Shown here: positions 1 through 64,000 of the stretch, piece after piece
How positions within the stretch are numbered: position 1 is the first letter of the stretch
Layout: each line of letters starts with the position of its first letter
DNA from: Byssochlamys sp. IMV 00236
Lineage: Eukaryota; Ascomycota; Eurotiomycetes; Eurotiales; Thermoascaceae
Direction of reading: 5' to 3'
DNA length: 64,000 nt
Assembly (NCBI GenBank): GCA_001931875.2
Contig: MSJH02000808.1
Coordinates: forward strand, 370,773 to 434,772
Notes under the pieces: model-generated
Seen by the model: the letters and a program-made list of their open reading frames with translations, nothing else
What the model was told of the DNA's origin: nothing
Databases searched by the model: none
Made by a program: the position numbers and the translations under genes

Positions 1-824
1 GTCTAGAAGACCATCATGCGCTCGAATGTGAAGACTCCTAATTGAAACAAAAGCCTTTCGTAAATATCGTCCTGGGCATGAAAAATAGTACCCGGGTTGC
101 ATCCCACAAGCGGAAATCTGTAGCGAAATAATGGGGTTTCCCTTCGAACGAAGGCCAACCGCCTTAGAAATCACCTCCATAATCCGCTTAAAGCACGGGT
201 CATGCTTTTCGATGCACTTTCCGAGGACATGATCAAGCCTGTGGGTGTCGGTGGGAAAGGTTCCCCAGCGCATATCGAATTCTTCGAGAGCCGAAAACTG
301 TTGCAGAACAGTCACTAATGATGACAACGCATGACCATTTTCTATAAGTTTTGTTTGTTCTTCGTAGATCGTGCTCATACGCTCCATAGCCTTCTCATAA
401 GTAACATTATGAGGCAAATATCCCTTCTCTACGTCAAGAGTGTATATCCGCCGAGGGTAGATTCTTTCAAATGGTTGGATGACTCCCGTTCTCACTTTCT
501 TAGCACAGACTAGGCAGATCAGCAAGTGATGCCAAGGTAGACTTCAGGAAGACCTATACCATTTTTTAGACGAGGAAGGATCCTGAATTGCAATGACTTT
601 ACCACCGTCACTAGAGGAGAAACGGCTACCTGGTTCAGGATGTCGAGGCCAGAGGCCAAGAAAGGCACAGAAATGCATTCGAAAAGGCGTGGGATGGCGA
701 CATATCGCAGGGTCCTGTTGGTGCTGGACAGATCTCTCAAGGACGAAAAGTCGAGATAACGGAGTATTTCATGAAGCAGCTCAACTGGAAGCTGGTCAAG
801 TCGACCTCTAGGACTGAGTGTCAT
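1..824 (-). CDS. F-box protein, 3' part cut off by window edge
   Basis: Likely substrate-recognition subunit of an SCF ubiquitin ligase. Exon 1 is 824-560 and exon 2 is 509-1, open to the window edge, giving at least 257 residues. The 50-nt intron 510-559 has a GTATAG donor, a CTGAT branch-like site and a TAG acceptor. It restores an open frame across all of exon 2, where straight reading stops at 519. Residues about 8-45 (DQLPVELLHEILRYLDFSSL, then Arg/Leu-rich) match the F-box pattern LPxELxxxIxxYLxxxxL. The rest is unlike any repeat I recognise; fungal F-box proteins often have divergent C-termini. The start at 824 sits just before the F-box; an in-frame ATG at 1085 would add 87 residues that look non-coding. 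The F-box call is firm, the target unknown. Confidence 0.7.
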
Positions 825-1391
825 ATCTGCTAGAGTTGGACGCGCGGATATTTCAGATTCAAGGTTATATGAGATCAACGCAGAGAGACGAGATTGTCTT
901 CTCCAAGGAACTGTGGATTGATTTTCTTGGGGTTCTCGATGCGTCTTGTGTGCTAAGTGATAAAATGAAGAAGAAGAAAGCAGCGTGGGTGGGTGAGGCC
1001 AGCCTGAGGGATGTAGCGGCAAGTCCCATAACTGAGGGGTCAGTAAGTGTTCATATTTCAAGACCAATACTATTGTCCAGATCAATAGTACAACTTTCAG
1101 GATTCTGATACTAAAGCTTTCTTTGTTGTAAGTTAACCATAAATCTGCAGAGACCTGAAGGCTTCTCTGTGCTCCATTGGCGAATTTAAATATCAGAGCA
1201 CTTCAGATTCTGTCCCAGTGTTGCCTAGAATATTCTGTATGCAGAGCCCGCATGCTGTTTGGACACCAGTGAATACATGAAGAGACAGATGCTAATTAGA
1301 AATTAACACTAGTAGTACAAGACAACGCAAATATTGATATCACAAGATAGTACTCCTTGGAAGAGCTCCTTCCATGAATACAAGTTCCGTC
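825..1391. other. Intergenic; F-box gene promoter side
   Basis: No supportable gene. Short overlapping open frames on both strands look random. It contains the 5' flank of the F-box gene and the 3' flank of the hypothetical ORF at 1392-2051. Confidence 0.5.
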
Positions 1392-2051
1392 CTAGTTCCC
1401 ATGCTTATTATCCAAACTGCCTGAAAATCTTCTACCAGCATCTGCCGTCGAATTTCCACTTCCATAGGCCTGTCCATGAGCTTGTGCGCCAATATCCCGT
1501 TGGGACGGTCCTGTGACATTCGTGGCATCCTGCTGCTCGTGAAACGCAGCTGCCATCATCGATGCCAGCATTTCCATATCCTCATCGCTTCTCGCGTTGT
1601 CAAAACTGTTCCCTAGCGGTGATGGCCCGATATGCGTAACAGAGTGAAGATTGGGGGCGACCCGTGCTCGACTCTCATTATCAATCCAGACGCCTTCGGT
1701 GATATTGCGCGGGTTCCTTCTTCTCGCGCATGAGAAGGAAAGCGGTCGCTGGTTTGGGAAAGACCCTGTTGGAACTGGATGCAAGACTCGGATGTCTGAT
1801 TCAGGTCGCAAAATAACTGTGGTATGTCCCTGAGTTTGGTTATGTCCTTGGTTCCATTGGTTGATGGTCAAAGCCTCAAGTTGATTTCTGAACTGCAACT
1901 CCCAGTCTTCAGGGCCCTTTCCAGGAAATGGCGTACCAGGCTGATTCTCTCCTTCCTTGCGTGACTGGGACATGGTTGAATTCTGCCCTTGACTGGTTCT
2001 TGAGCGGTAAGTTATCAGGATGCTGGTCAGGTCATGTCCGACGCAGCTCAT
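1392..2051 (-). CDS. Hypothetical protein, 219-aa open frame (weak)
   Basis: I do not recognise this protein. The frame is open for 219 codons. A second ATG at codon 27, starting with residues MSQSRKEGENQPGTPF, is an equally plausible start. The product is hydrophilic and rich in Gly, Asn, Gln and Ser, with no signal peptide, membrane segment or cysteine pattern. The acidic/methionine stretch DEDMEMLASMMAAAFHEQQ near residue 160 could form a short helix. Composition is consistent with a disordered fungal orphan protein. The frame could also be accidental, since nothing conserved is visible and no intron is needed to open it. Confidence 0.35.
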   Translation of the reverse strand: MSCVGHDLTSILITYRSRTSQGQNSTMSQSRKEGENQPGTPFPGKGPEDWELQFRNQLEALTINQWNQGHNQTQGHTTVILRPESDIRVLHPVPTGSFPNQRPLSFSCARRRNPRNITEGVWIDNESRARVAPNLHSVTHIGPSPLGNSFDNARSDEDMEMLASMMAAAFHEQQDATNVTGPSQRDIGAQAHGQAYGSGNSTADAGRRFSGSLDNKHGN

Positions 2052-3296
2052 AGGGCCTTGGAAATTTGCAGTGAATCGCTAACGCAGGAAAAGCACCAGT
2101 GTCTCGCGTCTCGCAGGAAGACAAGGCCTCTTTATAGCCTTCTTGGAAGCACATCCTGTACTGAGGAGACGTGCTTAACCCATCTTTGCTATCCTTCAAT
2201 CTCAGCTTTCTCAGCTTAATCTGATACTACATCTGGATCTAGGTTTCTGGTTTGTCATATAACGGTGAGGCCTTGGGGATTTGTTTGCGGTCTCTGGGGG
2301 CATGATATTCTGTTCTCAACTGCTCCTGTGTTCAAGGTAAGTCGTCTTCATTCTCCGTGTGGATTAAGTAAATCGTCTCCCTTTTGTGAGAGGCCACTGC
2401 TTGTTTCTCTTGGCGCTTGATCTCTTGCAATGCGGTTTGACAGAGCGATCAATATATGATTGCAGACAAGTATGTAGCTCCTATTATCCTGGGCCGTAGT
2501 TACACGATGTTCCTTTGTATCTAGGCGTCTAAACAGCCAAACGAGCACACTAAGAACCGACTTGCATCAGATCCATGATATATTTGAATTGCTGCCCCAA
2601 ACATCTCCTCGAACTGCTCCTGTTTTCAAATTCTATGAAGTTGTAGTAACTAGTAGACAAACACGTTCTTGTGCGCGATTACTAAGTCTGTACCAGCAGT
2701 TAACTACCTATTTGTGCATAAATTTCGGGAGATGCCGAATCGGGAAGTGGGTGCAGCTTCCGAGGTTTGCGCTACTGACCAAACAATTACTACACCACAG
2801 GACTATCCTCAAATATAGTACTATAATTAATACGACTGCTTTGTTACCTCTGTACTAATATCGACACTCGCTCATATTCATATTTGACGAATCTGACAAC
2901 CACCAGCTTCCCATCCCAAACAGGCAAAGTGCCTTGGATCCCTCCATGGGGATGACCTCACGATGTGCTCAAACACGAACGCAGCGAGTCGCTGCACTCA
3001 ACTTTTCATTCAGGAACCCGTCTTGTTTTCTTCTTATTCGCTGCTCACGTCTCGAAAACGTCATTCATCTTCGAGGGCCATCTCTAGACGTCTTTCTTGC
3101 TCCTTGCTTCCACGTTGAGATTAATATATTAACAGCTTCTTGAAGGACTTGGATAGTCCGTTCTTACTCTATCTATAGCTACAATCCACTAGTGACTACA
3201 GAAGAAGCACTACCAATTACTTCTACGAACCTCTCTCTCGCAGAATAACCAGATACACATCTAACAAACTTCACTCAAATCAATCAATCGATCATC
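2052..3296. other. Intergenic region, no gene seen
   Basis: Only short open frames (under 100 codons) without recognisable content. The last 150 bases before 3297 are C/A-rich and look like the leader of the small-protein gene that follows. Confidence 0.5.
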
Positions 3297-3661
3297 ATGC
3301 CTCGCGGAGCAGACTACGACAACGGCATCCCTCAGAGCGACAACGCCATCGAACAGGGTACCGACGCAGTACACGGACTCAGCCAAGGAGTAAGTCTCTC
3401 ACACCTCCCCTCTGATGGTTTCATTCATAGTCCAGAACCCCCAACCAACAATATATATTCTAATAGAACGAAAACATCACCCGCGCCAACAAGCCCGCCC
3501 CGTTCCCTGACGGTGACTTCGAGGACGGATTACATAGCGGACAAGGTAGCCGTGGTACACCACCCTCTGGAAGTGGAAAGGGTGGTCATGACCCTAAGAC
3601 TCTGGGCGAGAGGAAGGGACTCGGTGCTCACAAGGCTGATGGGCCTGATCCTTGGAAGTGA
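3297..3661 (+). CDS. Small glycine-rich hydrophilic protein, 95 aa
   Basis: Two exons, 3297-3389 (31 codons) and 3467-3661 (64 codons plus TGA). The 77-nt intron 3390-3466 has a GTAAGT donor and a TAATAG acceptor, phase 0. The product is fully hydrophilic and looks disordered: an acidic N-terminus, then a Gly/Ser/Pro/Lys middle, ending GLGAHKADGPDPWK. There is no signal peptide or membrane span. An upstream acceptor-like TAG at 3430 would, if used, hit an in-frame stop within 12 codons, so alternative splicing would give a truncated 42-aa form. Reading straight through the donor gives an unrelated tail, which supports the spliced form. I recall no named family; function unknown. Confidence 0.65.
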
Positions 3662-4236
3662 TTTTGTTATGCGAGGTTGTATCTGAGGCGTTTGCGTTTT
3701 ATTTTCTTTGACATTTGTAGGTTCTGGGGAATGGAATAATATCAGTAAATTATGGAGAAGTGTTGTTGCCTTGGGCTTTGTGATGAAAGCTAGAGGTTGT
3801 TTTGATGATATGAAATGAATTACAGGTAAAAATATTTCGGTTCTGATGATTCTTTCTACCAATTGAGCGTGCAGGGACGGAGCTGTCTATGTAGCGTCCT
3901 GGTGGCCTTCAAGAGTATTACTTGTAGGATGCTTACTCACTGGAAAGGCACAGAGAAAAACATAATCATAAGAATACTATGTTCTGAAAAGGGTATTCGG
4001 ACATTTAGACAAGAAAATATTACCCAGGTAGTCATGCTCCCCGCCCCTTCCCCAGAAATTACCAAATGATAGGAGCCATGACGCCTACTTATGAGACCGT
4101 GGAAAAATTGTAAGTAAAAGAAAAGAAAAGAAAACTGCCAATCTCATCATGTCCACAACCACAGGCAATTTCCCTAGCTGTCCACTCCGAAGACTTCTTC
4201 GTATTGAATTGAATGATGATGTGTTCGGCCGGGCAC
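3662..4236. other. Convergent 3' region, no gene seen
   Basis: Lies between the convergent ends of the small-protein gene (+) and the 628-aa protein gene (-). A+T-rich with purine runs near 4110-4130. I see only terminator-like flanking sequence. Confidence 0.5.
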
Positions 4237-6123
4237 CTAGAACCCAGGAAGTTGTCCTCGACGAAGAAGTCCAAAGGTAGGGTGGCGCACAAAATGACAC
4301 ATGTAAAGTTCAATGTTCGTCTTTCCAGCGTTGATGACAATTTCTTTGCAGAGTTTCTCATCGTAGTCAATGGGTCCATCTTCATTGAGGACATGTCTCA
4401 GTGCAAGGTTGAGATCTATCCACGCGCGGCGAACCCGGACCTCTGTCATCTCGTCAAGCTCTTCGTCTGCGGCCTTGATTGCCTGATTGGCAGCACGGTC
4501 CATCGCCTCGATGATGATGACCGCGCAGGGGTTTTCGCTCGGGATAGTGCAGTGCTCGATCTGCGGGGTGAGGAGGATATAGTCCATGTTACCCGGCACG
4601 TACCCTGAAGCGAGCTGGTTCGCGATCACGGCAAGAGAGCTCTTCCGGTGTTCAGGCAGCTCTTCGCCAATGGCGGCGATGCCGTCGTGAGTCGTCAGAC
4701 ATACAATTCCGCGGTTCGCCAAGGAGGAGAAGCCAAGTTTGGCCATATCGTGGTCGTCGAGACCGGCAACCTGAAGGACTTTCTCGAGAAATTTGTTCGT
4801 GTAGAACGACGGGGACCGAAGGGCAGAAATCATGGTGAATTCAAGATCGTGTTTGATCTTTTCAAGGACCCATTCCTCGAGAGGAAGCGCTGCCGCAAGC
4901 CTGCTGTTGATTGCTTTCACGGTCTCCCACAATTTCATGATAGCCTGGGCGCGCGAAGGCTGAACCTTGAGAAAGGACATAAGACCATAGCCATCGAGTT
5001 CCTGCGGCCAGGTCTCTCCATCAAGAGGGCGAATGTCCATACCCTCGTAGGTCAATATGAATGCGGAACTGTCCCAGGTCAGGGAGTAGTCACGTATTTT
5101 CACCCTAGCACAGAGAGCGTCGTTCAAATCGGCTGGGTTGAACATTGGGACACTGCGTCTGTCCCCACGGGGACGGTAGCTTCCGGTATCCGCTATCTGA
5201 CGGCTCAGCTCTCCGGCCCTGTCTGCCAGGAGGAAAAAGAGAGGTCTGTTTCCATCCTGAAAGATATTGCTGAACCAATGTTGTTCGATGAGTCTCAGAA
5301 CTATGATCATCACACGTGCTGCGTTGCGTTGGAGGCAATCGACTTCGAATGGGCCTCTCCAAAGACCCCCCAAGGCCCGGAGCGAAGCCGTGAGCTCCTT
5401 TGCAAGACCAGGCCAGTTTCCGGTCCGCAGAAGTCTCTTCGGCCCCAGGGGGTGTTCCTGATAGATGGCATAGTGTGTGAGTTGCCATTCGACGGCACCC
5501 TTGGGAGCACCCATGGCTTGAGCTGCTTCACGAATGCTTTCTGAAACCTTGCATATCAGATCGAAGTTTGGGGTGTCGCGAAGATGGTCAGCGCCGTTTT
5601 GAGACTCATGGTATAGCTTCAGGTCCTTCGAAATGTCCGTCCAGGTAAACCTGCGCTGAGTGCGTGGGTCAATCTGGTTATGCAGCATTTCGCCGAAGCA
5701 CAAATTGCAACTCAGTAGTTCTATGACCTCTTCATAGAAGTCACCATAATCGGCGAGTCTTTCCAAAGCAAGGCGGAGATCCTCCGGGAGCTTCGACTTG
5801 TCAATCTTCGACAGCTCGTACACCGCTGGCACTGCGCTCGCTACAAGGTTCTGACGGTCTCCATGGCACCAGAGGACTCGCTGGTTGACATAAGAAGTCA
5901 AGAATTTAGACAACTTGCTATACGACTGCAGCGTCATACCCTTGGGGTGCTTCAGAAAGTTGTCACAGTTCCGTACTCCGTCCTGGATCTTGTAGATATC
6001 AGACGAGCTCATGTCCGGGTGTTGGAGAAGCTTAGGCGCAAGCTTCACAGCGTTCAGAGCCTGTAGACCGTCTAGTTGAACGCGATGCGGGTAGGGTATC
6101 CAGCCGCCCATGTAGAGAGGCAT
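4237..6123 (-). CDS. Uncharacterised 628-aa protein, single exon
   Basis: A single open frame of 628 codons running from MPLYMGG to GQLPGF and TGA/TAG-bounded, far longer than chance. I do not recognise a family. The protein looks mainly alpha-helical and globular, with many Leu, Ala, Glu and Arg and few low-complexity stretches. It has no signal peptide, no clear transmembrane segment, no Walker motifs and no zinc-binding cysteine cluster. A Cys-rich spot (LLSCNLCFGEM, about residue 140) is isolated. An acidic helix around residue 560 (ADEELDEMTEVRVRR) could mediate contacts. Upstream in-frame extension is not obvious and no introns are needed. Likely a real fungal protein of unknown function, cytosolic or nuclear. 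Confidence 0.7.
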   Translation of the reverse strand: MPLYMGGWIPYPHRVQLDGLQALNAVKLAPKLLQHPDMSSSDIYKIQDGVRNCDNFLKHPKGMTLQSYSKLSKFLTSYVNQRVLWCHGDRQNLVASAVPAVYELSKIDKSKLPEDLRLALERLADYGDFYEEVIELLSCNLCFGEMLHNQIDPRTQRRFTWTDISKDLKLYHESQNGADHLRDTPNFDLICKVSESIREAAQAMGAPKGAVEWQLTHYAIYQEHPLGPKRLLRTGNWPGLAKELTASLRALGGLWRGPFEVDCLQRNAARVMIIVLRLIEQHWFSNIFQDGNRPLFFLLADRAGELSRQIADTGSYRPRGDRRSVPMFNPADLNDALCARVKIRDYSLTWDSSAFILTYEGMDIRPLDGETWPQELDGYGLMSFLKVQPSRAQAIMKLWETVKAINSRLAAALPLEEWVLEKIKHDLEFTMISALRSPSFYTNKFLEKVLQVAGLDDHDMAKLGFSSLANRGIVCLTTHDGIAAIGEELPEHRKSSLAVIANQLASGYVPGNMDYILLTPQIEHCTIPSENPCAVIIIEAMDRAANQAIKAADEELDEMTEVRVRRAWIDLNLALRHVLNEDGPIDYDEKLCKEIVINAGKTNIELYMCHFVRHPTFGLLRRGQLPGF

Positions 6124-6882
6124 TTTGACGGCTAATAGGAGATGTCCGACAGTCGAGGTGCTTGATGTTGCAATGAGATGGAAGGAGTAGCCACTGCTGG
6201 ACCTGCTTGCTTTGTCTGCTTCTCAGAACAAATGGCAAGACAGAACCAGTGTCACAGGATAGTGCATAGACGTGAGACAGTATCTCCAGGTGTGGAGGGG
6301 CCAAGACTGTAGGATTCAAGAGATATCTGAGAAGGACAGATCACTGCATGGAGAAAGGTGCCAAACAAAGACGCCGGATGATATTCGTGACGCGTCTAAA
6401 AAGGAGAAGGGGACGCGACCAGTAGGCCAGAAACAAAATCGCCACCTCCGTATCATAAGGGCATGACCCTGCGGAGGCCGCCGCTCCATGAGCAGATATT
6501 ATTTTGCTGGTAGATACCGCCAAGTGGTTATTATATGCTCCAGGGTAGACACTCCAACTTGGCTAAGGTCCAGGCTGCATGAAAACAGAATATGGTATTC
6601 TCTCTAACAATGGTAAGCACCAACAAAAGACATATGACACGAAAACACAGAAGAAACAGGGTGAATCAAGCTCCAAGTGGAAAATACAGGATAAAGTCAA
6701 CAAGCGTAAGGGGAATATAGACATCTACCCAAAATAAAAGAGATCATCTAATTGCTGGAGACTCCTATACGATGCCCCGAGATACTATTCATTTCCGAAT
6801 GAGCTAAGAATTCACAGAGAAGGTCAAAGGCTCTGTCTGCAAGGATGTATTGACAGAGAATAAACTGGTCTTCTCGAGAAGA
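6124..6882. other. Intergenic region between unknown gene and vps54 3' end
   Basis: Contains the promoter side of the 628-aa gene and the 3' flank of vps54. No supportable gene. Confidence 0.5.
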
Positions 6883-9800
6883 TCACGATTTGGATGAATC
6901 TTGTGACTTCTTTTCAGGAGTGCTATCACCTGGGGCCGGAGGTGACTGTGAAGACGGTCTTGGGGAGATAGCTTTGCCGTTCGGCTCAGGGGTAATGGTT
7001 TTTGCCCCGACCAGCTGCACAAGATGTTCACCTAGATCGCCAGAACCGTTCAGCTTGCTAAGCTTGGACTTGAAGAAGTCGACATCTGATTGCATCCTGT
7101 CGCCCTGGTTAGTGATATCAATTGGGAATTGTTTTCAGCAGACGTACCTTTGTCTTCCTGCCTCCGTCTTAACAACGGCCTCCTGGAATGCTTTAGACCA
7201 TTGCTCCTTGTAACTCTTAAATACAGGATTCATGATCATCATGACCGTGGTCTCTGGAAGATGTTTTGCTAGGACTCGCTGCAGAGTTCCTGTCTCCTTG
7301 ACAAGGATCTCCATGTAGGGACTCACTGCGCCAGTATTTGGCTGCCTATCCCAATCGATCTTCTTCATGGATTCCACGTGAGCAGCAGCCCGAGAACTCA
7401 TGATGTCGACCAGTTTCTCATGAATGCCTGACTGGTGTTCCTGGCAAAGCCTCTTGACTTTGTCAAATTCTGCGATCAGAGGGCTCGAATTCGAGTATCT
7501 CCGGACAAATTCACGTATATACGGGATCAGTGCAATGATGAAACTCAGCGCTTGCGAGGACAGGGCCAGATGTTTGGTGGTAATGTTCTTCAGGCCGGCA
7601 CTTCTTGTGGCCCCAGCGCCAAGGATAAGTTGTGAGGAACGTGAGTTGAACAGTTTCAAGCATTCCAGGAGGTTGGACGCTATTTCTTGCGCCATGCTGG
7701 GTATATTCGACAGAAGGTGTTGGAACTCCTCGATGCTCCTCATTATTGCCATTGCAGACTCTGGAAGGATGTACTTTTGCTCGTCGACCACTGCAGTGCG
7801 GACCTTGTCCTTCCCCGTACCATTCGCTGACGTCCCATTTGACGTAGGAGTCTCATCGTGGTTCTTATCGTTTTGCAGCCAGATCTTGCAGGTGTCCAAC
7901 CACGCGTCGATGTCTTTCGTGCTTGCATCCAGTATCCGAGAAAGAATTACATTTTCAGCGTCACCGAAATCTTTGGCGTCCCATTTGTCGGAATCCATGA
8001 CTTCGACGATCCGATGTCTTTGGCGGTCTCCAAATCGAGAGATGAAGTCCCTGATCTGGTTGTCCACAACTGTTTTCAGAGCAGTGCCACTTCGGCCGGA
8101 GATGGCTTCACACTCATCTGCAAAAAGCCGATTCAGCGTGAAGTACCTCAGGAAGTCTTCCAAAGAAAGGTGCGAGGTCTGCTCAGATCGCACTTTCAAC
8201 ACCTTCGTAATCTGGGATTGAACAATATCCACGGCTTGCCCGAGAAGACTGGACATGTCCAAAACCTGCAATATCTCCTCCTGGACAAGAGCTGCTGTAA
8301 CTCTACCATCAGGTGTAGACGTAAGGGTTTTGTCAATGCTTTGCATGTTTGGACTTCTAGGAGGTGATTTAACGCCCCCACCAGGAGACTGCGTTCCTAG
8401 ACCGCTTGTGATATCAAGTAACACCTTTACTTGGACGCTGAGCCTTCTGAGCGACTCGCTGACACCAGTATATATGCGGCTGAGCATTTTCTGGGCATCC
8501 TGTGCATCGAGGGCTCTGAGATTCCGAGCAAGAATCGATGACTTCTCCTGCTGGCTCAATTGTCGTCCACCGATCGTAGAAGCCGACATCACGGATTCGT
8601 TGTCATCGTCACTAGAGCTAGGCAGATGTCTCCGAATTAAGCCTTTCATCTCACGCAGGACGCCGGCCTTGAAAGCGGTTGCTGCAGGCATTATATGATG
8701 GGCTCGGCCGAGACCAGTGAGTTCCGAGAGCAACCTTAGCCTCATCGGGTCGTCGAAGTTCATGTAGGCAGGAACACCAGATACAACACCGCCTCTTTGT
8801 GCTCCACGAGCCCTTTGCAAAGACATGCCCCATCGTTGTAAGGTCACCTCCGGTGGCACGTTTTCCACATGACGTCGCAGATCCCCTAGCAAATCATCAA
8901 GGAACCGGCTCTCATAGCCCATTCCAATACGGTAACGCAACTGTGCAAGATCCTCAGAAGCTCCCTGCAAGGCTTTAATGCCCCGTAGATCAACTGTCCT
9001 GCTTGGGCGCTCTTGGGTCTGATCGCCCTCATTGAGAAGGTTCGCAGGCTGTTCTCCGGCCATCAGTCTCTCGACCTCATCAAGGCCCTCTGTAGCTTCT
9101 TCGATGTCGCCTCTTTCCACCATTTCTTCACACCTAGACACAGACTCAACGATCTGTCGTAGTTGAGCAACGGCGTCACCCAGTCTCCGTACATTTTCCC
9201 TGCGACGACGCAAATTCACTACTTTAAGTCCTCCTAGAGCCATCTCCTTGTCGATCTTGTTCAGATCTTTCCGCAGAATCTGTATCCTTTTGACGGAGTC
9301 TGCGGCTTCGGAGTGCAGCTCGCGCAGCGAGCCAAGAGCGGTAAAGAAAGACTTTGAAGCTGTAGAGATGGACGAAATAAGGTGTATCTCGACTGTATCC
9401 ATATACCATGATAACTTCTCCTGCAAAATTGCGTTCGTGGCTAAGGCTTTTCTACCGGTCTGGACTGGTTCAAGCAATCTCCCATTGGTCGCTTTTTCGT
9501 CCTTACCTGACGCCTTCGATGCTCCTTGTATGACCTCAGACCGCTCAGACACCACGTCGAACGTGCGCGGATTCTCGAGATGAAATTGCTCGTCGAAATA
9601 AACAGTCGGAATTGTCGACAAAGGGGTAACTCCCTGGCCTCGAGAACGTCCGCTAAACGAAGGTTTCCTTCCGGAGGGATCGATAGAAGATGCACGAGAG
9701 CTTATCGACAGTGTAGAGTATCGCCGTTCCATCCCTCTTCGACTGGGGGGCTCCAGGTCGTCCGTCCGCAACCCGGCCTTGGACTGCCCCCGAACCAGCT

Positions 9801-10308
9801 GGGAGTCGCCATCGTCACCGCCTTCCTTGGCTCGTTGGAAAGTATCATACAGGGATCCGACCTGAGATAAGTACGGCTGAAACGCTTTCGATTCCACATG
9901 GGGAACGTTCGTCAGGGTCACTGGTGGTATATCGCGAGTGGTCGGTGGCCGGTAACCCGTAGAGGACACGGCCGTGTGGGGGACAAGCCCAGTGCGCACA
10001 ATGGGAGGCTGAAGGAGAGTCGATATTGCTGCATATATGTCAGTTCAATTTTCCTTGCGAATGAAGGAAGTATGTCCAGACGCACCGTTCTGCCCGGACT
10101 CCGCTATCGACGCATGATGCTGGGACGGGTCCAGTATGCCACCGATGCTGACAATCGAACTTGCAGTCGACCCTCTCCTCGGGGAGAATCGCTGAGAAGG
10201 AGGGACTCGAGGCGACTCATTTTGCGTGAACGAAAACTGCGATAAAGAGGGTATCGAGGTCGCAGAGGCCAGGCTGTCGGTCGACTTCCGGGGACTCACT
10301 GAGGACAT
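6883..10308 (-). CDS. vps54: Vps54, GARP complex subunit
   Basis: Subunit of the Golgi-associated retrograde protein (GARP) tethering complex, which captures endosome-derived vesicles at the trans-Golgi. Exons are 10308-10086, 10028-7148 and 7096-6883; introns are 57 and 51 nt (branch CACTAAC in the second). The sum is 1105 residues in continuous phase. The first about 75 residues are Ser-rich and disordered. Residues about 115-130 hold the conserved AFQPYLSQVGSLYDTF segment. Residues about 285-475 are a long coiled-coil Vps54 N-domain. The C-terminal part contains the Vps54-like domain ending NPVFKSYKEQWSKAFQEAV. The last exon adds a short, probably disordered Pro/Ser tail. Length fits fungal Vps54. 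The gene is divergent from mcm5. Confidence 0.93.
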
Positions 10309-10920
10309 CTCGTTCGTACCAGCGGCGTAAGCCCACACGGAGACGCATCCACCGTAGATTCAGCGACGAACTATCCGGACATGGCAAGTGAGGACGATAT
10401 TCTCAGAAGGCCGAAGCAACCCCTGGCGTTCAATTGATCACGAACCTGCGTCGACGTTGGCTCTCGCTGACAGAGAGCGCTGAAGCTACACTTAAGCTAT
10501 CCGCAACGTTTAACCAGCTCAACCAGCTCGTAAGGCACCCACAGGCCAACAATTACTTTCCTAGTCCGGTAAAGCGTCGTTCGCGCCCGCAGGTTGTCCG
10601 TGCACTCGGATCTCGGAAGATCTTCGATTCCGGTCTGATTGCGGCAGTGGAGGGGCCAGGGGAGACCGTCTCCAGTAGCACCGCCCTTTTGCCTAGGCGC
10701 ATCCACTGGCAGCACGAAGATGGCACCAGTGCTATTCAAGTTGCCTAGTCCCGCCGGGTCCCAAAACCACTTAACGCGTCTCTGAACGCGACCGTGTTTT
10801 CCTCGCGTCCAGCAACCCTTTCGTCGGCGGAACAAAGATATCTATCTCTCTCGACTTTTTTATGCCACTCCGCAGAAGTCTCAACGACGGATCATCGCAA
10901 ACGTCAGATCTGCGGCTACC
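10309..10920. promoter_or_regulatory. Divergent promoter between vps54 and mcm5
   Basis: 612 bp between the two start codons, driving vps54 to the left and mcm5 to the right. It contains an ACGCGT element at 10774-10779 and a near-match (AACGCGA) about 11 bp further on. Open frames within it look random. Confidence 0.6.
10774..10779. promoter_or_regulatory. MCB-type element ACGCGT upstream of mcm5
   Basis: Perfect palindromic ACGCGT, about 140 bp before the mcm5 ATG. This is the MluI cell-cycle box bound by MBF (Mbp1/Swi6) in yeasts to drive G1/S genes, including replication genes. Its use here is inferred from position and the target gene only. Confidence 0.45.
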
Positions 10921-13255
10921 ATGGACAGACGTACACCATACACATTGAGCGTCCTTGCGCCCAGCCAGGACGGCAGCGATGAATCTCGCACCCAGATCCA
11001 AGCCCGCCTCCGCGAATTTATCCTCGCCTTCCAGTTGGATAATGCCTTTATCTACAGGTAAGGGAGTTTGAAGGTGGAAGTCTGAGATTTCATACTCACA
11101 TTTCGATCAGAGATCAACTCCGACAGAACGTCCTAGTGAAGCAGTACTACTGTGACATCGACATCGCACACTTGATTTCTTACAATGAGGAATTGGCGCA
11201 CAAGCTCACGACGGAACCGGCAGACATTATTCCTCTGGTGAGTAACGCTTTCTGCCTAATACCCTCTGGGGCGCTCTTCTAAACAGATACGTACTCCAGT
11301 TCGAAGCTGCGCTTCAGGAATGCACTCAGAGAATCGTCTATCCTTCAGAGCGAGATGTGGTAGTGCCACCCCACCAGCTGCTCATCCATTCCAGCGTGAC
11401 ACACATCTCGATTCGTGATCTGAACGCAACAAATATCTCGCACCTCGTCCGTATTCCTGGAATAGTCATTGGTGCATCCACGCTGTCCTCAAAAGCGACG
11501 CTCGTCCACATTGAGTGTAAAAGCTGCTCGCACACCGAAAACATTGCGGTTGAAGGTGGTTTCTCTGGTCTTACGCTACCCAGACAGTGTGGACGCCCTA
11601 AGCAACCCGGTGATCAGCCTGGCCAGGCGTGTCCACTCGATCCATACGTAGTGGTACACGAGAAATCTCAGTTCATCGACCAACAGGTCCTCAAGCTCCA
11701 AGAAGCACCCGACCAGGTGCCTGTCGGTGAGTTGCCGCGTCACATCTTGGTCTCTGCAGACCGTTACCTCGCCAACCGAGTTGTTCCCGGATCACGATGT
11801 ACTGTGATGGGTGTCTTCTCGATCTACCAGGCCAAGGGCGGCAGGTCGAATGCTGCTGTCGCTATTCGAAACCCGTATGTGCGTGCCGTGGGTATCAGCA
11901 GCGACGTGGATCACACCGCCAAAGGCAACGCCGTTTTCACAGAAGAGGAGGAACAGGAGTTCTTGGAGATGAGCCGCCGGCCGGACCTCTACGAAACTTT
12001 CGCCAAGAGTATCGCCCCCTCCATTTACGGAAATCTGGACATCAAGAAGGCCATCGCATGTCTGCTCATGGGTGGATCGAAGAAGATTCTGCCTGATGGG
12101 ATGAAGCTCCGTGGAGACATCAACGTGCTTCTTCTGGGAGACCCCGGTACTGCCAAATCGCAGCTGCTCAAGTTCGTCGAGAAGGCGTCCCCTATCGCTA
12201 TCTACACGTCCGGTAAGGGATCCTCAGCGGCTGGTCTGACAGCCTCTGTGCAAAGAGATAATACTACTCGAGAGTTCTATCTGGAAGGAGGTGCGATGGT
12301 GCTCGCCGATGGCGGTGTTGTCTGCATTGACGAGTTCGACAAGATGAGGGATGAGGATCGGGTGGCAATCCACGAAGCCATGGAGCAGCAAACTATCTCC
12401 ATTGCCAAGGCAGGTATCACGACGATTCTAAATGCCAGAACCTCCGTGTTGGCAGCGGCAAACCCGATCTTTGGTCGATATGACGATCTGAAAACTCCCG
12501 GAGAGAATATCGACTTCCAGACCACTATCCTCTCGCGTTTCGATATGATTTTCATTGTCCGCGATGACCATGAGAGGAGCCGTGATGAGCGCATTGCGCG
12601 ACACGTTATGGGTATCCACATGGGAGGAAGAGGCGTGGAGGAACAGGTAGAGGCAGAGATCCCAGTGGAAAAGATGAGACGGTATATCAGCTACTGCAAG
12701 AGGTATATTATGATTCTCTTTCCCATTTGTGCCCATCAGGCTCAAGCTGACATTCGCTATAGTCGCTGTGCGCCCCAGCTCTCCCCCGAAGCGGCGGAGA
12801 AGCTCTCCTCCCACTTTGTTTCCATCAGGAAACAGGTGCACCGAGCAGAACTCGATGCTAATGCACGTTCTTCCATCCCAATTACGGTGCGTCAACTCGA
12901 GGCTATCATCCGTATCACGGAGTCGCTCGCCAAACTCACTTTGTCTCCCGTCGTCACTGAGGCCCACGTGGACGAGGCCATCCGTCTATTCCTGGCTTCC
13001 ACCATGGACGCCGTGACGCAGGGTGAGGGACAGGGCAGCAAGGAGCTTATGGAAGAAGTCGGCAAGGTCGAGGAAGAACTGAAGCGCCGCCTGCCTATCG
13101 GCTGGAGCACCAGTCTGGCTACGCTGCGCCGTGAGTTTGTGGACGGGCGAGGATACACTGAGCAGGCGCTCAATCGGGCCTTGGTGGTTCTCCAACGGAG
13201 AGACACGATACAGATCCGATCCGGAGGGTCCCAGATCTATCGCAATGGAGTTTGA
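10921..13255 (+). CDS. mcm5: MCM5 (Cdc46), replicative helicase subunit
   Basis: Subunit of the MCM2-7 hexamer, the ATP-driven replicative helicase loaded at origins in G1. Exons are 10921-11057, 11111-11237, 11300-12702 and 12763-13255, giving 719 residues with continuous phase. The N-terminal block [17 protein letters not shown] follows the Mcm5 family. Zinc-finger cysteines lie near residues 161, 164, 185 and 199. Walker [10 protein letters not shown] is at 368-376, Walker B with the MCM signature IDEFDKM at about 431-437, and the arginine finger SRFD near 501. A C-terminal winged-helix region follows ([12 protein letters not shown]). The third intron (12703-12762, 60 nt) keeps frame and lacks a stop, so retention would insert 20 residues. 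Length is typical for fungal Mcm5. Confidence 0.97.
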
Positions 13256-14618
13256 GATAACGATATCCCTTCCTAGTCTGTTTGGTGTACTCTGCTCGCT
13301 CCGATTTATGATGACGATATCATTGTTGCGGTGTATATGGAAAGATTTTACGTTAGAGATTTGTTTTCGGGTCTATTCGTTTGGGGCATCTGGACAGTGG
13401 AAACAGAGGGCTTTGCAACGGCGGATGATACAGCATTCGCGCACTACTAACTAGTTACGTGGCTGGAGTCTAGGCGTTCTTCCAGATCAATGTATAATGC
13501 AGTAATATGCAGTGCTCTGTACCTTGCGGATCATCATTTTTATTTCAATCGCGTATGACCTTTCTACCCTATTTCGCAGTCGGTTTCTGAATATGCTCAA
13601 GCCTTCCATCTAGCAATTGAATCTAGTCCGTCGAAGATCTCAAGATGAAGAACAATCATCTGATCCTCAGGGTTCTCTGCTCCGCACTCAAAAATAGACT
13701 GATCAGACGATACATCTATGCATAAAGTAACCTGCAGATCCTGAAACCCATGACGTTGCATGAGAATAAATCATACACTAGTCAGTTATCATACACTAAA
13801 AAATAATCATTATTACATTACATACTATAACTGCCTAGGTACCTAACTAGCAGACAAGCAGTCATAACAGTTCACTCAACTCTAAAATAGCGCCCCCCTC
13901 TCCCATTATTCACGAACAACTCCCACAAAAGTCCATGACCCATGAGCCAACTTTCAAACTATAGAGTAGATAGACTGCTGGGATCATCTGAAACAAGCTG
14001 AGACGGACGAACGACGCAAGGGCAAAAGAATATTCCCCGCTTTTTGGCTTTTCCCGGCGCTATCCATCCAAATGCTCGGTCGTTTTCCTGCAGAGAAAAA
14101 TAGAGTGTTCTATGGAGACACGAAGGTTAGAATAGGAAATTGATTCGCGACGCATTGTATTTTATGTCCTTTTTGGTTTTTTTTAGGGAGGGGGAGGGTT
14201 CGATAACGGTTTTCTGGTCTGGTTGTTCGGGATAGTAGATGCTACAGTAGACTATAATTCGTTACGCTTTGTTGCCTGAGGAAAACAAAGCCTGCCCCGC
14301 GGAGGTCTTGGTCTTGAAGCGGGGTGTCTCTCGCAACGGGACAGGGAGATTGTTCATACTCATACATATTACTATTGGAGCAGGTAAATTGGTTTGAGAA
14401 CTTGGGATGTTTAATTGGGGTGATTCTGAACTTTCTGGAAAGCTTCTAGGCTTGTCAATTGAGTCGAGTTTGACATTTGACGTTTGATTTATCACCTACC
14501 TAGCTGGTGTTGGCGCCGCCAGCAATAATACTCGTCTACGCGATATAACGAAAGATCAAGACGCATTCGCAACTGACACTCCTCGAATACATCTCCTATA
14601 GCGTTCACATCTGCAAAT
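13256..14618. other. Intergenic region, no gene seen
   Basis: About 1.36 kb of A+T-rich sequence holding the mcm5 3' flank and the ribokinase promoter. A G-run followed by T-runs lies near 14170-14200. Small open frames look random. Confidence 0.5.
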
Positions 14619-15767
14619 ATGGCGCCTCTCATCCGCGTCATTGGATCTCTCAATGCCGACATGGTCTCGGTGACTCCGCGCTTCCCCGACCCGGGCGAGA
14701 CTATCACTGCAACGTCGTTCTTCACCAGCGCCGGAGGAAAGGGTGCGAACCAGGCTGTCGCATGTGGACGACTCTCGCGACCGCAGCCCTCCTCGACGGC
14801 ATCCGTGGCTGCAAAGGAAGAAGTGAAGGTGGAAATGGTAGGCGCGGTGGGAGGACTAGATGGACACTTCCAGGCTTTACTACGACCGACGCTGGAGAAG
14901 TCCGGACTGGATACAACAAGGGTGCGAACAATTAGCGATGCATACACTGGAGTTGCGGTCATTGTGGTGGATTCTTCTGCTGGCGGAGAGAATCGCATCT
15001 TTTTCTCCCCCGGGGCGAATTACTCGGGCATGCAGCCGATTCCTGAAGTCGTGGGGACAGCATTGGCGGCGCCGATTCCAGATGTGATTGTCATGCAGGG
15101 TGAGATTCCCGTTGAGACTACGATTGCTATCTTGCGGGACATCGCTGCTTGGAAGAAGACTGCGAGAAGCCAAGGCAAGAAGGGCATTGAGTTGGGGCCG
15201 GATGTCATCCTCAATCCGGCGCCTGCGCCTCCAGAGGGTCTCCCAGAAGATGTCTATGCAGCAGTTGACCACCTGATTATGAATGAGACTGAGGCAGAGC
15301 TGATGACGCCGAAGAATGAGCAGCTGCTCAAAGTTGTCCCGGATGCGGAGGGTGAAAGTGGTAAGGAGAAGGTGGCGCGATACTTCCACAAGTTGGGCGT
15401 CAGCTTTGTCCTGGTCACACTCGGTGCACAGGGTGTCTGGTACAGTGCCACCGATCCTGGGCAGTCTGGAGCGGCAGACGGCGTGACCAGATTCGTCAAT
15501 GAAGCCCCCGCAGCGAAGGTAGACAAGGTCGTGGATACAACAGCAGCTGGAGACACCTTTGCCGGCGCATATGCGGTGCAGGTTGCTCGTTGGCGAGAGC
15601 AGCGACGCGCAAAGGGCAAGGCTGGGGAAGATCTGGCGCCTGAGGACAAGAAGGAACGGTATCAGAGTGCGATGAGCGACGCCATAGGAACGGCCACGAG
15701 GGCAGCTGCGCGCTGCGTCGAGAGACAGGGTGCCATGGATAGTATCCCGTGGCAAGATGAGATCTGA
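14619..15767 (+). CDS. Ribokinase (PfkB family)
   Basis: ATP-dependent phosphorylation of D-ribose to ribose 5-phosphate, feeding the pentose phosphate and nucleotide pathways; cytosolic. Single exon, 382 codons. The N-terminal GSLNADMV (9-16) and PfkB signature 1 GGKGANQA (39-46) bind sugar. NETE (222-225) and VTLGAQG (266-272) are typical of the nucleotide/metal region. PfkB signature 2 reads DTTAAGDTFAGAY from 306, with the catalytic base Asp312. The usual GAGD is AAGD here, a known tolerated variation in ribokinases. At 382 residues it is longer than bacterial ribokinase (about 310). Extra length lies in loops at about 54-72 and 328-347. The start follows an A-rich context and the motif spacing fits. 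Confidence 0.92.
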   Translation: MAPLIRVIGSLNADMVSVTPRFPDPGETITATSFFTSAGGKGANQAVACGRLSRPQPSSTASVAAKEEVKVEMVGAVGGLDGHFQALLRPTLEKSGLDTTRVRTISDAYTGVAVIVVDSSAGGENRIFFSPGANYSGMQPIPEVVGTALAAPIPDVIVMQGEIPVETTIAILRDIAAWKKTARSQGKKGIELGPDVILNPAPAPPEGLPEDVYAAVDHLIMNETEAELMTPKNEQLLKVVPDAEGESGKEKVARYFHKLGVSFVLVTLGAQGVWYSATDPGQSGAADGVTRFVNEAPAAKVDKVVDTTAAGDTFAGAYAVQVARWREQRRAKGKAGEDLAPEDKKERYQSAMSDAIGTATRAAARCVERQGAMDSIPWQDEI

Positions 15768-17872
15768 AAAGGGCAATCGGATGGAATGAGCATGACGACA
15801 GTGATGTAGAGTAAGGTACAGTGAGACATAATCACCCCTCGTCTTCCTCCAGTATATAGAGTATTATATAATAGATCAATTCCTTGCTGCCTCAGGTCCC
15901 AGTATCTAAAAGTCAGGAGCACGAGCTGGGTTATCATCCTCGCTCCTTTTGAACGGTAGGGCTAGCCTTGACTGAACGTGCCCCTTAGAGAGGGGCATAT
16001 CTACTCTTGTATCAATCCTATGATTCCTATCAAAGGAGTATGAGCGTCCCTTTTCTTTTCTGGAAATGTGACCATGAGGGGGGCCTACGCGGTGGATCGA
16101 AGAACGTTCTTCTGCATCCCTAGATACCGTTGCCATCGACGCACGAGACGATGCCACCCGATTACCCAGGCAAGCTTTGGTACATTCCTCTGGTGTTTAC
16201 ACGATATACAATTGGCGGCCACGCCCGGTCAGACTCGTAGGCCACATACATTCTCCCCCCACCACGGCGGCAAAAGAAACCTACCATAGATATGATGTGG
16301 TCATTGCATTGATCCGAGAGTCCGAGGTAAATCCCACGGAGTATTACTTTCCGTTCTTACCGTATACTAGCCCTCTTCTGGCCCCCATCTTGGAAGCGGG
16401 GATATAATAATTTAGTCTATACATAACTAGTAGCTATTCTATGGTAATCCGGCTATAACATCATGGGGATGAAACATTACTGAAAGCATCACATGCCATG
16501 TTCCCCCGTGCGGTGCAATGATGGGCTCCCTGACGACGTCAAGGAGAGACCAATTCAGCACACCATCCAGCGTAGCGCTCCCCTCGGCAGCAGAGACGGG
16601 ATCAAAAGCAAGAAGGGTGAGAACTAGCAGTGAAACGAACCCGGGATGCGCTCCTGGGAACTGTCCAGTCGCATTGAAGTGTAGAGCATAGATGCGATCT
16701 TGAGGTCGAGCGGTATCGATACCTGGTAATGGCTGGTTCTGGTCAGGGAACGGGGCGTAACCACCGATACGACGCGGGCGATTTCGGTACGGGACGAGCG
16801 TGGAGTCGCGCGCTGGGGCAGGTACCCGTTGCGTGGCTTCTGGGCGGAGAGGTACCTGCGCGCGTCGAGACAACGGTACGATACGCGTCCGTATGGCGTC
16901 GGTATTCCCGTCACGACGCGCAGTTTCGCCACGTACAGAGCGACAGCTGCAGGGCCGGCGCATTGACGGGACGATCAAGAGCGCTCAGGAACTGGAATTA
17001 ACCAGTCGCAACTCGATTATCAGCATTGATGGTGGCAGCGCGCCTTGCGTCAAGTCCATCTGAGAAGCTTCAGCGCGGAAGCTGGAGCCAGACACGACGC
17101 GCTGCGGTGGTATCTCTCACGATCGTCAAATTCTCGAATAGGTAAAATTGTTCACAGGAGCCATCAATGATCACCCAAGGAATTCCTTCTCCGCCTCCCG
17201 AAGCACTGTCGAACAAGCATAGCTGACCGCGGTGGGAACCTGCATAGTTTAAACGATTCCTCTGGACCGTGCTTAGAGTCGATATACATTCGCTCAATGC
17301 CCACCTTCTTCAGCTCTCTTCTCTCTTCCTACAGTTGTCTCTCTCAGACTGCATAGAAAGTGGTTTGGGTCGAAGGTCCTCTGTCTGCCTCTCTTTTCCA
17401 TCTCTCTCTCTCTCTCTCTCTCTGTCTCCTATATTATATCTGCTCTAGCTTAATACGTGATCTAATATCAGATCTGCTTGCTCTCTGTGCGACGGCGCCC
17501 ACTTCCGGTCCATCTACATACCGCCTGTGTTGCTCTGACGGATTCCGCCGTTCTAATAACAACCTCCATCTCTTCGACACGTCTGAGCAAGCGTATTTAA
17601 GATTGTTTCGCGCAGATCCCCCGAGATCTTTTTCTCTCTTTCTTCCTACCTGACCTCATCACATCAACACACGAACTCGATCTACCTTATCCGTGCTCGA
17701 CTCTACTACTCTAGTTCAACCACGCTAAGCGCGCTCCCGCACCAAAACAACCACGATCATCACGTCTGAAACCGCGAACTGCCCGCGCTCGACTGCCTAT
17801 TCCAAGTCGCGCTGAATAAGTTAGCCTATTAATAGTTCGCTATAACTATCTCGCGACAATTGCTTTTCCGAC
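15768..17872. other. Intergenic region and probable long 5' leader
   Basis: No convincing gene in 2.1 kb. A G+C/CpG-rich block at about 16600-17060 is open in several frames on both strands, the longest a 179-codon minus frame, with no recognisable protein. From about 17290 to 17872 the + strand is strongly pyrimidine-rich and includes a CT microsatellite; this is probably the leader and core promoter of the following gene. Confidence 0.45.
17401..17423 (+). repeat. (CT)n microsatellite
   Basis: An uninterrupted TC dinucleotide run within a pyrimidine-rich tract. CT-rich tracts are common in fungal core promoters and leaders just before the transcription start. Confidence 0.85.
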
Positions 17873-19052
17873 ATGGCTACTTTAACCATGAGCCCCGCTG
17901 TCCGTCAGCCGTTTGCCAGTGTGGACGGCCCGCGTATCCGGTCCCTGCTGAAGACCAAGATGAACCTCACCAACCAGCAGAATGGTATGTCTAGATAACA
18001 TCTGAATTCATATATACGCGTTTTTATATCCAATGGCACGTTCTAACCTTCCCAAAGGCGCCTCCCCGCTCTCTCTGAAGCGTCCTGCCACCTCCGACTC
18101 GGATTCGGAGAACGTCGATCCCGCGACTTTCGGCCTGTCCATCAAGCGCAAGCGTTGCTCCGATGATGATGACCTGTCCAAGGAAAACCTGAAGCCGGCT
18201 AAGACGTCTCGCTTCGTCTTGACTACTGTCGAGTCCAATGTGACTCTCAAGGCTACTCCATTGAGCACTCGTACCAGCCGTGCCTCAACCCCTGCGTCGA
18301 CCCAGATCAAGCCGGCCGGACGTTCCCCTCAGATGAAGGCTCGCAAGGTCTTCGGTCGTCGCTCAGTCAACACCAGCCGCGTCGAGCCTGTTATTCCCAA
18401 ACGTGCTCCAGTTTCTCGTGCTCCATTCTCCATCACCACGGCCTTGTCGACCGGAAAGTCCAAGGCTTCCTCTCGCCCCAAGCCCAGCACTTGGTTCTTT
18501 GACATCCACGTCGACTCAGAGCAGGATGAAATGACCAACTTGATGCAGCACTCAACCTGCGTCCTCGACATCAGCGATGACGAGGGCAAGGGCAAGACCG
18601 ATGGCCGCGGCAAGGAAAACATTCCTCCGCACGAATTGGGTATCCAGCTCGCAAGCTCTACTAACGTCTCTGTCGCTACTTCCCGCAAGAACATGAAGAC
18701 GATCGAGCCTCGCTCTCCCCTTGGAGAGCTGGACGCTACCGATTACTACGCAGATGGCTGCCACTCTCTTTCTGTCGCTGTCATTTACGATGAAGAGCCC
18801 CAATCGACCTCTGAGAAGATCGCCGACATTCCATCCGTCCAGGCTCCTAAGAAGCCAGAGCAGGCCAACATTGCTTCTATTTCCTCCTTGCTCGCGGCCA
18901 CCGCTCCAGTTAAGGAAGACGCTCCTAAGACCGCAACCACTACTCCCACTGAGACTGATATTGAGATCTGGGAGAGCGGTAGCGCCGCCGAAGAGGCCGC
19001 AGCTAACGCTTCTACCGATGGCGCTGAGCCTGCCAACATCTTCTCTTCGTAG
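17873..19052 (+). CDS. Disordered nuclear-type protein with KEN and D-box motifs
   Basis: Two exons, 17873-17984 and 18058-19052, giving 368 residues. The 73-nt intron has a GTATGT donor, a CTAAC branch and an AAG acceptor, with phase kept. I do not recognise a named family. The protein is Ser/Thr/Pro/Lys-rich and mostly disordered. Visible short motifs are SKENLK near residue 73, GKENIPP near 213, and RSPLGEL near 249, which fits the D-box pattern RxxLxxL. Basic clusters such as KRKR could be nuclear-localisation signals. The best-ordered segment is STWFFDIHVDSEQDEM followed by an acidic patch (near 170-200). Two KEN boxes and a D-box suggest a target of the anaphase-promoting complex, destroyed at mitotic exit, but this is inference from motifs. 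An ACGCGT lies inside the intron at 18016-18021. Confidence 0.75.
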
Positions 19053-21092
19053 AATTGTTTCGATTTCAGTCACTCTAGCGCGGCGTTGACAGGTTCACTG
19101 CTTGGCAGGTGGCCCCTTCTTCTACTGTAAAGGCGTTGGGCACAAATGGATAGCGGCACTCATGGCGTTTCTTCGGACTTTCGTTTTCTACAATACCCCA
19201 TTTCGAATCTGATAGGAAAGGAAGCAAGCATTCTCTTTTTTTTTTCTCAAATCTCATCACATTGCTCACCAATCTTAATTTCCTGCTATTCTTGACAAAT
19301 TCAACCTGAACATCCGCGTCGACTGACTACTCTCCGGAGTAGTGTATGTCCGCAGCATTCAGTTCCCACATACTAGCGTTGACTGGGTGCTCCATCTCGG
19401 TGGAGCAGCGCGCATGTCCGCGATGTGGCCTGGAAAGAAGCATAGCAGGTGCTCCTCGTCCTCATCCTCCCACCGCTTTTTCCACCTCTTTCTAGCTTGC
19501 TTCCTTTTTCTATCTTGTCTGGTTGTCGATCTCCAGGAACGGATTAGTTGTCTCAAAAGCTTCTTTTCTGGACGCGGGTCTACAGCAGTGGCTTTGTCTT
19601 TTATTGCAAGGGGGAACTTCGGATCGGCGTCCCGGTAATTTATCATCCTATGGTGTTTGAGTCTGAGTCAGTTCTTATTGTTTCTTGCATCTAAGCGCGT
19701 TTGTCTATTTCCAAATTCCCTAATTTTATCCCTGTTTTTCTGAATTTATTCTCTCGAGTTTCGTTCATGTTTGAATTTTTGAGTTTCACAGTTCGGTTCG
19801 GATTTTACGGTACATGTTTGAATGCCCCTGATGTCATGTCACATACGAGTTTCCGATGCGATGGACGACGGATATGAATTTATTGAAATGAATGCACATA
19901 CGAGGAAACAAACCATGTCATGTCAGTCATGTCACCTTATGTATGTACTTAATGATCGTTACGCAGTATAATGGCAATAGAATGGGATTGAATGAAAAAA
20001 ACATCATATCTACTACTCCGTAGAGTATAGTAGATACCGACCCCTGAAGAAAGACCAGATCTTAATTAACTATAGTCTGACGGATGAGTTCATGCAGGGT
20101 CTGGTCTATCCAGATTTCCACGGGGTGCAGAGCGTGGAGAAAAAAAACGTCCCGTAGGCGTAGACTAGATAGACTATTTCTTTTGTTCATAGATAGTCCA
20201 GACTTGTCCGCGCAAGGGATGAAACTAGTGTGTCGATAGATCGGTCTCTTAAGTGGAGTTGGGGATCCGCGCTAGATATTAATTATTGAAATTTGAGGGG
20301 AAAGTGAGATTTAGGGGGTAGAATGGGTTTTTGAGTCGAGATCTAACTAATAAATTACGTTATCTAGTAGTGAATAGGAAGTTGGTGGTTGATGGTTTGG
20401 ATTTAAGATGACTTTTCTGTTTATAAGGCGGTGGTGGTTGTGGTTGTTGGTAATTTCCGCGAGATATAAATTAGACACGGGTTGTAGTCTGCTGTATGTA
20501 TATATACAGTAGTTACATCAAAGTATAGTTATGACTATATAGCATAAGGGAATTATGCATAGTATTAAGGACTCAACAAACTCGAACCTAAGCCTGGAGT
20601 ACTATCTGAACCATAACGGCTGTACCCTATGCGTATAGATAAGGTTTGTGTATGTAAGTAACTAGGTAACTAACTAGCCGTTGTGATCAATGATATTCCA
20701 TATTCTCGGTTTACTAACATTTTATCTCTTTATTTATTGTTCTGCCGATGTTTAATTACTCCTATTTGCTTCTTTTTCTATATTCTTTGCTATGCCAGTG
20801 GAATTCAACGGAGAGGGCGGGCCGTTCTGACCAAACCCGTGGATAATATAACCGGGGGGTGATATCGTGTATGAGCGGAGTTGGCCTGGAAGATGTATTG
20901 GTTATGTTTATTCTGCGTTTGAGTACATTTTTTGGGCGAGGGAATCCCCACTGGATTTACATACGAAGGGTGATGTGTATGAAAGCTCGGAAGAGGATTG
21001 ACAGATATTGGTTGCTTCTGATTTATTTCTTGCTCTTTATTCGAATGGGACGTTGTTCGTAATTAGGTATCGAAACATCAAGTCCTAAATGA
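19053..21092. other. Long A+T-rich intergenic region, no gene seen
   Basis: Two kilobases with frequent stops in all frames, between the 3' ends of two convergent genes. Short repeats of TGTCATGTCA-like sequence occur near 19830-19940. I see no RNA gene, transposon terminus or recognisable coding remnant. Confidence 0.5.
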
Positions 21093-23188
21093 TTAATATA
21101 CCTCCTCGTCGTCATCTTCCTCATCGTCAAGCTCTTCTATCTCCTCGTCTACCTCTTCTTCATCTCCTTGTGCGCTTTCTATAGCCGCTGCTGCGGCGGA
21201 TGCGGTCTCTTCCATCATCATCTCCTCCCGCTCACGAGCCTCTTCTTCACCCTCGCTGATATCCGCGGCAAATTGATCCGTGATGATATCTTCATCTTCA
21301 ACCTTGATCTTCGTTCCGTCCGCGGCGACGACGGATGGCGTATCTTCTGCTTCTGGCGTCTCAGTCGTCTCTGCTGTTCCCACATCTTGAGGCCTAGTCC
21401 CGCCTTTTCCAGTAGAAATGCCACCCCGCCAGTTAGGAGAGCCTTTGATATGTCCACGGACTTCGGTGGCTAGTTGCGTCTCCCTCGAGGATGCGGTAGC
21501 CGGGTCGAGCGTGAAATTGGCCAGGTCCGCCTCCGTGGCAGCGTGATCGGGGAATGCAACTATGCGCTCAAACTCAGCATCATCTGTGGCGCGATTCTCT
21601 GCCATCAATGTTTGCACCTTGGCCCGCATGATTGTCTTCGCTTTTGCAAGTGTACCATTACCATACCAACCATCGATCAGTATGTCGCATGTCGAGCGCA
21701 AGAAACCTGGAGGAGGACCCGGTGGAAAAAGAATGCTGCGCAGGAGAGGATCAGTAATATCGCAGATCATCCAAAGTTTGCCGTCTAGCGGCAATGGTGG
21801 CTGTCCTGTGAACAGGTGTGATGTACTCGTGCCCGGAGCGTCAGGGCCTGCTTCTGCAGGTCGCGGTAACGTGTGCCGTCGTCCTCCTCCTCCACCACCG
21901 TCGCGTGCGACTTCTGCTTCCCGGGCGAGAAGGCGAAACATGATCGTCTGGTACTGCCGATATTCTGGCGAGGTACGAGGATCGTGACCGAACTTGACTA
22001 TAGCATCCCGCCATGGCCCAGAGCGGAAGATGTACCCTACGTAGGGCACGGCATGACGAAGACAATAACGCTCATCATGAGTGGGAAGTAGATTGCGCAA
22101 TGCCCGACGTGTCCAAAGCGGACGCTCTTCAAATAACTTCTTGACAGTAGCGATTGTGTCCTGTAGGTTCTTCTCCAGTGTTTCAATGGGCGGACAACTC
22201 TCCCGCGGAGCTGATGGTACCTCCTGGATGTCATACGTAACAAGATAAGTAAGCACCTTTGGCGCTTGCTGGGTGTTGACAGTTGTGACCTTGCCCGACG
22301 TATCGATGGATTGCTTTACTGTTGGATTTTGTCGATACCTAATTCAGTCAGCAAGTGGCATTTCGACGTGGCTTTTCTTGAGACATACATATAGTTGAAG
22401 GGGACATCCCCATGGCTGAACGAAGGCGGAGGGATTATGTCTAGATTAGACCCTGCTCCTCTGCTCATATCGAGGTCGAATTCTTTCATCTTTTCGTCTA
22501 TGCTGTGTAAGTACAGGGGAAACTGTTCGAAGGGTCAATATACGATATAGCCTTACAGTCGAAAGGGAGGATATGCTCTTTGAATTTCTGTGTGAAAGCG
22601 CTCCCGGTTGTCGAGTACACGTAATCGGGCATATCTAGGAAACGTAAGAGAGGTGTTTGAACCACTACCAGTCATTGAGTACTTACTCCGGAAGACATGG
22701 GTCCTGTCAACCATGCCAACTGCCTCGACATGATACTTGCCTACGTTGTCGCGCAGGCTTTTAAGTCGGTCTTTCGCCGTTCGTCTCTCGTTTTCAGCGG
22801 CAGGGTCCGCGGTGAACGGCTCTTCAGACCCCCGTTTCCGCTTGCGCCCAGTCCATTTCGGGACAGTGACTTTGAGGACGATATTATTTGATGGGAGACT
22901 GGATGATTGAACTGGTCTCGCCATAGGGTCCTCCGGCCGGATGTTGAGGTTTGCTGGAGTATCCGCCTTCTGCGGTTTGAGAATCTGACATGCATTCTGT
23001 CAGGTGATTGCGTGGGGTGATCTTTTGTATAGGAAGATACTCACCTTCGATATCCCAGAGTTGCCATTAAGTGTGTCTATGGCTTTGTCCACGTTTTTTA
23101 CAATTCCTGGATGCTCGACGCTCACAATTCTTCTCGAGGGTATGGGGTACCAGGGCGCTGTCCTCCCCTTTCTCTGCCCCTCTACCAT
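21093..23188 (-). CDS. TFIIIC subunit Tfc1/Sfc1 (GTF3C5 family)
   Basis: Subunit of the RNA polymerase III factor TFIIIC; the family contacts the A-box of tRNA genes. Exons are 23188-23045, 22984-22687, 22634-22557, 22497-22389 and 22338-21093, giving 624 residues in phase. Introns are 60, 52, 59 and 50 nt. The early segment VSVEHPGIVKNVDKAIDTL and the later RPLWTRRAL, followed by PYVGYIFRSGPWRDAIVKFG and DPRTSPEYRQYQT, are diagnostic of the family. The C-terminus is a long acidic tail (ends EELDDEEDDDEEVY), as in the yeast and fission yeast proteins. At the third intron I chose the acceptor at 22498 because it joins PFDYEKMKEFD, matching relatives; a nearer AG gives a 34-nt intron, which is too short. 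Divergent from rts1/parA. Confidence 0.9.
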
Positions 23189-24727
23189 GATTGATATCGG
23201 TGAATAAGAGGAGCAGGAGGTGAATGCACACGACAATTATTGAGGGAGTCTGTCAGGGTAGGATGGTGGTACTCATATACGTGCTGGAAATGGCCGACAG
23301 ACAAAGTGCATGTACAGTCGAAAATGTACGACTCAAATATTTAAACAGCCAGTACACTAACGTTCACAATCATATGAATGCCTCCAAGGAAGCCCAATAG
23401 CAGCCCATGAAGGACCACGATGAAGAGAGATACAATATATATTTCGGATCCCCAAGAAAATACATGCGAATGCCAGTAACAGCACACGATGCAACTATTA
23501 TGTCCTATCTTGCTGCTTCCGAGGAAACACCTATCATCGTCACGTGACCTTTCGTCACCACGTGCAACTCCATTACAAGACTCTTTACTGTATAGATTAT
23601 TGATATATTGATATATTGATATAGAACAGTCAGGTATGCAGTGACTCTTAAAACTTGAAGACCCAAGATAATTGCTGCAAACTCTCGCTGGGCTGCGCAT
23701 CTCAAAACCTGCATGCAACAGCCACAACATAGATGACTAAGCTATGGCAATTGTGCCGATCGCACATTCTTGTGCCTGAGCCTATCAAATGCGCCACAAC
23801 CGTGGGAAAAGGAGAAGGCTCCAACGTTAGAGCGTTGAGATGCGGGAGTCTGTCATTGGAATTTAGAATCAGAATAGGATTATACAGAAAGCCAGAGCGT
23901 AAATTGTACTCCATATTGGCACAACTCTCGCTCGACGTTGTGTTCTAGTCCCGTGTGCGTTGGAATTTCAAGGCGTCTCCGGTTGGACATTATTGTCGAG
24001 AGACCCTCCGCGTTGCCTCACAACAGACTTGACCGGGACACCCCTCCTCCTCAAACCTCCCAAAGTCCCCCTTTTCGGCCTTGATGTTCTGTTCATCACG
24101 ACACAAACCGTTCTTTTGACCGGGCGTCTGTTGGTTCCGCGTTTAGTGCGTCTCATCGCGCCAGTTTCATCTCCTAAATCGCACTGGGGTCGTCCCCGCT
24201 CAGCCTGCCTTGTCGCTAAGCGACACGGAGACGGATCGGATCCTAAGCAAGTCTACTACTACTACGAGTGTTCCTATACAGCATCCAGACTCTACCCCAT
24301 ACCCCAGTACCAAGTTCGAGGGGACTGCAAGGTACGTTTGACGGCATTGATACACTTCGTCCGTCACTACCTGCGCCTGTCTTCACACATTGAAACAACA
24401 CCTGTGCTGTGCTGTCTGGAGCGTGCTCGTTGTGCAGCTACTTGGACCTCGACGAATCCCCACAACCTACGTGTATCTTCCATCCCAATTACTGTATCGA
24501 GCTTACTCAAGGCTGCTTTTATTCACTTATCGCACGGTTGACTCGATTTTGTTCAGTTGCAAGCTAACGATTGCCGTGCCTAGGTCCGGTATAAACAGAT
24601 TCCGTCACTGGTCCTCAACTCCTGTCCTGTCCTCCAGGAGAATACCTCCGCTTAGTGTGCGTTACCCCGCTGTAGCGGTGTCAGCGACAGTATCACAGTA
24701 CATGTGCCGACAATCATACTGGTCAAG
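23189..24727. other. Divergent promoter region between tfc1 and rts1/parA
   Basis: 1.5 kb with no supportable gene. A 193-codon plus frame at 23960-24541 has no recognisable content and probably lies in the long rts1 leader. A TGATATAT repeat occurs at about 23598-23623. Confidence 0.45.
23598..23623. repeat. TTGATATA tandem repeat (3 units)
   Basis: Three head-to-tail copies of an 8-bp A+T-rich unit in the promoter side of tfc1. Confidence 0.8.
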
Positions 24728-27506
24728 ATGAAGGGATTCAGGCAGAGAGTGGTAAGTCCTGTTTGGAAGTGACCCCTTTTACGTCCCGCTCCCTAACAGC
24801 GCTCTATCGTGACGTCCCGCTCCCAGCGGGTAATGTTCCAATTGTCGCTAACCGTCTCAGCACGAACAGTTATCGAGGGCGAAAGATTCAAACAAGTCCT
24901 CTAAGAAGAAAGACTCCTCGAATAACTCATCTCAGAGTCAAGCGTCCAACGCGAGCGCTGGGCCCCAGGCTCCGTCCCCGGCGGCAAGCCCGCATCATGG
25001 TACACCCACCTCGTCCACCAGTTCTGTCAATGATGTGAGAAGCAAATCGGCTCATCCCGCGGATAATGGAATTTCAGGTGGCCCCCTCCCTTCTGCTGGC
25101 ACCCCCAATGCAGCTCCTGTCGCGAACGTCGCCGCCGCCGGCGGACCACACTATATACCCCCGGGGCAGAACGCCAGTCCTGCGGCGGCCCAGAATACGA
25201 ACAATGCTCCTACCACCCCAACGAGGCCAGGGCACTCAATGGCTCCTAGTGTGGTGATTAGTCCAAGCGCACCGGTATGTTCACTTATCCCGACCAACAA
25301 CCGTCGTCTCGATATCAACATGCAAGGGTGCATTATGATATTGTTGCCAGTCTAGATATGTTTGTAATATGATAGCTGACGGTTTCTCATCTCTAAAGCA
25401 TGTCCCTCCTCCTGGTGCAGCAGAGACGATGCCAGGTGATCTTGCGCCCCCGAAAAAGTCCCATGCTTTTGACCGGCTACAGACAACCCCCAAGGATATC
25501 CAGGAGGGTATCAGGACACCAAAGCGCCAACATTCGTCCAGATTTGATATCTCAGACCAGCGCCAGAGAGAACTCGAGAAGCTTCCCGGGTTTCATGAAG
25601 TGCCGCCAAACCGCCGCCAAGACCTCTTCATGCAGAAGATCGACCAGTGCAATATTATCTTCGACTTCAACGACCCAACTCAAGACATGAAGTCCAAGGA
25701 GATCAAGAGGCTGGCTCTCCACGAGCTCCTGGACTATGTCGCCAACAACCGCTCAGTCATCACAGAGCCCATGTATCCCCGTGTTGTTGATATGTTTGCG
25801 AAGAATCTGTTCCGTCCTATTCCACCTCCCGTCACGCCCCAAGGGGAAGCTTTCGACCCGGAGGAAGATGAGCCGGTTCTCGAAGTAGCGTGGCCTCATA
25901 TTCAAGTGGTCTACGAGTTCTTTCTTCGGTTTATTGAGAGCCAGGACTTCAACACAAATATCGCGAAAGCCTACATTGACCACCATTTTGTGCTTCAGGT
26001 ATATCTCATTCATGTTACCCCGGACGCCGTTGTAGACTAACTGTTACTGCCAGCTACTTGAACTCTTCGATTCAGAAGATCCCAGAGAACGTGATTTCCT
26101 TAAGACGACCCTTCACAGGATCTACGGGAAGTTTTTGAACTTACGCTCTTTTATCCGTCGCTCAATCAACAACGTATTCTTCCAGTTCATTTACGAGACC
26201 GAACGCTTCAATGGAATTGCCGAGCTGCTGGAGATTTTGGGGTCCATAATCAACGGCTTTGCCCTGCCGCTGAAGGAGGAGCACAAGCTGTTCCTGACAA
26301 GAGTTCTAATACCCCTTCACAAGGTCAAGAGTCTCAGCATGTATCATCCGCAACTCGCGTACTGTATCGTTCAATTTTTGGAGAAAGATGCGGCTTTGAC
26401 AGAGGAGGTAGGTGATTGATATTGACTCGCGTGGATGAACAATACTCATTCAAATAGGTCGTTCTTGGTCTCCTCCGCTACTGGCCTAAGGTCAACAGTA
26501 CTAAAGAAGTCATGTTCTTGAACGAAGTGGAAGATATCTTTGAAGTCATGGACCCCGCAGAATTCGCTAAGGTCCAAGAGCCTCTTTTTCAGCAGCTGGC
26601 TAAATCAGTAGCCAGCCCACATTTCCAGGTTCGTTCCACACGGAATAATCACATTTGATGCTCTGTTCTAACATCTAGAAAGGTCGCTGAACGCGCCCTC
26701 TACTTCTGGAACAATGAATACTTCTGCAACCTGGTCAGCGATAACGTCGAGACGATCCTGCCGATTATGTTTGCCCCTCTTTACGAGAACTCAAAGGGAC
26801 ATTGGAATAGGTATGTCATCGCTATTATCATCCTAGTCTCTGTTCATCGCTTACTCTTACCCCGCCTTTCAGGACGATCCACAGCATGGTATACAATGCC
26901 ATGAAACTGTTTATGGAAATAAACCCACAGCTTTTTGATGACTGTTCTCATGAATACAACGAGCAGCAGAACAGTGCCGATGAACGCGAGAAGACACGGC
27001 AACAGAGATGGGAGCAGCTCGCTGAACAGGCAAAGCTGAGGAAGCAGGGCCTTCTTCCTTCTCCGGCGAAAGCCCCTGCTCCTGCTACAGACACAACTCC
27101 TCGCACCGATGACATCGACCCAATAACCCAAGATAGCCAGAAAAGGCTTAATGCATTGAAACTGCAGGATGAATCGAGCCCTGGAAAGGAGAGGAGAGTT
27201 CGAGAACCCGAGCGACAGAATTCGGTTAGTATTTGAAGATGTTTCTTGACTAGAGCTCGCATCCTTGCGCATACACATTTCCTTCGATACCCTCTTTCAG
27301 CTGCTAAGATATGATTTTATTCTCTATAGCCGTCATGAGTCTTATGGCTAAACGTCCGTTTGATCCAGAGACGCCGTCGTGGGTCCCTTGATGACTCTCG
27401 GAGAAGGCGAAGTGGCAGCGGTAGCGAAGCTCGTCTACGTGGAGAGCGGCGAAGTTCTCTGGGTTCAGGTTCCAGAAGTCCAACGACAGTAGCATTTCGA
27501 AAGTAG
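24728..27506 (+). CDS. PP2A B56-family regulatory subunit (Rts1/ParA)
   Basis: Targets protein phosphatase 2A to substrates; in fungi it acts in septation, mitosis and stress response (A. nidulans ParA, S. cerevisiae Rts1). Eight exons: 24728-24751, 24861-25274, 25399-25998, 26054-26407, 26458-26628, 26683-26810, 26873-27224 and 27369-27506, giving 726 residues. Exon 1 has only eight codons (MKGFRQRV); the acceptor at 24860 could instead be at 24869, removing three residues. The first about 200 residues are Ser/Pro/Ala-rich and disordered. The B56 core follows, with [29 protein letters not shown] and [14 protein letters not shown] all diagnostic. A charged tail includes [18 protein letters not shown]. 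The last intron (144 nt, branch GCTAAAC) was chosen because it joins to that Arg/Ser tail; earlier acceptors give immediate stops. Confidence 0.92.
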
Positions 27507-28421
27507 CAACTCAGCCAGATAATGTCCCATAGGCTGGCTAGTGGGGGTCTCTTTCGGTTGAATGCTCTGCAATTGAGGGCATAGCGAATACGCGCTGTCA
27601 TGATGTTCATTTCTGTTGTTGACCTTTTTTCCTCCTTCGGTTTTGTGTACATGCGCTTCGAAATTCTTTTTCCTTCTCCTGTGCCTGCCGAGGGCCTGTG
27701 ATCTTTGAGCGCACATTCGAGTTGGACCGTTTAGAACCGTGTTCGGGTATGGAAAACAGGTGTGAACGGCGTTGTTGTCCGTCGACCCAGATGTCAGGCG
27801 GACCTTTTGATCTTTAAATACCTCAAGTACCTATCGCATAACACTACATAAAGATTTTATATTGTTGCCTGTGGCAGTAGTGATGAAGAGACGTGATCTA
27901 AGCGCGCGAGTACCTGGAAGCAACTTTGATAGGTCGAGGAGCCGCGCGGTCAGCGGAAAGGAAAAACATAAACCCAGAACTTCCTATTGCGGACTAGCGC
28001 ATCCTTTCAGGGTCTCTGCGATGCCCGCGTTCTTGTGCTGGTTTCTGTTCTGAGGCTCTAGGCGTGGTCTCTCGCGCGCGCATATCACGGCGAGAAGCCT
28101 CAGATTCCTTTCTTTCTCTCCACTCCCACGTCTCGCCGTGCCGCTCCTTATTCCTTTGTGATACCCTATTTATTGTTGTAACATGTGCTCCGCCTAATGA
28201 CCTTGCGAAACCTTGATTGTCGCTTCCTCCAACTTGTGTTCTGGGTTTATCACCAAGCCAGATCAGGACATTCTCAAGCTCCTCTTCCGCATGTGAACAA
28301 CGATAACAGAATCCATTGCTTGGTGCCTTCATTCTAAGCCGGCCTTGTGGCCTGGCAGTGAGTCAATCCGACTATAACAGCCCGCAATCCCTGGGCGGGG
28401 GAACCGTCAGTCGTCGCAATA
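27507..28421. other. Intergenic, rts1 3' flank and tra1 promoter
   Basis: No supportable gene in about 0.9 kb. Open frames below 115 codons on the minus strand overlap the rts1 3' end and look random. Confidence 0.5.
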
Positions 28422-31400
28422 ATGGAGCGAAATATCGATACCTATGCCAGCAAGCTGGCAGACGAGAAGATCGGTATGGTTCCCATAAATTTTGCTGCAC
28501 ATGCCTGGAAGAACTGCGGGGATTTTGGCGAACTGCAAATGGACGTTATTTGCTGACTCCTTGAGTAGATACCAGAGTGAGAACAAATGTCGCGGTCGAG
28601 TTACGGGATAATATCGAGCCGCTATGCTCAGGTTCCAATTACCCCATCTTCCTGGCGAAGCTGTGGCCGATATTCAAGAACATATTGAAGGGGGATCCTG
28701 TGTTTACGAATATGTCATACGAGCAGGTGAGTCAAGGGATTTGTCGCAAAGAGACGTGAAGATGTTATGAAGGCACTAACACCAGTGGACGTCTTCAGAA
28801 AATGAGGAACTGTATTCTCGAGACGCTACACCGGTTACCGATGGCCTCCCCGGATGTCGAACCCTACGCTGCTGAGATGGTAGATGTTCTGATGGGACTG
28901 GTGCGTGTTGAAAACGAAGAAAATGCTGTCCTCTGCATGAAGACGATAATGGACCTGGAGCGGAACCAGGCCAAGGCCACAGCGTCAAAAGTCCAGCCTT
29001 TTCTTGAGCTCATCCAGGAGATGTTCCAGAGCATGGAACAGGTTGTCCGTGATACGTTTGACACGCCGGCCCAAGGCACAACGCCGGGAATGCCATCGAC
29101 GCCTAGTACAACTTCGCAGAATTTCCAGTCGCCGCGGCCCTCTTCACCAGCAACATCGGTGGCAGACTTGGGGCCCGATCAGCAGGCTAATCACCACCTG
29201 TTGAAAGGCATGCAGTCATTCAAGGTTCTGGCCGAATGCCCCATTATCGTGGTCTCCATTTTTCAGGCCCACCGCAGCTCTGTTAACCCAAATGTGAAGC
29301 TCTTTGTTCCTCTAATCAAGAGCATTCTTCTTTTACAAGCAAAACCGCAGGAAAGAGCGCACACAGATGCCGCCGCCCAAGGAAAGATCTTCACAGGTGT
29401 CTGCAAGGAGATAAAGAACCGGGCTGCCTTTGGGGAATTCATTACCGCTCAAGTGAAGACCATGAGCTTCTTGGCGTATCTGTTGCGAATGTACGCACAC
29501 CAATTACAAGATTTCCTTCCGACCTTGCCTTCAGTCGTCGTCCGTCTACTTCAAGATTGTCCCCGAGAGAAGTCAAGCGCTAGGAAAGAGCTTTTGGTTG
29601 CGATTCGTCATATAATTAACTTCAATTACCGCAAGATATTCCTCGAAAAGATTGACGAGCTCTTAGACGAACGGACCTTGATCGGTGATGGACTCACAGT
29701 TTACGAAACTATGCGACCTCTTGCTTATAGCATGCTTGCGGACCTGATCCATCATGTGAGGGATCATCTGAATCGCGATCAAATCCGGAGGACTGTAGAA
29801 GTGTACACGAAGAATCTCCACGATGACTTCCCTGGTACAAGTTTCCAGACTATGAGCGCCAAGCTGCTGTTGAACATGGCCGAGAAGATATCCAAGCTAG
29901 AAGATAAGCAGGATGCGCGGTATTTTTTGATCATGATCCTCGATGCTATCGGTGATAAGTTCGCTGCGATGAATCATCAATACGACAACGCCGTCAAGGT
30001 GTCCAGAGCGAATAAGAAAGGCACCGAAACGCCTTCGGAGAGCTTCCTTGCGAACAAGGACTCCCCTCCAGACTGGGACGAAATCGACATTTTCTCGGCC
30101 GCACCCATCAAGATTTCGAACCCTCGTGACCGCGGTGCTGATCCCGTCTCAGACAATCTATTCCTCTTCAAGAACCTCATCAACGGCCTGAAGAACATCT
30201 TCCATCAGTTGAAGAACTGCAACCCGGAGCATATCCAGATTGACCCCAACAGTGTCCCCATCAATTGGTCTGAAGTATCCTATGGCTACAATGCGGAAGA
30301 GGTCAAGGTGATCAAGAAGCTCTTCCATGAAGGTGCTCGTGTGTTCCGTTACTATGGTGTGGATCAAACTCAGCCAGAGGTTCAATACTCTTCGCCCTTC
30401 GAATTCCTTGCTAGTCAATACACCGCTCCGATGACTCGAGAAGAGAAGGAACTTCTGGAGAGTTTTGGCACAGTGTTCCACTGTATTGACACCGCCACCT
30501 TCCACGAAGTCTTCCACAGCGAGATTCCTTATCTCCATGAGCTCATGTTCGAACATGGTGCTTTACTTCATTTGCCTCAGTTCTTCCTAGCCAGCGAAGC
30601 CACCTCTCCTGCGTTTTCCGGAATGGTGCTGCAATACCTGATGGAACGTATCCATGAAGTCGGAACCTCCGATATGACCAAGGCTAAAATCCTGCTAAGG
30701 ATGTTCAAGCTCTCGTTCATGGCTGTGACTCTCTTTTCTGTACAGAATGAGCAGGTTCTACACCCTCACGTCACCAAGATAGTGACGAAATGTATCGAAC
30801 TCTCGGTGACCGCAGAAGAGCCTATGAACTATTTCCTGCTCCTGCGGTCTCTTTTCCGTAGCATCGGCGGTGGACGATTCGAGTTGCTGTACAAGGAGAT
30901 CCTTCCACTCCTTGAAATGTTGCTGGAGACGTTCAACAACCTGCTAATGGGAGCCCGCAAGCCCCAGGAACGCGATCTTTACGTCGAACTGACTCTCACT
31001 GTCCCGGCACGACTGAGCCATCTCCTGCCCCATCTAAGCCATCTGATGCGGCCGATCGTGGTGGCCCTCCGTGCTGATTCAGACCTTGTCGGACAGGGTC
31101 TCAGAACACTGGAACTTTGCGTGGACAACCTTACCGCTGACTACCTCGACCCGATCATGGCGCCCATCATGGATGAGTTGATGACAGCGCTTTGGGACCA
31201 CCTACGGCCGAACCCTTATAGTCACTTCCATGCGCACACCACAATGAGGATCCTCGGGAAGTTGGGCGGCCGAAACAGGAAGTTCTTGAACCACCCACCA
31301 GAGCTATCTTTCCAGCAATTCGCCGATGACCTGCCGAGCTTCGATATTAAACTCATTGGCCCCAGCGAGAAGCGTCCCTTCCCGGCTGAAATCGGAGTTG

Positions 31401-34400
31401 ATCTAGCCATCGGAAAGCTGTTGGAGGTTCCTAAATCACCAGCAGCGAAAGCATCAGATGGCTACTATAAACAACAAGCCTATCGTATGCTAAGCTCCCA
31501 GCTGAAGCTCTTCATCGGGTTCGAGCATCTTCCTGAAGATCTCGGTTCTCTTCTTCGACTACAGGCCAACGATCTGTTTGAGGGTAAAGCTGGCGGTGTT
31601 CCTGACATTTTCGAGAAGTCTGAACGGTCTAGTTCGATTCCAAAGAAAGTCTCTCAAGAGGAGACGCTGAAGAAGCTGTTGAAGGCTTGCCTTCTTGCCA
31701 CTACTATCCCCGATCTTGAGCAAACAGCTTCTGCCTTCGTAGCAGACGTCTGTAAACACTTTGTTGTTATCGAGGTCGGTCGCTCCCTTGCGCAAGCTCG
31801 GCATAGTCGCAAGCCCTTCGATGTTGCAAGTGGCGAAGGCCCTGTGTATCTGGACTCCAGGCTGCTTGCCGAAGTTGTGGTCGACTGTTTCTCTTCGGAC
31901 AATCCTCTCGTCCGCGACTCAGCCAAGACTGCGCTGAAAGTCATCAAGGACGCAGCTGCTGTCATTTTCGGGTCCCCCGAAAGAGTTCCAAAACTACCTT
32001 TCTGGCAACATTTGTCTCGCACATTCGGCCATAGCTGTTATAGCGAGGAATGGTTTACAAAGGCCGGAGGCAGTCTTGGTATCCATATTCTCGCCACGGA
32101 GCTCGACTTGGGCGATGCATGGCTATACGACAAGCAGGCAGAGTTCGTCCGAGCTCTGATGTATGTCATCAAAGACACGCCGTCAGACTTTCCGGCCAGT
32201 ACGCGTGTTCGGGCACAGGAGACTCTAGATCTTATTCTCAAGCGCTGCAGCAAGAACTTCTCTAAGGACGATTTAAAGAATGAGAAGAGCAGACTCTACC
32301 TGTTGTGCGGCTTCTTCATTTATGAACTTGCACATATGAACAAATATGTGCGCGAGTCGTCTCAGCGTAGCTTCTCTACCATCGCTGGAGTGATCGGTTG
32401 TGAAATCCACGAGCTCATGTTCCCAGTCAAGGAGCGTCTGTTGCAGTCCATCTTCAATAAACCTCTGCGTGCACTGCCGTTCCCCACTCAGATAGGTTTT
32501 ATCGAAGCTATAACTTTCTGCCTGGGTCTGCATAACAATATCGTTACGTTCAATGATCCATTGAATCGGCTAATGCTAGAGTCTCTGGCTCTGGCGGACG
32601 CGGACGATGAGTCTCTTGCCTCGAAGCCCAATGAATTCAAAAACGCAGAAATGATTGTCAACTTGCGCGTGGCCTGCCTCCGTCTCCTATCTATGGCTAT
32701 GAGTTTCCCCGAGTTTGCAAATACACCTCAGAATACCAGCCGCGCGCGTATCATTTCGGTGTTTTTCAAGTCACTTTATTCTCGGTCTCTAGAGGTAATT
32801 GATGCAGCCAATGCTGGGTTGAGGGACGTCCTCACACAGACCAACAAACTCCCGAAAGATCTTCTCCAGAATGGTCTCCGTCCTATCCTAATGAACCTGC
32901 AGGACCCCAAGCGCCTGAGTGTCGCGGGTCTAGATGGATTAGCGAGACTCTTGACGCTGTTAACGAATTACTTCAAGGTGGAGATCGGTGCCCGACTTCT
33001 TGATCATATGAAGATGATTGCGGATGATGCGACGTTGCAGAGAGTTTCCTTCAGTCTGGTTGAACAAAGTGCCCCCATGAAGATAGTTGCAGCGATATTC
33101 AACATATTCCACCTTCTCCCACCGGCCGCGACCTCTTTTATGGAACATCTCGTGAACAAGGTCTTGGACCTCGAAGGAAAGCTTCGGCGCACTTCGAACA
33201 GTCCGTTCAGGAAGCCGCTTGTCAAGTATTTGAATCGCTATCCGAAGGAAAGTTGGACCTTCTTTCAAGCCCGATTCCATGAGGAGCGATATGGTCGTTT
33301 CTTCGGGCAGGTTTTAGCGGACCCTGAAAGCGAGGCACTGCGATCAGCGTTGGTTGCAGACACAGAAGGTTTCATAGCGGCAGGTTTTGGACAGGAGGCG
33401 ACTGACGGCAAGAATACGGCAGCGATCAATGCTATCTATGCTGTGCATTCGATATGCTCATATCCGTCTACTAAAAAGTGGCTTGTGTCGCAGCCAGATC
33501 TAAGGTCTCGTGTGCTAAGCGCAGGAAAAGACCTTGAAATCAAGCTTCGGGGCGATAAATTACCTGCTAATGAGAGACTGAGGGTTGAACAGGCTGAGGA
33601 CCAGTTGATGCAGGTCTTCACGATCTACCTCTCGGAGTCCCTGCAGGACCTTGACTTCCTTTTCGAGATAATTGATGCCCTATCTGCAGATGCATTGAAG
33701 CGCACATTGGCGTTCCCGAAGTTCATTTACAAGCATATTATCACGAATGAGTCGATCGACTACAGACGGTCGGTTATTATGCGGTGCTTGGATCTCTATG
33801 GTCAGCGCAACTCTTCACAGAGGACGAAAACCTACGCGTTCCACAACTTGGTCAATCCCATTTTCGCCATGGATGTCAAGACTACGTGGAACAGTCCGCC
33901 TAACAGCCCGAAACTCATGGACAAGAGCATGACCGAGTCAATCCAGAGTCGCCTCTGGAGACCTCAGTTGGGAGATATCAGCGAAGAATCGAACCAACCT
34001 GGCGTTGATCATTCTAGAATGGAGCTTCTACAACTGTCCGCCCTTCTCATAAAGTACCACCACCAGACCGTACAGGATTCTCGAAAGGATATCATCAAGT
34101 TCGCGTGGAACTACATCCGCCTGGAAGATATCATCAACAAATACGGTGCCTATGTTCTTATCAGCTACTTCATAGCGCATTACGAGACCCCATCCAAGAT
34201 CGTGGTCCAGGTATATGTCGCCCTGTTGAGGGCCCATCAGAACGAAGGCAAAGCTCTTGTCACCCAAGCTCTGGACGTTTTGGCCCCCGTTTTGCCGAAG
34301 AGAATCCTATCCACTAGCAACAACCAAGCTGCAGACCTTCGGTATCCGTTGTGGGCGAAGTGGCCTCGTCGCATTCTCGCAGAAGAGACTGCGAATCTGC

Positions 34401-37400
34401 AGCAGGTTATGAGTATCTTCCACTTCCTAGTGCGACAACCGGATCTGTTTTACGAGTCCAGAGAACACTTTGTGCCTCTCATTGTACCGTCTCTAATCAA
34501 GATTGCGGCACCACCTAACCCTTCTAACGAGAGCAAAAAGCTCGCTCTTAATCTAATTGGCCTTATCTGGCACTGGGAGCAGAAGAGAGTGAAGGGCTAT
34601 ACGGCGACATCGAATAGCGTTACGGAATCACCGGGTGGAAGAAAGCGCAAGTTCGAGGACACGCAAACAGCTTCCGCTTCTCCTTCGGCTGCACTCGCGC
34701 CACCAAATATGCGCGAACGCTCAGAGTATCTGGCTCCTCATGACCTCCGGGCCGCCATGGTCAAATATCTGATAACATTTATTACAACGATACCGGAACG
34801 GTTCCCTGTACCTGCGTTCAAGCTTCGGGACCTTCCTTCTTCCAAGCCTCAACCCCCAGTTTTGAGCGGAGAAATGATCAAAAAAGCCGTCCAGCTCCTG
34901 CGGGATCTAATGTCACCTGAGTACTGGAGCGACCTTGACATCGACCTCTATCAAAAGGTCACGGAGCCTATACTCGCTGGTGAAAAGGCCGACAAGCCGG
35001 ACGAAAAGCACACAACAAGCATCATCAACGCCCTGCAAGTTGTGCGGATTATGCTTGCCTCGAAGCCAGACGATTGGATTATGGCCCGTTTGCCACTGAT
35101 TCAAAAGCTTCTAGAGAAACCTCTACGGTCAGATAATCCTGAAATCCAAGAGTCACTTCACGGGTTGGAAGATGAAATGGATATTTCCCCGAAGCTCCCG
35201 CCCCCAGTCAAACGTGTGCTTGATGCTTTGCCAGACGATCAGCCCGAGGAAGAAGACGGAATGGATGTTGACGACTCATCTTCCGAGTTCGTCACTTATT
35301 TGTCGGCCATTGCAACCGAGGGTCTCTCAGCCAACAATTACATCTCTAGCCTGAACACTCTGTGGACTCTCTCCAAGAACAAGCCTTCCGAGATGGATGC
35401 CCATATCCCCCAAGTTATGAAGGCCTTCTCCCAGAAGCTTGCCAAGGAACATGTCGCAGCGTACACCAACAACCAGGTTCCTGGCCAGTATCCTCCGGGT
35501 AACAAACTTGCAGAGGGTGTTCCGGACCAGCAGGAATTTGAAATCGGCGTCGATCTGATCTTCAAGACAATCGAATTAATCTCCGTAAGGATGTCCCATC
35601 TTGGAGAACAGAGACGTCCGTTCTTGAGTGTTCTGGCCCAGTTGGTCGAACGCTCGCAGAATATCAAGCTGTGCAGCAAGGTTCTTGGAATGGTCGAGAC
35701 TTGGATCTTCCACTCTACTGAATCCTGGCCCACGCTGAAGGAGAAAACAGCGGTGTTGCACAAGATGCTTCTCTTCGAGTCTAGACCAGACCAAACAATG
35801 CTAAAGAAATTCTTGGATCTGGTCATAAGGATCTACGAAGACTCGAAGATCACCCGGACAGAGCTGACTGTTAGACTGGAGCATGCTTTCTTGATCGGCA
35901 CCAGGGCACAAGACGTCGAAATGCGCAACCGCTTTATGACGATCTTCGATCGGTCTCTAACTCGCATGGCCAGTTCTCGGCTGAGCTACGTTCTCACCTC
36001 CCAGAACTGGGATACCCTTGCCGACTCTTTCTGGCTTTCTCAAGCATCACATCTAGTGATAGGCTGCATCGATATGGCAAGCCCAGCAAGGCTGCACCCT
36101 GATGACTTCACGGTCTATCCAGTTTCGTTCCTCTTCAGTGTCGCAGATAAAGATAAAGAAAATGTCATTGTTGATAATCAACTGGAAGCCTTTGTTGCGG
36201 ACCGCAGACGGTTCATGGCGGAATTGGGCGATGTTCGTGTCCGCGATTTAATGGAGCCGCTTTGCCAGCTTCAGCATACGGATTCCAATGTGGCTTACAG
36301 GCTGTGGACTACGTTGTTCACTATTTTCTGGTCAACATTATCCAGGGAGGAACGCATCGATCTGGAGAAAGGCATGGTGACTCTGGTGACCCGCGAGTAT
36401 CATCAGAGGCAGCTCGACAAGCGTCCCAACGTTGTGCAGGCTCTACTTGAGGGTGCAGTAAGAGCTAAGCCAAGATTCAAGGTGCCCCCTCACGTCATGA
36501 AATACCTCAGCCGCACCTATGACGCTTGGTACACTGCAGCCGTCTACCTCGAAGAGTCTGCAATAAGCCCTATTATTGATACACCGGCTGTTCGTGAAAG
36601 TAATCTGGATGCTCTCGTTGAACTCTATGCCGGATTACAAGAAGAAGACTTCTTCTACGGGACGTGGCGACGACGCTGTAAGTTCGTGGAAACAAATGCC
36701 GCACTGTCCTATGAGCAGCAGGGCATGTGGGACAAGGCTCAGCAGCTGTATGAAAATGCCCAGATCAAAGCTCGCTCAGGAGCTATGCCGTTCTCACAAG
36801 GTGAATACTACTTGTGGGAGGATCACTGGTTGATCTGCGCGCAGAAGTTGCAGCAGTGGGAGATCCTCAGTGACTTCGCCAAGCACGAAAATATGAACGA
36901 TCTTCTTCTCGAAGCCGCTTGGAGGAACATTGAAAATTGGCAGAGCGAAGCAAACCGTGAACAGCTTGAGTCATTGATCAAGTCCGTGTCAGATGCACCG
37001 ACCCCGAGGCGCACGTTTTTCCAGGCTTTCATGGCCCTCTTGAACTTCCACTTCAAGAAGGAGAATATTCAGGATTTCAACGGAATATGTGATGAGTCTA
37101 TTCAACTCTCTATCCGCAAATGGCACCAACTACCAAAGAGGATCACAAATGCCCATATTCCGATACTCCAGCACTTCCAGCAGCTTGTCGAGCTACATGA
37201 CGCAAGTGTCATTTGCGCTAGCCTGGCGCAAACGAACGAAAGAAACCTAGATACCAAGTCTGCTGAGCTGAAGCTCTTGCTGGGAACCTGGCGTGACCGT
37301 TTGCCTAACGTCTGGGACGATATCAATGCTTGGCAGGACCTTGTTACATGGCGTCAACACATCTTCCAACTCATCAACGCCACTTACCTTAGCCTTTTGC

Positions 37401-40093
37401 CGCCCCAGACGAATAATGTGGCCAGCAATTCTTATGCCTACCGTGGATACCACGAAACCGCATGGATTATCAACCGTTTCGCCCATGTCGCCCGGAAACA
37501 TCAGATGCCTGAAGTCTGTATCAACCAACTTAGCCGGATCTACACGCTCCCGAACATCGAGATCCAGGAAGCCTTCTTAAAGCTAAGAGAGCAAGCCAAG
37601 TGCCACTATCAGAATCCTAAGGAGCTTAATAGCGGTCTGGATGTGATAAACAACACCAATCTCAACTACTTCGGCGCCCAGCAGAAGGCAGAATTTTACA
37701 CACTCAAGGGCATGTTCCTAGCTAAGCTCAACCACGTCAACGAAGCGAACGAAGCCTTTGGTGTTGCTCTCTATTATGATCTTAGACTTGCGAAGGCATG
37801 GGCTGAGTGGGGTCAATACAGTGACCAACGTTTCAAGTCTGATCCCACGGATTACGAGTTGGCTAGTAACGCCGTGAGCTGCTATCTCGAAGCAGCAGGT
37901 CTTTACAAGAATTCGAAGTCTAGGAAGCTTCTCAGCCGCATTCTCTGGCTTCTTAGCCTTGACAATGAGGAAGGCCGTATTTCGAGTGCCTTCGAGAACT
38001 TCAAGGGCGATACCCCAGTCTGGTATTGGATCACCTTTATCCCGCAGCTGCTCACAAGCCTGTCCCACCGCGAAGCACGTCTCTGCAAGGCTGTTCTTGT
38101 GAAGATTGCCAAGCTCTATCCACAGGCGTTGTTTTTCCTTCTACGAACGAACAGAGAGGACATGCTGAGCATCAAGAAACAGCACGAGCAGAAACAAGAG
38201 AAGCTTAACCGCGCAAGACAGCAGGCTCAGGCTCAGGCTGGCGTGAAGGTGGATGGAAACGGGCCCAAGCCTGCAACAGCAAATGGAGAAACATCCACGC
38301 AAAACGCCCAGGGTGCTGCCAACAACGACGGTGCCGCTGCTCCTCAGAATACCAATGGGCAGTCCAATGGGCAGCCGCAAGCGCAAAATGCAGGACAACA
38401 ACAGGGGCAAACTCCGGGTCAGCCTCTGGCTCAGAATCAAGGCCAGGGCCAAAACGGGAATCAGCCTGCGGGCGAGCAAGAACAGCCACAGAAAGAGCCT
38501 CTCAAGAAGCCATGGGAGTACTCAGATGAAATCATGTCTGGTCTCAAGACAGCTTTCCCGCTGCTTGCGCTGTCAATGGAAACGATGGTCGACCAGATCC
38601 ACAAGAACTTCAAGTGTCCTCCAGACGAGGACGCGTATCGACTTATTGTTGCATTGCTTAATGATGGTCTTGCCTATGTGGGTCGCATGCCAGGCTCCTA
38701 TGCGCAGGACTTCAAGCTGCCTCCTGCCACTGAAGCGAACATCACTCGCTTTGCGGAGACCATTCTTCCTGCCCATATCCGCAAGTCTTTCGAGGCCGAT
38801 TTCGTGGTGAAGAAGCCGACAATGTACGAATATATCCAGAAACTGCGTCGCTGGCGTGACAAGTTTGAGGAGAAGCTCGATCGACGGCCGCAGTCTCAGT
38901 TCCTGGAGTCGTACTCCCCACATCTTAGTGAGTTCCGTTTCCTCAAGTTCGACGAGGTTGAGGTTCCTGGGCAATATCTGCTGCACAAGGATAAGAATCA
39001 AGACTTTGTTCGCATCGATCGCTTCCTTCCTGATGTGGATTTGGTGAGGGGCATCGGCGTCTGTCACCGTCGCCTGAGAATCCGTGGCCATGATGGTAGC
39101 GTCCATCCTTTCGCTGTGCAACATCCTGCAGCCCGTCATTGCAGGCGTGAGGAGAGGATCCTTCAACTATTCCGTATCTTCAATGGTCTCTTAGCGAAGC
39201 GCAAGGAAAGCAGACGACGCAATCTGTACTTCCACCTTCCGCTCATGGTGCCCCTGGCACCTCATATCCGTCTTGTTCGCGACGATCCTTCGTACATCTC
39301 CATACAGGGTATATACGAGGATTATTGCAGGCGTGTCGGAATGAATAAAGACGAGCCGGTGCTCTTCACTATGGAAAAGATGAGAGCTCTGGCGGAAACG
39401 AAGCAGAACCGTACCTCTGACCAGCAGCAGGTCCTTCGTACTGAGATTCTTGTTGCTATTCAAGAGAAGTGGGTCCCGAGCACAATAGTGCTGGATTACT
39501 TCCAGAAGATCTACCCCAACTATGCGGACTTCTGGCTCTTCCGTCGTCAATTCTCCCACCAATATGCTGCGATCGCATTTATGACCTACGTGATGCACAT
39601 GGGCAACCGGTATCCGAACAAGATTTCGATTTCATGTGCTACCGGTGACATTTGGGGCTCGGAGCTCATTCCGACCATCAACCCTGCCAAGGCTTTCTTT
39701 TACAACCCGGAGCAAATTCCCTTCCGTCTCACTCCTAATATCCAGACTCTCATGGGACCTATTGCTACCGAAGGTGTGTTTGCTTGCGCATTGATGGCCG
39801 TAGCTCGCTGCCTCACTGAGCCTAAGCATGAGCTCGAACAACAGCTGAGCATCTTTGTCCGCGACGAAATGATGTTCTGGGCCACAGCACAGCACCGCGG
39901 TGCCTTGCCAACACAGCAGCTGAGGGACCTGGTCTATAACAATAGCGATATCATTGTCAACAGAGCAGTGAGCCTTGCCAGCCCTCCTGAGGGTAACCTT
40001 CCGGCGAACCAGACGACAGTCGATCTGATCTCCAAGGCGGTGAACCCACAGCATCTGGCATCTTGTGACGCCCTGTGGATGCCATATCTCTAA
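28422..40093 (+). CDS. tra1: Tra1, SAGA/NuA4 scaffold pseudokinase
   Basis: Largest subunit of the SAGA and NuA4 histone acetyltransferase complexes; it binds activators and recruits the complexes to promoters. Exons are 28422-28473, 28569-28726 and 28799-40093, giving 3834 residues. Introns of 95 and 72 nt lie within the first 70 codons, then one 11.3-kb open exon. The N-terminal two thirds are HEAT-like helical repeats, followed by the FAT (TPR-like) region. A Gln/Asn/Gly-rich low-complexity insert lies at about residues 3211-3305. The PI3K-like domain spans about 3485-3800. Its catalytic loop reads HMGNRYPNK (about 3670) where active kinases have a GDRHxxN-type loop, and no DFG follows. 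This is the expected Tra1/TRRAP pseudokinase state. The FATC end is CDALWMPYL. Length matches fungal Tra1. Confidence 0.97.
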
Positions 40094-40530
40094 ATGCATC
40101 CAAGCATTCTGCAGTCGATTGGTAAAGTGGCTTATTTATCATTCTTATTTCCTTTTCATGTCTCAGTTTTGCTTTTGAAGGATTCCTGTATGAGTTTGCG
40201 CTTTATGGAAACGGCGTCTTCTTTGACCGAGCATGATCGGTTTACAAAAAAGAGCGTACGGGTCTGGCAAGCTGGATGAGCTGTTTTTGCTTACTAGCGC
40301 GGCGCATCGGAAGGGGGGCATCTTTATGGTGGACATGATGGGTTTTGATTCTTAATCATGTATTTTGCTTTTTTTCTGTATAATGTTCGAATTCTCTACT
40401 GTGTTATCGGTTTCAAAGACCAGTTATGTTCGATTAAGCTTTAGTTCCGGAAGTAATTATTAGATCTTTCGGCTCTGAGCATCTATCTTCACCGAGGTAA
40501 TTATTAGTTGATCACTGCCCGGTTAATCAG
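40094..40530. other. tra1 3' flank, no gene seen
   Basis: A+T-rich sequence between the tra1 stop and the first yju2-tail repeat copy. A GTAATTATTAG motif occurs twice near 40453 and 40497. Probable tra1 terminator region. Confidence 0.5.
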
Positions 40531-40745
40531 GTAATATGAGTACTCTTAATTTTGTTGTTTCCCCTAGGTGTTGGGAACGCCGTGTCTTGAGCAAGCGAGA
40601 ACAAACGGGCCCATATATTTAGTGAAACAAATCCTCTATAATAAAACATAGTGTAGATGTATACAGAAAAGCCTAAATACTTAAACCTTCTGAAGTGATA
40701 AATCACAATCAACTTTCCGAAAAAGTTCATACAAGAGACGGCTTA
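40531..40745 (-). repeat. Proximal copy of yju2 3'-end direct repeat
   Basis: About 215 bp that aligns along its whole length, with small gaps, to 46204-46428, the authentic 3' end and downstream flank of yju2. By eye identity is roughly 70-75%. Landmarks shared in order are TACTCTTAAT, GTCTT.AGCAAGC, AAATCCTC.ATAATAAAAC, TAGTGTA.AT and GAGACGGCTT. On the minus strand the last codons read KPSLV-stop, as in yju2, with a synonymous change. It starts 88 bp beyond the NLR stop codon, in the orientation that could supply that gene's 3' end. Confidence 0.85.
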
Positions 40746-40832
40746 ACCCCATCTGTTTCCACTAGCCTGTTAGCATACAGATATACCTGACTATGTATTG
40801 CAATGCCGTAAAATATATACCCGTGACTACAA

Positions 40833-43800
40833 TCAACTGCTTCTATTGTTAGTTCTCTTTGCGAACAAGTCCCGGTCTCCAGCGCCCAATATCGCTTGTT
40901 GGTTCGTGGCGGTATAAGTGGGAATGCTCTCCCGGGAACGCTCAAGCATAACCGGGAGCAGCATACCTGATCTCCCAGCTATATCGTTGAGTGAATACCG
41001 GTCCTGAACCGCCTTGTTCAGCAGGATCCGGACATATTCCGACTGCTCGCTTCCTGGCGAGTTTAAGAGGGTGGGCAGACTAATTGAGCGCAGTTCATTA
41101 GGTAGACGAGTAAGCGTCTGAGACTGCAGTCGGCCATCGGTTCCCAAGGTCTCCAGAACAACTGCTCCCTCGTGCTCGAGATTGGAGAGTTGTGATATGT
41201 ACCCAACTCCATCACCGCTGTGAGTCAAAGCCAGTGACCCGACTTGTATCGGGGACTCTCGGCTTACTTCACGGTTGGATAGGTATTGGAGGAGGTTTTC
41301 AGTGGTCTTCTGTTGGGTCTGTATCTGCAAATCTGTTTGTGTGCCAGTGGTATCGGTATCTGGGCCTTGTATGGGACCAGAACCGTACCCTTGTCGCTGT
41401 TTTTGATCGTGAAAGTTGATACTCCCTGGAACGGCGCAGTCTCCCACCTTGACGATGACAGGGCGGCCTGTGTGGAAGTCTTTGCCGCATACATAATCTG
41501 CATCTGGGGTGAAAGTCATCAGGTCGAGAGTCCCCTCATAAACTATGCGGAGTCCGACTACGGGTGGACACGCGAGGAAGCCTCTGTCGTTATAGTTGCT
41601 GAAATCCCAAACGTACGTTTGGGGTTTCCGGGGCAGATGTTGTCCCAAGGGGCCAAAAGCGCAGAAGGCAATTAGCGGACTTGTCGGGTGAAACACCACT
41701 GCTTTATCTAGAAAATGCATGGAGCAGGCGGAAGGAATGTAAAGCTTCCACGACGCAAAGCATGCGTATCCCTGGTGGGAGCTTCCATGCGTTCTTCCGC
41801 GATAGAACTGAATGAGTCCCTCATGAGCGAGATCACCGAGTCAGAGGGGAAGATCCCAGATGCTCGACGAAAAACCACCACTACGGGTTCCTGGTCCCAT
41901 GTCTTCAACTGAACAGAATCATCAAGGATAGTCCGTCTGTATGGCGGGGTTCGGTTAAATATGTCTAACGTTTCACATTGGATCCTGGGTCGATCAAAGT
42001 TCGGTCCGCTCTGTTCAGAGATTTCATCAATATCGATTATCAAGTTGAGAGCAGCAACTCGCCGGAGGTTATTCGAGATCGAAATAGGAAACCTAAATCT
42101 GGTCGATTGTGAGATTACTGGTTGTTTGTTGGCGGCCCCCTTGAAGAGTATGTCTAGTGCTGCCGGGTCAACTTCCCACACCAACGAGCACAAGCGTTTC
42201 TCGCCGTCAACAGTCCATAAATCATAACGCATTTGCCAATCGACGATATCCTGTGGACCCCCTCTCTGACGAGGACCTTTCAGCAGGGAACTAGTGAAAA
42301 GAGCGTTTTTAGTCTCCGTTTCCATATTGCATACTTTCTTAACCGCGGTATACACTCACTCTGGGGGTATCAATCGAACTGTCGCGATCCGCATAGAGTC
42401 TCCCGAAACTTGGGTTTGGAGCAAAATGCTCCTAGCGTCTGTGTCCTCTGGATGAGCAACAAAGACGACTCGACTATCTGCTGTCTGCAAGTATTTTGAT
42501 TCGCTGAATGCTCGAATACTATCTCCCCAAACTTCGTTCGGTTCCTTTTCCAGGATATAGGACCATGAGCTGTTCAATATTTTGACATCCTCGGAGAAGC
42601 GGGACGTTTCCTTGATGACTTCAGAAAGCCGAGAATCGTAATTACCAGTTGCATTAAACGTGTTGTCTGGAAGCGGGCAGACTACTGGTGGGTTTCGGAA
42701 TAACCAAGAAGCCTCCAACCACATTGTGACTCTTGGCTTACTGTAAACGAATTCAAGGAGGAGGCGAATTAGGTGATCATGGCCGTCACGGTAGATATCT
42801 AATGCCCGGGTACATTGCGTTATGGCCTCGACGATATGCTGAGACCAATATTGAGCAACATACGGTAGAAGAGGAAACTTCACTCGGGTCAAAGAGGCGT
42901 CAGGAATCACGTTACGGTCACCGCTAAGAGGTTCAGCGGGAACCGTATGGACGAGATATGCGAGAGCAGTGAGTCCAATGGTCATATGGATTTCCACTTT
43001 GTCGGACTGAAATTTTGTTACTGGCTGGTTAGACATACCAGCTCGCTCTGTTGGGGCGAAAAACTCATAGGCCGACATGTGGATAAATTGAACCATTTTT
43101 GTGGTTGTGAGCTCGAGAAGGCCTCCGAAAATTGAGCCAAATGATTTTTCAAAATCAGGTATTATATCACCGATGGTTCGTGGTCTATCGAACGGAACTA
43201 TGATCGCCTCGAGCAGCTCCTCCACATGTATAGGTCTGCGGGCACCGAGGATCCACCGGAAGCCTTTGATGATATTAATATCCCACTCTGTTGCTGCACC
43301 ATCACTCAGATTACGCGATATTTCTGCGTATATAGCGTCAAGACCCTCCAACCGGTTCAGATTTTCGATAGCGTCGAGTCTTTGGTTCACGGTAAGCCTC
43401 CTCAGCTGAAGGAATTTGATGAGCAGTTTCACCCAGAGGAACATCCCATTGGCTCGAGGAACAATTTTCTCAACATAGACGTCTGAACACGCTGTTGGTA
43501 AAAGCGTTTTCGCCATAAGTTCTTCCACTTTGCATTTCACGAAAAGCGTCAAATCGCCTGCGTTGTGTTCTCCGCGGAGGTTCAAGATATCAAACTTCCC
43601 CTCCCACGATTCCGGAATCTCGATAGTTGGCCGCGAAAATATAACGAACGATGTGCTTTCAAATCCATGTGTCAAGTCGCAAATCCTATTCAAGAAGTTA
43701 TTTGGATCGCTACATTCATCAACAGCGTCGATCACAATACTGGAAGGGAAGCGTTTGAAAAGAAGGCAAAGGACGGCAACCACTTCATTGTCCGTAGCCC

Positions 43801-45362
43801 GTCGCTGGCCAATTACTTTCCGGTCACAGAGAGTAGATGCTATGTCCACTGCTATGGTCTCGTGGCGAAGGCTCTGTAGCAGCTGTACCAGAATAGAGCG
43901 AAATGCTAGGCCTGCGGTGTCTTGACCAATCGGCCTGTTGAAAAAGTAGTATGCAACCACGTTGTGTGGCAGTGGTTGTGACGACGCCTGCTGTTTTACA
44001 AGATTGTCAATTACAACTGGGCAGATAGTTGTCTTTCCAAATCCCGGTTTTCCTACACCAGTGGAATCAGCTTAAACCAAGAGATATTTCGGCGCTAGCA
44101 AAAGTAGATATCACCCTTACCCTGAATACTGAGAATAGGCTTTTCGCTGTGTTTATGGAGCCTCCAATTTTTGTAAAGGGGATCTTCCAATATCCAGTCA
44201 CATGTACCGGGTTCCCGAAACATAGAAGCCTCTTCATAGAGGTCTTTCCACAGCGGCGCATCGATCCATTGGCCGAGCTCTTGGACACGGGTATCTATGA
44301 CCAGAGTTAGCCAAATCCCTATATCGTATATGGTAAGGTTTCCCTTTGGGTCACAGTACCTAGCTGTTCAATCTCTTTTTTCTTGTCTTTAAGGGCCTCT
44401 TCAGGATCCGCCTTTTGTCTTTCTAGCTTCTCCATCCAGTCATCATATTCCTTGATAAACCGCAGTGCCACTTCCTGCGTTGACCTTGTTGCCTCATACT
44501 CAAAAAGTGTCTTGCTTTGCTCAAGACGCTGCTTGAGTCCTTCGAAGTCCAAGTCAAATGGCCTCCACATCAGTCGCCCAATGAAACTTCTCCTGAACCG
44601 TAGTCTAGCTATAAAGTCTCAGTTAGAAGTCTTGCTCTCGCATAAATACAGGATTATCCAACGGGTTCGGAACACATTACCATGTTTCTTCGAGGTAAAA
44701 AGGCGAATGGCTCGATAACACAACTGAATTATGTCGACGTATATATTTGCCAGAGCCTTCCGAAGGCGAATGGTGACAGTCTTGTCCGGGTCCTTCACGT
44801 TCTCCCGGAAAATTTTGTAGTGCTCTTCGTACACCTCCAGCATTATACACATACTCTGAAACATCGAACTGAGCTTCTCCAGATACTCAATGTAGTTCGA
44901 ACTGATCTAGGCAGGGGTTAACTGATTATTTTAATCCAGTAGGTAACTAAAAAGACAGAACAACAAACCTGAAAAAGTAGCCTCAATGCACCCCATACTA
45001 ATCCTGCATACTGGGGGTTTGTTTGGACAAAGATGTCAACAACTGCAAAGTATGGTTTCAAATTTTGTCCAAATTCACGAATAGCCTCCATGCATTTCCC
45101 CAGTTTGCGCTTTCGATAATGGTTGGACTCCTCATTGACTTGGTTTTTGATTGCAATCGTCATTGCCTCTGCAGATTGGTAAATCTGCAAATCTTTCCAT
45201 TCGTCATCTGAAAGAGAGCCAACAAACAAAGAAAAGGCGTCCTGGAAGATCTCCAGCATGTGTTTATCTCTGTTTGAATTAGAGAAACATCTCACGAAAG
45301 AGCAACGGAACTGTCTTTACATACGGTGGTCTTTTAGTATCGGTATCAGTATCAGTATCCAT
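40833..45362 (-). CDS. NLR-like STAND protein: DUF7708-NACHT
   Basis: Signal-transducing ATPase of the fungal NLR class, a group used in non-self recognition and programmed cell death; this gene's role is not known. Eight-exon model: 45362-45325, 45269-44969, 44906-44681, 44608-44360, 44294-44121, 44052-42360, 42290-41885 and 41807-40833, giving 1353 residues. Introns are 55-77 nt. Residues about 30-180 match DUF7708 (FVQTNPQYAGLVWGALRLLF). Walker A GKPGFGKTT is at 330-338, Walker B IVIDAVDE at about 435-442, FVIFSRPT at about 465, and the winged-helix region contains MFLWVKLLIKF. The C-terminal part has no clear repeat array; only AVVFHP...YVWDF looks like a WD-type blade. The last intron (41808-41884) has a weak GTAGTG donor; without it the frame stops at 41708, so a one-base frameshift is the alternative. 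Confidence 0.78.
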
Positions 45363-46203
45363 AGCGGGGTATATGTCCATCCCAAGATCTTTCCCTGCCC
45401 TTTTATGGTGGTCACTCCAATCTGTTATCCTGTGAGTTTGACTAGTCACGGCTTGTTTTCAAATATCCAGATACAATTGCAATCCCGTCATACCTGGATA
45501 TCAGTTGCTCAAAGACAAGAAATTCAAAGATGTCTTCTGCGTGAAGTTATGCGCTCTGACCTTTGGCCACCAAGTAGCCGCCCCAAGTCGGACAAGGCTG
45601 AGTCTTCGTTTCAGCCTGCTTCGTTAGTCCCCCTAACACAGCCTCATACAGCATCACACAGCCTTACACAGCCTCATAGTGCTTGATAAAGTCCATACCA
45701 AGCAAATTGCAGGGCCGGTAGATAGTGCAGGGCAGCTGGACTCCCGAGAGGCCAAGATAGCTTTGCTCCCCAAAGCCATCCCATGTTAGACCTACAAGAA
45801 CAGATGGTCATGAATTGGGCTACAGCAAGGCAAGAGTTGCTAGAATTTGCATTAGTGCACCAATAAGGAACATGATCAAGAAACATGGAGCGAACTCACA
45901 TATCCTGGCCCTAGATCAGGGGCTCCATGGATAACTCTTGATCTGGCACGTCCTTATGCTGAGTGATGACACGGATGGCTGCATTTATCCCTTGGCCTTG
46001 CTGAGTACATACATTGTTGATTTCCATCCGGAATTTCTGCTGCCCGTCAAATGTATTTAGATCCTCATATATTGAGCAAGGTGAGTTAAAGTAGACCACA
46101 AGAGCTACTTATGACCCACCCAAAACCATGATGGTCGCACTTGCTTATTTAACCACTCTAACTGCCGCAATTTCCCCGCTAGAAAATATTGGTCCTAGTA
46201 TTA
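45363..46203. other. NLR promoter side, no gene seen
   Basis: Upstream flank of the NLR gene up to the distal repeat copy. A CACAGCCT-type repeat lies at 45636-45680. Two short minus frames (45674-45886 and 45911-46099) have no recognisable content, though they could be decayed remnants. Confidence 0.45.
45636..45680. repeat. Degenerate CACAGCCTCATA tandem repeat
   Basis: About four imperfect units of ACACAGCCTCAT/ACAGCATC in 45 bp upstream of the NLR gene. Confidence 0.7.
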
Positions 46204-46428
46204 TGGCGATATGAATACTCTTAATTTAATTCTATTCCCCCTTGAATATTAAGAATGTCTTAAGCAAGCAAGTCCGAACAACTTCATATCTTTGGTGCTA
46301 GAGTGAAAAGTAAATCCTCCATAATAAAACCTAGTGTACATACATATGTATAGGAAAGCCCAAACGCCTGAATCTCATGGAATGATAGATCATAATGAAC
46401 ATTAAAAAGCTCATACGAGAGACGGCTT
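46204..46428 (-). repeat. Distal (authentic) copy of yju2 3'-end direct repeat
   Basis: Contains the final codons, stop (46411-46413) and downstream flank of yju2. It is the counterpart of 40531-40745, and similarity ends abruptly just inside the coding region at GGCTT. Confidence 0.85.
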
Positions 46429-47457
46429 CTTCTTGATACCAAGACCGGCCGAGAATGGCTGTTTCTTCGGCTTTTTAACGCGCGCAAAGGACGGTGCGGG
46501 CATTTCTTTCTTTTCCTCCGTCGCAGGAGTGGTGTCCACCTCATCCTCGACTATCCTCTTCACTTTCTCCCCACTAGCAGTCATGAATGCTCTTCGTGCT
46601 GCCTCTTCAATTTCCTGCTCCTCCTTCAACTTTGCCTCGTTGACCTCGTCTCTCACATGCGCCAGCGCAACATCCGAACCTAGCGCCTCTCCGCGCTCAA
46701 TACGCGCATTCCTCGTGCGGATCTCGTCCAGCGCATCCGCAACAGCCATCTCGCGCTTCGAATCAAGCATCTTCTCCTCCAGCTCCGCCATCTTATCGCG
46801 CTCCAGGCGCTCTTGCTCCTCATTCTCCTCCCTCTCTAATCGAGCTAGCGTCTCCTCTTCGGTCTCGTTGTAGTTCTCCGCCTTGGAATCTCGCCAGGGT
46901 TCAAAGTTCCGCTTCGCGCCCTTTTCGCATTGGTAGTCCATATTCTTCGGATCTGTCTTGAAAGTGATCTCGCCGCTGCATCGCGTACAGCGGATGTAGA
47001 AGCGGTAGATGGGGATAGTGAGATATTTCTCCTCGGTGGTTTCTTTCCGGGCGTTGAATTTGCGGCCTTTGTAGATGTATTCTCCACACTGGTGAGGTAG
47101 ACAAAGTCAGTTTGTGCTCGAGTAAGAACCTCTTTTCTTGGAGGGAAGAAAGGGATGAAGGAAGCGGAAAAACTCACATGCATGCATTTCATACTGAATG
47201 GCGCCATCAATCGTACGGTCATAAGCTATCGCGACAGTCAGTCAGTCTCTGCCTGTTATTCGCATCATGTAAGATTATCGATCGTTTCTTACCTTCGGTC
47301 CTGTTCCTCTTAGATGACGCGGCGTGCGCGTAATCGCCGACGGATCGAAGTCCGGGGGATAGTATTTCGTCTGGGAAACGAGATGTTAGCTAGCTGTTTC
47401 TCTAGCGATTATGATCAGGTACGGAGCAGTACTTACCAAGACCTTGCGCTCAGACAT
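46411..47457 (-). CDS. Yju2/Cwc16 splicing factor
   Basis: Spliceosome component of the CWC16/Yju2 family, acting at the first catalytic step (branching) of pre-mRNA splicing. Four exons: 47457-47437, 47370-47293, 47225-47178 and 47088-46411, giving 274 residues. All introns (66, 67, 89 nt) are phase 0. The N-terminus MSERKVLTKYYPPDFDP and the block LMTVRLMAPFSMKC, followed by GEYIYKGRKFNARKE, are diagnostic. Four zinc ligands form two CxxC pairs at C47/C50 and C83/C86. A long charged helical region (Glu/Arg-rich) follows and the tail is basic, ending IKKKPSLV. Length is typical. Divergent from cut9/APC6. Its 3' end is duplicated beyond the NLR gene. Confidence 0.93.
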
Positions 47458-48340
47458 TGTGGCTGGTTTTCAAGTGTTTTCGACCGGGGATAGTAGAGGA
47501 AGAGAAGATGTGGGATATATCTTTGAGAAGAGGTTATCGAGTATCCCGACGGTCTTTAGGATAACAAGATGTGGGGTGGAATGAGGCTGTTGTATCTTAA
47601 ATCATCTGGTGGCGGAGTTGATAAGAAGCACGATGGATGAATACTATCACGTGATGGGATCGATTTGCTTGTCTCCGATTGGTCTACGATGGATAGCTGC
47701 TATTTGATTTACTTCTGTCAGGATACTTAATGCTGTGCCTTCTTAAAGTTATATGGACAAGTAACTAACTACAGGCGATTTACTTATTCTATATCAACAG
47801 GAAAATAGAGAATTATTCCAAACCTGACGACCTGCGAATATCTATAAAGTGCCTGCACCGCACATCCGATATAGCTGTCTTGTTCATCACAGTTTGATTT
47901 CATAGAGATGGCGGCAAGGAATATAAAATCAGGAACTATCATATACAGTAAAGTAGTATCCGGCGTAAAACTGCGTAACATAGTAAATAATCATTAACTA
48001 TCTGTATACAAAACAAAACAAGCCGGGGAAGAAGCGGGGGAGGTTCGGCATGCCGAGGAGCGCACGGTCCAGGCTGGGGCTCTATTGTGCTTTGTTACTG
48101 GGCAAACGGCGTCAGTGTCGCGCCTGCGAAAAGACGCGACGCTGCGACGACGAAGAAGTCGGGCAACCAGAACACCACAGCGCCGGTTGGAGAGATGAGA
48201 TTGTGGTCTGGATCATCGCATTACATCTACATCGGCTCATAGTGTCAGCATCCCCCCCTCTTCCGCAGATGCTCCGCGACCTCCCCGTCCCAGAGTCGAA
48301 TGAATCGCACCGCCGCCGCTTCAAGTCCTGGTAAACAATC
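47458..48340. promoter_or_regulatory. Divergent promoter between yju2 and cut9/APC6
   Basis: 0.9 kb with no separate gene. Bases 48050-48334 are open on the plus strand and could hide an extra 5' coding exon of cut9, which in fission yeast has a longer N-terminus, but I cannot find a splice joining it to the 48341 exon in frame. Confidence 0.4.
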
Positions 48341-50722
48341 ATGGAGAAGTTCTTGCGCTCCTGGCGACAGGACGCTCTCAACAGGGGCCAGCATGAGTCT
48401 GCGATTTATATTGGGGATAAAGTGCTTGCGCTAACAAGTAGGGACCTGTTTCTGTGTGCGGTTCTTTTTTTCGGACTCATCGACTAACTGGACGCAGACA
48501 GCGATGCTGATGCATTTTGGCTTGCTCAAGTGCATTTCTCCAATAACAACTACACCAGAGCCCTAGCATTATTGTCGCGGAAAGATCTCATCACACGAAG
48601 TACCTCTTGTCGATATCTCGCTGCGCACTGCTATATCAAGCAGAATAAGTTCGAGCAAGCCCTGTCTATCCTCGGAGACCACAATCCAACCCACTTGATC
48701 AGCACCAGCAACAGCCGGCGCAAGTTGCAACATCTGAACGGTAGCCATGTCACGTTACGGAATGGGAAGATGGCTTCGTCACGATCGGATCGCATCGATA
48801 GGAGTGAAGAGCGGGAGCGGGAGGATGCGAACAATATACGTTTCGAAGCGGCCATGTGCTATCTCCGGGGCTTGTGCTATGCAAAACAGAATGCGTTCGA
48901 TCGAGCGCGGGACTGTTACAAAGATGCAGTCCGCATCGACGTCCAGTGCTTCGAGGCTTTTGACCAGCTCATGAAGAACTCCCTGATGTCCCCGGCTGAA
49001 GAGTTGGACTTCCTGGAATCGTTGGACTTCGACTCCATCGCAGCAGATCCATCTGTGGCGCAGGAAGCCGCCCATTTCACCAAGATGCTCTATACGACGA
49101 GGCTCTCAAAATACTCATCTCCTTCGACCCTGTCAGATGCCACCGAAACCCTTTCAACACACTACAATCTCGCGGAGAATCCCGATATTCTCCTGTCTCG
49201 TGCAGAGGCTCTCTACACACAATGTCGATTCGTGGAAGCTCTTGAGCTCACCTCATCGATTCTATCGTCATCCGACTCGTCCGTATTAGCTTCGCAAAGC
49301 AACCACGGCCAGAATCTGGGACATTCCCCCTCAGTGTACCCCCTCCATCTCGCGTGTCTCTACGAAACCGGGGCGACGAACTCGTTATTCCTTCTGGCCC
49401 ATACTCTCGCAGACAATGCACCGGAGGAATCCTACAGTTATCTAGCTATCGGGACATATTACCTGTCTGTCTCCAAGATTGCAGAAGCACGCCGGTTCTT
49501 CTCTAAAGCTTCGTTACTAGACCCTCATTCTGCCCCTGCCTGGATTGGTTTCGCCCATACATTCGCCGCTGAAGGGGAACACGACCAAGCAATTGCTGCA
49601 TACAGCACGGCAGCTCGGCTTTTTCAGGGTAGTCACTTACCCCAGTTGTTCTTGGGAATGCAGCACCTGGCCTTGAATAACATGTCTCTGGCCCATGAAT
49701 ACCTGTGTGCCGCCTACGCGATGTCGTCTGGCTCGCCTTCTGGCACTCTCCCGGTACCTACTGACCCTTCAAAGGGGTTACCGCCACTTGGCGGTGATCC
49801 GCTAGTGCTGAATGAGCTGGGTGTTGTCTTGTATCACCAGAATCATCTTGAAGCGGCCGTGGAACTATTCCGTCAGTCTCTTGCCCTCGCCGCATCCCTA
49901 CAGTGTGACCCCGGGGCTTGGGTGGCGACACGAGCGAATTTAGGGCACGCCCTACGTCGACTGGGCCATTTCGATGCTTCCCTGTTGGAATTCGATGAGT
50001 GCCTCCGTGTTAGCGCTGGCGGTGCCGGGTCTGGATACGGAACTACCATTGGCGGTGGTAGCGGTGTGGTTGCTACATCATCTGGAGTAGGTGGCTATGA
50101 GGACCGGGGATTAATTGGATCACTGCATACGTCTAGAGGCCTCGTCCTCCTTGAACTAGGTCGGACCATGGATGCTGTGACCGCGCTTCATGAAGCCGTC
50201 CGCGTGTTGGGGGCAAGCGGGGGTGATGCAGCCGGCGGCGCAGGAGTTGCCGGTACGCTGCTTTCCCGTGCGCTGGAAATCTGGGCTCTCGAAGAGCACG
50301 AGAAGCCAGAAATGATTGAGAGGTCAACAAGTGGAAAAGGTAAAGGCAAGAGTGCCGTCCGCACGCGTGAAAGAGGTCTCGACAGAGGCCCTGAGACGTC
50401 TAGACGCAGACGAATGGAGACTCAATATGCTGGGGAGGAATGGACAGATGACGTGCTTGATGCGGAGGCCACTGGTCCAGGGAAATCTAATACCCTCGAA
50501 GAGAAAGTAGAAATGGAGCTGGATGAAGAAGCGGACGGTCTACTCGATCGAGCACTTACTCGAGTACGGCCTCTTCGTGCAACGAGACGACACGAGGCTG
50601 GCCAAGCAATGGAACTCGAGTCACTGGAGGATCCTCCTGGAAGTCGCAGCCGAGGCAGTCGACGAAGTCCTACACGGCGCGTCCAAACCCGCGGACGCCA
50701 TGGAGATGTGCGGTGGCAGTGA
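48341..50722 (+). CDS. APC/C subunit Cut9/Cdc16 (APC6)
   Basis: TPR subunit of the anaphase-promoting complex, the ubiquitin ligase that degrades securin and cyclins. Exons are 48341-48437 and 48498-50722, giving 773 residues. The 60-nt intron has a GTAGGG donor, a CTAAC branch and a CAG acceptor. FLRSWRQDAL near residue 4, then ADAFWLAQVHFSNNNYTRAL and SCRYLAAHCYIKQNKFEQAL, are the Cut9 N-terminal TPRs. The central TPR array runs to about residue 620 and includes SYSYLAIGTYYLSVSKIAEARRFF. Two insertions are unusual: a Gly/Ser loop near residues 508-525 and a Gly/Ala loop near 560-575. The tail after about 600 is strongly charged and ends basic. The start is the first ATG giving the family pattern; an upstream exon is possible. 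Confidence 0.88.
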
Positions 50723-53482
50723 TGTCGTTTGTCCGTCTTATTCTTCCTGGCAATAGTATCCATTGCCCTTCTTTCGTCATTCAGCGTTGAGGAAAATCAC
50801 TTTCAGCATTTGCTTATCCCGGGTGCATGGTCAGAGGCGTTTGGGTAGCTCTGAGATATTGCCACTCGCTGATCTCAAAGGCCTCAGGGGGCCTCATTTA
50901 CAGACGTAGAGATCAAATAATTATGAGATGCGTGTCCTGATTTTGGACATAAAATTCATCGTTAATCGCCTATGCTCGCAAGTTTTTTCGTCCTTGGTAA
51001 TGGCCGTAATGGGGTTATGATTGCGTTCTTCGTAATTAGAATTCGATGGATTTCTCTTCGCGGAAGCTCGTCAAGTTGTGAACCGTCCCGAACTCCTTAA
51101 AAGGGCTATGTAGTGGTGCGTGAATGTGACATTCTCTTTATTTCCCATTTGTGGAAAGTTCAACACACACGGCTCGAAGTGTTTCGTTTTCACGCCGCCA
51201 CCGGATCTGCCGTTGATCGTCAAATGATCCAATTTGGACAGTCAATGAACCACCGGGTAAAGGCCTGCAGGGTACGGTCGCATATAGCCAAGTTGCCGGC
51301 ACCATTAACTAGACTAGCGGAGAAAGTCGCGGAGTATAACTTATAAACCGTGGAATCCCAACTACCAGGGATCAAAATCAGTCCTCTTGACAATTGTGAT
51401 GTTCTAAGACCAGATTTCCCCCAAGCCTTCCAGGGGACGCGGAGACCGCTGGCGTGGTTCAGTGGCTGATCATGTCGCTCGCCCCCATGGGATCGGCACG
51501 ACTCGTCTGCGGGGACTCCAACTTGCCCAGCAATCCAAGCAGTTTCGCAAGATGAAAGGAGGCCGATCACGAAAGCCATCACGCCCGCGTTCCGCTAGAC
51601 CTTGGCAGGATGGGAGAAGTATTAGGGCCCTATATTTTCTTTTCTTCGTCAATAAGGGAAATCGTTCAATGTTACTTTCGGGCTGAGTAGTTGAGAGAAG
51701 ACTCGCAATGGTCGTACGGGGCTCTACAATAATCAGGTACATAATCTGACTAATAACGATCGTCGAAAGTGTCAAAGAAGAAACAAAAGAACCGCAGGAT
51801 GTTGTGGAACACTCACATGGTACCTTGCCCTCTAAGGAGGCTCATCCACCTGTTTATCCGCCGCGCTATCTACGGTCCGTTAAGCGCTCCACAACCTTGG
51901 AAGGGGGGAGGGACATAGCGAACTAGAGTAGTCCTGGTTCAACCCCCGACGCCGGTGGACGTAGTACGTACTCATGCACGGAGCTCGAGCAGTAGCACAG
52001 GCACGTCATTTATATTCTCCATATCTAGGAGGAAAAGGGGATCCCTTCTAACCATATCGAGTCGATATCAAACGGTCTGGCCTGAGTCAGCCTGAGTCAG
52101 CCTGAGGGGCTGTGTCCCAGTCTCCGGAATCTATATCTATCTGACTAGAGGCGTGCCTTGCGGTAGGTACACAGGCGGTTGTACTGCAACTTCAGCATCT
52201 CTGTTGTGCAATTTAGAGGCGTTATTCTTCTTGTGCACTCTGTTCTCGAACACGGCATGTGCTAGCTGCTAAATCTTTCTTATTTTCAGGATGGTCAGCC
52301 ACGGAACTAGACATGCTATGGGTGTACAAGTGATATTTCGGACTGACAGCGCAACCATCGATGGCTGGCTTGGGGAGAAAATAGAATGGCTCCTTGTCTG
52401 AGCGCGCGTCAGTCCTGCCAGGCTGGAAATAAAGAAGTCCTTGTCAATGTTGCAGTGATGTACGAGGTGAATAGATACAGTAGGTAGCAAGGAATAGGAT
52501 CTATATTGAGATAGTCATTGTCCAAGTTGAGATAACGAGGAGGATGTTCCTAGCGAGAGTGTTACGAGCGATTCTGGAGACGACGCAAGCCTACTATCCC
52601 GTGATCATCTCACCGCCTTTGATTGGCCGACGCTGGCAAATCGAGGCTTTGCTCAGGAATATCAGGAATATCAGCCGACATTGCACAGCTCATTAGCCAT
52701 GGTTGTACAGTTACTTTTTCGATACATACATACATAATCAATATTGACAATGGGCTCTGCAGATCTCGATCTACATACGGCAGTACTCCTCTCCACAGTA
52801 CTACTACCCCGGTTGGCATTAGCCAGGAAATTAACAGAGACACAGTATGTCTCACAACCACGAGACGAATCGAGCTACAAAAGATAACCATTGAGATCGG
52901 CTTACTGCTCTGCAGAAACAAAGGCCAAAGACGCAAGAAACAGGCAGTGTCGCACAGCACCCGAAGATCGTCCGAACGAGCCAGGGTGCAATCTCCCTTA
53001 GCCGCTGTCGACGGCGGTTGGACCTCGAGACTCGAGTGAGCCGCACACATGGGAATAATCTGTCTCATCCGACTTCGTCATTGACAACGTTTTATTCCCA
53101 CCAGGCGTTTTCGCTGTCCAGTCCGCTTCACGATCTCTGAGCGCTTCTCCGTTTAAGGTTGCCGCCAGCACCAGGGGCCGTTTTGGACTGTGACGCTTGG
53201 ACGACGCGGCGTATGTGGCGCCGCCGCTATAGATCCACAAAAGCTTGTCTTTCTTTAGGATCAGGGCAGTTGATCCCCTGGGAGACGGTTTTTTCCTGGC
53301 GTTTCCTATCCCCACACGCGTGGCAGTACCCACGGATATGCCGCGTGGGAGGCACTTCTTAGTTCTTTGTGTTTCCAATGCGTGGCCGGTTTAAAGGGCG
53401 CTGGGTCGTCCTCCTGGCCTCCAGAACCACGAAGGCTGTCGGTGATGGATGACGCCCACGATCTCCGTGTCCGTACGGCTTC
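50723..53482. other. 2.8-kb gene-poor region
   Basis: No supportable gene. Open frames reach only 152 codons, overlap on both strands and contain nothing recognisable. A CCTGAGTCAG direct repeat is at 52079-52105. No tRNA or transposon ends seen; the GGTTCAA-like stretch near 51935 lacks a matching stem. Confidence 0.5.
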
Positions 53483-54969
53483 ATGATGCATGTTCTCTCG
53501 CGCTCGCTCCCGTCGCGACGGGGCAGCGCCCTCCTTCACCTGCTGGGCTGCTTCGCCTTCGCCTCCGGCCTTCTCATTTTCGTTATGTGGTTTGGTATGA
53601 ATTCCGACCGCGATCGCATCCCGCCGCTCCTGACCCAATTGATCCCCGCCGGCCATTGTACCTGCACTAGCTCGACCATTTTCCAGTGTGATAGCTGTCT
53701 ATCCTGCGCAGCCAGTGACCTGTCGGTCAATGGCCCGGCGCCATCAAAACCGCACTGGAAGTTCCAGTATGGCCGGGATGATCAGAATGAGGGGCTGGAC
53801 CGGGCACAATGTCAGGTCGCGTTCCCTGGCCTCTTCGAGGACGTGTCTCGAGCAACAAACTACTGGAGAGAACACGGTGGAATTACCGTCGATGACCTGG
53901 ACGCCATCCCTCTGCAATACGGAATGGCCCGCGCATTCATTCACAAAGGAGAACTATACGTGGTGGCTGCCCGCGCCAAAGGGGAAGATCACCGACGCAA
54001 GATTGTGGCCACACTGAGCTCGATTCATCGCGCGCTGGTCGCGTCGCCGGATCGAGCTTTCCAGCCTGATCTTGAGTTCATCTTCTCCATCGAAGACAGG
54101 GTGGACGATGTGGTGGAGGACCCCGACCATCCCATCTGGGTCCTCGCGAGGAAGCCGACGGAGCAGGCAGTCTGGCTCATGCCAGATTTTGGCTTCTGGG
54201 CATGGGATAATCTCTACAACACCATCGGTCCCTACGACCAAGTTGTCGACCGAATAAAGAAATTAGATATTCCCTGGTCGGAGAAGAAGAAGCAACTCGT
54301 CTGGCGCGGCAAGCCGAGTTTTGCTCCGAAACTGCGACGGGCATTGATGGACGCCGCTCGGGGGAAATCCTGGGACGACGTGAAGCCTATCGATTGGTAC
54401 AAGAAGACGAATGTCATTAAGATGGAGGACCACTGCCACTACATGTTCATTGCGCATGTCGAAGGTAGGAAAATCTAGCATGACCAGCTTTCTTTTATTT
54501 TTTCTCTTGGAAAATTTCTCACAATGACTTAGGACGATCTTACTCCGCATCTCTGAAATACCGTCAGGCCTGTCGCTCAGTGGTTGTGGCGCATAAACTC
54601 CAGTACATCCAGCATCATCATTACCTACTCGTGTCATCCGGGTCGAACCAGAACTTTGTGGAAGTCGAGCGCAACTTCACCGATCTCGCGGAGAAGATCG
54701 ACCCCTTGGTCGCGAACCCAGCTCTGGCAGAGCGCATTGCCGACAATAGCGTCAAGACGTTCCGCGAACGCTATCTCACTCAGGCCGCGGAGGCGTGCTA
54801 CTGGCGGGCATTGTTCGACGGATACGCCAGGGTGTCCAATCAAAACGTCACGCTATGGTCAGAAAAGGATCAGAAGGCCAGGGGACTGCGTTACGAATCG
54901 TTCGTGATGCTCGAGAGCCGTCTGATGTATGAGTTCTCGACATCTGTGTCGTCGCAGTGGTACATATGA
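53483..54969 (+). CDS. GT90 (CAP10-type) glycosyltransferase, type II membrane
   Basis: Likely Golgi glycosyltransferase of family 90, related to cryptococcal CAP10/CAP59-region xylosyltransferases; donor and acceptor are unknown. Exons are 53483-54464 and 54533-54969, giving 472 residues. The 68-nt intron has a GTAGGA donor and a TAG acceptor. Residues 1-14 are basic and 15-39 form one membrane span, typical of a type II Golgi enzyme. The CAP10 domain spans about 190-430: WLMPDFGFWAWDN, KKKQLVWRGKPSFAPKLRRAL and, across the splice, HVEGRSYSASLKYRQACRS, with YLLVSSGSNQNFVEV further on. These are conserved GT90 blocks. Two ATGs lie side by side (53483, 53486). Without the splice the frame stops three codons later, so the intron is well supported. 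Confidence 0.88.
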
Positions 54970-55360
54970 CGGTTCACTGCCTCCACACATGGCATGGCAT
55001 CGCATCTTGGGAGTTGGCGGTTGCAGCGGGATTCCACTCGAGATACCTATTTCCGGTTGTTCTTTCGAGTACATTTACTTGCATATACATTTTTTTGACG
55101 TTGTCGTCTCGCATCTAGGAGATGTTGAGCATGGACAACGGTACATTATTTAATACTGATAGATCTAGAGCTGTTTTGCTTACGATCTAGACGAGAAACG
55201 ACACAGCGGGTTATGGTCAGAACATCCATACATTGTTACATATACCTTGGAGGGAATACTCTACATTTTAACATGTCATATTAATCAATTCTTCTCGTAT
55301 AGACCAGAACCGTGACCTTATATAACATAACAAAGATAAAGACATGAACAATCCCACCGG
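54970..55360. other. Convergent 3' region, no gene seen
   Basis: Between the convergent ends of the GT90 gene and the surface protein gene. A+T-rich, no gene. Confidence 0.5.
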
Positions 55361-56413
55361 CTAAAGAAACGTAAAACACATAGCCGCCCCAACCAACAAC
55401 ATCATAAACGTACTCCATCTCACCCTCCCCGATCCCTCCGCCAACAAAGCCGTAAGATCTCCATCTCCATCCCCATCCTTCCCTCCAGTCCCAGTCCCAG
55501 AAGAACCACCCTCCCCCGAACTCGATCCCGATCCTAATCCCGATCCTGACCCCATACCCGTCCCCGTCCCAGAAAATGAAATACTCACCCCACCCCCTAA
55601 AAAAGGCTGCGTCGGCAACGTATCCGTCCCCAACCGGATCTCTTCCGGTGGAAGCAAAATATTCTCTAAAAACGGACACTCCACCCTCTCCCCCGCCCTC
55701 TGAGGAATCTCATTCGTCACACTAATCGGTAAGTCGAAAACCGTATAAAACTCCGACCCATTTAATCGGAATGATTGATGGATGGATATATTATATTCTC
55801 CTCGTGCGGAGGTTGTTCCTGTTCCTGTTCCTGTTCCCAGGGTAGGAGATGTCGGGGCGCCGTTACCGACTAGACAAGCGGGCCAGAACCAATTGATGTG
55901 TTTGACTGTTGAGGAGGGTTCGAGGGATAGAATTGGTCCGATGAAGGCTGGGGTGTTGGTTGAGGGAGGAGGAGGAGAGGTGTTGTTGGATATGGTGAAG
56001 TTGTGGATTGTCGTGTAGGAGGTTAGGAAGATGGTTATGTTGTGGAATGAAGTGGGCGAGGTCGGTGGGTTGGAAAGGGGGATGCGGCCGTCGCCGGATA
56101 TGTCGAGGGCGATTTGGAGGGTGTCTGTTTTTGTATATATCGTTGTATATTAATTAAGCTAGTTCAGTCCGATATATATTATATATAATATACAGAGTAT
56201 GTGCCCGTGCGCATGCTTGTATATATATATCGGGACTATAAACTCACCACCACCCAAAGGCGTAAAAGGCTGTGGAGAATCGAGAATCGCCAACCCCGGC
56301 GTGAAGATCTGGCCATTTACGATCGTGAAGCCCCCATTTTCTGACCGGGCGATCTGGGAAATACTGCTGAGGATGAAAATCGTGTAGAGAGGATAATAGA
56401 TGAGGCTTTTCAT
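55361..56413 (-). CDS. Secreted Gly/Ser-rich surface protein with GPI-like tail
   Basis: Probable GPI-anchored cell-surface protein, 309 residues. Exons are 56413-56248 and 56124-55361; the 123-nt intron has a GTGAGT donor and a CAG acceptor and keeps phase. The N-terminus MKSLIYYPLYTIFILSSISQ is a signal peptide. The ectodomain has several N-glycosylation sequons (NIT, NFT, NNTS, NIS, NGS) and two cysteines (WPACLVG, VECPFLEN). A (GT)4 run lies mid-protein. From about residue 236 the chain is Gly/Ser/Thr/Asp low complexity, then ends in a hydrophobic stretch (FMMLLVGAAMCFTFL) as in GPI precursors. I preferred the ATG at 56413; the in-frame ATG at 56512 would put a Ser/Thr repeat before the signal peptide. 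No family recognised. Confidence 0.78.
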
Positions 56414-57364
56414 CGTGAGGGGAGGAAGATATCGCCACGAGTAGGATGTTGTTGTTGATGTTGATGATGTTGATGATGATGATGTTGATGACTGATCCGC
56501 TGCCTGCAGCATGATCTCGGGAGGTGTGATTAATTATTTTTATTTCATTTGGAAATAAGATAGAACAGAGAAGTCTAGGGAAAAGATCAAGATTTCAAAT
56601 TAATGCTATCATCGTGGTAATATCATATCATAGAATAAATAACTAGTCCAGTAGTAATAGGAGATAGAGACAAAAAAAAAAAGAACGTGCTCCATCAAGT
56701 CACGTCTCGAGGTCTTCTCTAACTATATCTTGGTTTTTGCTCTTCTGCATAATGCAGACCCTGACATTACAACGCGGAGACAGATAATGCCGTGCCATTA
56801 CTATGCAACAGCAGAGCCTTGCAGGTAGATGAAACCGGGACTGTCAGGGACCCCAATACTCTAAACTCTACAGAGACTATCCTGATCGACAATCTTGTCA
56901 GAGGTCATGAAGGGAAAAATATTATTGCTGGCAGTGATTTATTCTTTATTCTTCCTCGCAGAGGCTACCGCCGAAGCTGGCTCGGATTAAACTATAATAA
57001 CAACAATGATGGTGATGGTGATGACGACGATGATAAAACGACAGTATGGACCAGCAAGCGCAGCAACGCCTCAGCTGGAGGACATGCGAAAAAAAGGTTC
57101 GATCGAAAAACAGGCCATCCATGCTTATACGAATAACCTCTAAAAGAATGTCTCACTGGGAGACTTAGTATACAATGACATAACCTCAGAAAGCAAAAGA
57201 AATATAAACTGCCCATTGAACCTGAAACTCCAGAGTCCAGCCCCGCTAAATCTTTTTTGAACAACCGAACCGAACAACTGCGCCTCTAAACTACCATGAC
57301 ACCCGAAGCATTTCATACAGACATTGATCGCAGGCGTGTTCTCGCAGCTGTAACAACCAGCTGC
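56414..57364. other. Intergenic region with trinucleotide repeat
   Basis: Promoter side of the surface protein gene and 3' flank of the Zn2Cys6 gene. A GAT/GTT repeat lies at 56446-56492. A 114-codon plus frame at 56792-57136 is low complexity and unsupported. Confidence 0.5.
56446..56492. repeat. (GAT/GTT)n trinucleotide repeat
   Basis: About 15 mixed GTT and GAT units just upstream of the surface protein ATG. Confidence 0.85.
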
Positions 57365-60130
57365 TCAACCCCAAAGTGGAGGATGGATATATTCCGACGC
57401 CCTATCGAGGATGTTCGGAATCGTCCATTCTCCGCTCGTCGAGCTTTCCGGGGTCGGCGGCGGCAGAGATCCCACACTGGGCGTCATTGTCGACGCGGAT
57501 CCAGTTTGCTGATAGCCGGCTATGCCTGCAGCAGCCGGGTTAGCGTTTGGCGGTCCAAGGAAGCCGTTGCCAGCACCGCCAGTCGGAGATCCCAGGTTGT
57601 TAAACGCCGCGTTGAGCTTCTGGAGCGCCCGCAGTGACTTGGTGAGCGGCTTGGCCCACTGTGTCTGGGTGTCAGCAGCCACGGACGCGGGAACCGCCGT
57701 GGTGGCTGATGCTGATGCTGATACTGATGTTGAGTCAAGATTTGATATCGGAGTGTTCGTCACTCCGGGGATTGTATTAAAGTGACTGTTCTGCTGTGCT
57801 GTTGTTGCCATGGTCTGGGGCGGAGATGTTACGCTCGTACGACCTGTCGGTGTTTCGTTTGGATCGTAGACGCCCTCCGCAATCGCTCGATCGGCAATAA
57901 TGACCTCAAGCTGGCGAAGAAGAGTCCATACGTGGGAATCGGATTTCGATTCTTCAATCACGGCGAGAAGAAACGCGCAGCTGATGGCTCGTTGTAGACT
58001 GATCCAGGAGCGTGCGGCATGGGAGTTGACAGAATGCAGCTCGATATACGACTGCACGGTCATCATCAGACTGTCAACACAGTCTCTCCGCATCGTGGCG
58101 GTAGCAGGATCTTTGGTGTCCGCTGTGGGCTTCACTGCTGGCCGGCAGAGTTCCGATGTGATGTAGGAGACGTGCAGCTTCAACTGTAGGCACTCCAGGT
58201 GATCTTTCGAGGTGAGACAATATTTGCGGTCACGAAGATGCGGGGTGGCGTCGGTCAAGATCTGCTGGATGCGTTCCTTGTATGCCTGGATCGTTTTGAA
58301 GTTCATATGAAAGTGGGGAGCCAACATCCGGCCCTTGACGACCTCTAGAGTCAGCGAAATGATTCGACATAGCGTCTCAAAGTACGATCGATCGCCTGGC
58401 TTGGAGTTAGGTCGATAAGCGATATCCGGCTGGCCCACGGCCGTTGTCGAAGGTCTATCGTATGATAGCGAAAAGTGGCTGTCTTGCCAAGCCATCGACC
58501 ACCTGGACGGCATTAGTTTCATTGGCAACAATTCGAGTGAAGAGATGCTGAGATTCCGATGTTGTTCTTACCAGACATGTCTCCTGACGTATCTTTCTCT
58601 TGGCGAGAAGCGATTAGACTCCACGTGGAGACCGAGCGATAAGCCCATGCGGAGCGTCATACCTGATTACCAAACAGTCAGATAAACTCTAAAGGGAATC
58701 GAGGGAAGAATGGAATGCCCATACCGAGCAGGACATAGGAGACACCGGGGTTCATATTGTAGGACAATACATTCCCGATGATAAGAAGCGTTTGGATGGC
58801 CTCGATCGTAGGTTGTGATAAGAAATTGGTCATGCGCAAGCATTGGTAAGAGCAGCATACTGCGGAGAGTTGTTAGGATGATGGAACATTGTTGCATACC
58901 ATAGCAGGACAACTCACCGTAGACTTGGGAAGTCAACTCCCGCTCTTTACTGGGCAAGTCGGACGATTGACATCCAGACGCCAGAACGGCGAAAAGCAGC
59001 CCAATATAGGCCAAGCTCACGCCAAACGGCCGCTGGGACTGGTTATCATTAGACTTGTATACTCCTCCGGCTGCTGACCGATTATGCAGTAACATATTAA
59101 GCTTCTCCTCGAATTCAACGACGTCGGCCAGTACAGGATATATCGTTCCTCCGATGTCTCTGTAGAAGTAAAGGAACCTGCGAAATCGGACGAGTCCGAA
59201 CGTTAGCAATGACCACATTTTCCCCTAACACCCCAGAGAAGGTGACCGGGAGACAAACTCTTTGCACTGCTGATCGCTTGGAAGCGCTCCACAGAGCGCA
59301 TTCACGTCGAAGAACGACGTGTCCGACGACCACAGGTCCACGAAAGGATACGTCGCGGATTCATTGTCGAGACCGAGTTTCGGGAGTATACCACCCTCGA
59401 GGAGCGCTTGCGCCTGGGATGAGCCGGACCGGTTGAGAATGTACGCCAGAACCGATCGCGATCCCAGATGTACCGTACCCTCACCCAGCGTGTTTGCGGC
59501 GTGAATGCCTTCGCCGTCCGGGGAGACCACCTCGGACCGGGTCCCCGTCTCTCCATTGCGCGCACTGCTCGTGGCGGTGGGCACACGGCCTCCATCATCG
59601 ATCTGCTCGAGCCCCGTCCGGAGACTGGAGATGGTCTGCTCCATCTCCTTCAGCTTGGAACACACATTCTCCCACTCTTCGCGCGGTATCGAGACCCGTC
59701 CCGGCGCCCCGATACCTCCGCCGGCGCCAGCCGTGGCCGTCTCGATGCTGGGATGCACAGGAGCAGTCCCATTCAGTCCCCCAACCACTCCGCTCGCGCC
59801 TGCGCCTGGTGCAGCGGGCGTGCCCCCTTCCAGGAACGTCTGGGATACAGTAGCCGCAACCTGTCGCTTCTTCGAGGGCCGCTCGTACGAGCAGAGGTCG
59901 GCGTGGTCGCGCTTGACGCAGCCGTCGCAGGGCAGGTTGCGATCGCATTTCACCTTGCGCGTATGGCAGGGGTAGCAGGCCTTGGGCTCACGAGCCTTCC
60001 TCTTCGTCCGGATGATGGCGTCGACTTGGGATTGCGGCAGTTCGGATATCGGGGTGGCGGATGTCGTCGCGGGCACGTTGGAGCCGGCCGTCGACGGCTG
60101 ATACGAGGTGGATGACATGGGATTCGACAT
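57365..60130 (-). CDS. Zn2Cys6 (Gal4-type) transcription factor
   Basis: Fungal DNA-binding regulator of 840 residues in this model; target pathway unknown. Exons are 60130-59232, 59177-58918, 58859-58725, 58662-58572 and 58502-57365; introns 54-69 nt with clear branch sites. The Zn2Cys6 cluster has Cys at 52, 55, 62, 68, 71 and 80 (CX2CX6CX5CX2CX8C), preceded by basic KRKAREPK. A short coiled coil (about 150-170) may mediate dimerisation. The fungal_trans middle homology region includes FYRDIGGTIYPVLADV, then MTLRMGLSLGLHVESNRFSPRERYVRRHVWW. The C-terminus is Ser/Thr/Ala-rich and disordered. The first donor is uncertain: GTGTTA (used) or GTCACC, both in frame and 22 nt apart before the shared acceptor. 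Neighbouring MFS transporter on the same strand might be a target. Confidence 0.9.
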
Positions 60131-61377
60131 TCACACACCAGCGTCAACCTGTCAAGCTCGTGGCACAGCCGGAGAGAAGGAAGCACGAAACACGGACACC
60201 GGGGAATTTCGAGACGCGGGACCGAGGACCCGGGGTGAGGAGAGAGAGTCGACAATGGGGGGGAGGGCGATTGCAGAGGCGGAGGGAGACGGAGGACATG
60301 CTTCTGCCAGGCAGAGTCTTATATCGGCATCGTCCTGATATTTATTTTGTTTTAGTTGTTTTTCTCGATCTGTTCCAGGCGATGGGGATGGGGTTGAGGT
60401 CAACAGGCGCTGAAGAAAAAGGTCGCTATCCCAAGGGGGGCGTTAGTGAGTCGAGCGCGCAACTAAAATCATCCTAAACTCCAACTTTCTCCAACGGGAG
60501 GATCGGGCATCCACTCGGCCCGCTGACCGCTGAGAGGCCGCCTGTCATGTGACCGCGGGGACGTGACAGCCCTAAGCCCTAGCCGCGGCTGCATTGGGAC
60601 ACGAGGACGGTCACGGGATACCACATTAATCAGCAGGTTATGTCATCAGTCAATAATTCGTTAACTTAATTTGTCAATTAATTAGTCTGAAATTGAATCC
60701 ACTATTATTACATCGATCATTCAAGGCTGAACGCGGGGAGTAGTAAGTACCTAGAGTAATAACTTTAGACTCAATTAATACAAACTAATGATTATAATTA
60801 CAGTAATATCTACCCGGAGAAAACTGGGCCCAATTGACTGATTATGTAATATTGATGTATGAGGTATTTTATCTATGCAGAAGATAACTCTGCCCAGCCA
60901 GAGGCGAGCCTCGGGGTAGTGTATCAATTATCATACATGAACAAAATAAACCAAAAAAGATAATTTTCCAAACGCCTTGCCTGTAAATGCTCCGCATCAA
61001 GACCCGACAAGATACGCCCGACTCCACTATCGATAGCCCGTGATGCAACACATTAGGGTTCCAGGAGTCTGGTTCGTCAAAAAAAGAAAAATAAATAAAA
61101 AGAAGATGGATGGAAATGAAATAAGGGTGGAAATAGTGAGGGCGGTGGGGATGAAAGGAAACGGGAAGGGTCAGATCAGATCACATCGGATCAGAGAAAT
61201 CGGATATCAAGGAATAAAGGGGGAAATCAGAGAATAACAAGATCTATAACCGCGAACGGATCGCGCGATGAGAATATGTAAATAGTGCGCCCACTCTATG
61301 AAACGGGGCCCTTCGAGCATAAGAAACGCACTTTCGACGGGGTTTCTTTTCTTTGCGTTGGTTTGTTTCGATTTTTT
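60131..61377. promoter_or_regulatory. Zn2Cys6 gene promoter and MFS gene 3' flank
   Basis: 1.25 kb with no separate gene. The first 450 bp are G+C-rich with purine tracts, probably the leader and core promoter of the transcription factor; the rest is A+T-rich. Confidence 0.5.
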
Positions 61378-63239
61378 TTAATGGCCGTTGCTGTCCTGGC
61401 TGCCCTTCTCGATGTCGAGGGCCTTTGCGGTGGCGGCCTCGTCATCCCCTTCAGAGTAGGCAAAGTGGGAATGACGACGGATGGCCGCGCCCTTGAACCA
61501 GAAGACGTAGGGGATCGCGCAGCAAGCAAGACCGAGGAAAGCCAGCAGTGTACCGGCCCACTCGTAGCCAAGGCGGTGGTACATCTGCTCGGTGAAAAGC
61601 ACCACACCGGCACCCCAGAGGGATCGCAGGAAGGTCTTGGCTGCCAGAGCAGATGCTGCTTGATGTTGGTAGGTGTCGACTGCGGGAAAAGTCAGCTTCC
61701 GCGGGTACATCCGACTTCAGCGAACAGGTGTACTTACCAAGATAGTTGTTGGCGGAGTTGTACAGGAAGATGAAGCCAAATCCGATGGGCCAGCCACCGA
61801 TGGCGGGTCCGATCCAGTGCACATGGGGGTATGAGGTCCAGGCGAAGATAAACAGACCAATGGGGATAAACCAGCAGGAGACCATCATGGGGATCAAGCG
61901 GTACTCCGCAGGAGGCTTTCCGTTGAACTTGGCGGAGACCTTCAGGTAGTGCTTGTTGACAAATGGAGCGCAGAAGGCACTCATAATGACTCCCAGGGCG
62001 AGAGGGATGAACATGAGACCGGTGATACCCTCACTGTATCCCTTACCCTCTACATAGACAATGGGGAAGCTGTTACCGGTCATTAGCTGTGAGACCCTTT
62101 TAGGACACCGGACGAAGATAGGGGGTCACTTACGCAACGAAGAACATGTAGAGCAGACCGTAGAGGACAGACATGTAGACAGAGATGAACAGCACAATGG
62201 GTTCCATGAAAAGGAGCTGGAACGGACGCAGCAAGAAGATCTTGATCTTCTCCCCGAGTGGTCGCGAGTCGAGTTCCTGCTCGGTCACGTACTTGGGATC
62301 ATTTTCTTGCTTTCTCAGCTTCTTGGCTCGCGCCTTGAGCAGGGTTGGGGCATAGGTTTCTGGCACTGTGAATGTGATCAAAATCCAGGCGACTCCGGCA
62401 AGGATCATCTGGAGCCAGTACAGCCACCGCCAGCCCGCGCCATCAAAGAGGAAACCACCAGCCAGGGGTCCAATGGCGGGACCGATGAAAGGTGCAGCAC
62501 TAAAGGCGGCCATGGGCACACCACGCTCCTCGTTCTTCCACAGATCAGCCAGAGTTCCTCCGACCAGAGTCATGGGCGCACTGAAGGCAATGCCATCGAT
62601 TGCTCGACACACGATCAGTGTACCAATGTTCGGGGCCACTGCGCAGGGGATCTCGAAGATCACGGCGACCAGAAGAGTGCCTGCATAGACCCAGCGACGC
62701 CCAATCACTTCTGAAAGCGGGGCGAAAACCATTGGTCCTAAGCAAAGGTCGTTAGCCCATCACATCGGCATTAAAGCTTCTCGAGAGGTAAATAAATACA
62801 TACCAACACCAAAACCCACGACGAAGACGGTGACGGTAAGCAACGCAACCTCCTCCGAGACATGGAACGTCCTCTCGGGGCCTTCCAGACCTGCTGTGAT
62901 AACACCACTGGCGAAGGCGACGACAAAACAGGTCCACGCGACACACATTGTGCACCACCACTTTTTAGCCTTGGACCAGTTCTTTGGATTCTCGGGATCG
63001 TCGATCTTGAAAGTGACCAGTTTCCAATCTTCCATCTGGCCCGTGACGTTCGACTTGACAGGCTTGATGATGTTGCCCGTCCGGGTCTCCGAGGTGAACT
63101 CGTCCAGGTTGGCATTGTCGTTCAGCTCGCGGAGGGGTAGGTCTAGTGGATCAGTCTGTCCAGGCAGGGAACCCCAGGTCCTGGTCCGTGATGCTGGCTG
63201 TGCAGCCGTCTCATCCTCCGGCGGGTGAGGAGAAGCCAT
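61378..63239 (-). CDS. MFS transporter, DHA1 (drug:H+ antiporter-1) type
   Basis: Plasma-membrane proton-coupled exporter of the 12-span DHA1 group, which includes drug and polyamine exporters (Flr1, Tpo types); substrate not predictable. Exons are 63239-62804, 62737-62134, 62069-61738 and 61679-61378, giving 557 residues; introns 66, 64 and 58 nt with good branch sites. A cytosolic N-terminus of about 95 residues ends [15 protein letters not shown], the usual fungal DHA1 entry into span 1. The loop 2-3 motif PLSEVIGRR is at about 152-160. [13 protein letters not shown] and a long charged central loop ([13 protein letters not shown]) follow. The C-terminal half shows [14 protein letters not shown] and [29 protein letters not shown]. 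Each splice restores these conserved blocks. Confidence 0.93.
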
Positions 63240-64000
63240 CTTGGAAGGTTGTCAGTCCTGGTTGATGAATCGACTGCGGGATGGCAGAGTGGGTAACCGA
63301 TCTGGGGGGGTGGGCGGTCGTAATAGTCCTTCTCATTCCGAGCAGATGAAGGGGGTCCATGAGGTCTTTATATTCCCAGAGCATCTTCTTTTAGAGTTGA
63401 TCCGCCAGCGATTGCAGGCTAGACGGCATCAGGTCACAGAGCGTACCGTATTTCCTGTGGGGACGGCGACAAGGACCAATCGCTACCAGATGAAAGTGGT
63501 ATTCCTGTGGTATTCCGCTGGTATTCCTGAGATGTACCGTATCGAGTGGTCCGAAGTCTGGCTGACGTCGCTACGATATCAACGTTTGCGGACGATCACT
63601 GGCTCGGACCCGGTGGTGCTTCGGATATGCTTCGGTTGCCGCATCGAGATTCGCCGGCTACGGGTGCCGACTTACCAGATCGGGTAATATGCTGCGCGCC
63701 TAGCCATCGAAGAACAAAGAACATGTACCTAGCAGAGCGCCTAAAATCATGACAATAATAATAAAAAAACAAAAAATATGAGGACTAGCTAGAGCTAGTC
63801 ATATTTCACATGCTCCAGCTTCTTCTCATCAGAGAGAGTGGATCCGGGACTGTACTCTAGTTCAATTGATTGTTATGGCATTTATTTATGACTCCTCCGT
63901 CGAGGAGACTTCATCCTGGTCCTCATTGTCTACAGGACAGGACGCAACTGACCGCCTGGATTCGATACAATGTGTGAATAGAAATGGATCAGAAGGGGCT
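63240..64000. other. MFS gene promoter and window edge
   Basis: The upstream flank of the MFS gene. A 148-codon plus frame at 63241-63687 has no recognisable content. Nothing else supportable before the window ends. Confidence 0.5.

What the first reader, a model, noticed from the sequence alone, without database searches (positions are those of the whole stretch)
40531..46428. NLR gene island bracketed by diverged copies of the yju2 3' end
The sequence shows a ~215-225 bp direct repeat, one copy just past the NLR stop (40531-40745), the other at the true yju2 3' end (46204-46428), about 5.67 kb apart. The 5.5 kb between holds only the NLR gene and its flanks. The simplest reading is that an NLR cassette entered the tra1-yju2 interval and the target end was duplicated, or that the cassette arrived by recombination carrying a related yju2 tail from another strain or species. 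The copies differ by roughly a quarter of positions by eye, too much for a recent duplication. NLR genes are known to be polymorphic and mobile between fungal isolates.
Basis: partly seen in the sequence, partly recalled or inferred. Interest (0 to 1): 0.75.

Follow-up and report, generated by a model that had tools for sequence, protein, structure and literature searches.

The report
Polymorphic fungal NLR between yju2 tails
In a Paecilomyces mould, a highly variable immune-type receptor gene sits between two old, diverged copies of the tail end of a neighbouring splicing gene, most likely a scar left when the receptor gene was copied in from a different version of the same chromosome region.

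Summary
The repeat is real: 40534-40744 and 46209-46428 align over 228 columns (69% identity, 78% without gap columns, E 1.5e-17; score 173 against a best of 47 in 500 shuffles). It holds the last 18 nt of yju2 (KPSLV-stop) plus about 200 nt of 3' flank, with sharp ends. The window is Paecilomyces cf. variotii. Between the copies lies a DUF7708-NACHT NLR with no close paralogue in its genome. The database holds three diverged clusters of it whose representatives are named P. variotii (15, 1 and 6 member sequences), whereas yju2's best match is 99% identical. The window's allele is a mosaic: 99.5% identical to one representative over 1039 residues, then 88.5% over 331, with a frame change near 41.84 kb. 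None of 11 other NLR loci examined, of 28 found, shows such a bracket. I read it as a het-like allorecognition locus whose NLR came in with a donor yju2 tail, perhaps by one-sided break repair, the distal tail being the recipient's remnant. Donor, direction and mechanism are inferred; no relative's DNA could be reached.

The parts
40534..40744 (-). T1: distal, truncated copy of the yju2 3' end (KPSLV-stop plus 3' flank)
   Evidence: 69.3% to T2 over 228 columns, E 1.5e-17; score 173 vs shuffle maximum 47 of 500
46209..46428 (-). T2: proximal copy, continuous with the intact yju2 gene
46411..47457 (-). yju2 (Saf4/Yju2 splicing factor); start and introns by eye
   Evidence: Pfam Saf4_Yju2 E 4.9e-15 on the last-exon ORF; last exon 99% to P. 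variotii P0041; single match in the genome
40833..45380 (-). NLR gene, hand-made model of 7 exons (45380-45325, 45269-44969, 44906-44681, 44608-44360, 44294-44121, 44052-42360, 42290-41838) and a C-terminal piece 41837-40833 in another frame
   Evidence: DUF7708 E 1.5e-15 and NPHP3_N E 1.4e-26; homologues P0161-P0163; exon model
41836..41840 (-). place of the frame change relative to the three P. variotii cluster representatives; also about where identity to P0161 drops
45381..46208 (-). intergenic DNA between T2 and the NLR start; carries a short 10-bp-period tandem repeat at 45622-45691
   Evidence: no homology to the T1-tra1 interval; repeat family D1
28802..40093 (+). tra1, convergent with the NLR and yju2
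   Evidence: Tra1_ring, Tra1_central, FAT, PI3_PI4_kinase, FATC

Best explanation
The tra1-yju2 interval of this Paecilomyces holds a polymorphic NLR of the allorecognition (het) type. SHOWN: a diverged duplicate of the yju2 3' end brackets it; the NLR exists as diverged alleles under P. variotii names; the window's allele is a mosaic. INFERRED: a chromosome with yju2-tail-tra1 and no NLR suffered a break 18 nt before the yju2 stop. The yju2 end was repaired from a diverged haplotype (same species or a close relative) that carried yju2-tail-NLR, copied the donor's yju2 end (T2) and the NLR, and was then joined to the other broken end, which begins exactly at KPSLV-stop and is the recipient's own tail (T1). 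yju2 stays intact with a donor tail; T1 remains as a truncated remnant that may now end the NLR transcript. The T1/T2 divergence is then haplotype or species divergence, not time since a duplication.
For: T2 runs seamlessly on from yju2 while T1 starts abruptly inside the coding end, as a joined break would. Divergence K80 0.27, in the range of published balanced haplotypes (PMC10890737 passage). NLR clusters of 98, 85 and 85% identity with P. variotii names, next hit 43%, against 99% for yju2: excess polymorphism at the NLR. Mosaic allele: 99.5% over 1039 aligned residues then 88.5% over 331 to the same representative (Fisher p about 2e-19), so diverged haplotypes do recombine here, and the foreign part lies on the T1 side. 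Precedents: coding and null NLR alleles at hetE of A. fumigatus (PMC11138114 passages); a partial het-c copy beside pin-c in Sordaria macrospora (PMC2988816 passages).
Against: No NLR-lacking Paecilomyces chromosome, no donor and no second tail outside this genome was seen; the break-repair steps are inference. Other NLR loci examined lack such a scar (0 of 11). The locus of the P0161-P0163 genes in their own genomes is unknown. The window's allele has a frame change, so this copy may not make the full receptor. Allorecognition function is untested. The yju2 C-terminus itself does not look polymorphic.
Confidence: 0.42

Rival explanations
1. Local duplication: the tail was duplicated in place when the NLR entered (staggered break or tandem duplication), and two once identical copies drifted apart.
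For: Simplest topology; needs no donor tail. Substitutions run both ways and no block of the tail is conserved beyond chance, as neutral drift would give.
Against: Needs an age of about K80 0.27 while the NLR cluster is 98% identical within the P0161 group; nothing beyond the copies is shared. Neither is decisive.
Confidence: 0.28
2. Interspecies transfer: the [yju2 tail + NLR] stretch came by introgression or horizontal transfer from another Paecilomyces or a more distant Eurotialean species and recombined at yju2.
For: The NLR has a patchy list of relatives: after the P. variotii clusters come Aspergillus cavernicola and A. californicus (40-43%) and Geoglossomycetes.
Against: yju2's last exon is 99% P. 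variotii, and clusters at 85-98% under the P. variotii name suggest long residence. This is a variant of the best explanation with a farther donor.
Confidence: 0.16
3. A site-targeting mobile cassette that lands at the 3' end of a core gene and restores it with a carried tail, as bacterial islands do at tRNA genes.
For: Geometry: restored target end, displaced target end, cargo between.
Against: No integrase or transposase ORF seen among the ORFs in the interval; no inverted repeats of 30 bp or more; no second near-identical copy; 0 of 11 other NLR loci.
Confidence: 0.07
4. Assembly chimera of two strains or haplotypes.
For: 47.4 Mb in 840 contigs, larger than P. variotii genomes by recall; the frame change lies about where allele identity switches.
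Against: yju2 and NLR have no second close match in the assembly, the contig is 556 kb.
Confidence: 0.06

Closest known systems
hetE of Aspergillus fumigatus (NACHT + ankyrin gene; PMC11138114, passages read)
   Same: Eurotialean NLR gene between core genes, two diverged coding alleles plus a null allele.
   Different: Ankyrin C-terminus there, no Pfam repeat here; trans-species tree and phenotype exist there, not here; the passages read mention no flanking gene-tail duplicate. The authors did not validate hetE itself by expression.
het-c/pin-c of Sordaria macrospora and Neurospora (PMC2988816, passages read)
   Same: A conserved gene linked to an allorecognition gene, with a partial copy of the conserved gene (S. 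macrospora) and a 177-bp piece of another gene in one haplotype's intergenic region (N. crassa het-c2/pin-c2).
   Different: Different gene families (HET domain there); tandem duplication of whole genes rather than a 3' tail.
sec-9/plp-1 type loci: NLR beside a polymorphic essential partner (recalled; mentioned in PMC11138114 and PMC10890737 passages)
   Same: NLR next to an essential gene.
   Different: There the partner protein itself is polymorphic; Yju2's end is conserved.
Bacterial genomic islands at tRNA 3' ends (recalled)
   Same: Insert lies between a restored and a displaced copy of the target gene's end.
   Different: No integrase, diverged rather than near-identical repeats, one occurrence.

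Membership tests
Fungal NLR (STAND receptor) | NACHT/NB-ARC-type nucleotide-binding domain with N-terminal effector-type domain | tested here: met
   NPHP3_N E 1.4e-26 over its cut-off, DUF7708 N-terminal E 1.5e-15; the narrower NACHT model scores 19.8, under its cut-off 26.7
Fungal NLR (STAND receptor) | C-terminal repeat (sensor) domain | tested here: inconclusive
   No Pfam match in the C-terminal part of the window's protein, or in P0161 and P0163; no structure predicted
het (allorecognition) locus | Diverged alleles within a species against conserved neighbours | tested here: met
   Protein level, by record names only: clusters at 98, 85 and 85%; yju2 99% to P. variotii. Locus of those genes unseen
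het (allorecognition) locus | Trans-species polymorphism / balancing selection | not testable with these tools
   No population or relatives' DNA reachable
het (allorecognition) locus | Incompatibility phenotype between unlike alleles | not testable with these tools
   Needs strains
Mobile element / genomic island | Recombinase or transposase in the insert | tested here: not met
   Only the NLR is recognised between the copies; short ORFs were not searched one by one
Mobile element / genomic island | Further copies in the genome | tested here: not met
   Cassette DNA finds only itself; this search sees near-identical DNA only, for T1 as query did not even return T2

The most novel reading that the evidence does not exclude
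Fungal NLR allorecognition genes travel between haplotypes or species as 'gene plus core-gene tail' units that land at the 3' end of an essential gene and restore it, so that the displaced tail is a readable scar of each acquisition; here such a unit entered a lineage that lacked the NLR.
Probability: 0.13. Interest if true: 0.75.

Novelty: new member of a known kind. Interest (0 to 1): 0.42.

Why it matters
How fungal allorecognition genes come to sit beside conserved essential genes, and how coding and null haplotypes interconvert, is mostly inferred from finished loci. A remnant tail with a sharp break point would be a fossil of one such step: comparing it with tails in other P. variotii strains would show which haplotype was donor, which was recipient and where the break fell. 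It also names a candidate incompatibility receptor in P. variotii, for which the listings I searched showed no described het gene.

Tried and rejected
0 of 11 had one; 4 of 11 had self-matches, all in long open stretches that read as WD40-like or ankyrin-like repeats by eye. The stretches reach only about 4-6 kb to each side of the nucleotide-binding domain, so a wider bracket would be missed. In the window, 0 of 6 other tiles (five of 10 kb, one of 4 kb) had a direct repeat.

RIP as the cause of divergence: not supported. Differences run both ways (C in T2/T in T1 7, T/C 12, G/A 7, A/G 5).

Tandem duplication of [tail + NLR] with later loss of one NLR: no remnant, since nothing beyond T1 resembles what lies beyond T2.

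Conserved blocks in the tail as a sign of retained function: not supported; runs of identity are as random columns give (p 0.58 and 0.32).

Structured RNA: no Rfam family in 40000-46500. PDB by sequence: nothing for P0161. 5.8S rRNA for species naming: no match in the assembly. Relatives' DNA: yju2 in genome contigs and viral contigs and the NLR in viral contigs gave no confirmed relative. The first NLR protein search (one exon as query) returned 40 proteins, at best 45-47% identical, all without organism names; its length limit hid the full-length P. variotii proteins that one search found.

Limits and errors of mine: (T1 as DNA query against the genome) did not return T2, so it says nothing about other diverged tail copies. 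The hand model carried the first reading frame about 125 nt too far before the X and used one intron that the P. variotii proteins contradict; both were mended, which supersedes the mosaic counts. The motif list printed empty labels and was not used.

Full report
WHAT IS THERE. Self-comparison of the whole window returns 40534-40744 against 46209-46428 at 69.3% over 228 columns, E 1.5e-17, as the only off-diagonal match at E <= 1e-3 apart from a 28-bp palindrome at 41601-41628. Without gap columns 158 of 203 positions agree; there are 31 transitions, 14 transversions and several indels; K80 is 0.27. The best of 500 dinucleotide shuffles scores 47 against 173 observed.

Both copies point the same way as yju2 and the NLR, on the minus strand. 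The proximal copy T2 runs on from the intact yju2 gene (Saf4/Yju2): its first 18 nt are the last five codons and the stop (KPSLV-stop), the rest is 3' flank. T1 keeps the same 18 nt with one synonymous change, but what precedes it is unrelated NLR flank. Beyond either copy there is no similarity above shuffled sequence. The end of Yju2 is conserved: 43 of the 120 listed homologues end in IKKKPSLV (120 listed of 4850 found). On the other side lies convergent tra1.

THE ORGANISM. The last yju2 exon is 99% identical to a Paecilomyces variotii entry and 96% to P. lecythidis, against 77-80% for the best-listed Aspergillus and Talaromyces entries. The window lies in a 556-kb contig of a 47.4-Mb, 840-contig assembly. 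Species naming beyond 'P. variotii or very near' was not possible (one search found no 5.8S).

COPY NUMBER. yju2 has one match in the genome. The cassette as DNA finds only itself. The NLR as protein finds itself and two places at 24% and 21%. The tail as DNA finds only itself, but that search did not return T2 either, so other diverged tails are not excluded.

THE NLR. A hand-made exon model gives a protein with DUF7708 (E 1.5e-15), NPHP3_N (E 1.4e-26; the narrower NACHT model stays under its cut-off) and a long C-terminal part without a Pfam match. The search with residues 1-1101 listed 18 proteins. Three clusters have representatives named P. variotii: P0161 (15 member sequences, 98%), P0162 (1, 85%), P0163 (6, 85%); next is Aspergillus cavernicola at 43%. 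The names of the other members are not shown, so whether all are P. variotii is unknown; P. lecythidis is not among the 18, but could hide inside a cluster, so its absence there is not shown. Where in their genomes these genes lie is unknown too.

THE ALLELE IS A MOSAIC. Piece by piece, the window matches P0161 at 99.5% over 1039 aligned residues before the frame change and at 88.5% over 331 after it; there it is as close to P0162 (89.2%) and P0163 (88.9%). That is about 5 and 38 differences (counts taken back from the rounded percentages), Fisher p about 2e-19. In the last 55 residues 11 sites match P0163 alone, none P0161 alone, and 2 match P0161 and P0162 against P0163. A faster-evolving C-terminus could lower identity by itself, but not produce the P0163-only sites; P0161 and P0162 are no further apart there than in the N-terminal part (89.8% against 88.4%). 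So alleles of this gene have recombined, and the foreign part lies on the side of T1. Near 41837 the window's reading frame departs from the three representatives, which are annotated as continuous: the receptor of this strain may be truncated, or the base call may be wrong.

IS THE BRACKET A HABIT OF NLR GENES HERE? Not in what I could see. Of 28 other distinct NLR places counted I examined 11, one 10-kb stretch each, and none is bracketed; 4 show only coding repeats. This speaks for a single event and against a general mobile-cassette mechanism.

HOW IT MOST LIKELY AROSE. Three facts need one story: yju2 is seamless into T2; T1 starts abruptly 18 nt before a stop codon; and the copies are as far apart as diverged haplotypes rather than fresh duplicates. 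One-sided repair of a break in the last codons of yju2 does this: one end copies a diverged donor's yju2 end, tail and NLR, and is then joined to the waiting other end, which begins with the recipient's KPSLV-stop. The far end of the repeat is then simply where NLR-bearing and NLR-lacking chromosomes part company. Precedents for the ingredients: het-B haplotypes of Podospora with 70-80% nucleotide identity (PMC10890737, passages); hetE of A. fumigatus with two coding NLR alleles and a null allele, the coding sequence found in 36 of 46 genomes (PMC11138114, passages); [quoted passage not shown] The repair steps are inference, the direction (which tail is native) is not established, and old duplication in place is the main rival.

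A rough yardstick, inference only and on assumed constraint: 4% amino-acid difference in Yju2 between the window and P. lecythidis would go with silent divergence of the order of 0.2-0.4, which is where T1/T2 lie. The copies would then be about as old as that species split, or as different as two species' tails.

NOVELTY. A polymorphic NLR among core genes is a known kind of thing in fungi. The paired yju2 tail is an unusual scar that I did not see described in the library searches made (listings and starts of abstracts only, empty; passages read from four papers, PMC11138114, PMC12258605, PMC2988816, PMC10890737). Most subscription papers are not in that library. The sec-9/plp-1 work is known to me by recall and through those passages; the paper itself is not held.

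Noticed in passing
41836-41840 (minus strand): Frame change in the window's NLR relative to the three P. variotii cluster representatives, about where identity to P0161 drops; either a truncated allele or a sequence error.
   Followed up: partly
45622-45691: Short imperfect tandem repeat with a 10-bp period in the NLR upstream region.
   Followed up: no
41601-41628: 28-bp self-complementary stretch inside the NLR's C-terminal coding region.
   Followed up: no
L029 (G000:C573:14255-14527) and L030 (G000:C763:5928-6200): Two contigs give NLR-domain matches of the same score and coordinates in the profile: a recent duplicate or redundant contigs in the 47.4-Mb assembly.
   Followed up: no
Protein clusters P0161-P0163: The N- and C-terminal parts of the representatives differ in relative similarity (P0161-P0163 86.0% then 82.5%, P0161-P0162 88.4% then 89.8%), hinting that parts are exchanged between alleles in other strains too.
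   Followed up: partly
L055, L056, L057, L060: Other NLRs of this genome carry long internally repetitive WD40-like or ankyrin-like coding stretches (read by eye), unlike the NLR of the finding.
   Followed up: no
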